Assembly: GCF_024868665.1 (NCBI RefSeq)
Contig: NC_079890.1
Location: forward strand, 38,559,372-38,623,371
Direction: 5' to 3'
Length of the DNA stretch: 64,000 bases
Origin: Triplophysa rosa
Taxonomy: Eukaryota; Chordata; Actinopteri; Cypriniformes; Nemacheilidae
Positions 1 through 64,000 of the stretch are shown here, one piece after another. Position 1 is the first letter of the stretch. Each line of letters starts with the position of its first letter. The position numbers and the translations under genes are program-made. Below the pieces are notes generated by a model. The model saw only the letters and a list, made by a program, of their open reading frames with translations. It was not told where the DNA came from and made no database searches.

Positions 1-2110
1 TTGACAAGGGGCCTTATAACAGCCACCTTATATGCTTTAGGCACATGTCCTAATGTCAGAGATGAGTTAATAATACCAAGAAGAGGATCTATAATTTCTG
101 GGAGCATCTCTTTCAGTAGATTTGTAGGTATAGGGTCTAGTATGCATGTTGTTGATTTAGATGATCTAATAATTTTAGACAGCTCATCTTGATCTACGGT
201 ATAAAATAATTGCATTTTCTCCTTAAGGGCGCTGTAGTTAGTTTGTTCAGCGGGTTTCACTTCTGATTGCATTGTTATAATTTTTTCTCTAATATCTTGG
301 ATTTTATATGTGAAGTAGTTCATAAATTCATCACTGCTATGCTGATATACAGGATCAGAAGTCACTGACGATTTATTTTTTGTTAATTTAGCCACCGTGT
401 TAAATAAAAACCTAGGGTTGTGCTGGTTTTCTTCTATTAGTGATGAAAAGTAGGCGGATCTAGAAGTTATTAGGGCTTTCCTGTATTTTCGAATACTATC
501 CTTCCATGCTGTACGAAATACCTCTAATTTAGTTTTCTTAAAGTTGCGCTCCATTTTTCGGGCCGCTTTCTTTAGAGCCTGAGTGTGTTCATTATACCAC
601 GGTGTGGGGCTGCCATTTTTAATCTTCTTTAAACGTAGTGGAGCAACTTTGTCTAGCGTTACCGAGAAGGTGGAATTAAAATTTTCAGTGGTAATGTCAA
701 GATCTTCAACGTTATTTCTCATGATTTGAGACAATTCGGGCAGATTATCGAGAAACGCATCTTTGGTAGTTGAAGTTATTGTTCTACCATATTTGTAACA
801 ATGAGTTTTATTTGCAGCCGTAGGCCAGTGAAGCAAACATAATACCAGATAATGATCCGAAATGTCTTCACTCTGCTGAAGGATTTTAACGTCGTCCACA
901 TTTATACCGTAAGACAGTATTAAATCTAAAGTATGATTACGAAGGTGAGTGGGTCCTGACACATGTTGACTAATGCCCATGGAGTTAAGAGTGTCTTTGA
1001 AAGCCATTCCTAAGGCATCTGTAACGTTATCTACGTGGATGTTAAAGTCACCAACGACAAGGAGTCTATCTGCGGCCAGTACTAGTTCTGATAAGAACCC
1101 ACCAAATTCTTTAATAAAATCTGTGTGGTGCCCTGGAGGCCTATATACAATAGCTAGAATCAATTTAAAAAGTGTTTTATCTTTAGTATTAGGTGTTGAA
1201 ACATGAAGAACCATGACTTCAAAAGAATTATATTTAGAGTTCGACTTCTGGGAAATGCTAAGAGAGTTATTGTAAAGTGCTGCGACACCTCCCCCTCTGC
1301 CTTTTAGACGAGGCTCGTGTTTATAATAATAATCTTGGGGGACAGATTCATTTAAAGCAATATAATCATCTGGTTTTAGCCATGTTTCTGTCAAACAGAG
1401 CATGTCTATTTTATGATCTGTTATCATATCGTTAACAAAAAGTGCTTTATTAGAGAGAGATCTAATATTTAGCAATCCGAGTCGTAACAGTTGATTATCT
1501 GTATTTTGTTCATGTTTAGTTTGTTTAACGTTTATTAAATTACTTTCAAGAGGTTTACGCATTATTTTATGTTTGCTAATCCGGGGGACAGACACAGTCT
1601 CTATTTTGTGATGTTTGGGAGAACGGATTACTACATGTTGTACATTTTGTGTATTCTGCGACGTGAGACGGCAAGCAGACAGTTGGTTAAGCCATACTGT
1701 CTGCTCCCTGACCTGGGCCCCAGCGAGTCAAGTTTTAGCATTAGCATTAAGACTTTTTGCCATATTTCTAGACAGGATGGAAGTCCCAGCCCAGGAGGGA
1801 TGGAGACCATCTCGTTTCAACAGGTCAGGTCTGCCCTCAAAACTCTTCCAGTTATTTATAAAAACTATATCATTCTGCAGGCACCACTCAGACAACCAGC
1901 CATTTAGTGATGATAATCTGCTGTAAATCTCATCACCACGATAAGCAGTGAGGGGGGCCAGAGAATATTACAGTGTCTGACATCATGCTTGCGAGCTCAC
2001 ACTCCTCTTTAATGTTATCTTTTGTGATCTCCGATTGACGGAGTCGAACATCATTTGTGCCGACGTGAATGACAATCTTACTGAATTTACGATTAGCCAA
2101 CTGTGTACTT
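1..2110 (-). mobile_element. Non-LTR retrotransposon (CR1/L2-like), 5' part, runs off left edge
   Basis: Translating the minus strand gives, in order, an SGNH-type esterase segment (about 2110-1750, with [10 protein letters not shown] and a later DGLHPS block), an AP-type endonuclease (about 1410-560) and the start of a reverse transcriptase region at the window edge. Endonuclease motifs visible are CLTETWL, a GGGVA block, IVYRPPG, VVGDFNIH and DHYLV. The order esterase, endonuclease, reverse transcriptase is known from CR1/L2-clade LINEs of vertebrates. The coding frame is not continuous across the whole piece, so this is probably a decayed copy. Clade assignment is inferred from motif style only. 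Confidence 0.8.
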
Positions 2111-2546
2111 GACTTAGACAGAAAAGTCTAGCGTATTATTATTTGGTCTATACATAGTCTTTTGATGGAGCTATACTCTATATAAAAGAATAATGAAGTA
2201 TTCTAAGTATTACTCTTTTGATTGGATAGTCTATAAAAAACATTTTCACTCTTACACTGTCTTATAAATGTTTGTTGGAGTATAGTAACAAGTTCAGCTT
2301 TGAGCTGGAATACTTTACAGCAAACAAAATGTGTGAAACGGAAGCTGACCTTCTTTATACACATTGATGATAGAAATTTACTCCAAGTGCACTTAAATGT
2401 TTATTTCTAGTATAAAAATGTTATACTAATTTTATTTAAAAAATAATAAAAATCTCTACAGAGAACACATACTGTGCAAAATATATACAGTATATAAATA
2501 AGAACTGTAAGTATGACGTTCATCTGAGCAAAACTTACACTTGAAG
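2111..2546. other. Intergenic, no gene seen
   Basis: AT-rich sequence between the LINE 5' end and the next repeat. I see no coding exon or recognisable repeat in it. Confidence 0.5.
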
Positions 2547-3079
2547 TACAAAACACCCATACGCTGGGTTAAAACCGCTGGGTACGAAAACTGGTTGATT
2601 TGACACAAATTTGGGTTGGCGACCGTAACCCAACCGTGCTGGGTTGTTCACGCGGACGTTAAAGAGAGCATGCACGTCACGTTAAACAAGTTCCGAAGGT
2701 TCCCTCAGTGTTGATAACACTCCGCCTACCGTTTGCGGCGCTTGACAAAATATTGCGGCTTTTGGCAGAAATATGTATGCGGGGAAAAAAAACTAAATAG
2801 CGTTAAATGTGAATATGCCTGAGGTGAACTTTGGGGGTTAAATCGGCGTGTATCCTGCAGTAACCAGTGGGAGGGACAAGTGAGAGGGAAATTGTAAACT
2901 TTCTTGGGACATGTAATGAAAACGTTTCACTCATAGTGTATTTAAAATAAGCCTTTTAGTCTTCTTTTCTTGACGACACTTCAAAACCCAACGCTTCGGG
3001 CTCAAGGACTATTTTTTTGTTGGCGGATGTGCTGCGCAATTAGTAAACGCAGTCTGCTCAGTGAAGTGAGAGGGCGCGA

Positions 3080-3125
3080 AAACTGAAGCAGATGCTCGGC
3101 GTTGGATTCTCGAGGCCAGAAAAGG
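3080..3125 (+). other. Candidate first (untranslated) exon of SAMD3-like gene
   Basis: A CpG-richer stretch precedes a good donor (AAAAAG followed by GTAAGA at 3126). An ATG at 3092 opens a short frame, but splicing it directly to the exon at 5012 gives a stop soon after the junction. The segment is therefore more likely 5' UTR, or another exon lies between. Confidence 0.3.
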
Positions 3126-3652
3126 TAAGAAGATGTAAAATGACTTTAGTATTTGTTAAATCGTATACTTTATATTTTAGATACATTTTGGTGTATTATA
3201 AGTTGTTTGTTATAATTGCGGTTATTGATACGGTCATTCTGCGGTTATTCTGTTAGCATAATTTCCCGCCTAGCAAGTTTTCAGTTTGTGACAATTTTCG
3301 TGTAGTTATTCATTCATTACATCACAATATATTTGTTCACACAGAGAATACTATATAATGTTGACTTAATTGGATTTTTAGCTGTCTTAAACGTTAAACC
3401 TGCTTTTAAGCAGACAGCCATGCTTAGACCCATTAAGATAACTAACGTAATGTTAAATCATGACGTTATTTTTAATTTCTCTTGAATAAATCAGACATTC
3501 ATTCATTTATTTAATATAATATTATTTCGATTCGAAAGTTTTAAATGTAACGTTAGCAGGCTGCTGGTTCTCTGTGCATGGTATAGTTCGTTCTTCTATA
3601 AAAGATTGTGTCGAATAAGCTTGGAATCCAACGACAGCGACCACGATTGTTA

Positions 3653-3919
3653 TATGAAGAGTTCAGATGCAAACCCCTCTAGAAGCCACCGTCGTCAAAA
3701 ATTAGATTATGATGTGCAATGAATGCTCTCCAGACATATTATACGTTACCTCAAATAATTTTGCACCAAATAAAAAACCCACTAAATACTACACTCTGCC
3801 CGATCTGAACTATCTGGTAATGCTGGAAGTACATGGAGGGGCCTGATAAAAATGCTCGTTTAAACGAAATGTCGTCTGACGGACTTAAGTTAGAGGGTTT
3901 TGCATTTGAACTCTTCATA
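3653..3919. mobile_element. 267-bp MITE with TTA target-site duplication
   Basis: The ends are inverted copies of TATGAAGAGTTCAGATGCAAA with few mismatches, and TTA flanks both sides (3650-3652 and 3920-3922). A 3-bp TTA/TWA duplication fits PIF/Harbinger-type elements. It has no coding capacity. Confidence 0.65.
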
Positions 3920-3920
3920 T

Positions 3921-4935
3921 TAGGGCTGGGCGATATGGCAAAAAAGTAAACTCGATAGTTTTTTTCTATATTGATCGATAACGATATTTATTTCGATATA
4001 TATATTCAATTAAAAAACTGTATTTAAAATAATCTATTTTAAATACAGTTTATTAACTAAAGTTAACCTTTAACCAGTTAAAATTCAATTAAATGAAATG
4101 CACTGTTGCAACACAGAGGATATTAGGCCATAAACAACATGTACCAGTTCATTCAGTCTCATTTTGACTCAGTTGACTCGTTAAGTAAAGGGAGTGTTCC
4201 TTCAGTACATTCAACCAATGAAAGGGCTCCGTTACTGCGTACATTCGAACGCTATTGGCTCAGCACCTGCGCACATACATAAAGCTGCAATAATGTCTTG
4301 ATGGAATAGTGGGATTCATTCAATGCATTCAGTGAAACTTAGTCTTTCAAAAAGACATCTCACATAAACTGTAGTACATTTCTTTAATCATGCAAGCATC
4401 TTACATACAAGGTTCAATACTTTAATGTGCACACAAAGTCAATTCATTACATCTCTGATCTGTACAGGGCAGCGCTGGTTTGTTTCATAAGCACCAGCTC
4501 ATGTTAGCAGATATGTTAACGATGGATATAAAAACGTTTGTGCTTGAGTTTCGAAGTAACTCGCTTGCAATTGCGCCTCAAGTTTGTTTTGTTTAACCGG
4601 CGATTGTGAAAACAAAATGAGACACTTGATAAACCGCGTGATGACAACTCGAGGTTAGTTTCACCTTTGTTTCCGCTTCCAGTAATGTTTTCCTCCTCAT
4701 GTTGAGTTTTCTTTGCCAAGTGCAGTATGAGATGGACTTTGTACATTGACGCGCATGATAAAAGCTGCACGCTGACTGACTGTTGTTGCGTTTATTTCTG
4801 CGTTCTGTTAGACTGTAAGATTAATCCATATCGAGGTCAAAATGCCAATAGCTTATCATCGTTTTTGAAATACATTCTTCTATCGCGATTCGATATGATA
4901 TCGTTTATCATATCCTCCTCGACACTCTGGGCATG
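3921..4935. mobile_element. hAT-like non-autonomous element with GGGCTGGGCGATATGG end
   Basis: The left end TAGGGCTGGGCGATATGG is a widespread vertebrate repeat terminus. The right end (about 4880-4930) is rich in the complementary ATCGATA/ATCATATC motifs and ends in a degraded version of the same terminus. It lies in the intron upstream of the SAMD3-like coding exons and directly abuts the MITE that ends at 3919. No clear 8-bp duplication was found. Confidence 0.5.
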
Positions 4936-5011
4936 GTGAGTTTGAATTTGAAAAAATGTTAAGTTTTATAGTATACACAATAACTTTCTGTGTCTTTTTC
5001 TTGTACTGTAG

Positions 5012-6202
5012 ATATCCCAGGACTTTTCAATTCTGAATCCTGACTCTGCTTCAAAACTCACCGAGAACTGGGTGCCTGTCTTCAAGGATACGATCCTACA
5101 GTTCGCCAGCCGAGAAAAGCAGGCTCTTCATTTGCTTTCTAACTTAGAAACTATGTCAGCAGGTAATTGGGATTAACGGGGTTAGTTCATCTAACTGATA
5201 ATTTTGTCATGAAGCATTTATGTTTGAGTCTGCCTAGATGCAATTATTTTACTCTGCATCTAAGAGTAAATTATTTACTCTCCCTCATATCATTCCAAAC
5301 TATTTTTTTATATTTATTTTGCCCTTTGTAAAAAACTTAACCCTTTGAGTCAAATTTTAAGGATGCTAGCACTTTAAGTGGTTACATGAACTCGTTTAAT
5401 TTTAATTGCAGACCATCAGAGTGACATCGCCTTACTTGTTCTACCTGTAGTCCTTCCAACATCAGCCTATAAGATCGGAAGGAAAATGTTCAGACCAACA
5501 TTTATTGAAACCAGGAAGGCTTTCATAGACATACAACCGGTAAGTAAACAGCCATCGCTAAAAGCACATCAAGGTGTCACAAGACAGTGTGATCTCCATA
5601 TTTATTAGCACTCTGTAAAAATGTGAGCTACAGCTCTTAAAATTTCAAGTGTATAAATCTTGTAAAAAATGCAATCAATCACTTCAAGCCATTGTTTGCA
5701 TTCACATTTCCCAAGAAATCTTTAATTACTTTGAGGCCAAATCAACTATGGGAAAATACTAATATCGGGTTCTTCCATAAAGGATTTCAGCAAATTTGTT
5801 TTATTTATTCCCTTCGGATTATTGGGTTAACTTTCACACTATGCACTCTGGTTTGTACATTAGTTTTGAGCTCTGTTCTCACATATTTTTTTTCAGATCG
5901 GTACCAACATGGCTGAATACCTGCGATCAAAAGGCACAATCGAATTTCCCTATGTTCTCATGCTGGGAGACAACCAGTGCTTTCAGGCTTTTGTTATACT
6001 AAATGGAGAAGCACTTGAGCAAGAAACATTGCTGGCAGCAGTAGATGTTTGCTTTAAAGCATTCTACGTCTTCGATATCAATTACCCCAAGCAGTGCTCC
6101 CCCGTCTGGCAGTTTCTACAGACTGTGGTGTTTGGACATCTTGGAGATGAAACTCCATCAATAAGAATTCTACGTGCTTTTATATCTGCTGCTAAACAGT
6201 AG
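5012..6202 (+). CDS. SAMD3-like fish multicopy gene, C-terminal coding exons (5' end unresolved)
   Basis: Three exons join in frame: 5012-5162, 5412-5539 and 5897-6202, each with an AG acceptor, the first two with GT donors and the last ending in TAG. The joined peptide, about 194 residues, contains ENWVPVFKDTILQFASREK, RKMFRPTFIETRKAFIDIQP, MAEYLRSKGTIEFPYVLMLG and CFKAFYVFDINYPKQCSPVW. I associate these with the C-terminal part of multicopy fish proteins often annotated as sterile alpha motif domain-containing protein 3-like; that link is from memory and the SAM domain itself is not seen. No signal peptide or membrane segment is apparent. The protein start was not found, so this could be a 5'-truncated copy or a gene with an unrecognised first coding exon. 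Biochemical role unknown. Confidence 0.6.
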
Positions 6203-6254
6203 TTATTGTTAGTGACCACAGCTTTGCTGATGCAATTTATTTTGCTTTAAGTTC

Positions 6255-6740
6255 TTACTGTGACCCTTTCTCTCTAAGGAAAACAGAATTTATGCAGTTT
6301 GTTATTTTGGCTGAATGTTAACTGATTCTGACATTGTGCAGAGGTGCATAAAGTGTTACACACGTTCTGAGAATGTTTTAATGCCAATGTTTTTACAATA
6401 TATTTTTCTGTGACAATTTCTCTCTTAGGAAAACAGAATTTATGCAGTTTGTTGCTTTGGCGAATGTTTACTGATTCTGACATGCTGATGTGCATAGTGT
6501 AAAACAAGTTAAGAGAATGTTTTAAAGCCAATGATTTTACTGTGACAATTTCTCTCGTAGGAAATGTAGAATTTATGCAGTTTGTTATTTTTGCTGAATG
6601 TTAACTGATGCTGACATTGTGCTGATGTGCATAGTGTTCAAAAAGGTCATAGAAAGTTTGAGAATGTTTTAATGTCAATGTTCTTTTACACTACAGTTGA
6701 TGTATTATTCCTAACCATTTCTTAGGAAATGTAGAATATT
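6255..6740 (+). repeat. Tandem repeat of about 130-150 bp, three copies plus a fragment
   Basis: Units begin near 6258, 6411 and 6541 with a TTTCTCTC..TAGGAAA...AGAATTTATGCAGTTTGTT core, followed by GAATGTTAACTGAT, CTGACAT and GTGCATA blocks. A fourth, truncated unit starts near 6715. It lies just after the SAMD3-like stop codon and probably forms its 3' UTR or downstream flank. Confidence 0.7.
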
Positions 6741-7222
6741 TATTTTGCTTAATGAACTACTGAGGTTTTACTTGTTTACTCAACAAACCTGGCCGTTCCT
6801 TTTGAACAATTCTTGTTCTACACATGCTGAACAGGCAGGTTAAAAAAAAAAGTTTTTTCCCTACTTGATTTGCCATGCGCTTCTCTCAGACCCCAGCACA
6901 CAAACACAATGTTTACTTTTCACAAATACACTATTAATATTAAAATTAAAATACCTAGGGTTAAGGTTAACCCAGCAGTATGGTTATTTTTAACCCAATT
7001 TTGGGTCAAAAAAATAACCCAGCATGCTGGGTCAAACATTTAACCCAACCCAGCTGGGTTAAAATAACCCAGCGCTGGGTTCGACCCTTTTTGACCCAGC
7101 CCTGGGTTACCAAAATAACCCAAATTGGGTTATTTTTTAGAGTGTACTAAACGAGTATTTTACTGAGAGTATACTTAGAAGTTCTGTAGTTGCAGTACAA
7201 ATTAAAAACATAATTGTGTACT

Positions 7223-8362
7223 TAAAGGGCTAGTTCACCCAAAAATAAAAATTCTCATCATTTATTCACCCTCGGGTTGTTTCAAACCTATATAAATGTA
7301 TTTGTTCTGTTAAACACAAAGAAAGATATTTGTAAGAATGTTAGCAGTTTTCAGTTCTGTGACATCCTACACTGTCATAGTAGGAAGAAATATTGTATAT
7401 ATTTTTCGTTCTGTTGAACACAATGTGAGATTTTTTGAAGAATTTAGGAACACAAACAGTTCTAGGGCACCTTTGACTACCTTTTAAAGGTACAGTTTGT
7501 AACAATTTTGCAGTAAAATATCCCAAAACCACTAAGCTAGTGTTATATATTTTGTTCAGCTCAGTACTCACAATATCTTAAATGTTTCCAACTAGTTGTA
7601 AATCGTGAGAAAATCGCCATTCTAAACAGTGACACGGCCGCTGTGCAGTCGCCTGTCAATGGCGTCATATCCGCGTTCCCCTTTGTTAGCTTCTTTACTG
7701 ACGTAGAAACCGCATGACAACAGTGTCGTGGACAAATGCGGAACTAGTGTCTAGCGCAGGGGTGTCCAATGTCGGTCCTGGAGGGCCACTGTCCTACAGA
7801 GTTTAGCTCCAACTTGGCTCAACACACCTGTTTGGAAGTTTCTAGTCTGCTTTGTGAGACCTTGATTAGCTGTTCAGGTGTGTTTGATTAGGGTTGAAGC
7901 TAAACTTTGCAGGACACTGGCCCTCCAGGACTGACTTTGGACACCCCTGGTCTAGCGTCTAGCAAGCCACTAGCTTGTTTCGAGCAGTCACTTATTTATG
8001 GACCACAATTATTCGCAACAGTTATAAAACTACCTCATCCGCTAACATGATTTCTCTTTCCCGTCTGATTGATGGCCATCAGCGGTGGAGTTGAAGACAA
8101 CAGATCCCATCATTCCACGCTCCTTCACAGCGTCATCAAGCTACGGCATTGTTGTTGTTTTGATCATGCGCCCTCGAGCGGCGGTTTTTACAAACTGTAG
8201 CTTTCATTTTTCCTACTATGGCTGTCAATGATTGAAAATTGCTAACATTCTTCCAAATATCTTTCTCTGTGTTCATCAGAACAAAGTAATTTATACAGGT
8301 ATGAAATAACATGAGGGTGAGCAAATGATGACAGAATTTTCATTTTTGGGTGAACTGTCACT
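7223..8362. mobile_element. Palindromic cyprinid DNA repeat (AGTTCACCCAAAAAT ends)
   Basis: The left end reads AGTTCACCCAAAAATAAAAA and the right end is its complement (TTTTTGGGTGAACTG). The sub-terminal parts are also inverted: the accompanying ATCATTT..CACCCTC and AACACA.AGAAAGATATTT blocks occur on both sides. This is one of the commonest repeat types of cyprinid genomes and is non-coding. It has itself been hit by the hAT element at 7757-7949. Confidence 0.65.
7757..7949. mobile_element. 193-bp hAT-type MITE with perfect 8-bp duplication
   Basis: It starts CAGGGGTGTCCAATGTCGG and ends with the inverted form ACTTTGGACACCCCTG. It is flanked by GTCTAGCG on both sides (7749-7756 and 7950-7957). 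The CAG start and 8-bp duplication are hAT hallmarks. Confidence 0.85.
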
Positions 8363-8539
8363 TTTATGTTTACTACAGCTACACTAAGAAAGTATATGCA
8401 TTTTATTAAGATGGGCGATTTAGTCCCAATTACTATTGATATTAGTATACTAACTGCATAACGTGTACTTGAAAATACACCTGAAGTTCATTTTAGCAAA
8501 AAAACAAGCTTGAAGTATGCTTGTTTTTGTAAGGGACAC

Positions 8540-8795
8540 TGTACATACACTCTTAAAAAAAGTGCTTCAAAAGGTTCTTCCATGCCATAGAAGAATCTTT
8601 TGGTGCCATAAAGAACCTTCAACACCTGAAGAACCTTTCTGCTTCACAAAAGGTTCTTTGAGGCAAAAAAGGCTCTTCAGATGATAAAAAAGTTAGAAAG
8701 AGATGGTTCTTTAAAGAACCTTTGGCTGAATGGTTCTTCTGTGGCATCGCTGTGAACAACCTTTTAAGCACCTTTATTTTAAAGTGTGTGTGTGT
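8540..8795. mobile_element. Short foldback repeat rich in AAGAACCTT
   Basis: The left side ACTCTTAAAAAAAGTGCTTC is mirrored on the right by TTTAAGCACCTTTATTTTAA. Many AAGGTTCTT/AAGAACCTT blocks lie between. This is a non-coding cyprinid foldback repeat followed by a short GT run. The exact ends are approximate. Confidence 0.5.
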
Positions 8796-8799
8796 GTGT

Positions 8800-11320
8800 C
8801 CAAGAGTTGCCAGCAAAGCGACTTTTTGTCTGTACTTCTAAAGCAGTGTGTAAGGATTAGATTGTTTCTCTTTGTCCTTGACACACAAGAGGACAAATGT
8901 CCGTGGTCTTTATTTAATGCCGTTTCACAGCTGCCGGACGAGCAGCGACAGATGAACATGAATATAATGTCAAAACCTCCCGCTGTGAAAGAGGAAGTTT
9001 CACCATTAAAAGGACAACGAGGCCAGAAAGTATCAAGAGTTTACAAACTAAAGAGAAGAGAAACTTTCTTCTGACATACAGCAGCCCCCAAAAACCATAA
9101 AAAGTCATTGCTTTAAAAAACAACACACGAGATGATGGGAATTCAGTTTTCTTCAGGCAGGATTATAGGAGAAGAGCTTTTGTTTTGCATTTCCATTCAT
9201 GTCAGCGGCACATGGTTTCCACAGGTCATTCAATTCTACACACACAGGATTTTATCAACCAATCACATCAGCCGTAAGAGCCATGTGACTGATTACAACA
9301 TGAGAATGATGTCATGAATACCACTACAGGAATGAATACAGTCCAGAAAGTTTGTGACATCACAAACCATGGAGACAGATGTGGGTGTGTCCAGTTCAAA
9401 GCGAATTCTCTGAATCCAGTGATTGTTCTGTTTTGTTTTAACCAAAAGATATTTTGTACTCCAATGCTTCTCACCTGACAGATAATATGCAAAACCAATA
9501 AAACACACAAATGTGATATCTTTCAAAATGTCAGCTTTGGTTTAGTCTAAAAATCCTGCTTTAAAATAAAGAAATGCTGCAAGATTTTACTCGTTTCTCT
9601 TCACATGACGGATCTTTATCTAATTTTATTTTATTAACTGATAAATATCTTCATTTAAAGCAAAACTGATCAATGCATTTAGATCATGAGATGGTTGATT
9701 TTTATTTGGCATGTTTTTCGATATATCCACTGGTAACGGAAATATTCTAGCATGTCTCTTTGACTTTTGCCTGCAAAAGAATGCACAAAATATTTGACAT
9801 TTCTGAGGGACTTGCGGTGGTTTCTGTCGAATATCTACACAGTGTTTAACAGCAGACCATTTTTAAATCTCTGTCTCCTCAGAAAATCATCCTCGACTTA
9901 AACGACTTCGACATTGGATTGACACCCTGCACTTCTGAAATTATGATTTTGGATTTTCTCCAACTCAATATTCAGTTTCCATTTTAATTTGAATCAGACT
10001 TGATTTTGCTGTCGTTTGCATGAAGAACACTTGTTTTTTTACTAAAATCCACAAGGTCTGTCTCTACATATGTATTGAACAGAACCCACTGGAGTATTAA
10101 ATGACTCTTGTCGTATCAACTCTATGATAATCATTGAAAGTTTTTCTTCGAGAAAGTTGAACGCAATCTGTTGTGTGATGCCTGCAAGACTTTCTGAATG
10201 AATCTCACATTCAGAGGCCATCTGTTTTTATCAAGGACGCAACACTGCTTTGAAAAGATGCGAATAACATCCACAGGATGAGAACGGTCCAAACACCATC
10301 TGCTTCTCTATCAGAACATGATGACGACAGTGCATGAAATCATCCTTTTCTGAATGATGCTTATTTGACAGACATTTCAATATTGAATATTGCTATTTTA
10401 AGAACATGCACAATATAATGCAATAAAGCAGTTGATAAAGGTGAAAGATATAAACCTTCCATTAACATTTTAAAGATCTGAAAGTCTCATTTGAGAATTA
10501 TAACTTTCACTTTTTAATAGATCTTCTGTATGCCCAATTGTAATATACAGCTTTTAGTAGAGGAATGTAAACTTTGCACAAACGGGCAATATGGCATTGT
10601 AAAGAGAGAGCTACACTGACCTCTAGCGGTTATGATTTGAAGTCTATAGCATCGTTTACATTGTGTGTGCCTGCATTTTTGCTGTTTCCTCAACTTTTAT
10701 TGTAGTTTATATTTAATATCAGATTTAAACTAACAGATTTGAATTTTTCACCTTTTTTTCAAGGTTTGATTAAAACGTCAAATATTTTACTATGCCTTCA
10801 TTTGTTTGTTATACTTTTTACATTTAAGACCTTTCAAATATGACAACCCATCCTAAAAATAGTTAATGTGAAAAACTCATTGTATAAATGGTGAGTATTT
10901 ACAGTATTGTCTGGATGACTGAATCACTGTGATGGGCGGCTACTTGTCAGATGATTGACAAGAGTGAATTTTATTACAGAACATCATGCCAGTTAACTTT
11001 CTGTCATTGAGAGGAATCTATTAGACTGAAATATAGCATATGGGCCGGTTTCACGTACAATGCTTAGTTAAAGCCAGGACTATGCCTTCGTTAAATTAGT
11101 TCATTTGTTTGATTAAAATGCCATTGATAAAAACATTGTGACGTGTGTTGAAGGACTGGCTGAGATGCAGAAACTGCTAAATAAATAAAAAAGACATAAC
11201 TGAAAAGCACAGATCTTGAGCTCTTGTATCTCATAACAAGCCTAAAATAAACTTCTGCCTTTTGTTTCACCCAGTGTAGCCCCCTGATTTTTCCATCTTT
11301 ATACCCCTCAATACTTACAC
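8800..11320. other. Intergenic, no supported gene
   Basis: Open frames here are short and do not resemble known proteins. A CGGTTTCAC...CTTAGTTAAAGCCAGGA fragment near 11045-11090 resembles a common fish repeat. Nothing else is recognised. Confidence 0.5.
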
Positions 11321-11399
11321 CCAATCAATGATTTACTCCTTTATCATCCAAACATTTCTGTCCTCATACGTCCCAAGCTTTAACAGCACATTCCTACAA

Positions 11400-11525
11400 T
11401 CTTTCTTTTCCTCTTTCTTTTCTTTTCCAGTTTCTTTTCCTCTTTCTTTTCTTTTCCTCTTTCTTTTCTTTTCTTTTCCTCTTTCTTTTCTTTTCCTCTT
11501 TCCCCTTTAACAGCACATTCCTACA

Positions 11526-11616
<91 letters not shown>
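11400..11616. repeat. Microsatellite block: TTTCC-rich, then (CTTT)n, then (CT)n
   Basis: Irregular CTTTTCCTCTTTCTTTT units (about 11400-11505) are followed by a CTTT run (about 11529-11571) and a CT run to about 11616. The phrase AACAGCACATTCCTACAATC occurs twice, at about 11382 and 11509, showing local duplication. The Arg/Glu/Lys-rich open frame on the minus strand is an artefact of this repeat. Confidence 0.9.
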
Positions 11617-11619
<3 letters not shown>

Positions 11620-12552
11620 CCCTGCCCAACACACAAGCAAGCTCTTCTTCACCGAAAGGCCTCAAACTGAGGATTTAAATGACCTCTTGATAATCTGTGA
11701 CACCTGCCATCATTAATAAACCCAACCCACAATTGACCCTTCGCTAAGCCCCGCCCTCCTTAGTTACTGTTGCTACGCCTGTCAAGCTTTCACGCCTGGC
11801 AAGTGTATTACAGTGTGTATGCACCGGTGTCAGACATTCCCAAGGAGATAATTAGTATTTTTTGGTGAACATGTGAAATATCTGAGAGAGCAAGACAAAA
11901 GGGACTGCAGTGTGCATTCGAGGGATATATCCACGACATAATATGCAACCGATTAGAAAATAATTTAATCAAAATTGAAGCTAAAGCCTATGAATGATAA
12001 CATTCTCCCGCTTATATTTTAGTAGCGCGCTAGTAGTCTAATCTAGGCCTTGGACCTGGCAATGCTGGAGATGCTGAGCCGAGTCATACATCATCAACAA
12101 CACAAACACATTTCCGTCTTGCCTTTAATCATCTTATTTTACGTTCAAATATATGCATTATGAACAAAGAACCGTCATTATTTCCAAGCAATGATGTGCT
12201 GCGTTAGCTAGCTGGCTAACATTAGCGTGCTCTTACCTTGGAGCAAACATATGTGTTTTTGTTAATCCTGTCGACCTTTAGTGGGACATTCTAAAACGCT
12301 TAACGTACCTTAACAGCGATAAAGGAAAACCAAGTTTCTGTCAAATTTTACTTCTAATAAACACATGCTGCTGTCAAAAGAACGAGCTCTTGGTCCGCGG
12401 ATAAAGTGAATATCACGTTAAGCGTTCTCACCATAGAAGTCCATTATAAGAGAAAACAGCTTAACGTGGCTTAGACAAATTTCTGTCATTTTAGTTGTAA
12501 TTAATACTTCAAAAGCCACCGTGCATTGTTGGACTTAATGGTCAGTCCTGCA

Positions 12553-12954
12553 TGCTCAAAAATTTGCACGGAGACGTTCTCCAAAATTAAACAGAAGTTT
12601 TATTATCAGATGTAAAAAGGCTAACAAAGCTTTGGGTTGTCAGTCACTCTCCACACTCTCTCAAAAGCCAACAACCCAGATTATTCAAAAAACACACATA
12701 TTTATTCAGTATTTGACGTCGTTCTCATCTTCTGACTCCTCCTTTTTCTCTGTGGAGTATTGCTCCTTAGCAACCAATCACCGTGAACCAGTTTATCTGA
12801 CTCCGTCCTTCTTTGTTAGTTCCTGTAAAACAACATCTCTCACAACACATGTTTTACATCCTGTGGTCAGTCGCTAGTTTTGGGGAATGTTCCCTAGAGA
12901 CAGTTTCTTTTTGGGGAGTGTTCCCTAGAGACAGTTTCTTGTGGCCGGACAACA
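12553..12954 (-). repeat. Candidate retroviral 3' LTR
   Basis: Read on the minus strand, the segment starts TGTTGTCCGGCC, ends in TTTTTGAGCA (TG...CA), and contains an AATAAAA polyadenylation-type signal about 60 bases before its end. It holds two near-identical CTCTAGGGAACA..CCCCAAAA units. It lies about 100 bases downstream of the retroviral reading frame. No polypurine tract or second LTR was found, so the limits are tentative. Confidence 0.35.
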
Positions 12955-13058
12955 TACCAACATTCTTAACATTCTTTTAGTAAAAAGAAAACACTCAATC
13001 ATCTAATGCTTTTAATTATGTAGCGTTGTTTCTTAATCCTATGATTCATTAAAACACA

Positions 13059-13364
13059 TCACAACTCATGATTATACTTAAAACAAATGCAGTGGATTGA
13101 TTCATAACATTTCTNATATGTTGGTAAATCAGTACATTGTTCTTTAGTTATTAGGTGAAAAATAATTCTGCCATCTTCTTCTTTAGTTACTGCACATTCA
13201 CCTGGTTGTTTGTGTTGGTCAATTACTTTCTCTGTACCATATCGCCGTTTGAACTGTTTAGCTATACCTGCTCCGTATGCACAGTCAGCACTTACACAAT
13301 GTGCCAATGGTTCTGTGTGTGGGCTTGTGAAAATGTCGCCTGTTTTGTGTATAATTTGGAGCTG
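13059..13364 (-). other. TARG1/OARD1-like macro domain, C-terminally incomplete
   Basis: Residues 609-697 of the pol frame show HKTGDIF, AHCVSADCAYGAGIAKQF, a PGECAV stretch and IIFHLITK. This matches the order of ADP-ribose-binding blocks in the OARD1 (TARG1) macro-domain family. The lysine of LITK (residue 682, codon 13145-13143) is at the position of the catalytic lysine known in that family. The frame stops about 27 residues after it, before the segment that should carry the catalytic aspartate, so this half-domain is probably inactive. Family assignment is from motif order, not from a search. Confidence 0.7.
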
Positions 13365-15188
13365 TTGGTGTTGTCCAGTGGCAATTTCAGTGTCTGTTTT
13401 ACCGTCACTCTGTGTATCCTCCCTCTCTTGGACCTGAGTCCTCAGGTCCAAACCAGTGTCAGCAAGAGACCTAGAAGGGGGGTCACAAGCTACACAGGAT
13501 GTTAAATGGAACCAAGTATCTCCCTTTCCTTGTAGTTGCACACAGTGTGAGGTGCGAGCTGTTACTCGGTGGGGTTGTGACCACCGTGGTTCACTCCATT
13601 TTCTGCGGAAAGTTATGATCCTTACCCAGTCAGCTGTGACTGGGGTGAGTGGTTCAGCTGGAACAGGGGTTACCTGATGGGAAAAGGTTCGAATCAGAGC
13701 AGTTAGTTTATCAAAATACACAGTATGTGACAATGGCTGCACGCTGTCCTCTCTTAACGCCGTGGTTGGGCCTGGAAATTGACGACCTGTAAGCAATTCA
13801 AAAGGTGTAAAGCCAGAGATCCTGTTAACAGAAGAACGAATAGACATGAGAGCAATGGGTAGGGCTGACAGCCAGTTCAATTTAGTCTGTGCACAGATTT
13901 TAGCCAATTTCAGTTTAATCGTCAGGTTAAGGCGTTCAATCTTACCTTGGCTAGCTGGATGGTAAACGGAACCATACGCATGTGTGAGGCCTAGAGCCTG
14001 TTCAACCACTTTCAGATGTTCATTTTTAAAATGGCTACCGTTATCGGATCTGATACGGCGTGGGAACCCGTAGTGGGGTATGTATTGATTGATTAAACAC
14101 TTTATCACAGCCGTACTATCCTCTCGGCCGACAGGATATGCTTCTGGCCAACCAGTGAAATAATCAACAATCACCAAAACATAGCGTTTGCCATGTACCC
14201 GTGCGATCATATCTGTGAAGTCTATCACAATTTCTTCCCCCGGACCAGACGTTAATGGGAAAGAGCCTTTTTGAGGCTTGATGCTGGGTTTTACATTGTG
14301 TTCCTGACAGATACAACAACTTGTCACATGACCTGACACCATGGACTGCAAAAACGGATGCCACCAATGTTCGAGAGCTCTCATCATTTGCTTGTCACTC
14401 ACATGGCTTACCCCATGAGCTTGAGTCAAGATTGAACCGGTCAGAGAGGCAGGCAATGCCGGACGTCCGTCTGGCGCTTGCCATAGACCATCTGGCGAGC
14501 ATATACCTCCATGCTGCAACCAGACTGATTGTTCTTCAGGGGCAGATTTCTGTTGTTCTTTAACCAAATATTCTCGAGTGAAATGGGGCAAAAGATCACT
14601 GCAGGCTCTATCTGATATCACCACCTGCTGAGTTGCTACATAGCCAGCTGCAGTTCTGGCAGCTAGATCAGCTGCATTGTTACCATCAGTGATGGGGCAG
14701 TCACTTTTGGAGTGACCTGGACACTTAATTACTGCCACTTCTGTGGGTATCATCAGAGCCTCTAAAAGGTCTCTGGCTTCGCATGCATGCGTGATTGGTC
14801 GACCTGAGGATGTGATAAAACCACACCTCTGCCATAAGGGCAATTCAACATGGACAGCTGTCACTACATAAGCGGAATCGGAATAAATATTTACACGGTT
14901 CTCACCAGCATAGTGGAGGGCTCTTGCTACTGCTATCATTTCAGCTCTTTGTGCTGACTGCTTTCCTTCCAATTTCCCTGACTCCCTGGTCATGAAATTA
15001 CTTCCTTGCTGTTCCACCACGGCATAGGCTGCCTTCAGACTTCCATCCTCTGCTCTGAAACAACAACCATCTGTGAACAATGTCATAACTGGCGGTGGGG
15101 TTGTCAATGGCACTGCAGACAGATCTTCTCTTACTTTGGATGCTCTCTCGGTGATGGGTGCACAGTCATGCGGCTGTCCATCTCCCAT
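13059..15188 (-). CDS. Endogenous retrovirus pol fragment: RNase H, integrase, macro domain
   Basis: An open frame of 709 codons starts seven bases from the assembly gap, so the upstream protease and reverse transcriptase parts are not represented. RNase H occupies about residues 33-185 (acidic residues D40, E83, D104, D174). The integrase follows: an HHCC zinc module (H258, H262, C291, C294), then catalytic D323, D382 and E418 with 35 residues between the last two. A basic C-terminal region near 515-550 (EPRWSQPHRV) resembles gammaretrovirus-like integrases. From residue 609 the frame continues into a macro-domain-like segment. No env frame is seen before the candidate LTR. One codon (residue 692) contains an N. 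It is an old genomic copy; whether it is transcribed is unknown. Confidence 0.85.
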   Translation of the reverse strand: MGDGQPHDCAPITERASKVREDLSAVPLTTPPPVMTLFTDGCCFRAEDGSLKAAYAVVEQQGSNFMTRESGKLEGKQSAQRAEMIAVARALHYAGENRVNIYSDSAYVVTAVHVELPLWQRCGFITSSGRPITHACEARDLLEALMIPTEVAVIKCPGHSKSDCPITDGNNAADLAARTAAGYVATQQVVISDRACSDLLPHFTREYLVKEQQKSAPEEQSVWLQHGGICSPDGLWQAPDGRPALPASLTGSILTQAHGVSHVSDKQMMRALEHWWHPFLQSMVSGHVTSCCICQEHNVKPSIKPQKGSFPLTSGPGEEIVIDFTDMIARVHGKRYVLVIVDYFTGWPEAYPVGREDSTAVIKCLINQYIPHYGFPRRIRSDNGSHFKNEHLKVVEQALGLTHAYGSVYHPASQGKIERLNLTIKLKLAKICAQTKLNWLSALPIALMSIRSSVNRISGFTPFELLTGRQFPGPTTALREDSVQPLSHTVYFDKLTALIRTFSHQVTPVPAEPLTPVTADWVRIITFRRKWSEPRWSQPHRVTARTSHCVQLQGKGDTWFHLTSCVACDPPSRSLADTGLDLRTQVQEREDTQSDGKTDTEIATGQHQQLQIIHKTGDIFTSPHTEPLAHCVSADCAYGAGIAKQFKRRYGTEKVIDQHKQPGECAVTKEEDGRIIFHLITKEQCTDLPTYXKCYESIHCICFKYNHEL

Positions 15189-15194
15189 CAGATC

Positions 15195-15294
15195 NNNNNN
15201 NNNNNNNNNNNNNNNNNNNNNNNNNNNNNNNNNNNNNNNNNNNNNNNNNNNNNNNNNNNNNNNNNNNNNNNNNNNNNNNNNNNNNNNNNNNNNN
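15195..15294. other. Assembly gap (100 N)
   Basis: Exactly 100 N bases, the usual placeholder for a gap of unknown size. It removes the 5' part of the retroviral pol and anything further upstream. Confidence 0.99.
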
Positions 15295-15847
15295 TGTAAT
15301 TTCTGAGCACGTATAGATGTATTTTACATGTTTTTACATGTATAGAGCACTGTTTTTCACCACAGTTATGAATGCACTTGATAAAATACCTAAAAAGTAT
15401 TGAGAAGTATTCATAGGAACATTAGTACATAGATGGGTTGATCTGAAATCATATTCAATAAGAATAATTCCATATAAGTAGGTTTATGATGATAATTTGA
15501 TTATTTGAAGAAGAATTGATGATTTAATGACACAATCTGTACCTGTAACCAATGATTGTTCATATAAATGCACTTAATGTCACTTTAAGCATGTTTAAAG
15601 CACATTTGAGCACAATGAAACAAGGTAAAATCCAGTGATGTTTTTAGAGGCCTAAAGTTTGAAGCCTGTTGTGCTCTCTCTGAAACCTGGGGATTTTCCA
15701 CTGTTTAAAAGTAACCATGATTACGCACGTACGCCACGTTGTCTCGTATGGAGACCATGGCTTGTTTGGTGGTCTCGTGTAGTAACCATTGTATGCAAAT
15801 TATTTTAAAAATGATGTAATAAATAACATTTCTTTTCTGTGTGACTC

Positions 15848-15883
<36 letters not shown>

Positions 15884-16300
15884 GACTTAGTTAAATTTAT
15901 GGTTCCAACCCCCACTTATCCTGTCTCACTCCGCTTGCCACAGTAACTTTTCACTGAGTAAAATAGCAAGCACATGATAAAAGCACACAGCTTAATGATT
16001 TAAAGAAAGAAAACACTTATTGATTATATTGATAATTAAATCATACTTTTAACTGAAAAATATTTCCACAGCATTGTGTTAAAAAGTGCAGTAGGGGCCT
16101 CTTTATGCCCTGTCTGAAACCAATATTAAGAAATGAGGCTGAAAGGCAATCAAGTTGCTAACTCCTGGCTTCAGTGTTGTTACATCGAGCTGAATAGCCT
16201 GTGGAGCAAACTAGAACAAAACAGCACAAATGTTTCTAAAAGTTCTGATAAAAAGGGACAGAAATATAAATGAGATGATACAGTGCGTTGTTTAGGTACG
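15295..16300. other. Non-coding interior of nested element, with (GT)n at 15850-15882
   Basis: No coding frame or recognisable LTR is seen between the gap and the right arm of the inverted-repeat element. A GT microsatellite is present. Confidence 0.5.
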
Positions 16301-16769
16301 TTACGCCACGTTAAGCTGTTTCCTTATAATGGACTTCTATGGGGGAGAAAACGCTTAACGTGATATTATTCACTTTATCCGCGGAACAAGAGCTCGATCT
16401 TTTGACAGCAGCAAGTGTTTAACACAAGGAAGGTTTGACAGAAATTTGGTTTTCCATGATCGCTGTTTGGGTACGTTAAGCTACGCTAAGCGTTTTTCAC
16501 TTTAAGCGTTTTAGAATGTCCCACATTTAGTTGTGAATGAGGCCTTCCACACTGCTTGATCCACGTCCGGCATTTCTCCCCTTGGGTTTTAGGTTTCGGG
16601 AAGGTAAAAAATTCCACCACCCCGTCCAAACTTTTAGGATACTGGCTATCAGATTTACACAATCCATACGCACAACGCTTCGGCATGTTTCCCTCGCTCG
16701 AAAGCTTGACAGACCTCCCGTGCCTAGTTGCTAAACCACGATTGGCCTGTGGCGGTTTTCTATGGGATT

Positions 16770-17220
16770 CCTTTTGTGCCAATAAAAATGAACGCAAACG
16801 TTTAAAAAACGAACAAAAATATACAATGAGAAAGAAAAAAAACACTTTGATAATGAAAACAATAAACTCAGTTGCAAGAATGTGACATGATTTCTTAACA
16901 ATTTTCTAAGTTTCGTTTTTGCAAATAATAGTTTTGAATTCGCTGCTAGATTTTTCATTTGCGCTTTCCGAGTTTTCGTTTACGCTTCGCAATTTTTCGT
17001 TCGCCTTTCTGGCACAAACTCACGTGTGGGTGGGATTTATGGCCACTTTACTCTCATTGGTTAGTGAGATTTGGATTGACAGCTCCCTGACCAGGAAGTC
17101 GATACTGAAGACAGTGCAGCGGATTAAGAGAGCAATCTTCTTGCGGTTTTCTGTATAGTATTGTTTTAGTGTTTATACTTAAATTACTTTCTTCTTTTGT
17201 AAGTATATTAGCAGGGTTGC
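16770..17220 (+). repeat. Left arm of a long inverted repeat (pairs with 19215-19655)
   Basis: Contains CAAGAATGTGACATGATTTC, GCAAATAATAGTTTTGAATTC and GACAGCTCCCTGACCAGGAAG, all found in inverted order in the partner arm. Similarity is high over about 450 bp. Confidence 0.8.
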
Positions 17221-17586
17221 CAACTTTCACGCACTTAAAAGTAGGACACGCTTCCAGGCTCTATCACGCCGTAACAACAAGCCAACTTCGAGCAAATACA
17301 GGATAGATAACGTTAGCCATATTCACATGCAACTTTACGTGGGTTTAGAGGCCGTCAAGACAGCAGTCTATAATTTATCATTTCAATGATATCAGGAAAA
17401 CGAGATGCCTAGTGAGTTTTGAGGAGATATACAATAAAGTGTTATGCTTCCAGTCATATTTATAATTTATACATTATAATCGTGGTGGCATTTTATGTAT
17501 TGTTTCTATCTTTAAATGTTTGTTTATAGTTTAAGAAGTCTCTCTTCTGCTTTTCTTTAACCTGTTTTATGTAGGTGTGTAAATAC

Positions 17587-18533
17587 TAGTGCTGTCAATC
17601 GATTAAAAAAATTAATCGGATTAATCACACATTTTTTCTGTGATTAATCACGATTAGTCGCACATAACAATTATATTTTAAAATATACTTTTACATTTTA
17701 ATAATTTCACATTTAATCTTCAAATTGATGTAGAAACAACATATTTCTTTAACAGCATCATTTTATGAAAGCTAACATTTTGATATTAGTATTGTAACTG
17801 ATGTCTCTATTAAATTGATTATTTTAACATTAATTATAGCCATTCAACAGTATAATTGAGAGCTCATGTAGGAAATTGAAGGACACTTTACAGTCTTTAA
17901 TGCTAAATTATAAAATTAAATGCAGAAGAATTCTCATTAAAGCTATAAAATCACATTGATTTCTTCTTTTATTTTGTTCTTTGATTAACATTAGTGACAG
18001 GAGTCAGAGCAGCACGTTTAAGAGCGCGGCCCCTTTAAGAGCTGTCTCGGTACGCAGATCTGACCGTCACCGCACTCCCATTTTCACAACTCTTTGCCTT
18101 CATTTAAGATTTTATTTTACACTTTGAAGTCTGTGCTTAAGAAAATGCTCGACAAAACGGGCTTTCTGACATAATCTTGTGTGGTTTTATCCATTCAAGC
18201 ACGAAAGAGAACTTAACACGGATGCGCTGTCTGACAGAGATTCACCGACGCAGCCTTCAGCCCGTTACTGTACACACCAGACTGGACCTCTCATTGCGTT
18301 TTGCCGCGTCCCACAGTTTAGAAGCTGTCGATCTTCATTGAACGCGTCAAAGCAACTGTTTCAAATCGCGCTTAAGTGGTTTAAAAGCCTGTACACGAAT
18401 AAGAGCGTGATTACATAATGTAACGCTAGACAAAGGATGTCAAAACAAACGGATGCTGCGTTAATTGCGATAAATATTTTCTCACGCGTTAATTTGAAAA
18501 AATTAATCGCATGCGTTAACGTTGACAGCCCTA
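17587..18533. mobile_element. 947-bp hAT-type element with perfect 8-bp duplication
   Basis: It starts TAGTGCTGTCAATCGATTAA and ends GCGTTAACGTTGACAGCCCTA, which are imperfect inverted ends. GTAAATAC flanks both sides (17579-17586 and 18534-18541). It inserted into the loop of the long inverted repeat, so it is younger than that structure. No transposase is encoded. Confidence 0.85.
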
Positions 18534-18804
18534 GTAAATACATAATGAAATTGTTGTTTGCAAGAGGCAGACTAAATTAATAAAACATTCTAAAGGCCTC
18601 TAATTGTGTCACCTTATGAATGTGTTTTGTTGTAGCGTTTAAAAAACATAAATGTCATTTGAATGTATTGGTAGTGTTTTATGAGGTGTGTTTTCTGTGA
18701 ATGTAAAGAAAGGGGTGTAATACTGTACATTCACCATGAGTTTAAAAAGAAAGATACTTGATTTATAAGTGGACTTAATTCTTTAAAAGGAGACTGTATG
18801 CACG

Positions 18805-19195
18805 AGCGACATCGTCATCATCCTCCTCAGCTGGACACAAGTCACCCTCAGGTACATTTATGTAACCGAGATAATAAAATCGCTAAAAGTTTATCTGTAC
18901 AGTAACTATGCAGCAATGTTTTCATTTAGCACGTTTTTCTCACAACCCAATAATCTGTAACATGTCTTTATTGGATGTTATAATGCAAGTTGTTCGTTCC
19001 TTTTTAAGAAAATAATCTTACAGTCCATAAAATAATACCTGACAGAAAGTATAAAGCACACAATGAACGAGCTAAGTAAAGACAGAATTGCTACTGTACA
19101 GGAATAAAACTTTTAGCGATTTTCTTTATTATCTGAATTACATTCATTTACCTGAGGCTGAGGAGGACGATGATGAGGAAGACGCTTGGATCCAC
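18805..19195. repeat. Inner inverted repeat in the loop of the larger one
   Basis: About 18805-18910 (TCATCATCCTCCTCAG, CCTCAGGTA, ATCGCTAAAAG) and about 19080-19190 carry the same blocks inverted. It has no coding role that I can see. Confidence 0.6.
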
Positions 19196-19214
19196 ACCGC
19201 GCATGACTTACCAA

Positions 19215-19655
19215 CTTCAAATACCAATTACTAATATACTAACTAAATAAGAAAGTAGTTTTAAGTACAAACAATAAAGATAACAGCATGCAGATCGTTC
19301 TCTAAGATTCGTTGCACTGTACTGTCTTCAGTATCGACTTCCTTGTCAGGGAGCTGTCAATCAAAAACTCACTAGCCAATCAGCGTAAAGCGGCCATAAA
19401 TCCTGCCTACACGTGCGATTTGTGCCAGAAAGGCGAACGAAAAATTCAGAAGCGTAAACGAAAACTCGGAAAGCGCAAATGAAAAATCTAGCAGCGAATT
19501 CAAAACTATTATTTGCAAAAACGAAACTTAGAAAATTGTTAAGAAACCATGTCACATTCTTGCAACTGAGTTTATTGTTTTCATTATCAAAGTGTTTTTT
19601 TTCTTTCTCATTGTATATTTTTGTTCGTTTTTTAAAAGTTTGTGTTCATTTTCGG
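19215..19655 (-). repeat. Right arm of the long inverted repeat
   Basis: Inverted partner of 16770-17220. It abuts the outer terminal repeat at 19654-19674. Confidence 0.8.
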
Positions 19656-19724
19656 GCGTGGCTTAGCGAAGGGTAAATTAAATCCTTCAATTAGAGAACT
19701 CACCACAAGAGGCCGACAGAGAGA

Positions 19725-20015
19725 GAAAAACACACACTCACACACGTATGTTTTATTATCTCCGTGGGGACTGTCCATAATGTAATGTTTTTTATACTGT
19801 ACAAACTGTATATTTTATCCCCTACCCCTAAACCACCCCTCAACCTAAAGATCATAGAAAACTTTTTTCATTATTAGATTTTCAAAAATTATCGTTCTGT
19901 ACACTTTATTAGCTTTTGTGCCCGTGGGGACCTCAATTTTGGTCCCCACAGTGACACGGGTCCCCATGAGTTGTGTGCATTCAGGTTTAGGTCCCCACCG
20001 GGATATATAAACATG
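19725..20015. repeat. Interspersed GTGGGGACC-rich fish repeat
   Basis: Contains TCTCCGTGGGGACTGTCC, CCCCTACCCCTAAACC and GGTCCCCACAGTGACACGG, a pattern widespread in fish genomes. Ends not resolved. Confidence 0.5.
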
Positions 20016-20019
20016 AAAA

Positions 20020-20840
20020 CTTTTACTCTCTACTTGACTACATTTTTGAACAAGTATATGTACTCTTTACTCCACTACATTTGTAATGAATAATGCAATT
20101 GCACATTACATTTTGCCTGGTACCTATCATTCTTTTACGGCAGTTTATTTTTGATACAGAAGAATTAATATTGCCATTTACAGGGCATTGAAGGTACTAT
20201 ATCTTGTGGGTTTTGCTCTTACTTACTAAAACTTGTCAACATGGCTTCTTTATGTGAATACGAGTGCATTATCAATTAGGGTTTGGATAGGGTTATCAAT
20301 GTCAATCGCTGGCGGTTTATATGTGAAATGAGGACATGACAGCAGCTGATGATGAGGCCAAAACCAGCATGTCTAGTTCAAAAAGGCTTTGACTTTTTAA
20401 TTTGACTTAACATTATTTTATTTATCCGTTATATTGAAGAAACCTTTTGAAAGAGTTTGGTTTATTATGAGCACTTGAGCTTAAATGAGACTTGAGTGTT
20501 TGTAATAGATGAAGGTTATGGTGTCGACCATGATTTGTTGCAATTTTGAGGTGTTCAGTCTTATTATGATTTAAGAAAATAAATGTGATTGCTCTTCTCA
20601 GGAATCAACTGTCTCTAGTTTTTCACTGACATGTCTCTTAAGTGTTGAGGACTAGTGCTGCTTTGAACCTACATTCAGTACGAGTAAAATACTCAAGTAC
20701 AGTTAAAATCAGATACTCTTAAGACTTTAACTCAAGTCGTTTTGGAATTGGTGACTTGTAACTTGTAATGGAGTAGTTTTCGCTGCAAGGTATCTGTACT
20801 TTTACTTAAGTATGGTTTTCAGGTACTCTTTACACCACTG
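20020..20840. mobile_element. hAT-like element fragment (right end TACACCACTG)
   Basis: The right end is the complement of CAGTGGTGTAAAGAGTACC, a common fish hAT terminus, with the typical TACTTAAGTA-type sub-terminal sequence. A matching CAGTGGTG left end was not found, so the copy is truncated or rearranged. Confidence 0.5.
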
Positions 20841-21724
20841 AGGATTTGAATTGATAAACTGTGGTAAATATTGTAGTAGGCTATGCTTTAATATTAAATA
20901 TACAGTTTACTACAGTATTTTCCATGTGGGTCTTGAAGTTACAGGACCAAACCTTTACGCCTTGGGAGCAAAGCTTTAGTGACTTATCTTACTGTTGACA
21001 AGTATTTTTATTAAACCATTAATATCCCAAACCTATCTCTAAACCCTGACTGTTCCTCTTATAATCTATAAAATCTCATCCACAACATGCAGCATTAGCA
21101 TGACGTTGGTGATGTCTTGCGCACTAGCATCTCATATGCAATGTGCAGATTTATTCATTAGAACACACCGTCCACCCTGTGTTTGATATTTATCCTTCCT
21201 TCTGTATTTTCTCCACTGTGCCCTTGAAGAAGGAGAGAGGATAGACTCATAAACCCGTAGCCACACTCATTCAATACAATCCACCACAGCGCCCTCGAGA
21301 GCTGAGAGAGAGAGAGAGAGAGATGCTGGGGGATGGGGGATGCTGACAACACGACTGCCATTGGCTGGACTGCGTGATGAATTATGAATAAACAGCATTG
21401 TGGTTCAGCAGCATCTCTCTGCTCAGGTGTCTTAAACATGTTTTTCACATCACATTTTATTTCTTGGACGTGTGATGCAAATCCTGTTGCAATGTGGATG
21501 AAGGCATAAATGAGCAGAGAGGGAGAGAGATCCAGCGTTTGCCTGCGGAGGACAACAATCTACGTCACAACACTGGATAATAAGAGTTAATGGAGAATAT
21601 GAACGTGTCGCACGCGCCGGTGTCGTGTGAACTGCATCTGAAGCATGTGGCTGATATGGCAGAAATATGAAGAATGCTTTGAGCAGCTGTCAACACGGTA
21701 ATCCCACGCTGCACTGCTCACAGC
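20841..21724. other. Upstream flank and probable 5' UTR of mapk8ip1
   Basis: No gene is seen. A GA microsatellite lies at 21304-21322. The stretch just before the ATG at 21725 is probably 5' UTR; no TATA box or defined start site is evident. Confidence 0.4.
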
Positions 21725-24700
21725 ATGGACTCCAACAGTGATGGAAAGGAGGAATGGTCAGAGGAGCAGTGGGAGAAATGGTGAGATGATTTTGCATGTT
21801 TGTTATGGTGGGGAGCTGATGTAAAAGCCTGGTGACATACAGTATGTGTGTGTGTGTGTTGCATAAAGGTCATTCAGACCACATACACACTGTAAAGTTT
21901 TGGGGGTGACAAAGGCTGGAGTGGATCTATATCTTAATGTTCCTTCCATCCACACTCCGCCTTTTTCTATTTTAGTCTCCATTAAATCACTGATGTCAAT
22001 AATAGAGATCTCAACTTTGATTTGTGTTTTTCTCACGGGTTTGCCTTATTAATGGGAGCCGTTTTGTTTGTTTTCATAGGCTGACACATGACATAGGTTT
22101 GGATGAATTTGAAGATGCAGATTTGTCAGAAATCACAGAGATCAGAGATGAATTTGTCCTCAGGTCCAGCTGTAACGCCTCCGAGATCGAGGTGAGAAAA
22201 TATCTTGCTTGGATGTGTCCAATCTTACCGCAACAGCTGCTTATATTCAAACCTTCCTCTTGGACTTTTATTGTGAAATTTTCTTGTTTCTTCTGCATTC
22301 GGGACTTCTTTTTAACACAATTGACATCATTCTTCTTATAGGTCGCTAAGCGCTCATAAACATTAGCAGTTATGTACTTCTGGGCTTCAGCACATAAACA
22401 AACCTTGTCACCTTTAGCAACAACAAACAGAACTTACAATAATATAGCATGTTTGACTTCGTGCGGCGCTTAGCAGACCGATCTGCGTGTGACATCAAGT
22501 ATCGCGAGAGCAAATGGACAATTGAGCTTTGGATTTGCTCTCGCGATACTTGATGTCATGGGCCGAACGGTCTGATAAATACACACCTGCTAATGTTTGG
22601 TTTCGCGCTGCTTATTATGTTATTTATTTTAAATGATTGACAGCGTTTGTTTATCTTTTCTGATGTGGTATGTGTGGATGTCAGACCACTTAACTGTAGA
22701 CAACGTAACGCTAATCCTGACAGTTCGTCCATCCATTGAGTGAGCGTGTACACGCATAAAATTCCGTTAGTTTACTTTTTCAACAACAATCATAGTCCCG
22801 GGCTGTGACTGGCCTTACATATTCAAATTAAATCGGATTCTCAGTGCGTTTACATGCGCAAATTAAACGGATATCTATCAAAAATCATCTTATAAAATAA
22901 GCCTGTTTTCACGTGTTTACATGCATAGTAATAAACCGGTGTTCCAACCCAATCACAACACGAGGGTAGCACAAATTTATGGGTAGCATAAATTGGCAGA
23001 ACACCGGCTCTGCACATCATTTGAACAGATTGACCTGAAACAAATGAGAGTGTATTTGTTGAAACAAGCCATGAGTATAGAGGTGTAAATGAATGTAGAT
23101 TGTAGAGGTAAAATAATCTGGATTTGAGTAAACGTGATGAGAGTTCATATCGAGATCTTCAATAATATTGACGTTCGATACAAATCTGATCTCGTTGTTC
23201 ACATCTCTCCTGAAACTCTAACGACCGAGTCGTTCCTGAGATTTCAGACTTTAGCTACGGAAGAGATCTGTGATTTTTCGTTCTTTTGGGAAAGTTGTTG
23301 TCATTCATCTGAAGCTGTGTGTGCGTGTGTCTCATTGTAATGCAGCGAGTAAACAGCACTCGTGAATAGTCTTTGTTGGGACAGATAATGCAGCGGTCTG
23401 ATGTCATTGCCCGCTCTGACGGCGAGCTCTGTGGCCTCCTGCTTTGGACTGACAGCTGATCTCTCCAATCCCCGCAGGATCATGTGACGCAGGCAGCCAG
23501 TAGTGGTGAAGATAAGATGGAGGGAGGCGCGGCAGGTCGGGACGGGACCTCACGTCACACTGAACCATCCGACAGGAGTCAGAGAGCGACGCGCTCACAC
23601 CACAGCAAGGCTCCTGCTGCGGATTCTGCTCCTCCTGTCGCCATGGAGACCTACCGTCCCAAAAGACCAACCACTCTCAACCTGTTCCCAAAGATTCCAC
23701 GCACACAGGTACATGATGATGATGGGGTGTGTGTGTTTAAATGCCTGTAGTTCTGTGTTTCTGAGAGAGAGTTTAGGAAGCGTTGGAGGGGGGAGTCTTT
23801 TCACTTTAAATGCCACACGCACACACTTTTGTGTGGTTTTGTGCTCGGTTCCGTGCGAAAGTAAAGTGTTTTGTTTAGCTTGAATCTCTCAGAGCATCCA
23901 GAGCCCCTCACAGCCCTCAAACCTGAGATTATAAACCAAAATGTAGAATGTATGTCATCCACAGGACACTTTAAACAACAACTCGCTGGCAAAGAAGTTC
24001 AGCTGGCAGGAGAAAATCTCTCAGACTTCATCACCGCTTAAAACAGGTGGGTCTTCAGCTTTTCACACAGATGATGATGGAATGAAGAAGTGGTGCTGAA
24101 TGATGTTGTTTGGTTGTATGCACTGACAGAGAGATTCATTCTGCCGTGGAACTGCAGCTCTGTTGTGTCAGTAACAAAAGAGTCGAGCCGCGCTGCCAAC
24201 TACAGTCATGTGCGTCTGATTCAGCTCGATCATCTCCAAACCTGCCTGCTCATCTGTTTCTGTAACACCATCTGTTGCTTGGTTAAAAGCATCTGCTAAA
24301 TCAATCAATCAGTAATAGAGTCATCATGTTTGATCAATTTGTATATAAAAAAACAATGAATAAAGTTGCTGTGTGCAAAACACACCCAAAAAACGGATAA
24401 CTTCTTGTTTTAATGAATTTCTTCTTCCTGAAGGAATAATAGTTTATATTATATTTACTATTTATCATCTATTTATTTATCACATCTTTATGAATCTTGA
24501 AATAAATTTGTTTGTTTTTATAGCTTTTGTTCAGCGGGCAGAGACGTTCTTACTGGACTTGAAAACATTTGATGTTGAAATAATCCAGAAATATTATACC
24601 AAAACAGTGACTACGATTTACAAATATTAAAAAATAATTCTATTTTCTTATAAATATATATCTGAAAAAAGACTTTGCAACAAATTCATTATACAGGTTT

Positions 24701-27700
24701 TTCACTTTTAGAACATTTTGACCAGCGGGTGGTGCTTATGCAGTATTTGACATGTATTCGTTTAGCATTTTATAAATTTAGGATCGAGTAGCATTGAATT
24801 CATGTTTTTGCCCAAATGAAACCACGCGTAATGCCATCAGAGGACAAAACAAGAACATCTCTTGAAATCTGTAGAGGTGGTGCTGGAGAGTTTGGTTGAG
24901 ATCCTCACGTGGGTGATTTTGTGTCGTTTCAGGTGATCTGACCCCCTCGCGCGAGCACGTGTGTCTCAGTGATGACGAGAAGATCCAACAGGCCAGCGGG
25001 ACCGCTCGGACACAAATGAAGGACTGCGGCACATCGACAGACCAGCCGCCCGGCGACGGACCCTCGAGAGCCCCCCACACTCAACCCTGCAGAGCCGTGA
25101 CCCGCAGAGAGACGAGCACCTGCGAGCGGATCCGTTACCACACCGACGTGCGTCTGGAGCCGACCGAAGAGATCTATCTGACCCCGGTACAGCGCTGCAC
25201 CGACGCCCCGGAGCCCGAGAGACCCTCGGTGCTCCCTCTCGCGCCCCTCAGTTCCGACAGCGAAGCCCCTCCACCCTACCAGTCCCCGTTCCACGAGCAG
25301 ATCGAGCTCCATCCGCCTCCTTACGCCTCGTGCGTGGAGGCTTTGGCCGACCGCGGCGGACATGAGGTCACCGGAGACCTGTGCTACAGAGACTGCGGTG
25401 CAGGTGAGGCCCCTCACGAGAGTCTGTCGGGGCCCCTGATGCATTCTGGGATACTGAGCAACTCGGACACGAGCGGACTGTCTTACGATTCGGTGAAGTA
25501 CACTCTGGTGGTGGATGAACACGATCAGCTGGAGCTGGTCAGTCTGAGGGACTGTTACCATGGTTACAGCGATGACAGCGACACGGCGACGGTCTACGAC
25601 AACTGCGTGTCATCTCCATACGAGAGAGATTACGAGGAGGATGATGACGACGACGAGGGGAGAAATCGAGATGAAGCCTCCACCTGCCCGTCAGAGAGCT
25701 CCACCCCCGACGGACCGCTTTCTCGGAAGTTCGTCAACGTGTTCATGAACGGCTGCTCGCGCTCATCCAGTACGTGGCGCGTTCACATGCGAGCGCACAC
25801 ATTAGTTTGTGTAGATGAAAATATAATTGGGGATGATTTTTGTTGATTTTAGCACAAAACCAAAAACGAAGTGGGTGACTTGGACTGAAAAAACGAAGAG
25901 CTCAGAATATACGGTTTAAAATGATCTCAGGGTGATATGAATAATGATGTACAAACACATAAAAATCACAATCGCAAAGATCTCTTTCACATCTCAACTC
26001 GTCTGCGTCTCAGATGTTTCTCCTGCGTCAGAAATGTCACAAACTCACAAAAGATTTTGCGATCAAAAGTCAATAGGATTGAAGATCTCAATATTAACTT
26101 TACAATCTATATTCATTTGACGCCTCCTCATGTGTTTCAACAAGTACGCTCTCATTTATTTCTGTTTTTATTTCTCCAAAACAATTTTAGGAGAAACATC
26201 TGAGACTCCAACAAATCTCCTGAGCAAAGAGAACCACATTTTGTTCTCTGGGTCTTTATAAGAGAAGTAGTTTGAATCATTAGCTGGTTCATATTTCTGT
26301 ATTTAGTTGTGGTTGAACATCTGCGTCTGTTGTAGGTGCAGAATCATTCGGTCTGTTTTCCTGCATGATCAACGGTGAGGAACGAGTGCAAACGCACAGA
26401 GCTGTTTACAGGTAAACATTTGTTTGCAGTGCCGTTCAAGAGATCACTTTAGGTTTGCTAAATTTGGGTATTTATGAGTTATGTACAACGATTGTGTTTG
26501 TTTTGAAGTGTGTTGTGGTGATCTCATGATTTTTTGCGTGGCTCAGGTTTGTTCCCCGCCACAAAGATGAGCTAGAGCTGGATGTCCGTGACCCTCTGCT
26601 GGTGTTGGTGGAGGATGAAGATTTCTGGTACGAGGGGGTTAACATGAGAACGGGGGCGCAAGGAATCTTTCCTGCATATTACGCCACCGAGGTCTTCAAA
26701 GAGCCCGAAGTCTCCTTAAAGAGTACGACACATGATTGACGGATGAGACCGTCTCCTCTGAGCTTCTCACATCCTCACACATCTTGTTTCCATGGCAACC
26801 AGCATCTCTTCATGTTGCGGATGCTATCACCATTTCATAGGGATGTAACGATTCACCGTGAGCCGGTTGAAAATCAATTATAATATGTGACGATTCAAGC
26901 CGGTTGAATCGCAATGCGTGTTTTGAACAGCAGGGGTCGCTGTGTTTACCGCAAACTTGGAAAACGTGGATATGCAGATATTTCTTAAATGTAAAAAAAG
27001 TTTTTTAAGTTTGTTTATTTTATGTATGATTCTTTTTTTTTTTGACTTGGAATTTGTTTAAAAATTGCAGTTTCATTTTGTTATTTGACATAAAAGATAT
27101 TTTCATTTTACAAAGAAATGTGCAGCATTTGAGAAATAATAAAAGGGCAGTTGATCGTTTCTAATTAGTCTCATTTTGTAAAAATAAACCTTGAATGAAT
27201 CGTATCGTGAGATCAGTATCGTGACTCGGGTCGTGAGCTGAGTGAATCCTTACATCCCCACCATTTCATTATTCATTTCGATGTGTTCATGCACAATGTT
27301 TAAGAAGAAAGAAAGATGATCAGGTAACATACAGACAGTGTTGGGTGAGTTACTCTGGAAAAGTAATTAATTTCTAGTTACTAATTACAAATTCAATAGT
27401 GTAGTTAGATTACAGTACAAATTACTCTCGCCAAAAAGTATTTAGTTACTTATTACTAATTACTTTCTATATCCTACATCAACCTTGATGAGTTAAGTGA
27501 TTCAAGGATTGCCATGAAACGGCTCTTTTAATTCATTCAAATAAATAATATAAAACTACATAAAGTACTCTTATTAACTGACCAAAGTATTACAAATGTG
27601 AGAAAGGTCAATTAATGCGTGCATTTTAAAGTTTAAGACTTTCAATTTTAATGTCAATTCCACTACTGTATACATTACACAGTATTTAGTAACTGTAATT

Positions 27701-30700
27701 TAGTAAGTAACTGTAATTAAATTACAGAAAAAATAAGAGTAATCCCTTACTTTACTTTTTTAAGGGAAAATAAATTAAATTACAGTAACTAATTACTTAG
27801 TAACTAGTAACACCCAATACTGCATACAGACATGCATGAGATATGAAACACAAACTGTTGTTGTGTGATTTATTTATTCATTATTTTATATTTTGTAACG
27901 GTTTATGTATTCAGCTGCAGGTTGTGAATGGACGGATGAGTTCAGACTGAAGTTTCTTGGATCTGTTCAGGTGCTTCATCACAAAGGCAATGACGTGCTG
28001 TGTGCTGCCATGCAGAAGGTTTGATAAACATTTACGTTCGGCAGATGCTTTCATTGCATTATCCTATACATTTGTTTCTAAGTATGTGCAATCCCACGGG
28101 ATCCAACCCATGACCTTGGTGTTGCTAACGCCACTCGCTAACCACTGAGCTACAGGAAAGCAATATAAACAATATTAAAGAGATTCTGTCATCGTTCATG
28201 TGTTTTAAAACCGTATATGACACGTTCTTCTGTAGAACACAAAATAAGATATTTTGAGAAATGCCTCAGTGGTTTTGTGTTCATACAATGGAAGTCAATG
28301 GGGTTCAACACTCTTCAAGATATCTTCTTTTTTGTTCTACGGAAGAAAGAGTGACATACAGGTTTGACATGACACGAGAGTGAATAAATGATGGAAGGAT
28401 TTTAGTTTTGGGAGTCAGTCCAACATCATCCTCTGATCTATCATCCGTTAATCTGATTATACTGTATGAAATGGGTCAGACCCTGTGATTGGGTTAGGAT
28501 AGGTTTATGTAATGAAGTGAAGCAAAATTCAATCAAAATGAGGTTAAATCAAGATTATCAAATGATGATGCTTGACACGAATGCCTGATACAGAAGAATG
28601 ACTGTCGTGTTGAGTTGATAAAATGTGAAGAGATGTAAAAGAAGGGGTATGATTGATTTCAGATTGCTGTGAACAGACGACTGACGCTTCACTATAATCC
28701 GCCATCATCCTGCAGTCTGGAGGTCAGCGTGAAAGGACTCAAGCTCACCGCACACGATCACTTTCAAAGTGTAAGAACACAAACGCACAAGTCAGCATTT
28801 TCACAAAATACCGTATGATTGTGTGTATGAATCTGATTCTTTTATAAACGTGTTTCCACAGGGCTCCCAATACAGTCACTTCTTCCATCTGAAAAACATC
28901 TCGTTCTGTGGATATCATCCCAAAAACAGAAAGTACGTTCTTATTATTTCACACCACGCTGTGTTCATTTTAACATCACAATAATCACATGAACGTTTAT
29001 CACGATATACGGTGTTATCTTAATGATATGTTGACTTTAACACTGCTGCTAACTTTCATATATCGCTGCTGTCCTTCTTAAAACCTCCTATCTCCATATT
29101 TCATGATTCTGATTTGCTATAAATCATGATTTTTACTCACCCTTTGTGTTTGTCACTGAGTTTTGCAAATATCTAAGCAATAAAAAGTATTAAAAAAGTG
29201 CTTGTCAACTTTGACAACACGGTAGACTGTCAGTGACCCACGGGTGGAACAAACAACTTTTTTTCCTTTGAACAGCTAATATCCTATGCCAGTGGTTCTC
29301 AACCTTTTCATGGTCACGCCCCCCTGTAAACCCATTTTAAGAATTGACACCGCCCCCCATTATTTACACGCCACTCCCTTCATGCGCACTCACAACTCAT
29401 CGGGAGAGAGAGAGACTTGCTCTTATTCTAAAATTACAGTCTGAAAGACAAACATACGTATATGATCTACCTGTTTCTTAAGATGATGTAGAGGTAATAG
29501 CTGCTGCTTCCTGAGTGGACGTTTGCCTACTTTGTAGATATTAAGCTTTTGTGTGCGGCCTAAAATTGCACTGTGCAGGACCAACAATGAGTCTCACGCG
29601 CGCAGCTTCAGACGGAACATTGCCCTCCGTCAATTTGCAATCGCGTGCATTCGCGATCGAGTTCCAAAGGCTGGGGTTTGGGGGAACCGTCACGCCCCAC
29701 CTGCAGTACCTCTGCGCCCCCTGGTTGAGAACCACTGTCCTATGCCAACAAACGTAAAAGAACTCTGACAACCTATATATCGTTGGAAAGCTCCAAGTCT
29801 CTAGTTTTCACTGTTTTCAGATTTGAAAAAGACAAAGGTAGTAAAAGTGTTCATTTACATGTCACTTGTACCACAGGTGGGCACATTTGTTACTAGTACA
29901 AGACACCTACTCACCATTGAGGGTATTGCGGTTAAAAATATCACAGAACCCTCATTTTTCATTATATCAGCTTGAAATTTGAAACACAACTTGGTTAGAT
30001 GTGTGGCTTTCATTTTTTTGGCAGTTTTTGGTGAAAAATTTATATTTTTTGTAAATAAAAGCAAGTTTCATTTATTTTTTGTTTTTATTACAATAGACTC
30101 AAACGGTTATAACTTTTTTATATTGATATTTTTCGACTTCTGACACTTCTAAGATAAACTACAAAAGGTCTTCTTTGAAACAAGATTAGGCGTCTAGACC
30201 AAAGCATTCCAGAGTTACACTAATATAAAGGTTGAAATCACCTTTAAGCACCCCCCCCCCAAAAGGAGACCGACAGCTAAGGGGTTAATCATTTAAAAAG
30301 TTTGTGTTTTGCCAATCTGGACAGCAGCGATATGCAACTGACACCATGAGGCTTTCCATTTATTGATTGCATAAAAAAATATATATAGACATTTGTATAC
30401 AAACAAAATATATATACTGTACATTCTTCTCGTCATATATTTTGCAAGGGTGGAGTTAAGAGTATTCTTAATCTTGATTTATTGAAAGGAAGCTACTGTG
30501 AATTATTTTGACATGTTGTCAAGAATTATTCACATCATTTTCAATATTGTGCAGATCAGGATAAACGGTATTATTGAACACGGGCACAAGTCTAGTCTGT
30601 GTAAGTTTGGACTTTAACCTCTGAAATGTCTACAGGTATTTTGGTTTCATTACGAAACACCCGGCTGATGAAAGATTTGCGTGTCACGTGTTTGTGTCTG

Positions 30701-30903
30701 CAAACTCCACGAAACCTCTGGCACAATCTGTCAGGTAACTCTTACATTCATTTCTGATTTCATGTGTTCTTATGTTGGTTTATTAGAATTTATTTAGAAT
30801 AATATTGCCATCATCTGTGGTGTTTAACAGAAAAGCCTTTCACTCATACTACAAAGAGTTTGTGGAGGTCTCGTGTCCAACAGAAGACATCTATCTGGAG
30901 TAA
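21725..30903 (+). CDS. mapk8ip1: JNK-interacting protein 1 (JIP1 scaffold), complete, 12 coding exons
   Basis: Coding exons: 21725-21780, 22080-22191, 23478-23708, 23965-24046, 24933-25769, 26336-26411, 26547-26722, 27921-28018, 28663-28770, 28862-28932, 30636-30734, 30831-30903. All junctions keep phase and give 672 residues. JIP1 is a cytoplasmic scaffold for the JNK kinase cascade and a kinesin-1 adaptor. Seen here: the JNK-binding motif [12 protein letters not shown] (residues 116-127), a Ser/Glu/Asp-rich middle, an SH3 domain (about 444-500, [15 protein letters not shown]), a PTB domain (about 527-665), and the C-terminal CPTEDIYLE that in JIP proteins binds kinesin light chain. The JNK motif followed by [11 protein letters not shown] indicates JIP1 rather than JIP2. 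Human JIP1 is slightly longer (711). Teleosts have a and b copies; I cannot tell which this is. Confidence 0.95.
22490..22558. repeat. Perfect 26-bp inverted repeat with 17-base spacer
   Basis: 22490-22515 and 22533-22558 are exact reverse complements, centred on CTCTCGCGATACTTGATG. It lies in mapk8ip1 intron 2, inside a looser repeat region (about 22340-22780). Confidence 0.9.
23026..23215 (-). repeat. Dispersed repeat, copy 1 (mapk8ip1 intron 2)
   Basis: The reverse complement reads AGATTATTTTACCTCTACAA, CTACATTCATTTACACCTC and TTTGTTTCAGG. The same blocks occur at about 25985-26225 and 63040-63170. Confidence 0.65.
25985..26225 (+). repeat. Dispersed repeat, copy 2 (mapk8ip1 intron 5)
   Basis: Contains GATTGAAGATCTCAATATTA, CAATCTATATTCATTTGACG and GTTTCAACAAGTACGCTCTC, matching copy 1 in the opposite orientation. 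Confidence 0.65.
26838..27260. mobile_element. 423-bp hAT-type element with perfect 8-bp duplication
   Basis: Ends TAGGGATGTAACGATTC and GTGAATCCTTACATCCCCA are inverted. CCATTTCA flanks both sides (26830-26837 and 27261-27268). It lies in mapk8ip1 intron 7. Confidence 0.85.
27336..27822. mobile_element. 487-bp hAT-type element with perfect 8-bp duplication
   Basis: Starts CAGTGTTGGGTGAGTTACT and ends AGTAACACCCAATACTG. CATACAGA flanks both sides (27328-27335 and 27823-27830). It lies in mapk8ip1 intron 7 and has a sister copy at 37684-38171. Confidence 0.9.
28025..28160. mobile_element. tRNA-derived SINE-like fragment
   Basis: Contains GGATCCAACCCATGACCTTG and ACCACTGAGCTACAGGA, a tRNA-like box region in reverse orientation, preceded by a CGGCAGATGCTTTCATT tail typical of fish SINEs. 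It lies in mapk8ip1 intron 8. Confidence 0.5.
28180..28425. repeat. Cyprinid palindromic repeat fragment
   Basis: The block TTCTGTAGAACACAAAATAAG and its mirrored TGTTCTACGGAAGAAAG are of the same general kind as the element at 7223-8362. It lies in mapk8ip1 intron 8. Confidence 0.45.
29290..29737. mobile_element. 448-bp hAT-type element with perfect 8-bp duplication
   Basis: Starts CAGTGGTTCTCAACC and ends GGTTGAGAACCACTG, exact inverted ends. TCCTATGC flanks both sides (29282-29289 and 29738-29745). It lies in mapk8ip1 intron 10. The open frames inside are not genes. Confidence 0.9.
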
Positions 30904-31482
30904 TGCTGATGTCCTCTCTTCAGTCATGTGTACAGAACAATAACACCACATCAACATGAGAAATCTAGTGTATGATGAAAGACTAACAAGACTGACATTA
31001 ATATGGACCAGGAGGAGAGAAACTGAGACGACTGCTGATTGTTTGTGATGAAGCACACGGATCGATGATGTGTTGAGGTGCGTCATAATGATGCTCGAAA
31101 GAAACGAACGTAAGACAGCCGGTGAAAACTGAAATTATTTTCCTGGATGCTGAGGATTTTGGATGATTCGAGAGATTATTTTATCAGATCTTTGCCGTCG
31201 CTTGCGTGTTATGGCTCTGTGTGCGCTTCGGGCTAAGAGAGAAACGCTTCTTCTATTTTTTCATAACACACAAACACACACCGACTGTAACATACCGCAC
31301 AAACTCATTGACATCTGTCTCTCGATGTCATGAATTACAGAATTACTTCCCAAAATCTGCCTGTCAAGAGAATCAAAATGATTTCTTATATACATATATA
31401 TATATATAATCTCTGAACAGAAAATCTAAGTGTTAGTATAGATTATAACAACACTACTAAAGGGAAAAGTCTTGTGTCCTTC

Positions 31483-31488
31483 AATAAA
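31483..31488 (+). terminator. Candidate polyadenylation signal of mapk8ip1
   Basis: AATAAA about 580 bases after the mapk8ip1 stop codon, facing the mrpl21 3' end. Confidence 0.5.
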
Positions 31489-31634
31489 AAGGAAATCAAA
31501 TCTTTTCAGACAATACGTCTGTTACAGTTGATGAGAATATTAGTACACGTTCATAAATACAATAGAAATATTGATAAAACCCAGAGGTCTTCTTGTGTGC
31601 TTCTGTGTGAGATCAACAGATCTTGACACTTGCT

Positions 31635-31640
31635 TTTATT
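31635..31640 (-). terminator. Candidate polyadenylation signal of mrpl21
   Basis: TTTATT on the plus strand reads AATAAA on the minus strand, about 510 bases after the mrpl21 stop codon. Confidence 0.4.
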
Positions 31641-32149
31641 GTTTTAATAAACCCATGAAGTATTTCTGTCTTGTAAAAATAGGTTTTGGGCTTCACACAT
31701 GAATAAAGCACAAGTTGTCGCGTGCGCTCATGAAATGCTTTTTTAACAGGGATCATATTTGTTTGCAAACATCTCAAAATACGTGAAATAAATATGTTCT
31801 TTCCCAAAAGATGCTCATTTCTTTCTGCACAAGAGTGACATTAATACAATCGAGATCACGTATTGCCGTTGGGGGAAATCAGGACAGCGTGGTTTCAGAT
31901 CGAAATACAAATACAAACACTTCATTTCTGTAAATGGAACAACTAAAATATGTTGACAGAATCAGAAGTCCAACAAGTAAAGATATTATAAACAGCAGCC
32001 AACATTTGTCTGTTTACAGATGTTTACTCGCACAACATTTTCACATTCCTTAAAGAAAAAGATCAATTTGAAAACTTTATTTACATGGCCTCAAACCTTG
32101 AAAATCAGGTCTGAGGTTCCAGAAGTGATGCTGGCGGATACATAAGAGG

Positions 32150-33875
32150 TTAAGTCAGTCTTGGTAAAATGTCAATGGTGTTAATCCTCAACACAGTCTG
32201 AGGCTGAATAATGACTGCAAAAACAAAACTAAAGTGTTAAACGAAGGCACGGAAATAAACCTTTTGACTGTAAATTGAATGTCAACACAAACATTAAAAA
32301 CCTACTTTTCTTTTTTTGAAATCGATGTCTCTTCCAGAATCTCATGTGTACCATCGGCCAGGATTCGGTCTTCTCAATAACCGTGGCCTGAACTCTCACC
32401 AGATCACCGCTGCGTGTCCGAAGAACACACACAATTATTACTTCATAACGTTACCAAATCATTTCATACGCCGCTAAAAATAAGGTCTCAAACATGTTTC
32501 TCAAGTATAAAAACAGTCAATAAACAACACTGGCTTTAGCGGTGAGATGTTGAGTACAAACAAGCATCTTACCCAAGAAGTGGCTTTCCAATGAGCGTGA
32601 AATCATTCCCTCCGACCAACAGCACCTGCAGACAGAAGCCACACACGCGTCTTCAGTGGAATTAGGACATTCGTACTTTTGCCGAATACACATGTGCTGT
32701 GTGTTCAATAAAGAATGCAGAATGCGGACAAACCTTCTCCAGTCTGATTCCGGCGCCGCACTCAACATCAATGTGATTCTCAATGAGGATTAAATCTTCA
32801 TTGGTGACTTTCCACTGACGGCCGGCAAACTGAACAACGGCAAACAAACGTCCGTATTCTCCGCTCTGAATGAGGCCGTTCACCTTCTGCACAACCGCTG
32901 AAGTAACAATCCACACGTGACGTATATCAAAAACCCTCAACCTCTTTTTATATAGAAACATCATTAAATTTGATTTACAAGCGCAATATTCCTTAGGTGG
33001 ACCACAAATCTATTGGGTTTATTTATGAGGATCTCACACACACACCTCCATGCTTCTTCTCTTGATCTTCAGGGTCAAACGCTGGTAGTTCTGGCCACGG
33101 TGGTCTTGATAAGGATGTGTGTGGAACAAAACTGACAACAAATGACACAACAATAGGACTTTAACCAAAGCATCAAAACATGAATTCAGCGTGAACAGTA
33201 AGAGATACACACTATAATGCTTTTTTGGAGTGAATAAGAGAGAATGAAATATTAGATGGTTACCTTGCAGGATTTGTGACGCTTGATGAGTTTTGACGGC
33301 ATGCTAATGTAGGAACCAAACAGCCTGTGGAAAATAGCAGTGAGTGACGTCATCAGCACCATACGCACTCAGTGTAGAGTCACGTTATAATCCAGCATGA
33401 ACACGCAATAAACAAGGCTGATATGCACATAACACATCTATATGAAAACATAAAACAACAAGATATTACAGAGTATGACAGTCAAATATTATATGTGAAA
33501 TAGCTTTTTAATTGGATAACTTTTATGGTGCATGAAATGCATATGCCACACAAGGTTACAGTACATGAGATCCTGTACTAGCGTCGAGCTTTGGTTTATA
33601 TTAGACAAACAGCATTTAATCCCTTGAGTTGACCATTAATAATTCAATTTTAAACGTGTCATTTCTCATAATAATGCACTCTCATCCGTTTAAACATAAA
33701 ACTGAATGAATGTGCACGTGACACGAACGTTCACAATAATATAATCACGAGTATAAATCAGAAAATGAAAACCATACACACGTGCAGGTGTGGACTGTGT
33801 TAAACATGTTCCTGCGGTCTGAAAAACTCTTAATATTCCTGTTAAATTCCCTTTGTTCAAAGTCATCGCCATCAT
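32150..33875 (-). CDS. mrpl21: Mitochondrial large ribosomal subunit protein bL21m, complete, 7 exons
   Basis: Minus-strand exons in coding order: 33875-33782, 33324-33264, 33131-33046, 32897-32734, 32625-32573, 32409-32306, 32214-32150. Phases join cleanly to 208 residues, close to the human protein (205). The product is a component of the mitochondrial large ribosomal subunit, homologous to bacterial L21. Recognisable stretches are [49 protein letters not shown] and the terminal [17 protein letters not shown]. The N-terminus ([20 protein letters not shown]) is basic with no acidic residue in its first 20, as expected for a mitochondrial targeting peptide. The first ATG is chosen; a second ATG follows immediately. 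It is convergent with mapk8ip1. Confidence 0.95.
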
Positions 33876-35256
33876 GAGAATCAACCGGAAACACACACGC
33901 GCGGAACAAATGAGTCCCCCGGAAACATCATCCGACCGCAAAGGTTCCTGTACTGAAACTTTCCCCCCAACATTTATTAAATGATAAATAACAAAAAGAC
34001 AGTTACAATATTCAGCCTTTACAATCAAAATTCAATTATACAACATAAATTCACATATATTGCATAGAAATGGAAAGAAAAAAAAGAAAAAACTCACTCA
34101 TGAAACCAAAATTCATCAAAAAATAATATAAATATTTAGCTTTTGCCTTATTTAGCTATTTAAAACAATTAACATATAAAGAAAACTCTTGGCAAACAAT
34201 TAACCTGGGGGTACTTTACATTTTTTTTACATTTATGAATATAAAATTTCAATAAGTATATTATTCACAACAAAAGATGTATCTTTGTTTATAATTATTA
34301 AATATATAATAATATAATATATTTTTATACCAATCTTGCAGGTATTTTCTGTTGCATCCATTCAAATGCATCAGTCCAGAAACAATGCATCAAATTACAC
34401 ACACACACAAAAAAAATGTTCCACCTTTCAACATCAATTTTGCATAGCCTATTTGACAAACATTAGAGTCTCCGACCATCCATTTTAATCTTAAGAATTC
34501 TCTTGCAGGATATATACGACTAAAAATTTTGAAGTGAACCTCTTTACATTTAGGGGTAACGGGAAAATAATGAAAATTACACCTAATCCGTCTTATTTTT
34601 TTTTCAAAATGCACTAAACATAAAATTTCTCCTTTCCTGTGCTGAAACTGTGTTCGGGCATCTGATCAAAATGCATTTTATTTACAAAGAAATACAATTA
34701 TTGTCTTTTAAATAGTGCGAAATATATGAAACCTGATGAAAAATAGGATGATGAAATAGGATGAATATGATAATACTGTTATTTATAGTAGGCTAAATAA
34801 AATGAGAGACACATAATGATTTACAACTAAACTTTACTGGAAATATTTTAGATTTAAAGCAACAATGGAAAAGTAATGGTATAGTTCATCAACATTTACT
34901 CTTTATATTAATTAAAATTATTATATAATGCTACTTGCAAGATGTTACTCCAAGTAATTTATTTTTGCAAGGCTCTTCTAGAATAGAAGGTCCTTCATCA
35001 GAGATAAACTGTTGTGGATGTTTGTCAATTATCGTGCATTTAAGGAACATGTTATAGTTTCATGTAGAACAAACTGAAGAATGTTTAAAATCATTCTTTA
35101 ACTATAGTTTATTTTTATCAGTATTCTATTCAACTACATTTTAGTTGGCAAAAAATTTGAAATACAATGTAATTTGTATGCTGTGTATAAAAAAGGTCAT
35201 TATTAAGATAAAACCGATAAACACAGATCAAGACCCAGTTGTGTAATACATCAATA
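33876..35256. other. Intergenic between mrpl21 and hectd4; mrpl21 promoter side
   Basis: The first about 100 bases upstream of the mrpl21 ATG should hold its 5' UTR and promoter; no TATA box is obvious. The rest is AT-rich with short runs and no supported gene. Confidence 0.45.
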
Positions 35257-36672
35257 TTTATTATGATGACAGATAGTCAGCTCATCATCATTTCTGTATA
35301 TTCATTCACACAGCAGATGCTCAGAGATAAGACTCGTATTAATGCAATCATAAATAACTGTAATAAATATCCTCAAGTAAATGTACAACATGTATTTCAC
35401 TGCATTCGGCTCCTTGTGCGGATGTTTTTCACATCAATATGTCCGACTCTTTGCCCGACAGCGAGAAATATGGGACTATCTGTGATAGCAGCAGCTGACC
35501 AGAGCACACACACACACACGCGCGCGCACACGTTGATCTTTTGAATGCACTGCAGTGGATGATGTATAGTAGCATCGGGTGTGTTTGTCCGGATGGCTTC
35601 ACATTACTCAACTCATTCACCAGAAATATCACAACTGATTTACAACATAGTCCTATAAAGAAGCTCCAAATGTAGAACAGTAGAAACATCAGAGCTTGAA
35701 GAATGATTAAAAAGCTCAAACTCAACTGCTTTTTGGGGGGATGAAATCTAGACGTTTTAAGGAAACAAAAGTGAAATTTGGTGACCGTGACATCGATGGA
35801 AATATTCATGCAGTAGAACTGGCTGCAAAATCATTTCGTGTAAGCAATAAAAGCAGGACTGCACGTATGGCGGTAACGTCATTGGCAACTGAAAACAGAT
35901 TCAAGGGTTTAACGTTTGGCAACTGAGATTCTCAAACTGAAAAGCACCCGAAACTAAAGAGAACAGACATCACATTCAGCTCAAACGTCTCATGTGTGTT
36001 GTATATGTCTATAGCCTGTTATTGACTCCATTCCTCTTACACACCTGAACTATATACTGTATGTGCACCTTTAACATCACACGCGGATATTTGTGTCTTA
36101 AGCAGTCTGGTTATGTATACTGGACCACATGCGTCGTTTGAGCTCAAAGCATCAACGGCTGGTTTTCATAACGGGGGATAGGTCGACCAAGAGTTTAAAT
36201 GAGCCAATCTCACAAACATGTCGAGAACAACGCCCAGCTAACCCTGCCATGAAGACATCTCGCACGTTCAAAACGATCCTTAACGTGTCAAAAAAGGGTG
36301 AATTTCGTCTTCTGCTGATGTCCCGACAGGTTTGGTGAGATTCGCTCAAATGTATATTCAAACTTCTCAAGCAGCGAGTTCAATTCCTTTATAAAGCTAA
36401 AACGAGCTTCCGCCTGGATGTAGATGCGTCGACCGTCACGTCCGTGACCGAGACGCACTGAGGATAAAACAGCTGCTGATCAGTGAGAGAGTAAATCAGG
36501 TGAAGCTTCACATCTCTCATCATATATCTACATGCTTTATAAAAGTGTCTTCCAGTCAAACCCGCATCCGTCCGTCCGTGTGAAGGCAAGTTGGTCTGTC
36601 GGTTCACGTCCGTTTCTCCTCTGTTGAGTGACACGTGGCTTAAGGTCGCGTGGTGACAGGGTCACGAGGGGT
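35257..36672 (-). other. Probable hectd4 3' UTR, AATAAA at 35262-35257
   Basis: Downstream of the hectd4 stop codon on the minus strand I see no further gene. The plus-strand TTTATT at 35257-35262 gives a minus-strand AATAAA that could end a UTR of about 1.4 kb. A CA/CG alternating tract lies at about 35506-35531. Confidence 0.4.
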
Positions 36673-39600
36673 TTATCCGCTCAGAGGGTCTTCGCGGTAA
36701 TGGATGGCGTAGCGGAGCTTCTCCAGCATCACGTCGAGGGACGAGTACTGCGGCAGCTTCACCATGAACATGCAGGTCTCCACGCGGACGTAACGCAGAT
36801 CCGGCGACCCTGCAACGCAGAAAAACATCATACTGACGCCTGACGCATGTCATATGTGAGAGATCTCAACATGGCAGAGGTGACGTACCTACTGCCCCAT
36901 CAGGCGGGGCGATCTTCATGGGGTAGGGGGGCACGTGAGCGGTGTCCGGACCTCCGTCTTTGCAGGGACAGTTGAAGGGAATGCGCTCCTGGTTGCAAGC
37001 GAACTTAATGAACTTGCTGAGCTCCTCCTGGGTGAACGTTTCCAGAGCCGCCCAGAAGAACTCGATGTGCTGATCCGTCTCCATCAGACCCACCTGATAC
37101 ATGGTGTGAGCCTACAACAACCACAAGAGTTTGGGTGTTACGAGAGTCGCTCAGAAACAGTGTTTGGGCTTTTTTGTAAAGGAGCGTGAATGTTTGACCT
37201 TGAGGAACTCCAGGTTGACGTCGGGCAGGCCGCAGGTGCGCAGCTCCATCTCAGCAGGGCTCAGTAAGGTCAGAAGCTGAAGCGGGATGATGGAGCCCAG
37301 TCCAGCTCGTACGGCAGACATGCACTCGACATTCTGCAGCTCTCGCAGACGCAAATCACGCACCGCCCGCACGTACATGCCTTTATTCTCCCAGCTGAAC
37401 ACAGACACACACGTACAAAACGAGATCTTCATTAAGGGCGAACATAAACGGATGAACAGGATCACACAGGCAGATGATTGGCTCGTACCTGACAGCGATG
37501 TCACGGCCACCCTGGCACAGCTCCACCTCCTCTCCCGTCATGGTGATGTAGGTGAAGGTGCAGCAGGGGCGAGCCGGTGAATCGGGGCTCTCGTTCACGT
37601 GACCCTGAGACGACACCTCAGCACAGAGCGCCTCCAGCTCCGCCTCATCCGCCAGCTGACAAATAAAACACAGAGGTCAGAGGCAGTGTTGGGTAAGTTA
37701 CTCTGAAAAAGTAATTAATTACTAGTTACTAATGACATATTCAATAGTGTAATTAGATTACTGTACAAATTACTCTCTCCAAAAAGTATTTAGTTACTTA
37801 TTACTAATTACTTTCTTTATCGTATATATCAACCTTGATTAGTTAAGTGATTCAAGAATAGACATGAAACGGCTCTTTTAATTCATTCAAATAAATAATA
37901 TAAAACTACATAAAGTAGTATTATTAACTGACCAAAGTATTACAAATGTGAGAAAGATAAATTAATGCGTGCATTTTAAAGTTAGACTTTCAATTTTAAT
38001 GTCAATTCCACTATTGTATACATATATATTACACAAAGCATTTAGTTTAATTACATCAGAAGTAACTGTAATTAAATTACAGAAAAAATAATCCCTTACT
38101 TTACTTTTTCAAGTGAAAAGTAATTAAATTACAGTAACTAATTACTTAGTAACTAGTTACACCCAACACTGGTCAGAGGTAATGGGTATCAATAGAGCAT
38201 CAGGTTAAAGAGTATAGTTTACAAATACATGATTTTCAGCAACAACAAAAAAAATCACGATTTTTAAAAAAAACTATTGAAACAAAAATAATTTACTTGT
38301 AAGCTGTATGAGTAATAACTCATTTGTTGGCATTAAAATAATCTACCAAAGATTTTCTTTTCTTTAAGCAGAATATGACTTCTTATTCCATTTGTTTAAT
38401 TTTGGGATAAATTGTGACTTGGAGATGTTTGCGACAGACTTCATATTTACTCATTGCTGTATTTGTATTCTTATTTATTCAAATAGAAATATGTGAACAT
38501 ATGAAGAGTTTGGTTCCAAAATGACATTTTTTTTAAATCAAGTTTTTTATTATGTGCTCCAGTTTTTATTGTGTGAGTTGGCTGTATTTTTGGAGTTATT
38601 TTGGCTTAAATCAAAACAAACCAACTGCAGTTTGATTGATATGAATTGGAATGCACAAAAAAACATGATTTTTGATTTTTTTTAATGGAGTTGGAACCAA
38701 ACTCTTCATATATTGGTCCTGTCCTTGTCTCTCCATATTTCAGGATATATTTGTTTGTCACTGGGTTTTTGTAAATACCTAACCGATAAAGCAATAAAAA
38801 CCACACTATTTAATCATTTCAAAAGTCAAGCCAACTGGACATACAAGGTTCTGCAAGGACCGAGACGATGTTTTATATCTCTTACATTATCAAACTTCTT
38901 GAAGTAGTTGTAGGTGAGCAAGTCAGCTTCTTGAAAGTCAGTTTCTGGGTCCAGCGCTTCACCCACCAGACCTTTCCAGAACGATCCCAGCAGGTCCAGA
39001 GGTAGAGGAACATCCGCCCGGATGGCAATGCCCAGCAGCTGACCGAAGAAGTGCAAGAGCTGCTCCTCAGCGTAAGTGACGGGACACGGGGTCAAGATGA
39101 ACTTCCCCTGAATGACATCAACGTCTCAGCTGACACGAGCATGAACAGCCAAAGAGATGATCGCAATGTGCGAAGGGATGTGTTCTCACCTTGTTGCGGT
39201 TGGCAGCAGCGCTGGGACAGGGCAGCAGCAGCGACAGGGCAGAACTCTGCAGCTCCTTACACACCTGCCACAGAAAGTGTCTGAAGGATCCGCCTGAGGA
39301 CAAACACAGCACATATAACACAAGCGCAGGAATTCACTCGAAACAACGGCGGTGTGCGACACTGACTGGTGCCGTGCACTTCCTCTCCGGTGAAGCGGAT
39401 GTTGAAGGCGTATGTGGGGTCTCCGCCGCTGGCGATCCTGACGCACAGCTGAGACGAGGGCACGCAGGACAGCTGCCGCGCCGCCTGACAGAAGTAGGTG
39501 TTCTCTGCCGCACGCGTCTCACCTGCGCAGACGCACGCATTAACACGAGGAACTCGCAGCTTGTACGGTGTTCTGTGTGACGGACGCTGCGATCACGTAC

Positions 39601-41020
39601 CTCCAACTATCTCCAGCGGGTCTAGGGTGATCTCAGGAGCTGCGTGGTCTGCGGTCCGCTGCACGGTCGCGTTCAGAACCCGGTTCATGACCGTCACTTT
39701 GGTGTCGTAAAAAGTAAGACCTGCGAACACGACATACTACGTCAATCAAATGACATACTAGGAAGTAATAAAGAAGAGGTGTGTGTGTGTCCAGCGACTG
39801 ACCTTTGGCCTCGCACAGAAGCGTGGCGAGGCTGTTTTGATAGTTCTGTGTCTGTCTGAGCTCAACCAGAGGCAGAAAGAAGCTCTCCAGCGTGCTGTTG
39901 AGTGACTGTAACAGAGCGAAGCGGAGTCTCAGACTCTCCACTGGCACACCTGTGAGACCAGACACGCTTTCATCAGACCCGTGTCGCGCACATCAGACGA
40001 CACAACCCAGCGTCCAGACGGACTCACCTAACAAACACGTGACCTGAGGGTCGGCGGCGTCTTTGGCGTCCAGGTAAACCTCATGAGGATGCAGACGTGC
40101 GGGAGTGATGGCCAGATGCCGACAGAGACGGTTGACAAACTGCACCAGAGCAAAATCCATCTCAAAGGTCCATTTTCTGCTGGCTTTCTGAGCGTGACGC
40201 GAGTCGATGCACGTGCATCTGAAACAAGAACACCATCAGCATCCTCACGCTGAAAACCCAAACCAAACCTCTGCTCTTGTTCACAGCGTTACTTCAAGAT
40301 GAATCCACCGTGAAACCTATTCCTCTCGTAACATCATTCAAAAGGGATGTTTAACGCCACCATCAGTTACTGTGAATTTCAAGTACATCACTCCCGTAAA
40401 TATACTGCAGTTCTGATCATGCGTTTGGATTTACTGACACCAGATTGGTATGGCGGTACAAACCGTTCAAAGTGCAGATCGTAACCACACGCCAGGACGC
40501 CTCTCCAAACACTGCGGATGTCCTGTTTGGCTCGATCGAGTGTAAACTTGTGGAAACCCTCCAGGGTCAAGAACTTCTCTTCTGGCACTGTTGAGTCAGA
40601 TCAAACATTATGAGATGGATCTACAGCAAGAAGCTTCCAAAGGAAAAACCGATGGGAAACTAGTTCAGTCGTGACCTTCTAGCTTTTTGGCAGGAGATTT
40701 TTCTGGATCTTTCTCATCAGGTTTGGTCTTCTCGGGAGATTTGGGCTTCAGGACAGTTTTTTTCTCACTTAATACAGTTCTGAAGAAACATTTCATATAA
40801 ATAAACGGTATATAAAACACTACATGAAAAGACTTGCGCTTGCATGTGACCAGCGTGTGTAGGGCGACTCTCACCGAACACTGTTCAGCATGGATTTCTC
40901 TTTGGTTGGGGGTTTGGTGATGGGTCTCTTGGTACTGACCACTTTACCCTGATGCTGTTCTTTGCCCACCTTGCTGTGTTTGTTCTTGTTGGGCTTCACC
41001 GTGCCATATTTACGCAGAAT
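36673..41020 (-). CDS. hectd4: hectd4 C-terminal exons with HECT catalytic domain (13 exons)
   Basis: Exons: 40875-41020, 40676-40779, 40441-40587, 40028-40218, 39803-39949, 39601-39720, 39367-39522, 39190-39293, 38886-39107, 37489-37655, 37199-37394, 36889-37111, 36673-36809. The first two encode a Lys/Pro/Glu-rich linker. The HECT N-lobe includes LLHFFGQLLGIAIRADVPL and FWKGLVGE, and the C-lobe includes FFWAALETFTQEELSKFIKF. The last exon holds VETCMFMVKLPQYSS; the cysteine (codon 36774-36772) followed by a LPxY-type turn fits the ubiquitin-accepting HECT cysteine. The protein ends 28 residues after that motif. The HECT domain appears complete. Confidence 0.92.
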
Positions 41021-44000
41021 CTACCAGCACAAGAAACAAGACTTGATTTCTGATTTCATCAAACACACACATCAGCTTCTTCAAACACACGCTCACTGTG
41101 TGGATAAACACTGCGTTGTGCATTACGGATACCGAGTTCACACTCATGCCATTGCAAACCTGTTTGACTTTTATTCTTCTTCAGAACACAAAAGAAGACA
41201 TTTTGAAGAACGCTGATAACTAAACAACACTGAACCTCGTCGACTTTCATCGTGTGAACACAAAGCCACTGAGACGTTTCTCAAAGGATCTTCTTTTGTG
41301 TTCCACATAACAAGGGCGATTCTCACAAAATCTTGGTTTCAACATGTCAAACATGATTTTCTTAAAAACACTCACATCAACTATTTCTCATTATATTCAT
41401 TTAAAACAAGATATAACATGTTTAAAGGCATCAATTTCAAAACTTTTACTGACAGTTTAACACAATTTTAAAACGTTTTTACAAAAAAAGGCCGTAGAAA
41501 TTCTCATTACCGTAACCATTTAAAACGGTCAGTCTCGTAGCATGTTTTGCTAAAAACAAGCGAAGCCGTGATGCCTAAGCAAGTTTTTATTAATCGTACA
41601 TAATAAGACATTAATGAATTATATTTTAATAGAATATTAGACATGTACAATTTCTGTAAATGTTGAAAACTACCTGTATCGGTCATGAGAAGGGAAAAAG
41701 TCGTGTACACAGCGTGACAAGAGAATATTAAGTTTTTAACTAGAAAAATATAAAGTAATTTGTTAACTTGTTTGCCATTTAAAAGCTACTAGTAGATGTG
41801 TTTCTTCACATAAAAACAAACTCTATGTAAATATATTTGTGTGTGTTTAAACAGTCTTTCAAAACCGTTACGGAGGACGAGAATATCAGTCCTGGACACT
41901 TCTTTTTTATTATACATGAATATTCTGTCAATCATTTTTTTGTCATTCAAGAACGTCTAGTAGAACATCCAATTGTTTTTTTCGTTGTTTTTACATCATA
42001 TAAGGACGTGTTCACACTTCACTTCTTTTTTGACAAGAATTAGTTGACAGTGGCGCTTTTTTAGTAAAAACAATACTAATTTCTCGCTAGAAATGCAATC
42101 AGAAGTTATTGAAAGTGAAAATTAAACTTACATTTATACAAAACTATGCTCCAACAGGCGATTCGGCCGCCATTTTATTTGTTCAAGCTTGAGCCTTCTC
42201 GACCAATCACCTCCCTTGCATGTTGTTATGGAAACAACAGGTCTCTGTCATTGGTTAGCTGTGAAAAAGGTGCTTGACGTAGGGCGTAGAACTTTTTTCA
42301 ACCTCAGAAGACGCTCTGAGCTGCAGAAAAAGACGCTGGCGTTTAAAAAAGCGCTCAGGACTTTTTTGAAAACACGGTTTACTTCATAGGATTATAATGT
42401 AAAACAGACGCTAGCAGCTTCAGAAAAGAAGTCAAGTGTGAACACGGCCTAATACACCCAGACAAATCGGGATGCGTTACGGTTATGAGAGCAGAAAAAG
42501 CAACAAAATAAATAAATAATTCATTCCTATGTCAAAATGATGTTTTGTCCAAGGTAGAGAACACAATTAATTTTTCGTGTTACCGAATTGTATGTTTTAT
42601 AATTCAAATCTCTACTGCCATGATGTGGTTTCGTGAGAATCACCCACAAAGAGTCACATACAGGTTTCCAAGCACACAAGAGACGAACCGTAATAGTATT
42701 AAAGAATGGAGTGTAAGTCTTCTGAACGGTCACCTGCGTGAGTTGATCCTCCAGCACTTTCTTTGGCGGCCGTACGTGCGTGACGAACACATGCAGGAGG
42801 TTACCGGGGCTCGCCGAGTTGATCTGCTCTTTGCTCAGATAAATGTCTGACACTTTAACTGGTTTAGTGGGTGCGGGGCTCAGCATTTGCTCGGCGTACA
42901 CACAGCTTTTAAAGATATCGGTGAGCACGTCACGCGCCCTGGGAATCAGTTTGTCACCTACAAAACCAGCAGAGAACACTTCTCGGAACCGGACCGTGAC
43001 AGATCAAACAAAACCGCGAAGGTGAAACGAAGAGCTCAGCTCACCTCTGATCGACTTCTCGAGGAAATATTCCTCCAGGGCTGAGCTGCCTTGAGTGTCA
43101 AACAGACTTTGATTGACACTCGAGACGGTCAGGATCTCCTCATTGGTCATCTCCATTAGCTCCTCCTCCCTCTCCAGATTGGAAAGGCCAATGAGATCGC
43201 TGCTGTTGAAAAGACTGGCACGGATCTTCTCCACCTGAGCCCGTGCTCTTACCTGCAAACCAACAAACAACAAAATCGGTTTCAGTACGAACATGACTTG
43301 CATTTTCGATTAGCATTCGTAAAAAATCTTTGGGTTTGAGTAGTTTACCCTGCTAGAAACGCACGCCGTGTCTTGTGGTACCGCTGTGTAAACTCACCTC
43401 TATGACAGCGTAACCTTTGATGGGTTGTGACACGCTGGCACTGATGTCTGGAGAGGCCACGGTATACACAGATCCTCCATCTGAGACGGACGTGGTGCCG
43501 CTATCTAGCTGCTCTCCCAGACTGCCGAGACTCCCTTGACTTCCTGTGCTGCAGAGAGACACGTCCAGACTCTCCTGACTGGACACCGTGTGAGGATCCA
43601 GAGGCTGTGACGGAGTGACCGTCTCCTGATCCGCCAGCAGCTCACCGGCCCCTTTAGAGATCTGACTGGTGGAAGGCGAGGTGCTCATCAACGGTGTCGC
43701 GCTGTTGCCGTTCGGGGGAAGAACTTTCCTCACGTCCTGAGTGACGACCGGAGTTTCGGTTTTGGGTCTTTTAGGTTCCTCCTCCTGAACCGGAATGAAC
43801 ATCTCGTCTTTGAAGAGACCACCGTGAGCGTTACAGGCTCTTCGGATGGCGTTCCGCACCACGGCCTCCTCCAGGTGAGTCGGGATGCCCGAGAGCACCA
43901 GCAAGCGACTGTGAGCCGTGGATCCCACCAGCGCTTGGCAGGCGTCTGTGACGGCGTCTCCGGTGACGCCCAACCCCTGCGGGTCTTTGTTAGCCAGGTG

Positions 44001-47000
44001 TCTGAGAATCAAGAGTAAAGTCAAGCCTCGGTGGAACCACAGCATGTCTTCCGGCTTCCCTCCACTCATGTTCAGCAAAGCGCCGTCGCCGTCCCTCGCG
44101 CCGTTCCCGGACCCGTGTTTCCCTGTGACCGCCGTCCGATCGCGCTTCAGCTTCACCTTCTTGCGCTTCGAAAGCAAACTCGGACTCTGCGGCGTCTGTC
44201 CCGGGGAGGACGAGGAAGAAGATGAGGAGTCGCTAAAGTTGGCGGTGCCAGTAGATGACGGAGCTCCCACCGCAGACGCCCCCGGCCCACCGCTCAGAGG
44301 AAGAGTCACCTCGGCCACCGCCAGGCAAACCTCCATCAGCGCGTGAAAGTAAGTGGAGAAGCGGCTTCGTTCGCCCACCAGCGCCAGCGCTCCGCCACCA
44401 CCCGTGGAAGAAGCGCAGGAACCGGCGACCGGCCCCCAACTCTGCGTCTCGTGATCGTAAAGCTTCCGCAGTTCCGTCTGGAGAACCACGAGCACCGTTA
44501 GACAGGGGTTCAGGAGAAGCGTGACAGGGCTGGACAAGCCGGAGGGGCTTTTGTGACGCTCGAAGGCGTGGATCTTGCGAAGAAGCTCCGCCAGCAGGTG
44601 GAAGATCAGCTCCTTGATACAAGGAGCAAGATCGGTAGTCCACAGAAGCCCACCTTATAAAGAACAACAGCGTGTTAAAGCAACCATATCCACAGTTCAT
44701 TTCACGTCAAGGTAAAGACAAGGACGCCGCTCTCACCGAACAACTCGATGACCTGCAGGAGCACAGAGGTGGGCACAGTGTCCAGCTCATCCTCAGAGCG
44801 ATCGCTGGCTTCTCCGATGCTGTAGGTCAGCAGCTGCTCAGCAAACGCCATAGCCAATGGAAACTCAAGAGGCAGAGAGTGTAACACCATCACCGCGCCG
44901 GGAGCAGGAGACACACCTGTGACACACAAAGAGATACTGTATATAATCATCTCTCATGTGGATAATGATGATGACGTTTCTTTGACGTACCCAGTTTGAC
45001 GTGGACTCTGTCCGTGGGGATGATGATGCTGGGATACTGGTTGGCTGTGGGAGGAGGTGTGAGTCCTGTGTTTGATGGAGAGGCGTCCAGTGGGTAACAC
45101 ACCGCTTCCATTAGATTCAGCTGACCGTTCCGCCGCACCTTATGACCGAGTCCATACACCATGACACGAGCCCACGGAGCCTTGTACAGAGAAGAACTGA
45201 GAGGAACAGCAGAGTTTACACATTACACCCCAGACTGTTTCTCAATCGCAATGTGCAGCGACATCCCTCAGAGGCTTAATTGGAAAGATGAGGCAGTTAA
45301 AAACTATAGCGATTTCACTTCACATTAATATGAATACTGTATGTCTTAAAGATGTCTAAAATGCACTGAAAATGCACTTCCGTCCTGTAGTGACTATCCA
45401 TCTTAAATGACTTGAGTTAGACAGCTTGGGCAGAGCATCAGTTAACTCCTCCCCTTCAACCGTCAATCTGCTGCCAGTTCCATTTGAAAATGCAACGGCT
45501 GTTTTTATACATCCAATCAAATCACAGAGAACGACGGAAGACACACCCACTATTTTTCTCATTCAAAATTCCATTTCACTCTGAAATGCGTGAAAATAAA
45601 GGAAAGTAAAAATGACTGCAACTTCCGGTTCACGGGGGACTTTAAGAAACTTCAGATTTATTGTGCATGTATCACTTTGTTTATTCTGAACTATTTTCCT
45701 GTAGTTGTTTCAGAGCTGACTTCAGTGGAGTTTAAATGATATGTCCTCACTCTTTTCGACAGCCGAGCTGACTCTCTTTACATGAGACGACCACGAAGGC
45801 GGCGCCGGGGAAGTTGACGTCCATGCTGACCTTTGATTCGCTGATGGGAAACTCTTCCAGTGTGAACTGCTCAGGAGCGCTCTGAACGTAGAAACAAACA
45901 CAAAATCAGCTGATTGATGGACAAATTTACCACCATTCCTTAAATGCGAATATCTTTCTGATTTATAGACCACTTTGAACGATGTAAACACCGGTCCAGA
46001 AGCATGTCCGGTTTATATGATTATTTTTTGTTTGCATATATAGTTAAATCTTAAAAATGTTTGTTAAATCAATTATAAATATTCTGTTGATTGTATTTTG
46101 TTCAAACGTTTGTGTAGGAAAAATGTCTTTATAAATGTCTTTGTTCTGTTGAACGCAAAATAAATTTTGAACAACGTAGGACAGCAAACAGTTCTGGGGC
46201 ACTGGGGGACTACCATTGTCGTTTTTCCTACGATGATAGTCAACGGTGGCCAAGAACTGTTTGGTTACAAGCATTCTTCCCCTAGCTATAGACTGCGGAC
46301 CCCCAGAGCCCACTTTGAGAACCTCTGGTCTAGACAGAAGTGTGAGAGCTTGTACCTGCAGAAAGCAGCAGATTTGTCTGGTGAGCTCCAGAAGGCTGTC
46401 CTCGCCCTGATGAAGAGCTCGACTGATGGCCACCGCCAACCACTCGCGGATGCTCCGGCCGTGACCCTGATAGAAGAGATCGGTGGGCGAGCAGCTCTGA
46501 CCCTGCAGCTCATGAAGAACAGACTGAGCCAACAGGATTGACTTACAGCTGATACTTCCATCTGCACACACACAGACAGAGAAAGACACTGTAGTGATCA
46601 TCGCTGTATCATCACATATTAACGGATGCAATTTAATCTCACAACTATTTCTATGACCTCACCTATTTCTCTGACCTCACCTGGCAGAGGCGGAGCCAGC
46701 AGCTGATTGGACAAGAGCTGCAGGTGCTCGAGGGTGATGTCACGCACAGCAGGAATGTGGAAGAGTCGTGTGAACGTGTGAGGGCTCTTGGGGGCAAAGA
46801 TGTTGAGCAAAGCCATGCGACAGTAGAGACGCGCCAGAGCGCTTTCACAGCGCAGCAGTTCCCTAAACACAAAACGCAACACTTGATGATAACTGCGTGT
46901 GTTTAGATATATGACACAGAGAAACGGCAGGATGCGCGTTACCTGTGGATCTGGATGTTGCTGCTGTCTAGAGACACCAGGCCGTTGGCCGCAGCCCTGC

Positions 47001-50000
47001 GGGATCCTGCCGGCGGTCTCTCCAGCATCTCGATGGGGTACCAGTACCGAACCAACACACCCTCACTCCGCAGGTACGTCTCCACCTGAACCAGTTCATT
47101 CACCTGAATACGCACACATATGATTATTTCACACAAAATGAACATCAGAAAGCGCATTGTTAATCATCATTTCTCATTTGTGTGTTCTACAATGCATCAG
47201 ATCTTGCTGATTTTGAACCCACGGTGAAACTCACAGAGTCGACATCCAGCACGACTCCATGCAAACCGAAGGTCTTCATCATGCCCCGGATGGCAAACTT
47301 GGGTAAAGCTGTGCCACCTGTGCTGCAGGTGTTGTTCCCTTCAGGACAGCGGATGCCCACCGTCAGACCTAATGGAACAAAATAAACACATCAAATGCTT
47401 CATTTAAAGCTGCAATCTCTATTTCAAACGTTGTGCACTTGTGTTCAAGCCAAATGAATCCAAACTGGACATCTTGAAGTATGAATCCCCATGAAAAGCT
47501 TGGGTAAAGGCAAGTTTTGCAATTACTTTACTCTTGAAATTTTGACTTTATCCTCAAATTATTCGGACTATGTCCTCGTAATCTAAAAAAACTCATCTTT
47601 TTTACGCTATGTAGTTCTTCGATCTCAAAATAATGTCTCTACATTTTTTCAGTATTTTAACAATTGTTAACCGGACGAATACTCTACTGACGCTGCTGCC
47701 TGAGCAGCCTCCTAGCGGCTAAAACCACACTCTGTAAGTTTAGTGTTTCGGGTCGGTACACAAAGCCCCGCCCATCTCCTGCCTGTGTGAAATGGTTTCC
47801 AAACGACATTTCTGCATTCGCAGGTTCCATCAGCTTACAAAACAAATTCACGTGTATTGCGCTGCCCACGGGGAAGTTTATACAGCAACATTATTTATGA
47901 CAATTGCGCTTATCAACCACACAGGGTGCCCGTGAGCAAAAGTTCTCTAGTGTTGCTTTAACATGGCACTAAAATGCTGTCATAGATTTTTGCTCTACTT
48001 ACATCCGACATGCTTTTTCTGCTCCATTTAATCAGCACATCTATTCATTTATCATGTCAAGCTTCATGTAAAATGTATGTAAAGATTACTGGATTTTCAA
48101 ACGTGGTCTTATTGTGTCCAAATCCTTTGTGGGTTTGATAGCAAACATGCTGTCGCACTGACCTTTGCGGACTTTGTCAATGGTGAACTTATTGGCCTCA
48201 TCTCTGATGTCCTCAATGGTTGGCAGGTAAAGATCACGAGGAACGCCTCCGTTCTCCTCATATAAGAACTCCACGGTCTGACGTGCAATGTCAACCATAC
48301 CTGTGTGTAGATGAACATGATTGAAGACACCCGACTACACGGTGACGTCAAAGAACGAGAGCGAGAGAATCACAGCGATGAGACGCTCACCCAGCTGCAG
48401 AGCTCCTTTAATCTGATCCAGACCAGACTTTCTCTCCGCCTCATTCCTGAAGCGACGACGGATGGTCGGGAACACTTTGGTTTCCCAGGCTTTCACTAAC
48501 AGAGCATAATGATCCTCCTTCATAGAGCGAGAGACAATGAACACATGAAGACAAGAATGGATAAAAACAATGTGAATGTAAACTACTTGGTATATTCTGT
48601 ACATTGTGTTTGAAGATCATGTGTCTAGATTATGTCTGCGGTCCTCGTGTATGTCCATGTGAGTTTGATTTATTATTGTAAATGTGTTTTGAGGAGCATT
48701 GTGGATGAGGTCACGAGCTCTGGATACCCTGGGAACATCTTCATCATCTTCATCGTCACTGTCCTCATCAGCAGTGGGTGGCGGGTGAGTGTTCGGTCCA
48801 GACACCACCAGATTCTCATAACTCAGCTCGACCTTATAGTGGCAAGATGCATCGGTGTTGTATTCTGAGAACACGAGATGATACGCAAAGACATTTTTAA
48901 GGTTTTAACTGACAACAGTGTGTTTTTGAAGGAACTGTCCGTTGTGTTAAGACTCACGTTGTTGCGCGGTGACAACCGAAGCGATTCGACACGGGGGTCC
49001 GTGAGAACCTGAGTCAGATGCCACGCTGGTGCCGGCGTCATTATCGCTGTCTGATGCCATGGCGAAGGGCAGAGCCTCGAAGTTGGCGCTGATTTCTTCC
49101 GACAGGTCCATGCAGAGATCAGCGGCGTTGCGGTGCGCCTGCCCCTCCGCGTACGCAAACAAACGGCACCCGAAGTTGGCATGAATCTTCGTATTCTGAA
49201 AAATGTGACGTCATCTTCACTGTTTCCAGTTAATAAACAAAGTCAAACAACATTTTTTCTTGCAGTGTCTGTCTGTAGATGATATTAAACAGCAAATGTC
49301 ATACATTAAAGTCGGGGTAAACGCTTTCTGAAAATTGTTGTTGCTAATTGAAATCGACAACAAAACACACTATTACGCAAAAAGAACACGCCCCTTCCTG
49401 CATTGCTCCGCCCTCGAATGTGCCGAGCAATGCAGACATGAAATGCTTATCTTTGTCATAATTTAGACCATGTGAATAATAATGCAAATGAATAAAATAA
49501 GTGAAGACGACACGATACAAGCAGCACACTGCTTCCAGATAAACAATGAGGCTCAAAACTGCTCCGCTACGCAGCTAATATTACAACAACATATCTTGGT
49601 TCTGACAAACAGCAAAAGCAATGTTGCTCACATACTGATCCGAATCAAAGCATCCTCCTCAGGGGTGATTTTTAGACGATCTTTCTCTCCAACATCTCTC
49701 TGCCGGAAAGCTTTCACCATAGTATGCTAGCGTATCTCCACTAAAAGCCTTCGCCATAGTACCGCGAGTCCTAACGCGTCTCCGCTGGAAAGTCTTTATA
49801 ATAATAACACGTCCCAGCTCCTGCCTGACTTTTATCCTTCTTTTATACACACAATCCACAGACTCTTTACTTTTATGTAATAAACAAGACATTTCTACAG
49901 TCTTTCTAAAGCCGCACGCTCTCTTCCCTCCGTCAACATAAGCGGACACGCCCCTTACTGCTGATTGGCTACAAGTTTGGTACTTGGCCAGACACAGTTT

Positions 50001-53000
50001 TCTCAAGCGTTTTTTAAAAAAGCACTTTAAATGCTAGAAATCAAATAATGACCTGGAACAAAATTTCAATATGTATGTTTTCCAGAAAAGGTCAATTGTG
50101 AGGCATGCTTTTTTCTCCTCAAACCTTTTTCTGAATGTGGACGACAGGCCACATGCCTCCAGCTACGTCCTCCAGGTAAGGCGAGAGACGCTGGCCACAG
50201 TAGGTGAAGTACACCCTGCCTTTAGGTGGCTGTCCAGGAGGAGGCGGCGTTCCCTCCAAACGCTCCCAACCTATACCTGCAACATCACCTGTGCCAAAAT
50301 ACAACCAAAAGCTTTGAGATTGTGTTTGAACAACGTGATCAGCATCACAATCAGAACACACGAATAAAGCTGGTCTGTGTCAATTTGTGATCTCACCAGG
50401 AAGCAGCGCTACATCCAATCTCACGCTCTTCCACTGCAGCAAACTGGAACCATTATAGTGCACGGCCCTACCATTACTAACACAACGAGAGAGAGAGAAA
50501 TACATGATGAGAGATAGGATTCTGGACAGAAGAGATGACGCAGAGAAAGCGAATGGATGTAGGCGAGTACTTGTGGAAGAGACAGGTGCCCACAGGATTG
50601 GTCCACGCTCCGTCTCTCTTCTCTGCCTCTGGAGAAAATCCAAAAGAAACTATAGGACCGCTGTCATCCTCGGAGTCTCCGTAAGAGATGATCTCAATCT
50701 CCCAGTAAAACGAAGGAGCCTGGAAACCACACAGACGCGGGACAGAAATAGTTTAGATGTGCAGTTGGCCGCCTTTTGGGGTTGAATGATGAGCTCGATA
50801 GATTCTCACTGTACGAATCGCACAAAAAGAGTCAACGATCACCTGAACGGGCACCGGTGAGGTGGCGTAGATGAAGGTTCCTCTGGGAAGACCTCCACCG
50901 GCGCTCGGATCTGCCAGGAAGGTCACGGAGGTCAAGTGTGACGAGAACATACAGGCACGCACCGGCGGGAAGACGCGCGACGGACACCATGTGATTTCCT
51001 TCGGCTGCAGTGACAGAAAGAGAATCAATGACATGCTTAGCTGCTAAACGACGTAAGATTTTTGGTGGTTTTTGCTGGTGCTCTGTGAGGATGTTGAACT
51101 GACCTGTCGTTGATCAGTCTGTAGGGGCGGTGGAGGAGGACGAGCGCAGTCTCGATACAGCATTCGAACCCTCTCACACTGAGCCTCCACTACACCCAGA
51201 CGCTCTCCTACACACACACACACACAATACATGCGTTATAAAACAAGGACTCCTGAAAACACGGGTGTGCCGGAGCCACCCAGAGTGGCACACCCAAGAA
51301 GCTGTTGTTGTAAATTTGAAAAATTGTTCTAAATTTGGGCTACTGTTGTTTACTTACTATATGCGTTTATTTAAAATGTCATTTACATTTTCAATTAGTT
51401 TCATAAAAAAATATCTGCCGACATTCGGACTGCCAAGTGCCAACCAATCTGAAAACAGCCGCTGACTGTGATGTGACCTCAGCATCTTAAAAAGACTTGT
51501 CACGCACATTCTAAACAAACAGAGAATCTTTGACTAAACATTGCTAGCTAGCAATAGCAAAAACAACCGTTTTCAGAGCGACTCCTGCTGAGTAATGAAG
51601 GTTGCTGCCCGGATCAGACGCGTTTGGTTAGATAGGAAATATTACAGCACTACAGATTTGGAGTGGATGGTCCTGAACATTCAGTATTTGTGCAACTGCA
51701 CAAACGTTTCGACTCGTGTGATAAAAAACCTGATGCGAAATTGGTGGGTTAAAGTTCGCTACGTCAGAATTTATTCGGCAAATGCGTTTCCATCTCAGGC
51801 GAGCCGGAGTATAGTTTTACACCCAGTCTGTTCTGTAGCGTTAGTGATACTCAGATTCACGTTTTTTTTTCTCATTAACTGACAATGAGCCACGCCCAGT
51901 TTTTCTGGCTACGCTATTCACCGTAATAAAAGAGAGGGGCATGGTATAGCCCTCCCTCGTCCCTGCAGATAGCTTTGGATGGATGAATGAATGAATAAAT
52001 GTATGGATGGATGGCTAGGTGTCAGTAGCCGGGTTTCCATCCAAAGTTGCGAATTTAGCTTATGCGCAAAATTGGAATATCGCCTAAGACATTTGCGAAT
52101 AAGCACCGTTTCCATTCAACTAGTCAAGCGTCACTTCCTAATAAACCGCCACTAAATATCAGTAAGAAAAGTAAGAGAAGCCACTGAATATAATGATTTT
52201 CATATAGAATAATACTTGCGCAAGCAGACGATTACGAAACACAATAAATGCGGTGCTTTTGTGGATGCCTGCTGTTTGGGAAACACAGTCGTGACAGTTC
52301 TAGGAGGCAATTACAGAAATACTTGGACGACTTTGCTTAGGGATTTAGGAATGAACTTAACATTTCTGACAAGATCAGTTCTCTGGTTAGTCAGGTTACA
52401 CCGGCCGTCTCATAGCGCAGTTACGTGACTTTTTGGAGGAATTTATTCGGCAAATGCGTTTCCATCTCCCACTATTCGCAAAAATGAAAAACCACCTCAA
52501 GCGAGCGTAAAAACGTTAGGGGTTTTTAATTCGAAATTTAGCATTTCCATCACTGATGCGAAACTTCAAAATGCGAATAAAACCAGAGTGATGGAAACCC
52601 TGTTATACAGGCGAGTGCTCACCTGGGCTGCACTCTTGAGCGATGAGATTGAGAACCTCCACAGCTGCAGGACACTGCTGAATAAACTCCTCGCAGAATG
52701 AGCTGTCCTCCAACAACTGAGCCATCACCAGACACGCCCTGACGTACACAAACAGAATAAACACTACAGACACCATCCCAGCATCCTCATCACGGACACA
52801 GCCTGAGATCGTGTCATTAAAGAGTCTGACCTGGTTCTGATCTCGGCCAGGAGACGCACCACAGCCATCACAGGACTGGACCCGTCTCCAGATGCTGGGA
52901 GGGACGTGTGGATGGACAGACTGCCCTCCTGCGGCAGCAGCATGGACTGAACCGCCTGCACCACCTTCTCTGTGATGGACAGCTTGTGTAGCGGCAGAGC

Positions 53001-53754
53001 CTTAAAACAAAGCAGGTGGTGTTGTGTAAATGTGCCGTGTGAACGACAGAAGACTTCATAACATTAGAGATGTTTACCTCAGAGCGGGGCGTACAGAGAC
53101 GAGAGATGGGTACCGTCAGCATGTCAGACGCTTTACTCGTGCGACGATACTCGCAGGACGGAAACTTGACCGTGGCGATGCCTTCCTGCTCATTGATGGA
53201 TATGACAACACCAACACTGTCCAACACACCTGTACCAACCACCTGCCACACAAATAATATGAGTGATGTTGAACACAAAGCACCGATGAATGAGATCAAA
53301 ACGACAAATATATAGTTCAATCAAATATTCGCGTGTTACCTGGACTTCCGAACCGATCTTGATGGTTTCTTTGAATCCACCTAACGCACAGAGAGCCGCC
53401 ACAGCCTGTCGACCAATCGCCTGCAGCTTAGCCAACTTCCTGCCGCTGCTGTTCCCGTTCTCCAGAATACTCTCGGCATACTTCCCCAACTGAGGGATGA
53501 ACATCAGAGCCCTGGACAACACCTGAGACACAGAAAGCCTCACATTTGACTAGATGTCTACATTAGGTTGCGTTTGAAACTGAAATGATGCTTTTGACAA
53601 ACTGCTGCGGACCTTCTCTGCCGTGCTGGTCCATATCTGAGCCGCGTTGGACTCGGGTGCCGTCAGGAGACTGTGGAGGAGAGCGATGACCTCAGCGGCC
53701 ATGCTGTTAGCCACGTGACCACTGATGAAAGGCCTCACTGGATCTGATCTGCAC

Positions 53755-53785
<31 letters not shown>

Positions 53786-56700
53786 GTGAGCTAAAGAAAT
53801 CTCTCCTGAACAAACAACCTCCCGCGTGTGTCTTACCGAGCCAGTTCAGCGTTCCTCTCTCTGCACACTGTAGACTGAGCCGTCTTCTTCTTATCACCTG
53901 TGGTCGCTCCTCCGGTGTTCTCCTGACTGCTGCTCTCCACCGGCGGTCCAACACTCACTATCAGTCCAGACTGAGCCCATTTATTGGCTTTACGGAGAGC
54001 AGACGAGGCTTCTTCTGTGATGACCTCACAACAGCCGCTCTAAACAAACATGAGACATCAGAATCTTTCATACCGAGTATGTACGCAATAACAATTCTTG
54101 ATAAATGATTTAAACAAGCTACAGGTCTCCGCTGACCTTCGTCATGTCACGATCCATCTTCACCACCTTCTCCATGTTTGCTCCGGTGCCCAGACGGAAC
54201 GGGCGTCCCTCTGAACTGCTGCGAGGAGTCCCACAAACAAACACCGCCATTACAATCCGACCTTTGGCAAACGCTGAACGTGGACAGACGTGAATCTGTG
54301 GTGTTACCTCAGTAGGGGCTGAAGCACCTCATGAGACGACTGATCTTCTCTCTTGTGGATGAAAATGGAGAGTTTGCCGTCCACCGCCTCGCCCTCCTCA
54401 CCGGCGTCTCTGTCGGTCTTCACGCTGCTCTTGGGACAGGAACGGGTGAGACTGGTGTCCGGCTCAGAGGTGCTGGGGGACAGCAGAGTCTGACAGCCTA
54501 AACGTGGACGTGAAACATTCAATTCAATACAATTTGATTTGTACAGCGATTTTTACGTCGTCGCATTATTTCAAAGCAGCTTTACAGGACGAAAAACAAA
54601 ACAAAAATGCTGAGAAAGGTCAAATACAATGCAGTACGTCATAGAAAGAGTAAGACCATTCTAGTAAGCAATGTTAATGGAGTTTACAGAATCTAAAGCT
54701 AATCTAATATCAGCAGTCTCTATAATAATAGAGGCAAAATGAGTGCAGCTAAAACATCAGACTGCAGTCATGGAACAAAAAAAAAGAAGCATGTCAATAC
54801 CCATAATGCACTGGACAAGTATGTACTGCACCCAAATATATTTCCCAGAGACCCTTCATTGATTTCACACATTCACTGTGGCTTTTACCAGGCACCACGT
54901 AGTCTGCCAGTTTGGCAAGCAGCAGTGAGGCGATGCGGAAGGCCGGATCACTGGCGTCCTGCTGTTCGGCGTCCAGGGCGCTCGTGGAGTAGCTCCAGGA
55001 CGGGAGCGCCACATTCCCACAATCCTCCACGCTCATGAGCGGCAGAGCGGCGCGGCACAGCTGCAGGATTATCAGAACCAGTTTGGGCGACGGCCGCTGA
55101 TCCAGGAGCAGCGAGAGAAGCTTGGACACACAGGCGGGTTGACTCAGGATGGTCTTGCCGATGTGACTCCTTGGATGAGGCAGATTTGACAACTTGTTAT
55201 CAAATTAAATCAAATATATAAACACATAAAAATATAATTGGGTGAAAGCAGCTTTACCTGGACAGATCGTTGAGTAAACTGAGCACATCCTGCAGGGCGT
55301 CATTCCCGGCCGCTTGATTCCCGCAGCAGTCCGTCGCTCGAGCCAGATGATTGGTTAGTAAGCTGGACACCTGACGTGCCAGCCCAGAATGCACCGCGTC
55401 TGTTGAGCCACCTGTTTAACAGAAGCCTGACCGTCAGTTACGGTTAAAGATGTTTGTTGTTGTGTGTATTAAACCTCACCTTCCACTTTCTCCCACTCGA
55501 TGCAGCGGTTGGCCAGCACCTGAAACGCGGCCCAGGCCATAGCAGCTACTTTTTGTTTTTTGGTTTGTTTTTCGTTGGAGCTGCTGTCTCTCTGACTGCT
55601 CAGACTGCACAGTCTGTCCATCAACTGAACCAATCCGCTGCGCACGAGACACTGTTCTTCACTCCTGCACACAAAACATCTCTCATTTCAACACCGCATC
55701 AGCAATTCTCAGTCCTGATTTTAAAATAACAAGAACATTTTGCCGCATTTTTGTTTGGAATATACTAATCTGTTTTATTTGCAATATATTACTCTGTTAC
55801 GTGCTCTGACAAACACAGTTTCTCTTATTGAAACATGTCGCAGAGGTGGGGCGATTTTCAAGGGATCCCTGTAAGAAAAACCTGTCTTACAATCAACATT
55901 AAGTCAATTATTCCAATAATGTTGGTTTCAAAACCTTCATGAAACTTGCTTGAGCTGATGGTACCTAATCCATGCATGCCATTGGTTACTGTTAACAAAC
56001 AGCCAATCAGATGTTTTAATCATCGTTTTAAGAAATTTGCAGGGGCAAGAAAACAAGCAAAAAAGGAGCATTTCATTGAAAAAGGAATATTATTAATGGC
56101 CTTTATTTTTTAATCTGTTTTCAAGAAGAGGAAAGAAAATTAGTAAAAAAAATTAGCATTAGCATCTTTTGTCTTAAAATGTTGGCCTGTTTAATCCATG
56201 TTCAAGTAAAAGAATGTGTTTTTGAATAACTTAAAAGATTTAAAAATGATCAAAACAGTAATACAATTTTCATGACCGAAGTAAAAAATAGAGCTATCTG
56301 CCAAAACGTATTTGTTAAAATCGGTATCGGTCAAAGAAAATCCTAGCAGTCCATCCCAAGTGTAAATTATTTTATTAGACATTTATTTTAAGTACTTGAA
56401 GAAGGGCATGAGCATGAGCAGACTGGAGGTCAAGCCAACGAAACATCTTTATCTTGATTTCACAGGGTTTCTACAGTAAATTCACACCTCAGGCGTTAAA
56501 GACCTGTGATGCAGCACTTGCCTGGTGTACGGGATGGTGCACAGCAGGCCGATGCTGTTGGCACAGGCGATGGGATACCGGGCACACAGAGACACCACTG
56601 ATGTCATCGTCTCTCCAAAAGCCTCTTGAACCTGCTCCATCATTCCACCGCAGGTCAATTCCTCGATTCTACACGCACACAAACACAAACACAAATATTT

Positions 56701-59700
56701 GAAAACGCACATATATATATTTCTGCGTCAGTGTGTTCAATCCCAGGACCATCAGTGTTGTGTAATGCATTAAGAGACAACAGTACCTAGGCCCGCCCTG
56801 CAGCACCATGGTAACCGGGCCGACCAGGTGCGTGACTCCTCCCACACGGACGGCAGCGGTGAGCAGTTCTCTCATGTGAACCAGGGCCTGCTTGCGCGTG
56901 CGACCTCTACGCCAGCGTGTCTGAGCGGCCGACAGAAAACTGCTGCTGGACACCTGCGGTCAGTGACGCTTGCCATTAACACACGTGTAGGGTACACACC
57001 TGGATCTGTCAGTGTATGATACCAGACAGCAGAATGAAACTCACGGCCTGATCTGGAGACGTCCCAATGAAAGCGAAGAGCTGACCCAGCAGAACGCTGT
57101 ATGTGGGCTTGTCTTTACTGTCTTCAATGGCCAGAGACTGGAGAAGCGTGAAGGAACTGCTCCTGTGACTGGACGGATGAAGACGCCTCCTTACAAAGAC
57201 AATGATAAAAGACACTGATTGACATTTACTAATAATCACTTTTGCAAAGCTCCGATATATTCACGTTTCCCTGAAAAACCTAAAAATGACGGTGTTTTCA
57301 TAACATCAATTCTTTCGTCTTGAGACCACTGGAATTGAAGTTTTCACCTCTGAGCTCCATGTGTAAACTCCACGTCGCTGTTGGCGATCATCTCCAGATC
57401 TGATGGTGCAGACATGCTGCGCAGGAACACGGGCTGCTTCGTCACAGGAAGGATGGATTTAGCGTCTGATACTGACTTGCAGGCTGCAAGCGAGAGAAAA
57501 CACAACAGGGCCATCAGGTGGGCGCACGTCGTGTGCGCAGGTGTGTATGTCTGCGCAGATGTGTCACCTGGAGCACACGTAGGTGTGGAGGTCAGACTCT
57601 TGCACTGTGGTGCTATTGTGACGTGTAGCAGCAGCTCCGAGCGGTTGATCAGACTTCTCATGAGCGCTTTAGTTTTAGCCAGCGGAACAGATGTTTTGGT
57701 CTGCTGTGTGGCGTTCACCTCATGGAAGAACTTCTCGCTGCACAAAACACACAACAGCACTTCAGGCTTTCATTCGGTACACATGCAGATCCAGTTCACA
57801 GAGTCACACCGCACCTCAGAGCCGTCACGGCGTTCTCCGGGTCCGTGCAGTCCAGCGGGACTTCCTTCAGAGAACACAGAAGCTCCAGCTCCTTCATTTG
57901 ATTCTGTGGGGAAATACCACGCGATTCCTATTTTCATGTACATCTGGGATGGCGAGAGCGACGAGTATCAGTTCTGATCAGATGAACACCTCTTACCTCA
58001 TAGAAGTGATAGTCGTGGAAGAACGGTGCGTTGTTCTCAAGTTTTCCCTGATGAGCTTCATCGACTTCGTTCTGCCACTTCTGCTCCAGCTCAGCTACAG
58101 TCTGACACACACACACATCTGCGATGAACACAAACCCTTCCCTTAACACACATGTTCACAAACACACAAGTATAACGCGCACCTGTAACTGTCTCTCCAC
58201 TGCGTTGATCTTCTTGAAGGTCTCAGCCACGATCTTGCACAGCAGGTCGTGTTCCTCTCTGTGCATTTCTCTGTACTGGAAGTTTACCAGCGACTGCAGG
58301 GCGTCCACCAGTCCCAAATGCTTGACGACACACGACACGATGACTTCCTCCATGACATCAGGACGAATCACCTCCCTGACGACAACACACACAACTGTAC
58401 ACCTGCATCATATGACCGTTAATCTGCATCAGAGTCTCTGTCGCGTGCTTACTTGATGCTGGGGCGGAACTGAGGACGGGCCCTGCCGGACAGCTCCCGG
58501 AGACGACCCATAATGCCCGGCGGCAGGTGTATGCGGGGCAGCTCGCAGCTGGTCCCCGGCACGGGGCCGGGAGGGGGTACGAGGATGTCTGACGGATAGG
58601 TGAACTCTTGCTCCTCGTCGATGGTTAAGGGAAGTGGAGATGGAGAGGGGGTGAGCGCGGGAGATATGGCACCGTTAGATTCAACCTGCCACTGACACCT
58701 GACATATCGAACAAAAACAACAGATTTTAATATACGTGAACACTATGATGTAGTAACTGCAATGAGAAAAAGACAATGATAATAAAGACAAGGGAGGGTC
58801 TTTCACACACACATTGCAGAAAATAAAACGGCCTGGTTTTCGGATCATATTTACATACACCGGTTTTCTTCAATACAAAAAATTGCTTTATTTATTTTTT
58901 GACCTGCAGAATGTCCTGTTGCAATATAATGTACGTTGCCATTGTCTTGCATAAATGAAGTTCTGGCAGTAAATAATGTGTGAATAAAATACAATTATTC
59001 CAATTTAAAGTCCTCGTGAACCGCAAGTTTTTACTTCCGTATTCTGACACATTTCCGAGTGAAAAGGAAATTCAACGGAGAAAATGAGTGGGTGTGGCTT
59101 GCGTTTTTCACTGCAAATTGATTTGAAACTGGCAGCAGACTGACAGTTGAAGGGGAGGAGTTAACGGATGCTCCAGCCAAGCTGTCTAGTTTACGTCATT
59201 TGAGATGGATGGTCATTTCAGGACGGAAGTGCATTTTCAAATTATAACTGAAGATTATGAGGGCACAATCAGATTCGTTTAGGTCGACACCATCCTTGGA
59301 CTGAGTTCAGCTGGATCTATCACAGCGACTGCATAAAAGTGAATTCAGAATGTGATGGAGAGCGGCTGACCTCTGCAGGAGTTTGGAGCACAGGAGGTCG
59401 TGACAGGTCTCCTCCTCTCGTGTGATGTCAGGGCCGTTGTAGAGGATGCGCAGCATGGCACAGGCCAGCACTGACAAACCCAAAGCCAGATCAGCCAAGA
59501 ATGGAAGACCGCCGGAAACGTCCTCTGATGACTCCTACGACACATTTAGAGCACAACCCGTTCAGTGACCAAACGCTAAATAACTTTCAGAGGTGTTAGT
59601 CGTGCACACATGGGATTTCCAGCAGTAACACACGTAAGTGGACTTGTGTACCTGTGCTCGGACCGTGCAGGAGAAACCCCACATGGCTTTATCTGGAGTA

Positions 59701-62700
59701 TTGTGTTCACGACCGCTTCTCATCTCAAAAGAGAAGGTCACCGTATCTCCTTCCACCTGAAGCACATTACACATCATTAATACACTTTCTTTGCTTTTCT
59801 GATATTCTTTGTCAGACATCATCGTGTTATTATTTTGGTAACCAAGTCATGACACTAATACAAATACACATGCATATACTGTATATATCTGATGTTCGTA
59901 TGCAGAAACGTGTTCTTCACCTTGACCAGATCTTTGGGCCAGCCGGTACCCAAGACACTGCGGCTTCCATAACCCATTGTGTTTCCTCCATACTCGCTCA
60001 CTTTGCGGCTGTTTGTGTTGGGTCCGGCGTAAATCACCAGCTGTGATCAACAACGTCAATAATTCAGCATCTTAGAAGCGGCCTTTAGTTTCTAGGATTT
60101 GACTTTTAAAATAAAAACCTTGTCATAGTCGTATTGGGAGGAGCAGCGCGGGTCAAAGCGCAGATACAGACAGCGAGCTCCGGGGATGTGTACCGTGTCT
60201 TTAAATTTGTAGTTATCTCTCACTGGATGAAGAGTTTCTACCGTCTTCCCAGCAGCCCATGGGGCGGGAATCTTGAGGCCGGTCAGAAAGCCTGGCTCCT
60301 CCCTCTCTTCCAGAATCTGGAAACTAAATTTAAAACAACCACATGTGATTCAATGTTTGTTTAAATGTGATCAGTTTTTTTCCCCAGAATGATAATGGAT
60401 AGATGCACTTTATAACATACATTAGCGCAACGAGATATTTTGAAATGAAATACCACAAATGTGAATATTGCATAGAATGAACAAAAATGAGATTTTAAAA
60501 GAGAAGAAGCATAGAGGAAGCGTAACTCTACTCTGTATCAGATGATTTGTTTAAGTGAATCATTGAAGTTTACTTTTTCGTTTGCAAACTTTAAACATGA
60601 TCCTCCGCATTTAAGAAACATTGATCTTTTTATATACTGTAAATATAAAAAAATGGAATATTTAGGGGTAAGAAAAAAACTGAATGACTCCTCTGAATCG
60701 CATTTCTTGTATGAATATTTAATTTGCTTTTAGCGTCTATAAGATGTACCTGTCATGTGATGGTGGTAGTTTGGAGGTCTGGTTAACAGGGGAATCTTCA
60801 ACAAACACAGGTGAATGTGTCTTCAGCAGTAAAGCCGTCTGTGTCAGGATTTAAGAACAGATTAAGAACCGTGTTGTTGCCTTAAGACACACAATGCTGA
60901 TATAGTGATATGGGGTAATATATCCACAATGCATGATAAATTCAATATTATTTTATTGGCGATACAAAATATTGTGTATATTGTGTTGATTGGACATCTG
61001 CAAAAATCATGCAGTAGACTCACTACATAAAATCAACAAATTTAATGATTCATTTACCACTCAAAAATGTTCATACTTTCATACTTAAAGGGGTCATATG
61101 GCACGAACACGTGTTTTCCTGTGTCTTTGGTGTGTTATAAGTTGCTCATGCATGTATTAGACACGTAAAATTGCTCAAATGAAAGTGTGGGAACAAAAGA
61201 TGCATTCTATGTAAAAGCGAATGCTCACCCAGACGTGCCTGAAACGCCTCGTGTAGCCACACCCCCACAAATCTACATCAGTTGGTGGTCTGATTTGACT
61301 AAGACCACCCAAATGTATTCGCAAGTAAGGTGGGCGTACCTGTCAGTACAGTTGAAGAGGAACCTGATGTTCTGAATATGGTAAGAGGCGTTACATTTCC
61401 ATCACACGCTTGCAGTATTCCACCAATCACTACACACTGGTGAACTGGCCAATCACAGCACACCTCGCTTTTCAGAGCCATGAGCTTTGTAAAAACTCTG
61501 TGCGTTTCAGAGAGGCGGGGCAAAGAGGAGATACAAACATGCACGGTGTGTGGAAAATACAGCGTTTTTGAGCCTTAAATCGTGTTTACACATCTAAAAC
61601 AAACTTTAGCCGTGTCATATGACCCCTTTAAAACACAGTACTTTGTCCTGTTATATTTTTGCAAAAAACACAAAATGCTTTTCTGCTCATTAGGGATGAG
61701 CAGTGTTTTGGTGGCACACACCTGACTGGTGTAGAGGACCAACTGAACCAGCTGAGGCATCAGAGCGTCGGCTAGCGTGAGCGTCTGCAGGTTCGGGTGC
61801 ATCAGTGACGTCAACAGAACCGGCAGCAGGTGACCCAACATCGTGGCTTTTGTCACCTGCTCGAGTCCCCTCAGTCTAAACATAGAATGACAAGAACTAC
61901 GCAAAGAAGACACACACACGCGTGAAGCTGTTCTGAACACGTGTGTGAGCACACACCTGGCTTCACGATCGCTGACGGTGCTGTTGATCAGAGCGTTCGT
62001 GACCTGCTGTAGGGTCTCCAGCACCTCATCGCATCCAACCAGAACTTTAGATGCCAGAGAGAGAATACTTGCCTGCAGCTCCTGACACAACACGCACATT
62101 CAACACACAATTGAATTTTGAATCATTCTTGTAACAACAAAGGCCAAAAGCGTGTTTTAGTGTGAAAGACGCTTCTGTGTTTGTGTGATAGTTTTAAAGG
62201 TTATGTTTACCTGTACCTTCATTGTTTCACCCTGTAGAGAGCTGTCGCTGTCGTCTCCATCATCAGGGTGGAGCAGGACTGTGTTACTGAGCAAATGATT
62301 CTGAACTGCCATTAAATACCGCAAGCTCGGAGACGCCACCTGTTTAGCGTGCAACGCAAGAGATGACGAACAAAAATGAATGATGAGGATCTGTAAGAAA
62401 CCTGAATGTTCTCGTCCTGTTATTTTGTGTAAAATGCGCTCATGTGGAAGTGACATACAGGCACCGTGGAGAGAAGCTTCTGGAGGTCTTCTTTAGAAAC
62501 GGTTTGACATTTGGTGATGAGGAGACATGATTCTCGTACGACGGTCTTCAGGATACACTGCAACAGTTCATCTTTCAATCTGCAGGAAAGAAGCGTACGG
62601 TGACACACCGCTGGATGTTTGTGCTGTATGTAAGACTATGAAAGCTGAAGTCATTACCTGTAGTGATCTTCATCTTCACTACAGAAGCGGTTCTTCTGCA

Positions 62701-63841
62701 GCTGGTTAGAAAGGTTGTTTAAGATCACATCACGTAACTGAGACAAACCCGTGTTTCTCTCGCCTGCGAAGCAAACATCATCACTGTAGATCATAGGTCG
62801 TGTTGAAGATGAAATCTGTAATCTGTGTGTATTTGAAAATGTACCTTCGGTGAAAACTAATTTCAGTAAATTGTTCAGTTCTGTCTCACTCTGGTATAGG
62901 GTGCTCAAACCCGAGCTGGTGAGAAAAACGTTAAACACTTATTAGGGTTAGACTTCAGGTTTGTTAAGTCTAAAATCAAAAGTTATAAATAAATATTATT
63001 GAAGATTTTAATTCATCTGAATTTAAACATTTCTCATCAAACTGACCCGAATCCAGATTATTTTACAATCTACATTCATTTACACCTCCATACACCTCAT
63101 GGATTTGACTCTAATCTATTTTAGGAGAAACATCTGAAACATGACTGAGATCTCCAATAAATTTCCAGAGACGTGAAAGAGCAACATCCGAACATTTTTC
63201 CTCCATCTAATTTAAAAAACTGACACGAGTACAGTGCTGATTCTGTACACACTATGCTGGAATTAAACTGGAGTGAATTTGTTCAAATGTAGATGACATT
63301 TGTGAATGCTGAATTAAAGGATTATTGTACCTGATTGCGAGACACACTTCTCTTTGGATATCCGCTTGAATCTGATCCAGTGGAGCCATCAGTAACTGCC
63401 AGAGCAAGAGTCCAGAGCGTCTGATGCTCTCACGGTTCTGTTCAGAGTTCAGATTGAAAAACTGGAAGACCACCTGCAGGAACACAGGAGAGTTTTATCC
63501 AATCACGGCTTATGAAAATACAACCTATAGAATCAACCTTCCAACAGCTGAATAAGCAGTGTCCGCACATTAAACATTTACCTGAAAGACAACCAGAATG
63601 CAGCGGATGATGCAGGTGTCTCCCTTCACCATGGCCTTCTCCATGACGTCGCAAATGGAGCTGAAATGACACGACTCCATGGGCTGTTTCCCGATGAAGG
63701 TGTTGAGGTGTAAAGCGCTGCTGGATGCCAGCGCGTTCAGCTGATGGATGCACATCGCACCCACGTGATGGAGGAGCTGGTTTATCACTTCAGACGTGTC
63801 AATCATGTCCTCTGTCAACATACAGATCGTGGTGCTCAGGT
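36673..63841 (-). CDS. hectd4: HECTD4, probable giant HECT E3 ubiquitin ligase, 3' 65 coding exons
   Basis: Sixty-five coding exons were delimited on the minus strand. They sum to 11,292 coding bases (about 3,760 residues) and end at a TAA (36675-36673) after AIHYREDPLSG. The first exon in the window (63841-63592) begins mid-protein (DLSTTIC...), so the 5' end, some hundreds of residues, lies off the right edge. HECTD4 is a predicted ubiquitin ligase that accepts ubiquitin from an E2 on a C-terminal cysteine; its substrates are poorly known. Identification rests on the C-terminal HECT domain and on long recognisable stretches. Segments are described in separate entries. Introns are rich in repeats but exons are intact with no frameshift, so the gene looks functional. 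One intron uses a GC donor (56521). Confidence 0.93.
37684..38171. mobile_element. 488-bp hAT-type element with perfect 8-bp duplication (sister of 27336-27822)
   Basis: Starts CAGTGTTGGGTAAGTTACT and ends AGTTACACCCAACACTG. GTCAGAGG flanks both sides (37676-37683 and 38172-38179). It lies in a hectd4 intron. Confidence 0.9.
41023..42733. other. hectd4 intron filled with repeat fragments
   Basis: An AGAACACAAAAGAAGACATTT fragment (about 41180-41310) is of the common cyprinid palindromic type. AT-rich unique sequence follows. About 42003-42451 carries inverted ends GGACGTGTTCACACTT and AAGTGTGAACACGGCC, a MITE of about 450 bp. Confidence 0.5.
42003..42451. mobile_element. About 450-bp MITE with GTGTTCACACTT inverted ends
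   Basis: The left end GGACGTGTTCACACTTCACTT matches the inverted right end TCAAGTGTGAACACGGCC. Target-site duplication not resolved. It lies in a hectd4 intron. Confidence 0.55.
42734..47368 (-). CDS. hectd4: hectd4 exons, central part B with large Ser-rich exon (10 exons)
   Basis: Exons: 47235-47368, 46943-47103, 46681-46862, 46356-46561, 45751-45881, 44991-45196, 44737-44916, 43398-44653, 43045-43252, 42734-42957. The 1,256-base exon is the largest in the gene. It encodes a folded-looking first third, then low-complexity sequence with a polyserine run ([14 protein letters not shown]), a basic patch (KRKKVKLKRDR), a helical middle (WFHRGLTLLLILRHL) and a Ser/Gly/Thr-rich tail. The basic patch could act as a nuclear localisation signal; that is speculation. 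The large GC-rich exon creates several long antisense open frames that are not genes. Confidence 0.85.
45366..45645 (+). repeat. Dispersed repeat, copy inverted relative to 59008-59242
   Basis: Contains ATGCACTTCCGTCCTG, AGACAGCTTGG and GTTAACTCCTCCCCTTCAAC; the reverse complement of the other copy carries the same blocks. It lies in a hectd4 intron. Confidence 0.75.
46120..46330. repeat. Cyprinid palindromic repeat fragment in hectd4 intron
   Basis: The block TTGTTCTGTTGAACGCAAAAT and the CAGTTCTGGGGCACTGGGGGACTA stretch resemble parts of the element at 7223-8362, which has the equivalent AACAGTTCTAGGGCACC. Confidence 0.5.
47400..48130. repeat. hectd4 intron with an interspersed repeat (about 47684-47965)
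   Basis: The minus strand reads TAAAGCAACACTAGAGAAC and GCTCACGGGCACCC, which I recall as a recurrent cyprinid repeat end. The remainder is unremarkable AT-rich intron. Confidence 0.4.
48163..51207 (-). CDS. hectd4: hectd4 exons, SPRY-like region and following (9 exons)
   Basis: Exons: 51104-51207, 50843-51004, 50571-50719, 50397-50476, 50125-50288, 48958-49195, 48728-48864, 48391-48517, 48163-48300. Exons 50571-50719 through 50125-50288 encode FYWEIEIISYGDSEDDSGP, VSFGFSPEAEKRDGAW, NNGRAVHYNG and GRVYFTYCGQRL: the strand pattern of an SPRY domain, a protein-interaction fold. Exon 48728-48864 encodes an acidic run (ADEDSDDEDDEDVPR). The last two exons carry EDHYALLVKAWETKVFPTI and a helical stretch. 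All junction phases agree. Confidence 0.85.
49200..50120. repeat. hectd4 intron, probable interspersed repeat
   Basis: Sequence such as ATTAAAGTCGGGGTAAACGC near 49306 and CTCAAGCGTTTTTTAAAAAAGC near 50003 could be the ends of one repeat. There is no host coding exon here. Confidence 0.35.
51210..52620. repeat. hectd4 intron with GGGTTTCCATC-type element(s)
   Basis: 52029-52602 has inverted ends CCGGGTTTCCATCC and GATGGAAACCCTG. A phrase ATTTATTCGGCAAATGCG with following TTTCCATCT occurs twice, near 51768 and 52440, so a second fragment of the family lies to the left. The open frame at 51595-51882 is not supported as a gene. Confidence 0.55.
52623..57189 (-). CDS. hectd4: hectd4 exons, central part A (14 exons)
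   Basis: Exons: 57045-57189, 56787-56953, 56522-56668, 55480-55664, 55258-55411, 54889-55169, 54308-54497, 54137-54218, 53837-54039, 53613-53748, 53340-53522, 53078-53242, 52831-53000, 52623-52738. The product is mainly helical-repeat sequence. Exon 53078-53242 encodes VVGTGVLDSVGVVISINEQ and KFPSCEYRRTSKASDM, a small beta-rich module. Exon 56522-56668 ends in CACCAG followed by GCAAGT, so its intron begins GC rather than GT; only this junction keeps the frame into the next exon (SEEQCLVRSG). Confidence 0.85.
54505..54888. repeat. hectd4 intron with AAAGCAGCTTTACAG-type fish repeat
   Basis: ATTCAATACAATTTGATTTG, then TTTCAAAGCAGCTTTACAG, is a very common fish interspersed motif (about 54518-54600). 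The rest of the intron is unremarkable. Confidence 0.5.
57348..63841 (-). CDS. hectd4: hectd4 exons, upstream third in window (19 exons, with CUB-like module)
   Basis: Exons in plus coordinates: 63592-63841, 63331-63473, 62845-62915, 62658-62763, 62459-62579, 62211-62339, 61957-62081, 61722-61875, 60750-60838, 60119-60323, 59921-60040, 59652-59756, 59371-59534, 58453-58698, 58183-58375, 57997-58101, 57815-57903, 57568-57737, 57348-57483. Most encode helical, leucine-rich sequence of the armadillo/HEAT-like kind typical of giant ligases. Exons 60119-60323 to 59652-59756 encode CLYLRFDPRCSSQYDYDKLV, IYAGPNTNS and VTFSFEMRSG, which resembles a CUB-like beta-sandwich also seen in other large ligase-type proteins; this domain call is my inference. 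Exon 58453-58698 carries a proline-rich linker. Confidence 0.85.
59008..59242 (-). repeat. Dispersed repeat, inverted partner of 45366-45645
   Basis: Contains GAAGGGGAGGAGTTAACGG, AAGCTGTCTAG and CAGGACGGAAGTGCATTTT. It lies in a hectd4 intron. Confidence 0.75.
61089..61627. mobile_element. 539-bp element with TTAA target duplication
   Basis: Ends AGGGGTCATATG and CATATGACCCCT are exact inverted repeats, flanked by TTAA on both sides (61085-61088 and 61628-61631). TTAA targets are used by piggyBac and Kolobok-type transposons. Non-coding; in a hectd4 intron. Confidence 0.75.
63040..63170 (+). repeat. Dispersed repeat, copy 3 (hectd4 intron)
   Basis: Contains AGATTATTTTACAATCTACA and TTCATTTACACCTCCATAC, then TTTTAGGAGAAACATCTGA, shared with the two mapk8ip1 intronic copies. 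Confidence 0.65.
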
Positions 63842-64000
63842 CTTAAAGTGCAGCAAGTCATTTCTTCTCCGACTATGTTTACACAGCCAGAACTGTGCAA
63901 ACACAGTTTTTCCCCAACACACACAAAACGGTCATCTAGCAAATATTCACAGAAAGTTCCATCATTTCCTCCACCTTAAATGACAAATGGTCATTTTTAA

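What the first reader, a model, noticed from the sequence alone, without database searches (positions are those of the whole stretch)
13059..13364. Endogenous retrovirus pol frame runs on into a TARG1/OARD1-like macro domain
Seen: one uninterrupted minus-strand frame reads RNase H, HHCC-DD35E integrase and then blocks (GDIF, AHCVSADCAYGAGIA, LITK) in the order of the OARD1 family. Known: macro domains bind or remove ADP-ribose and occur in some RNA viruses (alphaviruses, coronaviruses), but I know of no standard retrovirus with one in pol. Inferred: this lineage captured a host-type macro domain at the 3' end of pol, roughly where env would be expected. This copy ends early and lacks the segment with the second catalytic residue.
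Basis: partly seen in the sequence, partly recalled or inferred. Interest (0 to 1): 0.88.

Follow-up and report, generated by a model that had tools for sequence, protein, structure and literature searches.

The report
Fish retrovirus with ADP-ribose eraser domain
A family of fish endogenous retroviruses ends its polymerase protein with a copy of a host-type enzyme domain that in cells strips ADP-ribose marks from proteins; the domain was preserved by selection while the virus spread, which suggests the retroviruses used it, perhaps against a host defence.

Summary
One minus-strand frame reads RNase H, integrase, then a TARG1/OARD1-type macro domain (human TARG1, E=2.8e-22). It is not a one-off: of 117 integrase loci of this lineage detected in the same genome, 107 have the macro domain within 1.5 kb. 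In the 47 copies scored as complete, of 56 examined, the positions of human K84 and D125 hold K and D. Selection is as strong as on integrase (dN/dS 0.17 and 0.16). The 17 retroviral domains in the tree form one clade beside vertebrate OARD1. The host gene has three introns inside the domain, the viral copies none: capture from spliced mRNA fits best.

The macro domain lies between integrase and env, not in env's place. This copy's 'early end' is probably an assembly join: the lone N at 13115 sits exactly where macro abuts LTR sequence. And macro-domain ORFs in fish retroviruses are already in print (Basta et al. 2009, as cited in a 2016 review; original not held). The TARG1 type, in-frame Pol fusion, single capture and selection may be new. 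Activity and role are inferred.

The parts
12523..12526 (-). Target-site duplication ATGC, 3' side
   Evidence: ATGC follows the LTR end and also precedes the 5' LTR start
12527..13114 (-). 3' LTR, about position 227 to its end (775), ending CCAACA; its first 52 bases plus the stop are read as the tail of the 709-aa frame
   Evidence: Matches the LTR of a sister copy (91.3%, LTR 229-775; K2P 0.020)
13115..13115 (.). Single N: probable assembly join between macro domain and LTR
   Evidence: 29 of 29 other loci of the first batch match the window up to 13116; 14 of 29 match again from 13105-13120 on; 464-1102 bp lie between in 13 of those 14, the 14th being inverted
13116..13361 (-). TARG1/OARD1-type macro domain, first part, through the LITK block (K84 equivalent)
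   Evidence: Human TARG1 E=2.8e-22; other copies
13362..13481 (-). Linker between integrase and macro domain, same frame
   Evidence: Open frame; present in the sister copies
13482..14453 (-). Integrase: zinc-binding 14292-14453, catalytic core 13956-14246, weak MLVIN_C-like end 13482-13634
   Evidence: Pfam; PDB best PFV integrase 1.3e-25
14646..15086 (-). RNase H
   Evidence: PF00075 2.7e-25
15195..15294 (.). 100-N assembly gap; the rest of pol and gag would lie here
   Evidence: 14901-15194 matches the pol of a sister copy at 88.8%
15295..15822 (.). Sequence between the gap and the 5' LTR part that matches neither of two sister LTRs; unexplained
   Evidence: No match
15823..16070 (-). 5' LTR, positions 1-237, starting TGTGG
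   Evidence: 89.1% to the LTR of a sister copy
16071..16074 (-). Target-site duplication ATGC, 5' side

Best explanation
The window holds one provirus (12527-16070, 4-bp target duplication ATGC) of a multi-copy class I (gamma/epsilon-like) endogenous retrovirus lineage. Pol reads protease, reverse transcriptase, RNase H, integrase and then, in frame, a TARG1-type macro domain; a separate env gene follows. The domain was most likely captured once, from a spliced OARD1-type mRNA, before the sampled sublineages split, and was kept under purifying selection while the virus spread. Proposed working (inferred): as the last part of Gag-Pol it enters the virion with integrase and removes ADP-ribose from proteins in the early, pre-integration phase, undoing antiviral or DNA-damage ADP-ribosylation by host PARPs. 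Shown: order and frame, number of copies, conserved K84/D125 positions, low dN/dS, one clade in the tree, no introns. Inferred: packaging, enzyme activity, target and benefit. I put the anatomy and family-wide presence at about 0.95, single capture from an OARD1 mRNA at about 0.8, and the eraser function at about 0.55.
For: TARG1 match. Macro within 1.5 kb of 107 of 117 lineage integrase loci; 0 of 19 loci with 38-43% integrase identity (the 44% cut was set after seeing the gap in the list). Complete domain in 47 of 56 loci examined; K and D in 47 of 47. dN/dS macro 0.171, integrase end 0.164 in the same copies. Retroviral domains one clade 97/91, with OARD1 98/98; integrase tree puts the 15 macro bearers on one side of a branch, 98/98. 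Three GT-AG introns in the host gene, none in the viral copies. A sister family member passes Pfam's Macro cut-off (23.9 against 22 bits). RT nearest to MLV-type RT in the PDB; env piece PF00429 and Syncytin-1. gag end, TGA, then protease in the same frame in one copy.
Against: No activity, transcript or particle was tested. Integrase alone is nearest to a foamy virus in the PDB. An AU test does not reject the retroviral domains grouping with phage TARG1 proteins (p=0.081), and tree joins of long branches were flagged. Loci were found by protein similarity and filtered for completeness, which favours low dN and conserved motifs. Within subfamily A1 macro dN/dS is higher (0.309) than for integrase (0.168), and the single usable B pair gives 0.56 at dS 0.033. 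The gag-pol stop was seen in one copy only. No other fish genome could be searched. Env was not examined in lineage B.
Confidence: 0.75

Rival explanations
1. The domain is a reader, not an eraser: it binds ADP-ribose or PAR, for example to bring the pre-integration complex to PARylated chromatin.
For: It is fused behind integrase; the fold alone allows binding without hydrolysis (recalled).
Against: Both positions that TARG1 needs for catalysis (role recalled) are kept in 47 of 47 scored copies, partly a product of the completeness filter.
Confidence: 0.2
2. Chance fusion of a host gene fragment to one defective provirus.
For: The window copy alone could look like this.
Against: 107 of 117 lineage loci carry it; purifying selection between subfamilies; shared by lineages with 53-63% integrase identity to the window.
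Confidence: 0.01
3. The truncation in the window is a real deletion from inside the macro domain to inside the 3' LTR, not an assembly join.
For: Three other loci end the domain early in their own sequence (L028, L029, L030), and an ambiguous base could fall on a deletion point.
Against: The only single N of the window lies exactly on the break; another locus (L030) has its single N at an inversion. Of five single Ns in 99 kb two are at breaks and three could not be judged.
Confidence: 0.12
4. The donor was a phage or bacterial TARG1 gene, or another organism, rather than a vertebrate OARD1 mRNA.
For: Free-standing TARG1-like genes occur in phages (9 of 50,697 records) and viral contigs; AU p=0.081.
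Against: Tree support 98/98 for the group with fish and human OARD1; identity to the fish gene 44-48% against 32-40% for the phage matches.
Confidence: 0.08

Closest known systems
[quoted passage not shown] 2009, J Virol 83:10152; known here only through Naville and Volff 2016, PMC4977317, passages read)
   Same: Class I fish ERV carrying a macro domain of cellular kind
   Different: Reported there as additional ORFs; subfamily, place in the genome and frame are not stated in the review. Here it is a TARG1-type domain in the pol frame. Whether it is the same lineage could not be checked
Human and fish TARG1/OARD1
   Same: Fold, catalytic positions, 44-48% identity to the fish gene
   Different: Free-standing, intron-bearing host gene; here the C-terminal part of Pol
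Macrodomains of coronaviruses, alphaviruses and hepatitis E virus (passages of PMC10499221, PMC7232374, PMC7729036)
   Same: Viral use of the fold, which counters host ADP-ribosylation in those viruses
   Different: Other macro subfamilies; made inside the infected cell as nonstructural proteins (recalled), not linked to integrase
Retroviral dUTPase in the pol region of some lentiviruses and betaretroviruses (recalled)
   Same: Host enzyme domain built into retroviral polyproteins
   Different: Different enzyme, fold and position

Membership tests
TARG1/OARD1 macro domains | Sequence kinship with TARG1 above other macro proteins | tested here: met
   2.8e-22 against 0.068 for the next macro protein; tree
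TARG1/OARD1 macro domains | Catalytic K84 and D125 (roles recalled) | tested here: met
   47 of 47 scored copies; in the window itself only the K part is present
TARG1/OARD1 macro domains | ADP-ribosyl hydrolase activity | not testable with these tools
   Needs purified protein
Class I (gamma/epsilon-like) retrovirus | RT nearest to gammaretroviral RT | tested here: met
   MLV-type RT chains 2e-52, ahead of PFV-type and Ty3-type chains; a limited yardstick, since it holds only solved structures
Class I (gamma/epsilon-like) retrovirus | Gamma-type env transmembrane part | tested here: met
   PF00429 2.8e-5; Syncytin-1 1.7e-6; one copy's env piece
Class I (gamma/epsilon-like) retrovirus | 4-bp target duplication, TG...CA LTRs, gag and pol in one frame behind a stop | tested here: met
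   ATGC in the window, GATG and GTAC in two sister copies; TGA between gag end and protease in one copy
Spumavirus (foamy) ERV | RT and env of foamy type | tested here: not met
   Integrase alone hits PFV first, but RT and env do not
Basta-type macro-domain fish ERV | Same macro subfamily, place and lineage as described there | not testable with these tools
   Paper not held; no other fish genome searchable

The most novel reading that the evidence does not exclude
A retroviral lineage that packages, as the last domain of Gag-Pol, an active TARG1-type ADP-ribosyl hydrolase captured once from an old vertebrate OARD1 mRNA: a virion-delivered eraser of ADP-ribose that acts before or at integration, whereas the known viral macrodomains are made only after entry.
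Probability: 0.38. Interest if true: 0.85.

Novelty: new variant of a known kind. Interest (0 to 1): 0.62.

Why it matters
ADP-ribosylation as an antiviral front is studied mostly in coronaviruses and alphaviruses. A retroviral lineage that kept a TARG1-type eraser fused behind integrase would place the same conflict at reverse transcription and integration, and the many natural copies make the idea testable. It would also be a clear case of one gene capture, donor gene and intron loss visible in the same genome.

Tried and rejected
Rejected: chance or one-off fusion. My first LTR boundary (445 bp, starting at 12971): in three of the five LTR pairs compared the match began 362-371 bp further upstream, and the LTR is about 775 bp. 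A foamy-virus reading from the integrase match alone was dropped for RT and env. LTR pairs on C77, C350 and C414 were compared on the short boundary (K2P 0.155, 0.063, 0.005) and not used for dating: no clean full-length pair was seen for them.

Led nowhere: single-sequence scan of prokaryote genomes (48 pattern matches, 0 relatives); the integrase piece in viral contigs (1 pattern match, 0 relatives); NCBIfam for the macro piece; BFVD (3 matches at E<=0.001: an iridovirus, a reovirus-type protein and one without a name). An alignment-based scan of prokaryote genomes gave 6 distant relatives of 32 pattern matches, not used in the tree. Ten paper searches gave one paper that ties macro domains to fish ERVs.

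Full report
What is there. The minus-strand frame 13059-15188 is open for 709 codons. Searched in three pieces it gives RNase H, a retroviral integrase and a stretch without a Pfam match at E<=1. That stretch matches human OARD1/TARG1 at 2.8e-22, the next macro protein at 0.068. A model of the fragment is weak (mean pLDDT 63), yet its best eight PDB matches are all TARG1.

It is a trait of the lineage. In the window's own genome (685 Mb in 1038 contigs) the macro piece has 145 matches and the integrase end 151. Only the best 150 candidates of 718 and 659 were scored, so these are lower bounds. Put together (130 and 150 rows typed in), 117 merged integrase loci with at least 44% identity include 107 with macro sequence within 1.5 kb on the same strand: 94 of 104 at 80% or more, 7 of 7 at 60-80%, 5 of 5 at 50-60%, 1 of 1 at 44-50%. 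The 44% cut was set after seeing the list. Of the 10 without, downstream stretches of six were fetched: three show a weak remnant (about 18-19 bits), one ends after 107 bases at a contig end, two show nothing. All 19 loci at 38-43% lack a macro match. A profile search of ten of these 19, both strands and all frames, found nothing at E<=1; two of the ten hold long N runs. Four positive controls, three of them members of the profile, scored 198-220 bits. In several of those macro-free relatives another open frame overlaps the end of pol.

The domain is complete elsewhere. Of 56 loci examined, 47 passed as complete. The nine dropped are L022 (the window), L028, L029, L030, L048, L061, L063, L074 (frame ends early) and L078 (start motif missing). 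In 47 of 47 the columns of human K84 and D125 hold K and D; completeness was judged partly by a motif next to the D, so that count is somewhat circular. In four copies measured, an env-like ORF begins 167-209 nt after the macro stop. One env piece matches PF00429 (2.8e-5) and Syncytin-1 (1.7e-6). The order is therefore integrase, macro, env, LTR. Env was not looked at in lineage B.

The window copy. The other 29 loci of the first batch all match the window up to 13116, and in 14 of them the right-hand part begins again at 13105-13120, eight of these at 13114. The only N outside the 100-N gap is 13115. In 13 of the 14, 464-1102 bp lie between the flanks; the 14th (L030) is inverted, and its own single N lies at that flip. 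Five single Ns occur in 99 kb of these loci, the window's own included: two at breaks, three not judgeable. The right-hand part is LTR from about position 227 on, just behind a CA repeat (seen at about 15851-15882 in the 5' LTR part). I read the early stop as an assembly join and the last 17 residues as LTR. The provirus is bounded by ATGC on both sides. Sequence 15295-15822 is unexplained.

Selection. Between subfamilies A1 and A2 the macro domain has dN/dS 0.174 (codon bootstrap 0.105-0.292; 418 pairs). In copies where both could be read, macro gives 0.171 (0.105-0.273) and the integrase end 0.164 (0.105-0.229), 170 pairs each. Against the more distant L081: 0.138 (macro, 41 pairs) and 0.124 (integrase, 27 pairs). 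Within A1 macro is 0.309 (0.176-0.586) against 0.168 (0.095-0.252), so young copies are less constrained; the one usable B pair gives 0.56 at dS 0.033. Copies were found by protein similarity, which favours low dN, and pairs are not independent.

Origin. In a tree of 29 proteins the 17 retroviral domains form one clade (97/91), next to fish and human OARD1 (98/98) and apart from eight phage and viral-contig proteins; the program flagged joins of long branches. Holding A alone, or B alone, with OARD1 is rejected (AU 0.014 and 0.008), so one capture is favoured. Holding all retroviral domains with the fish gene to the exclusion of the human one is disfavoured (0.017), and holding them with the phage proteins is not rejected (0.081). 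With only two vertebrate sequences the donor and date stay open. An integrase tree has all 15 macro bearers on one side of a branch from 10 macro-free relatives (98/98). The host oard1 gene lies on contig C21; three GT-AG introns fall within the domain. The viral copies read through these places without a break, which fits capture of spliced RNA.

Age. LTR pairs of two sister copies with matching target duplications differ by K2P 0.0039 (769 nt) and 0.0223 (774 nt), or about 0.5-1 and 2.8-5.6 million years at an assumed 2-4e-9 per site per year (a passage of PMC6001957, uses 1.9-2.4e-9 for lamprey). The capture is far older: the lineages share 53-63% in the integrase end with the window and 49-58% in macro with each other. 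The window copy itself was not dated.

Mechanism. In one sister copy the gag end has a zinc knuckle, then TGA, then protease in the same frame. Readthrough would put the macro domain into the virion with integrase; this is inferred from gammaretroviruses. That TARG1 removes ADP-ribose from acidic residues through K84 and D125 is recalled. Viral macrodomains counter host ADP-ribosylation (abstract and passages of PMC7232374). Passages of PMC7729036 link PARP13 to retroviral restriction, and its reference list names a 1996 paper reporting that PARP inhibition blocks retroviral infection (title only seen). The likeliest role here is an early-phase eraser; nothing about activity was tested.

Prior work. 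Naville and Volff 2016 (PMC4977317, passages) state that some epsilon-like fish sequences include additional ORFs such as CNPase or macro-domain proteins, citing Basta et al. 2009, which is not held. PMC10499221 cites that paper for the evolutionary kinship of viral and cellular macrodomains (passages). Term searches within PMC8672886, PMC9967133, PMC7599744, PMC6001957, PMC10221186, PMC7729036 and PMC7232374 showed no retroviral macro domain. The kind is therefore known. Whether the in-frame TARG1 fusion, single capture and selection are in print I cannot tell.

Noticed in passing
12298-12473 and 16302-16481: An inverted pair (about 86% alike) flanks the provirus; the retrovirus may have inserted into a hairpin-like or paired DNA element.
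   Followed up: no
15295-15822: Sequence between the assembly gap and the 5' LTR part that matches neither of two sister LTRs.
   Followed up: partly
16486-16845 and 16785-19652: A 119-aa ORF with a THAP-like match below its cut-off beside a 234-nt inverted repeat, 98% complementary: probably a THAP-type DNA transposon.
   Followed up: no
3-1595: Frame with an endonuclease/exonuclease/phosphatase domain (PF03372, 1.3e-12), probably part of a non-LTR retrotransposon.
   Followed up: no
L004-L007, L015, L016, L018, L019: Full-length TARG1-like proteins in phages and viral contigs, with the K and D blocks kept in most rows.
   Followed up: partly
L096-L101: Macro-free relatives whose pol frame runs roughly 200 aa past the integrase match, overlapping another long frame.
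   Followed up: no
L087, L092: 5' LTRs of sister copies are followed by TGGTGACCCC..., a likely primer binding site; tRNA-Arg is recalled, not tested.
   Followed up: no
L030: A single N at an orientation flip inside a sister copy, a sign of misjoined contigs in this assembly.
   Followed up: yes
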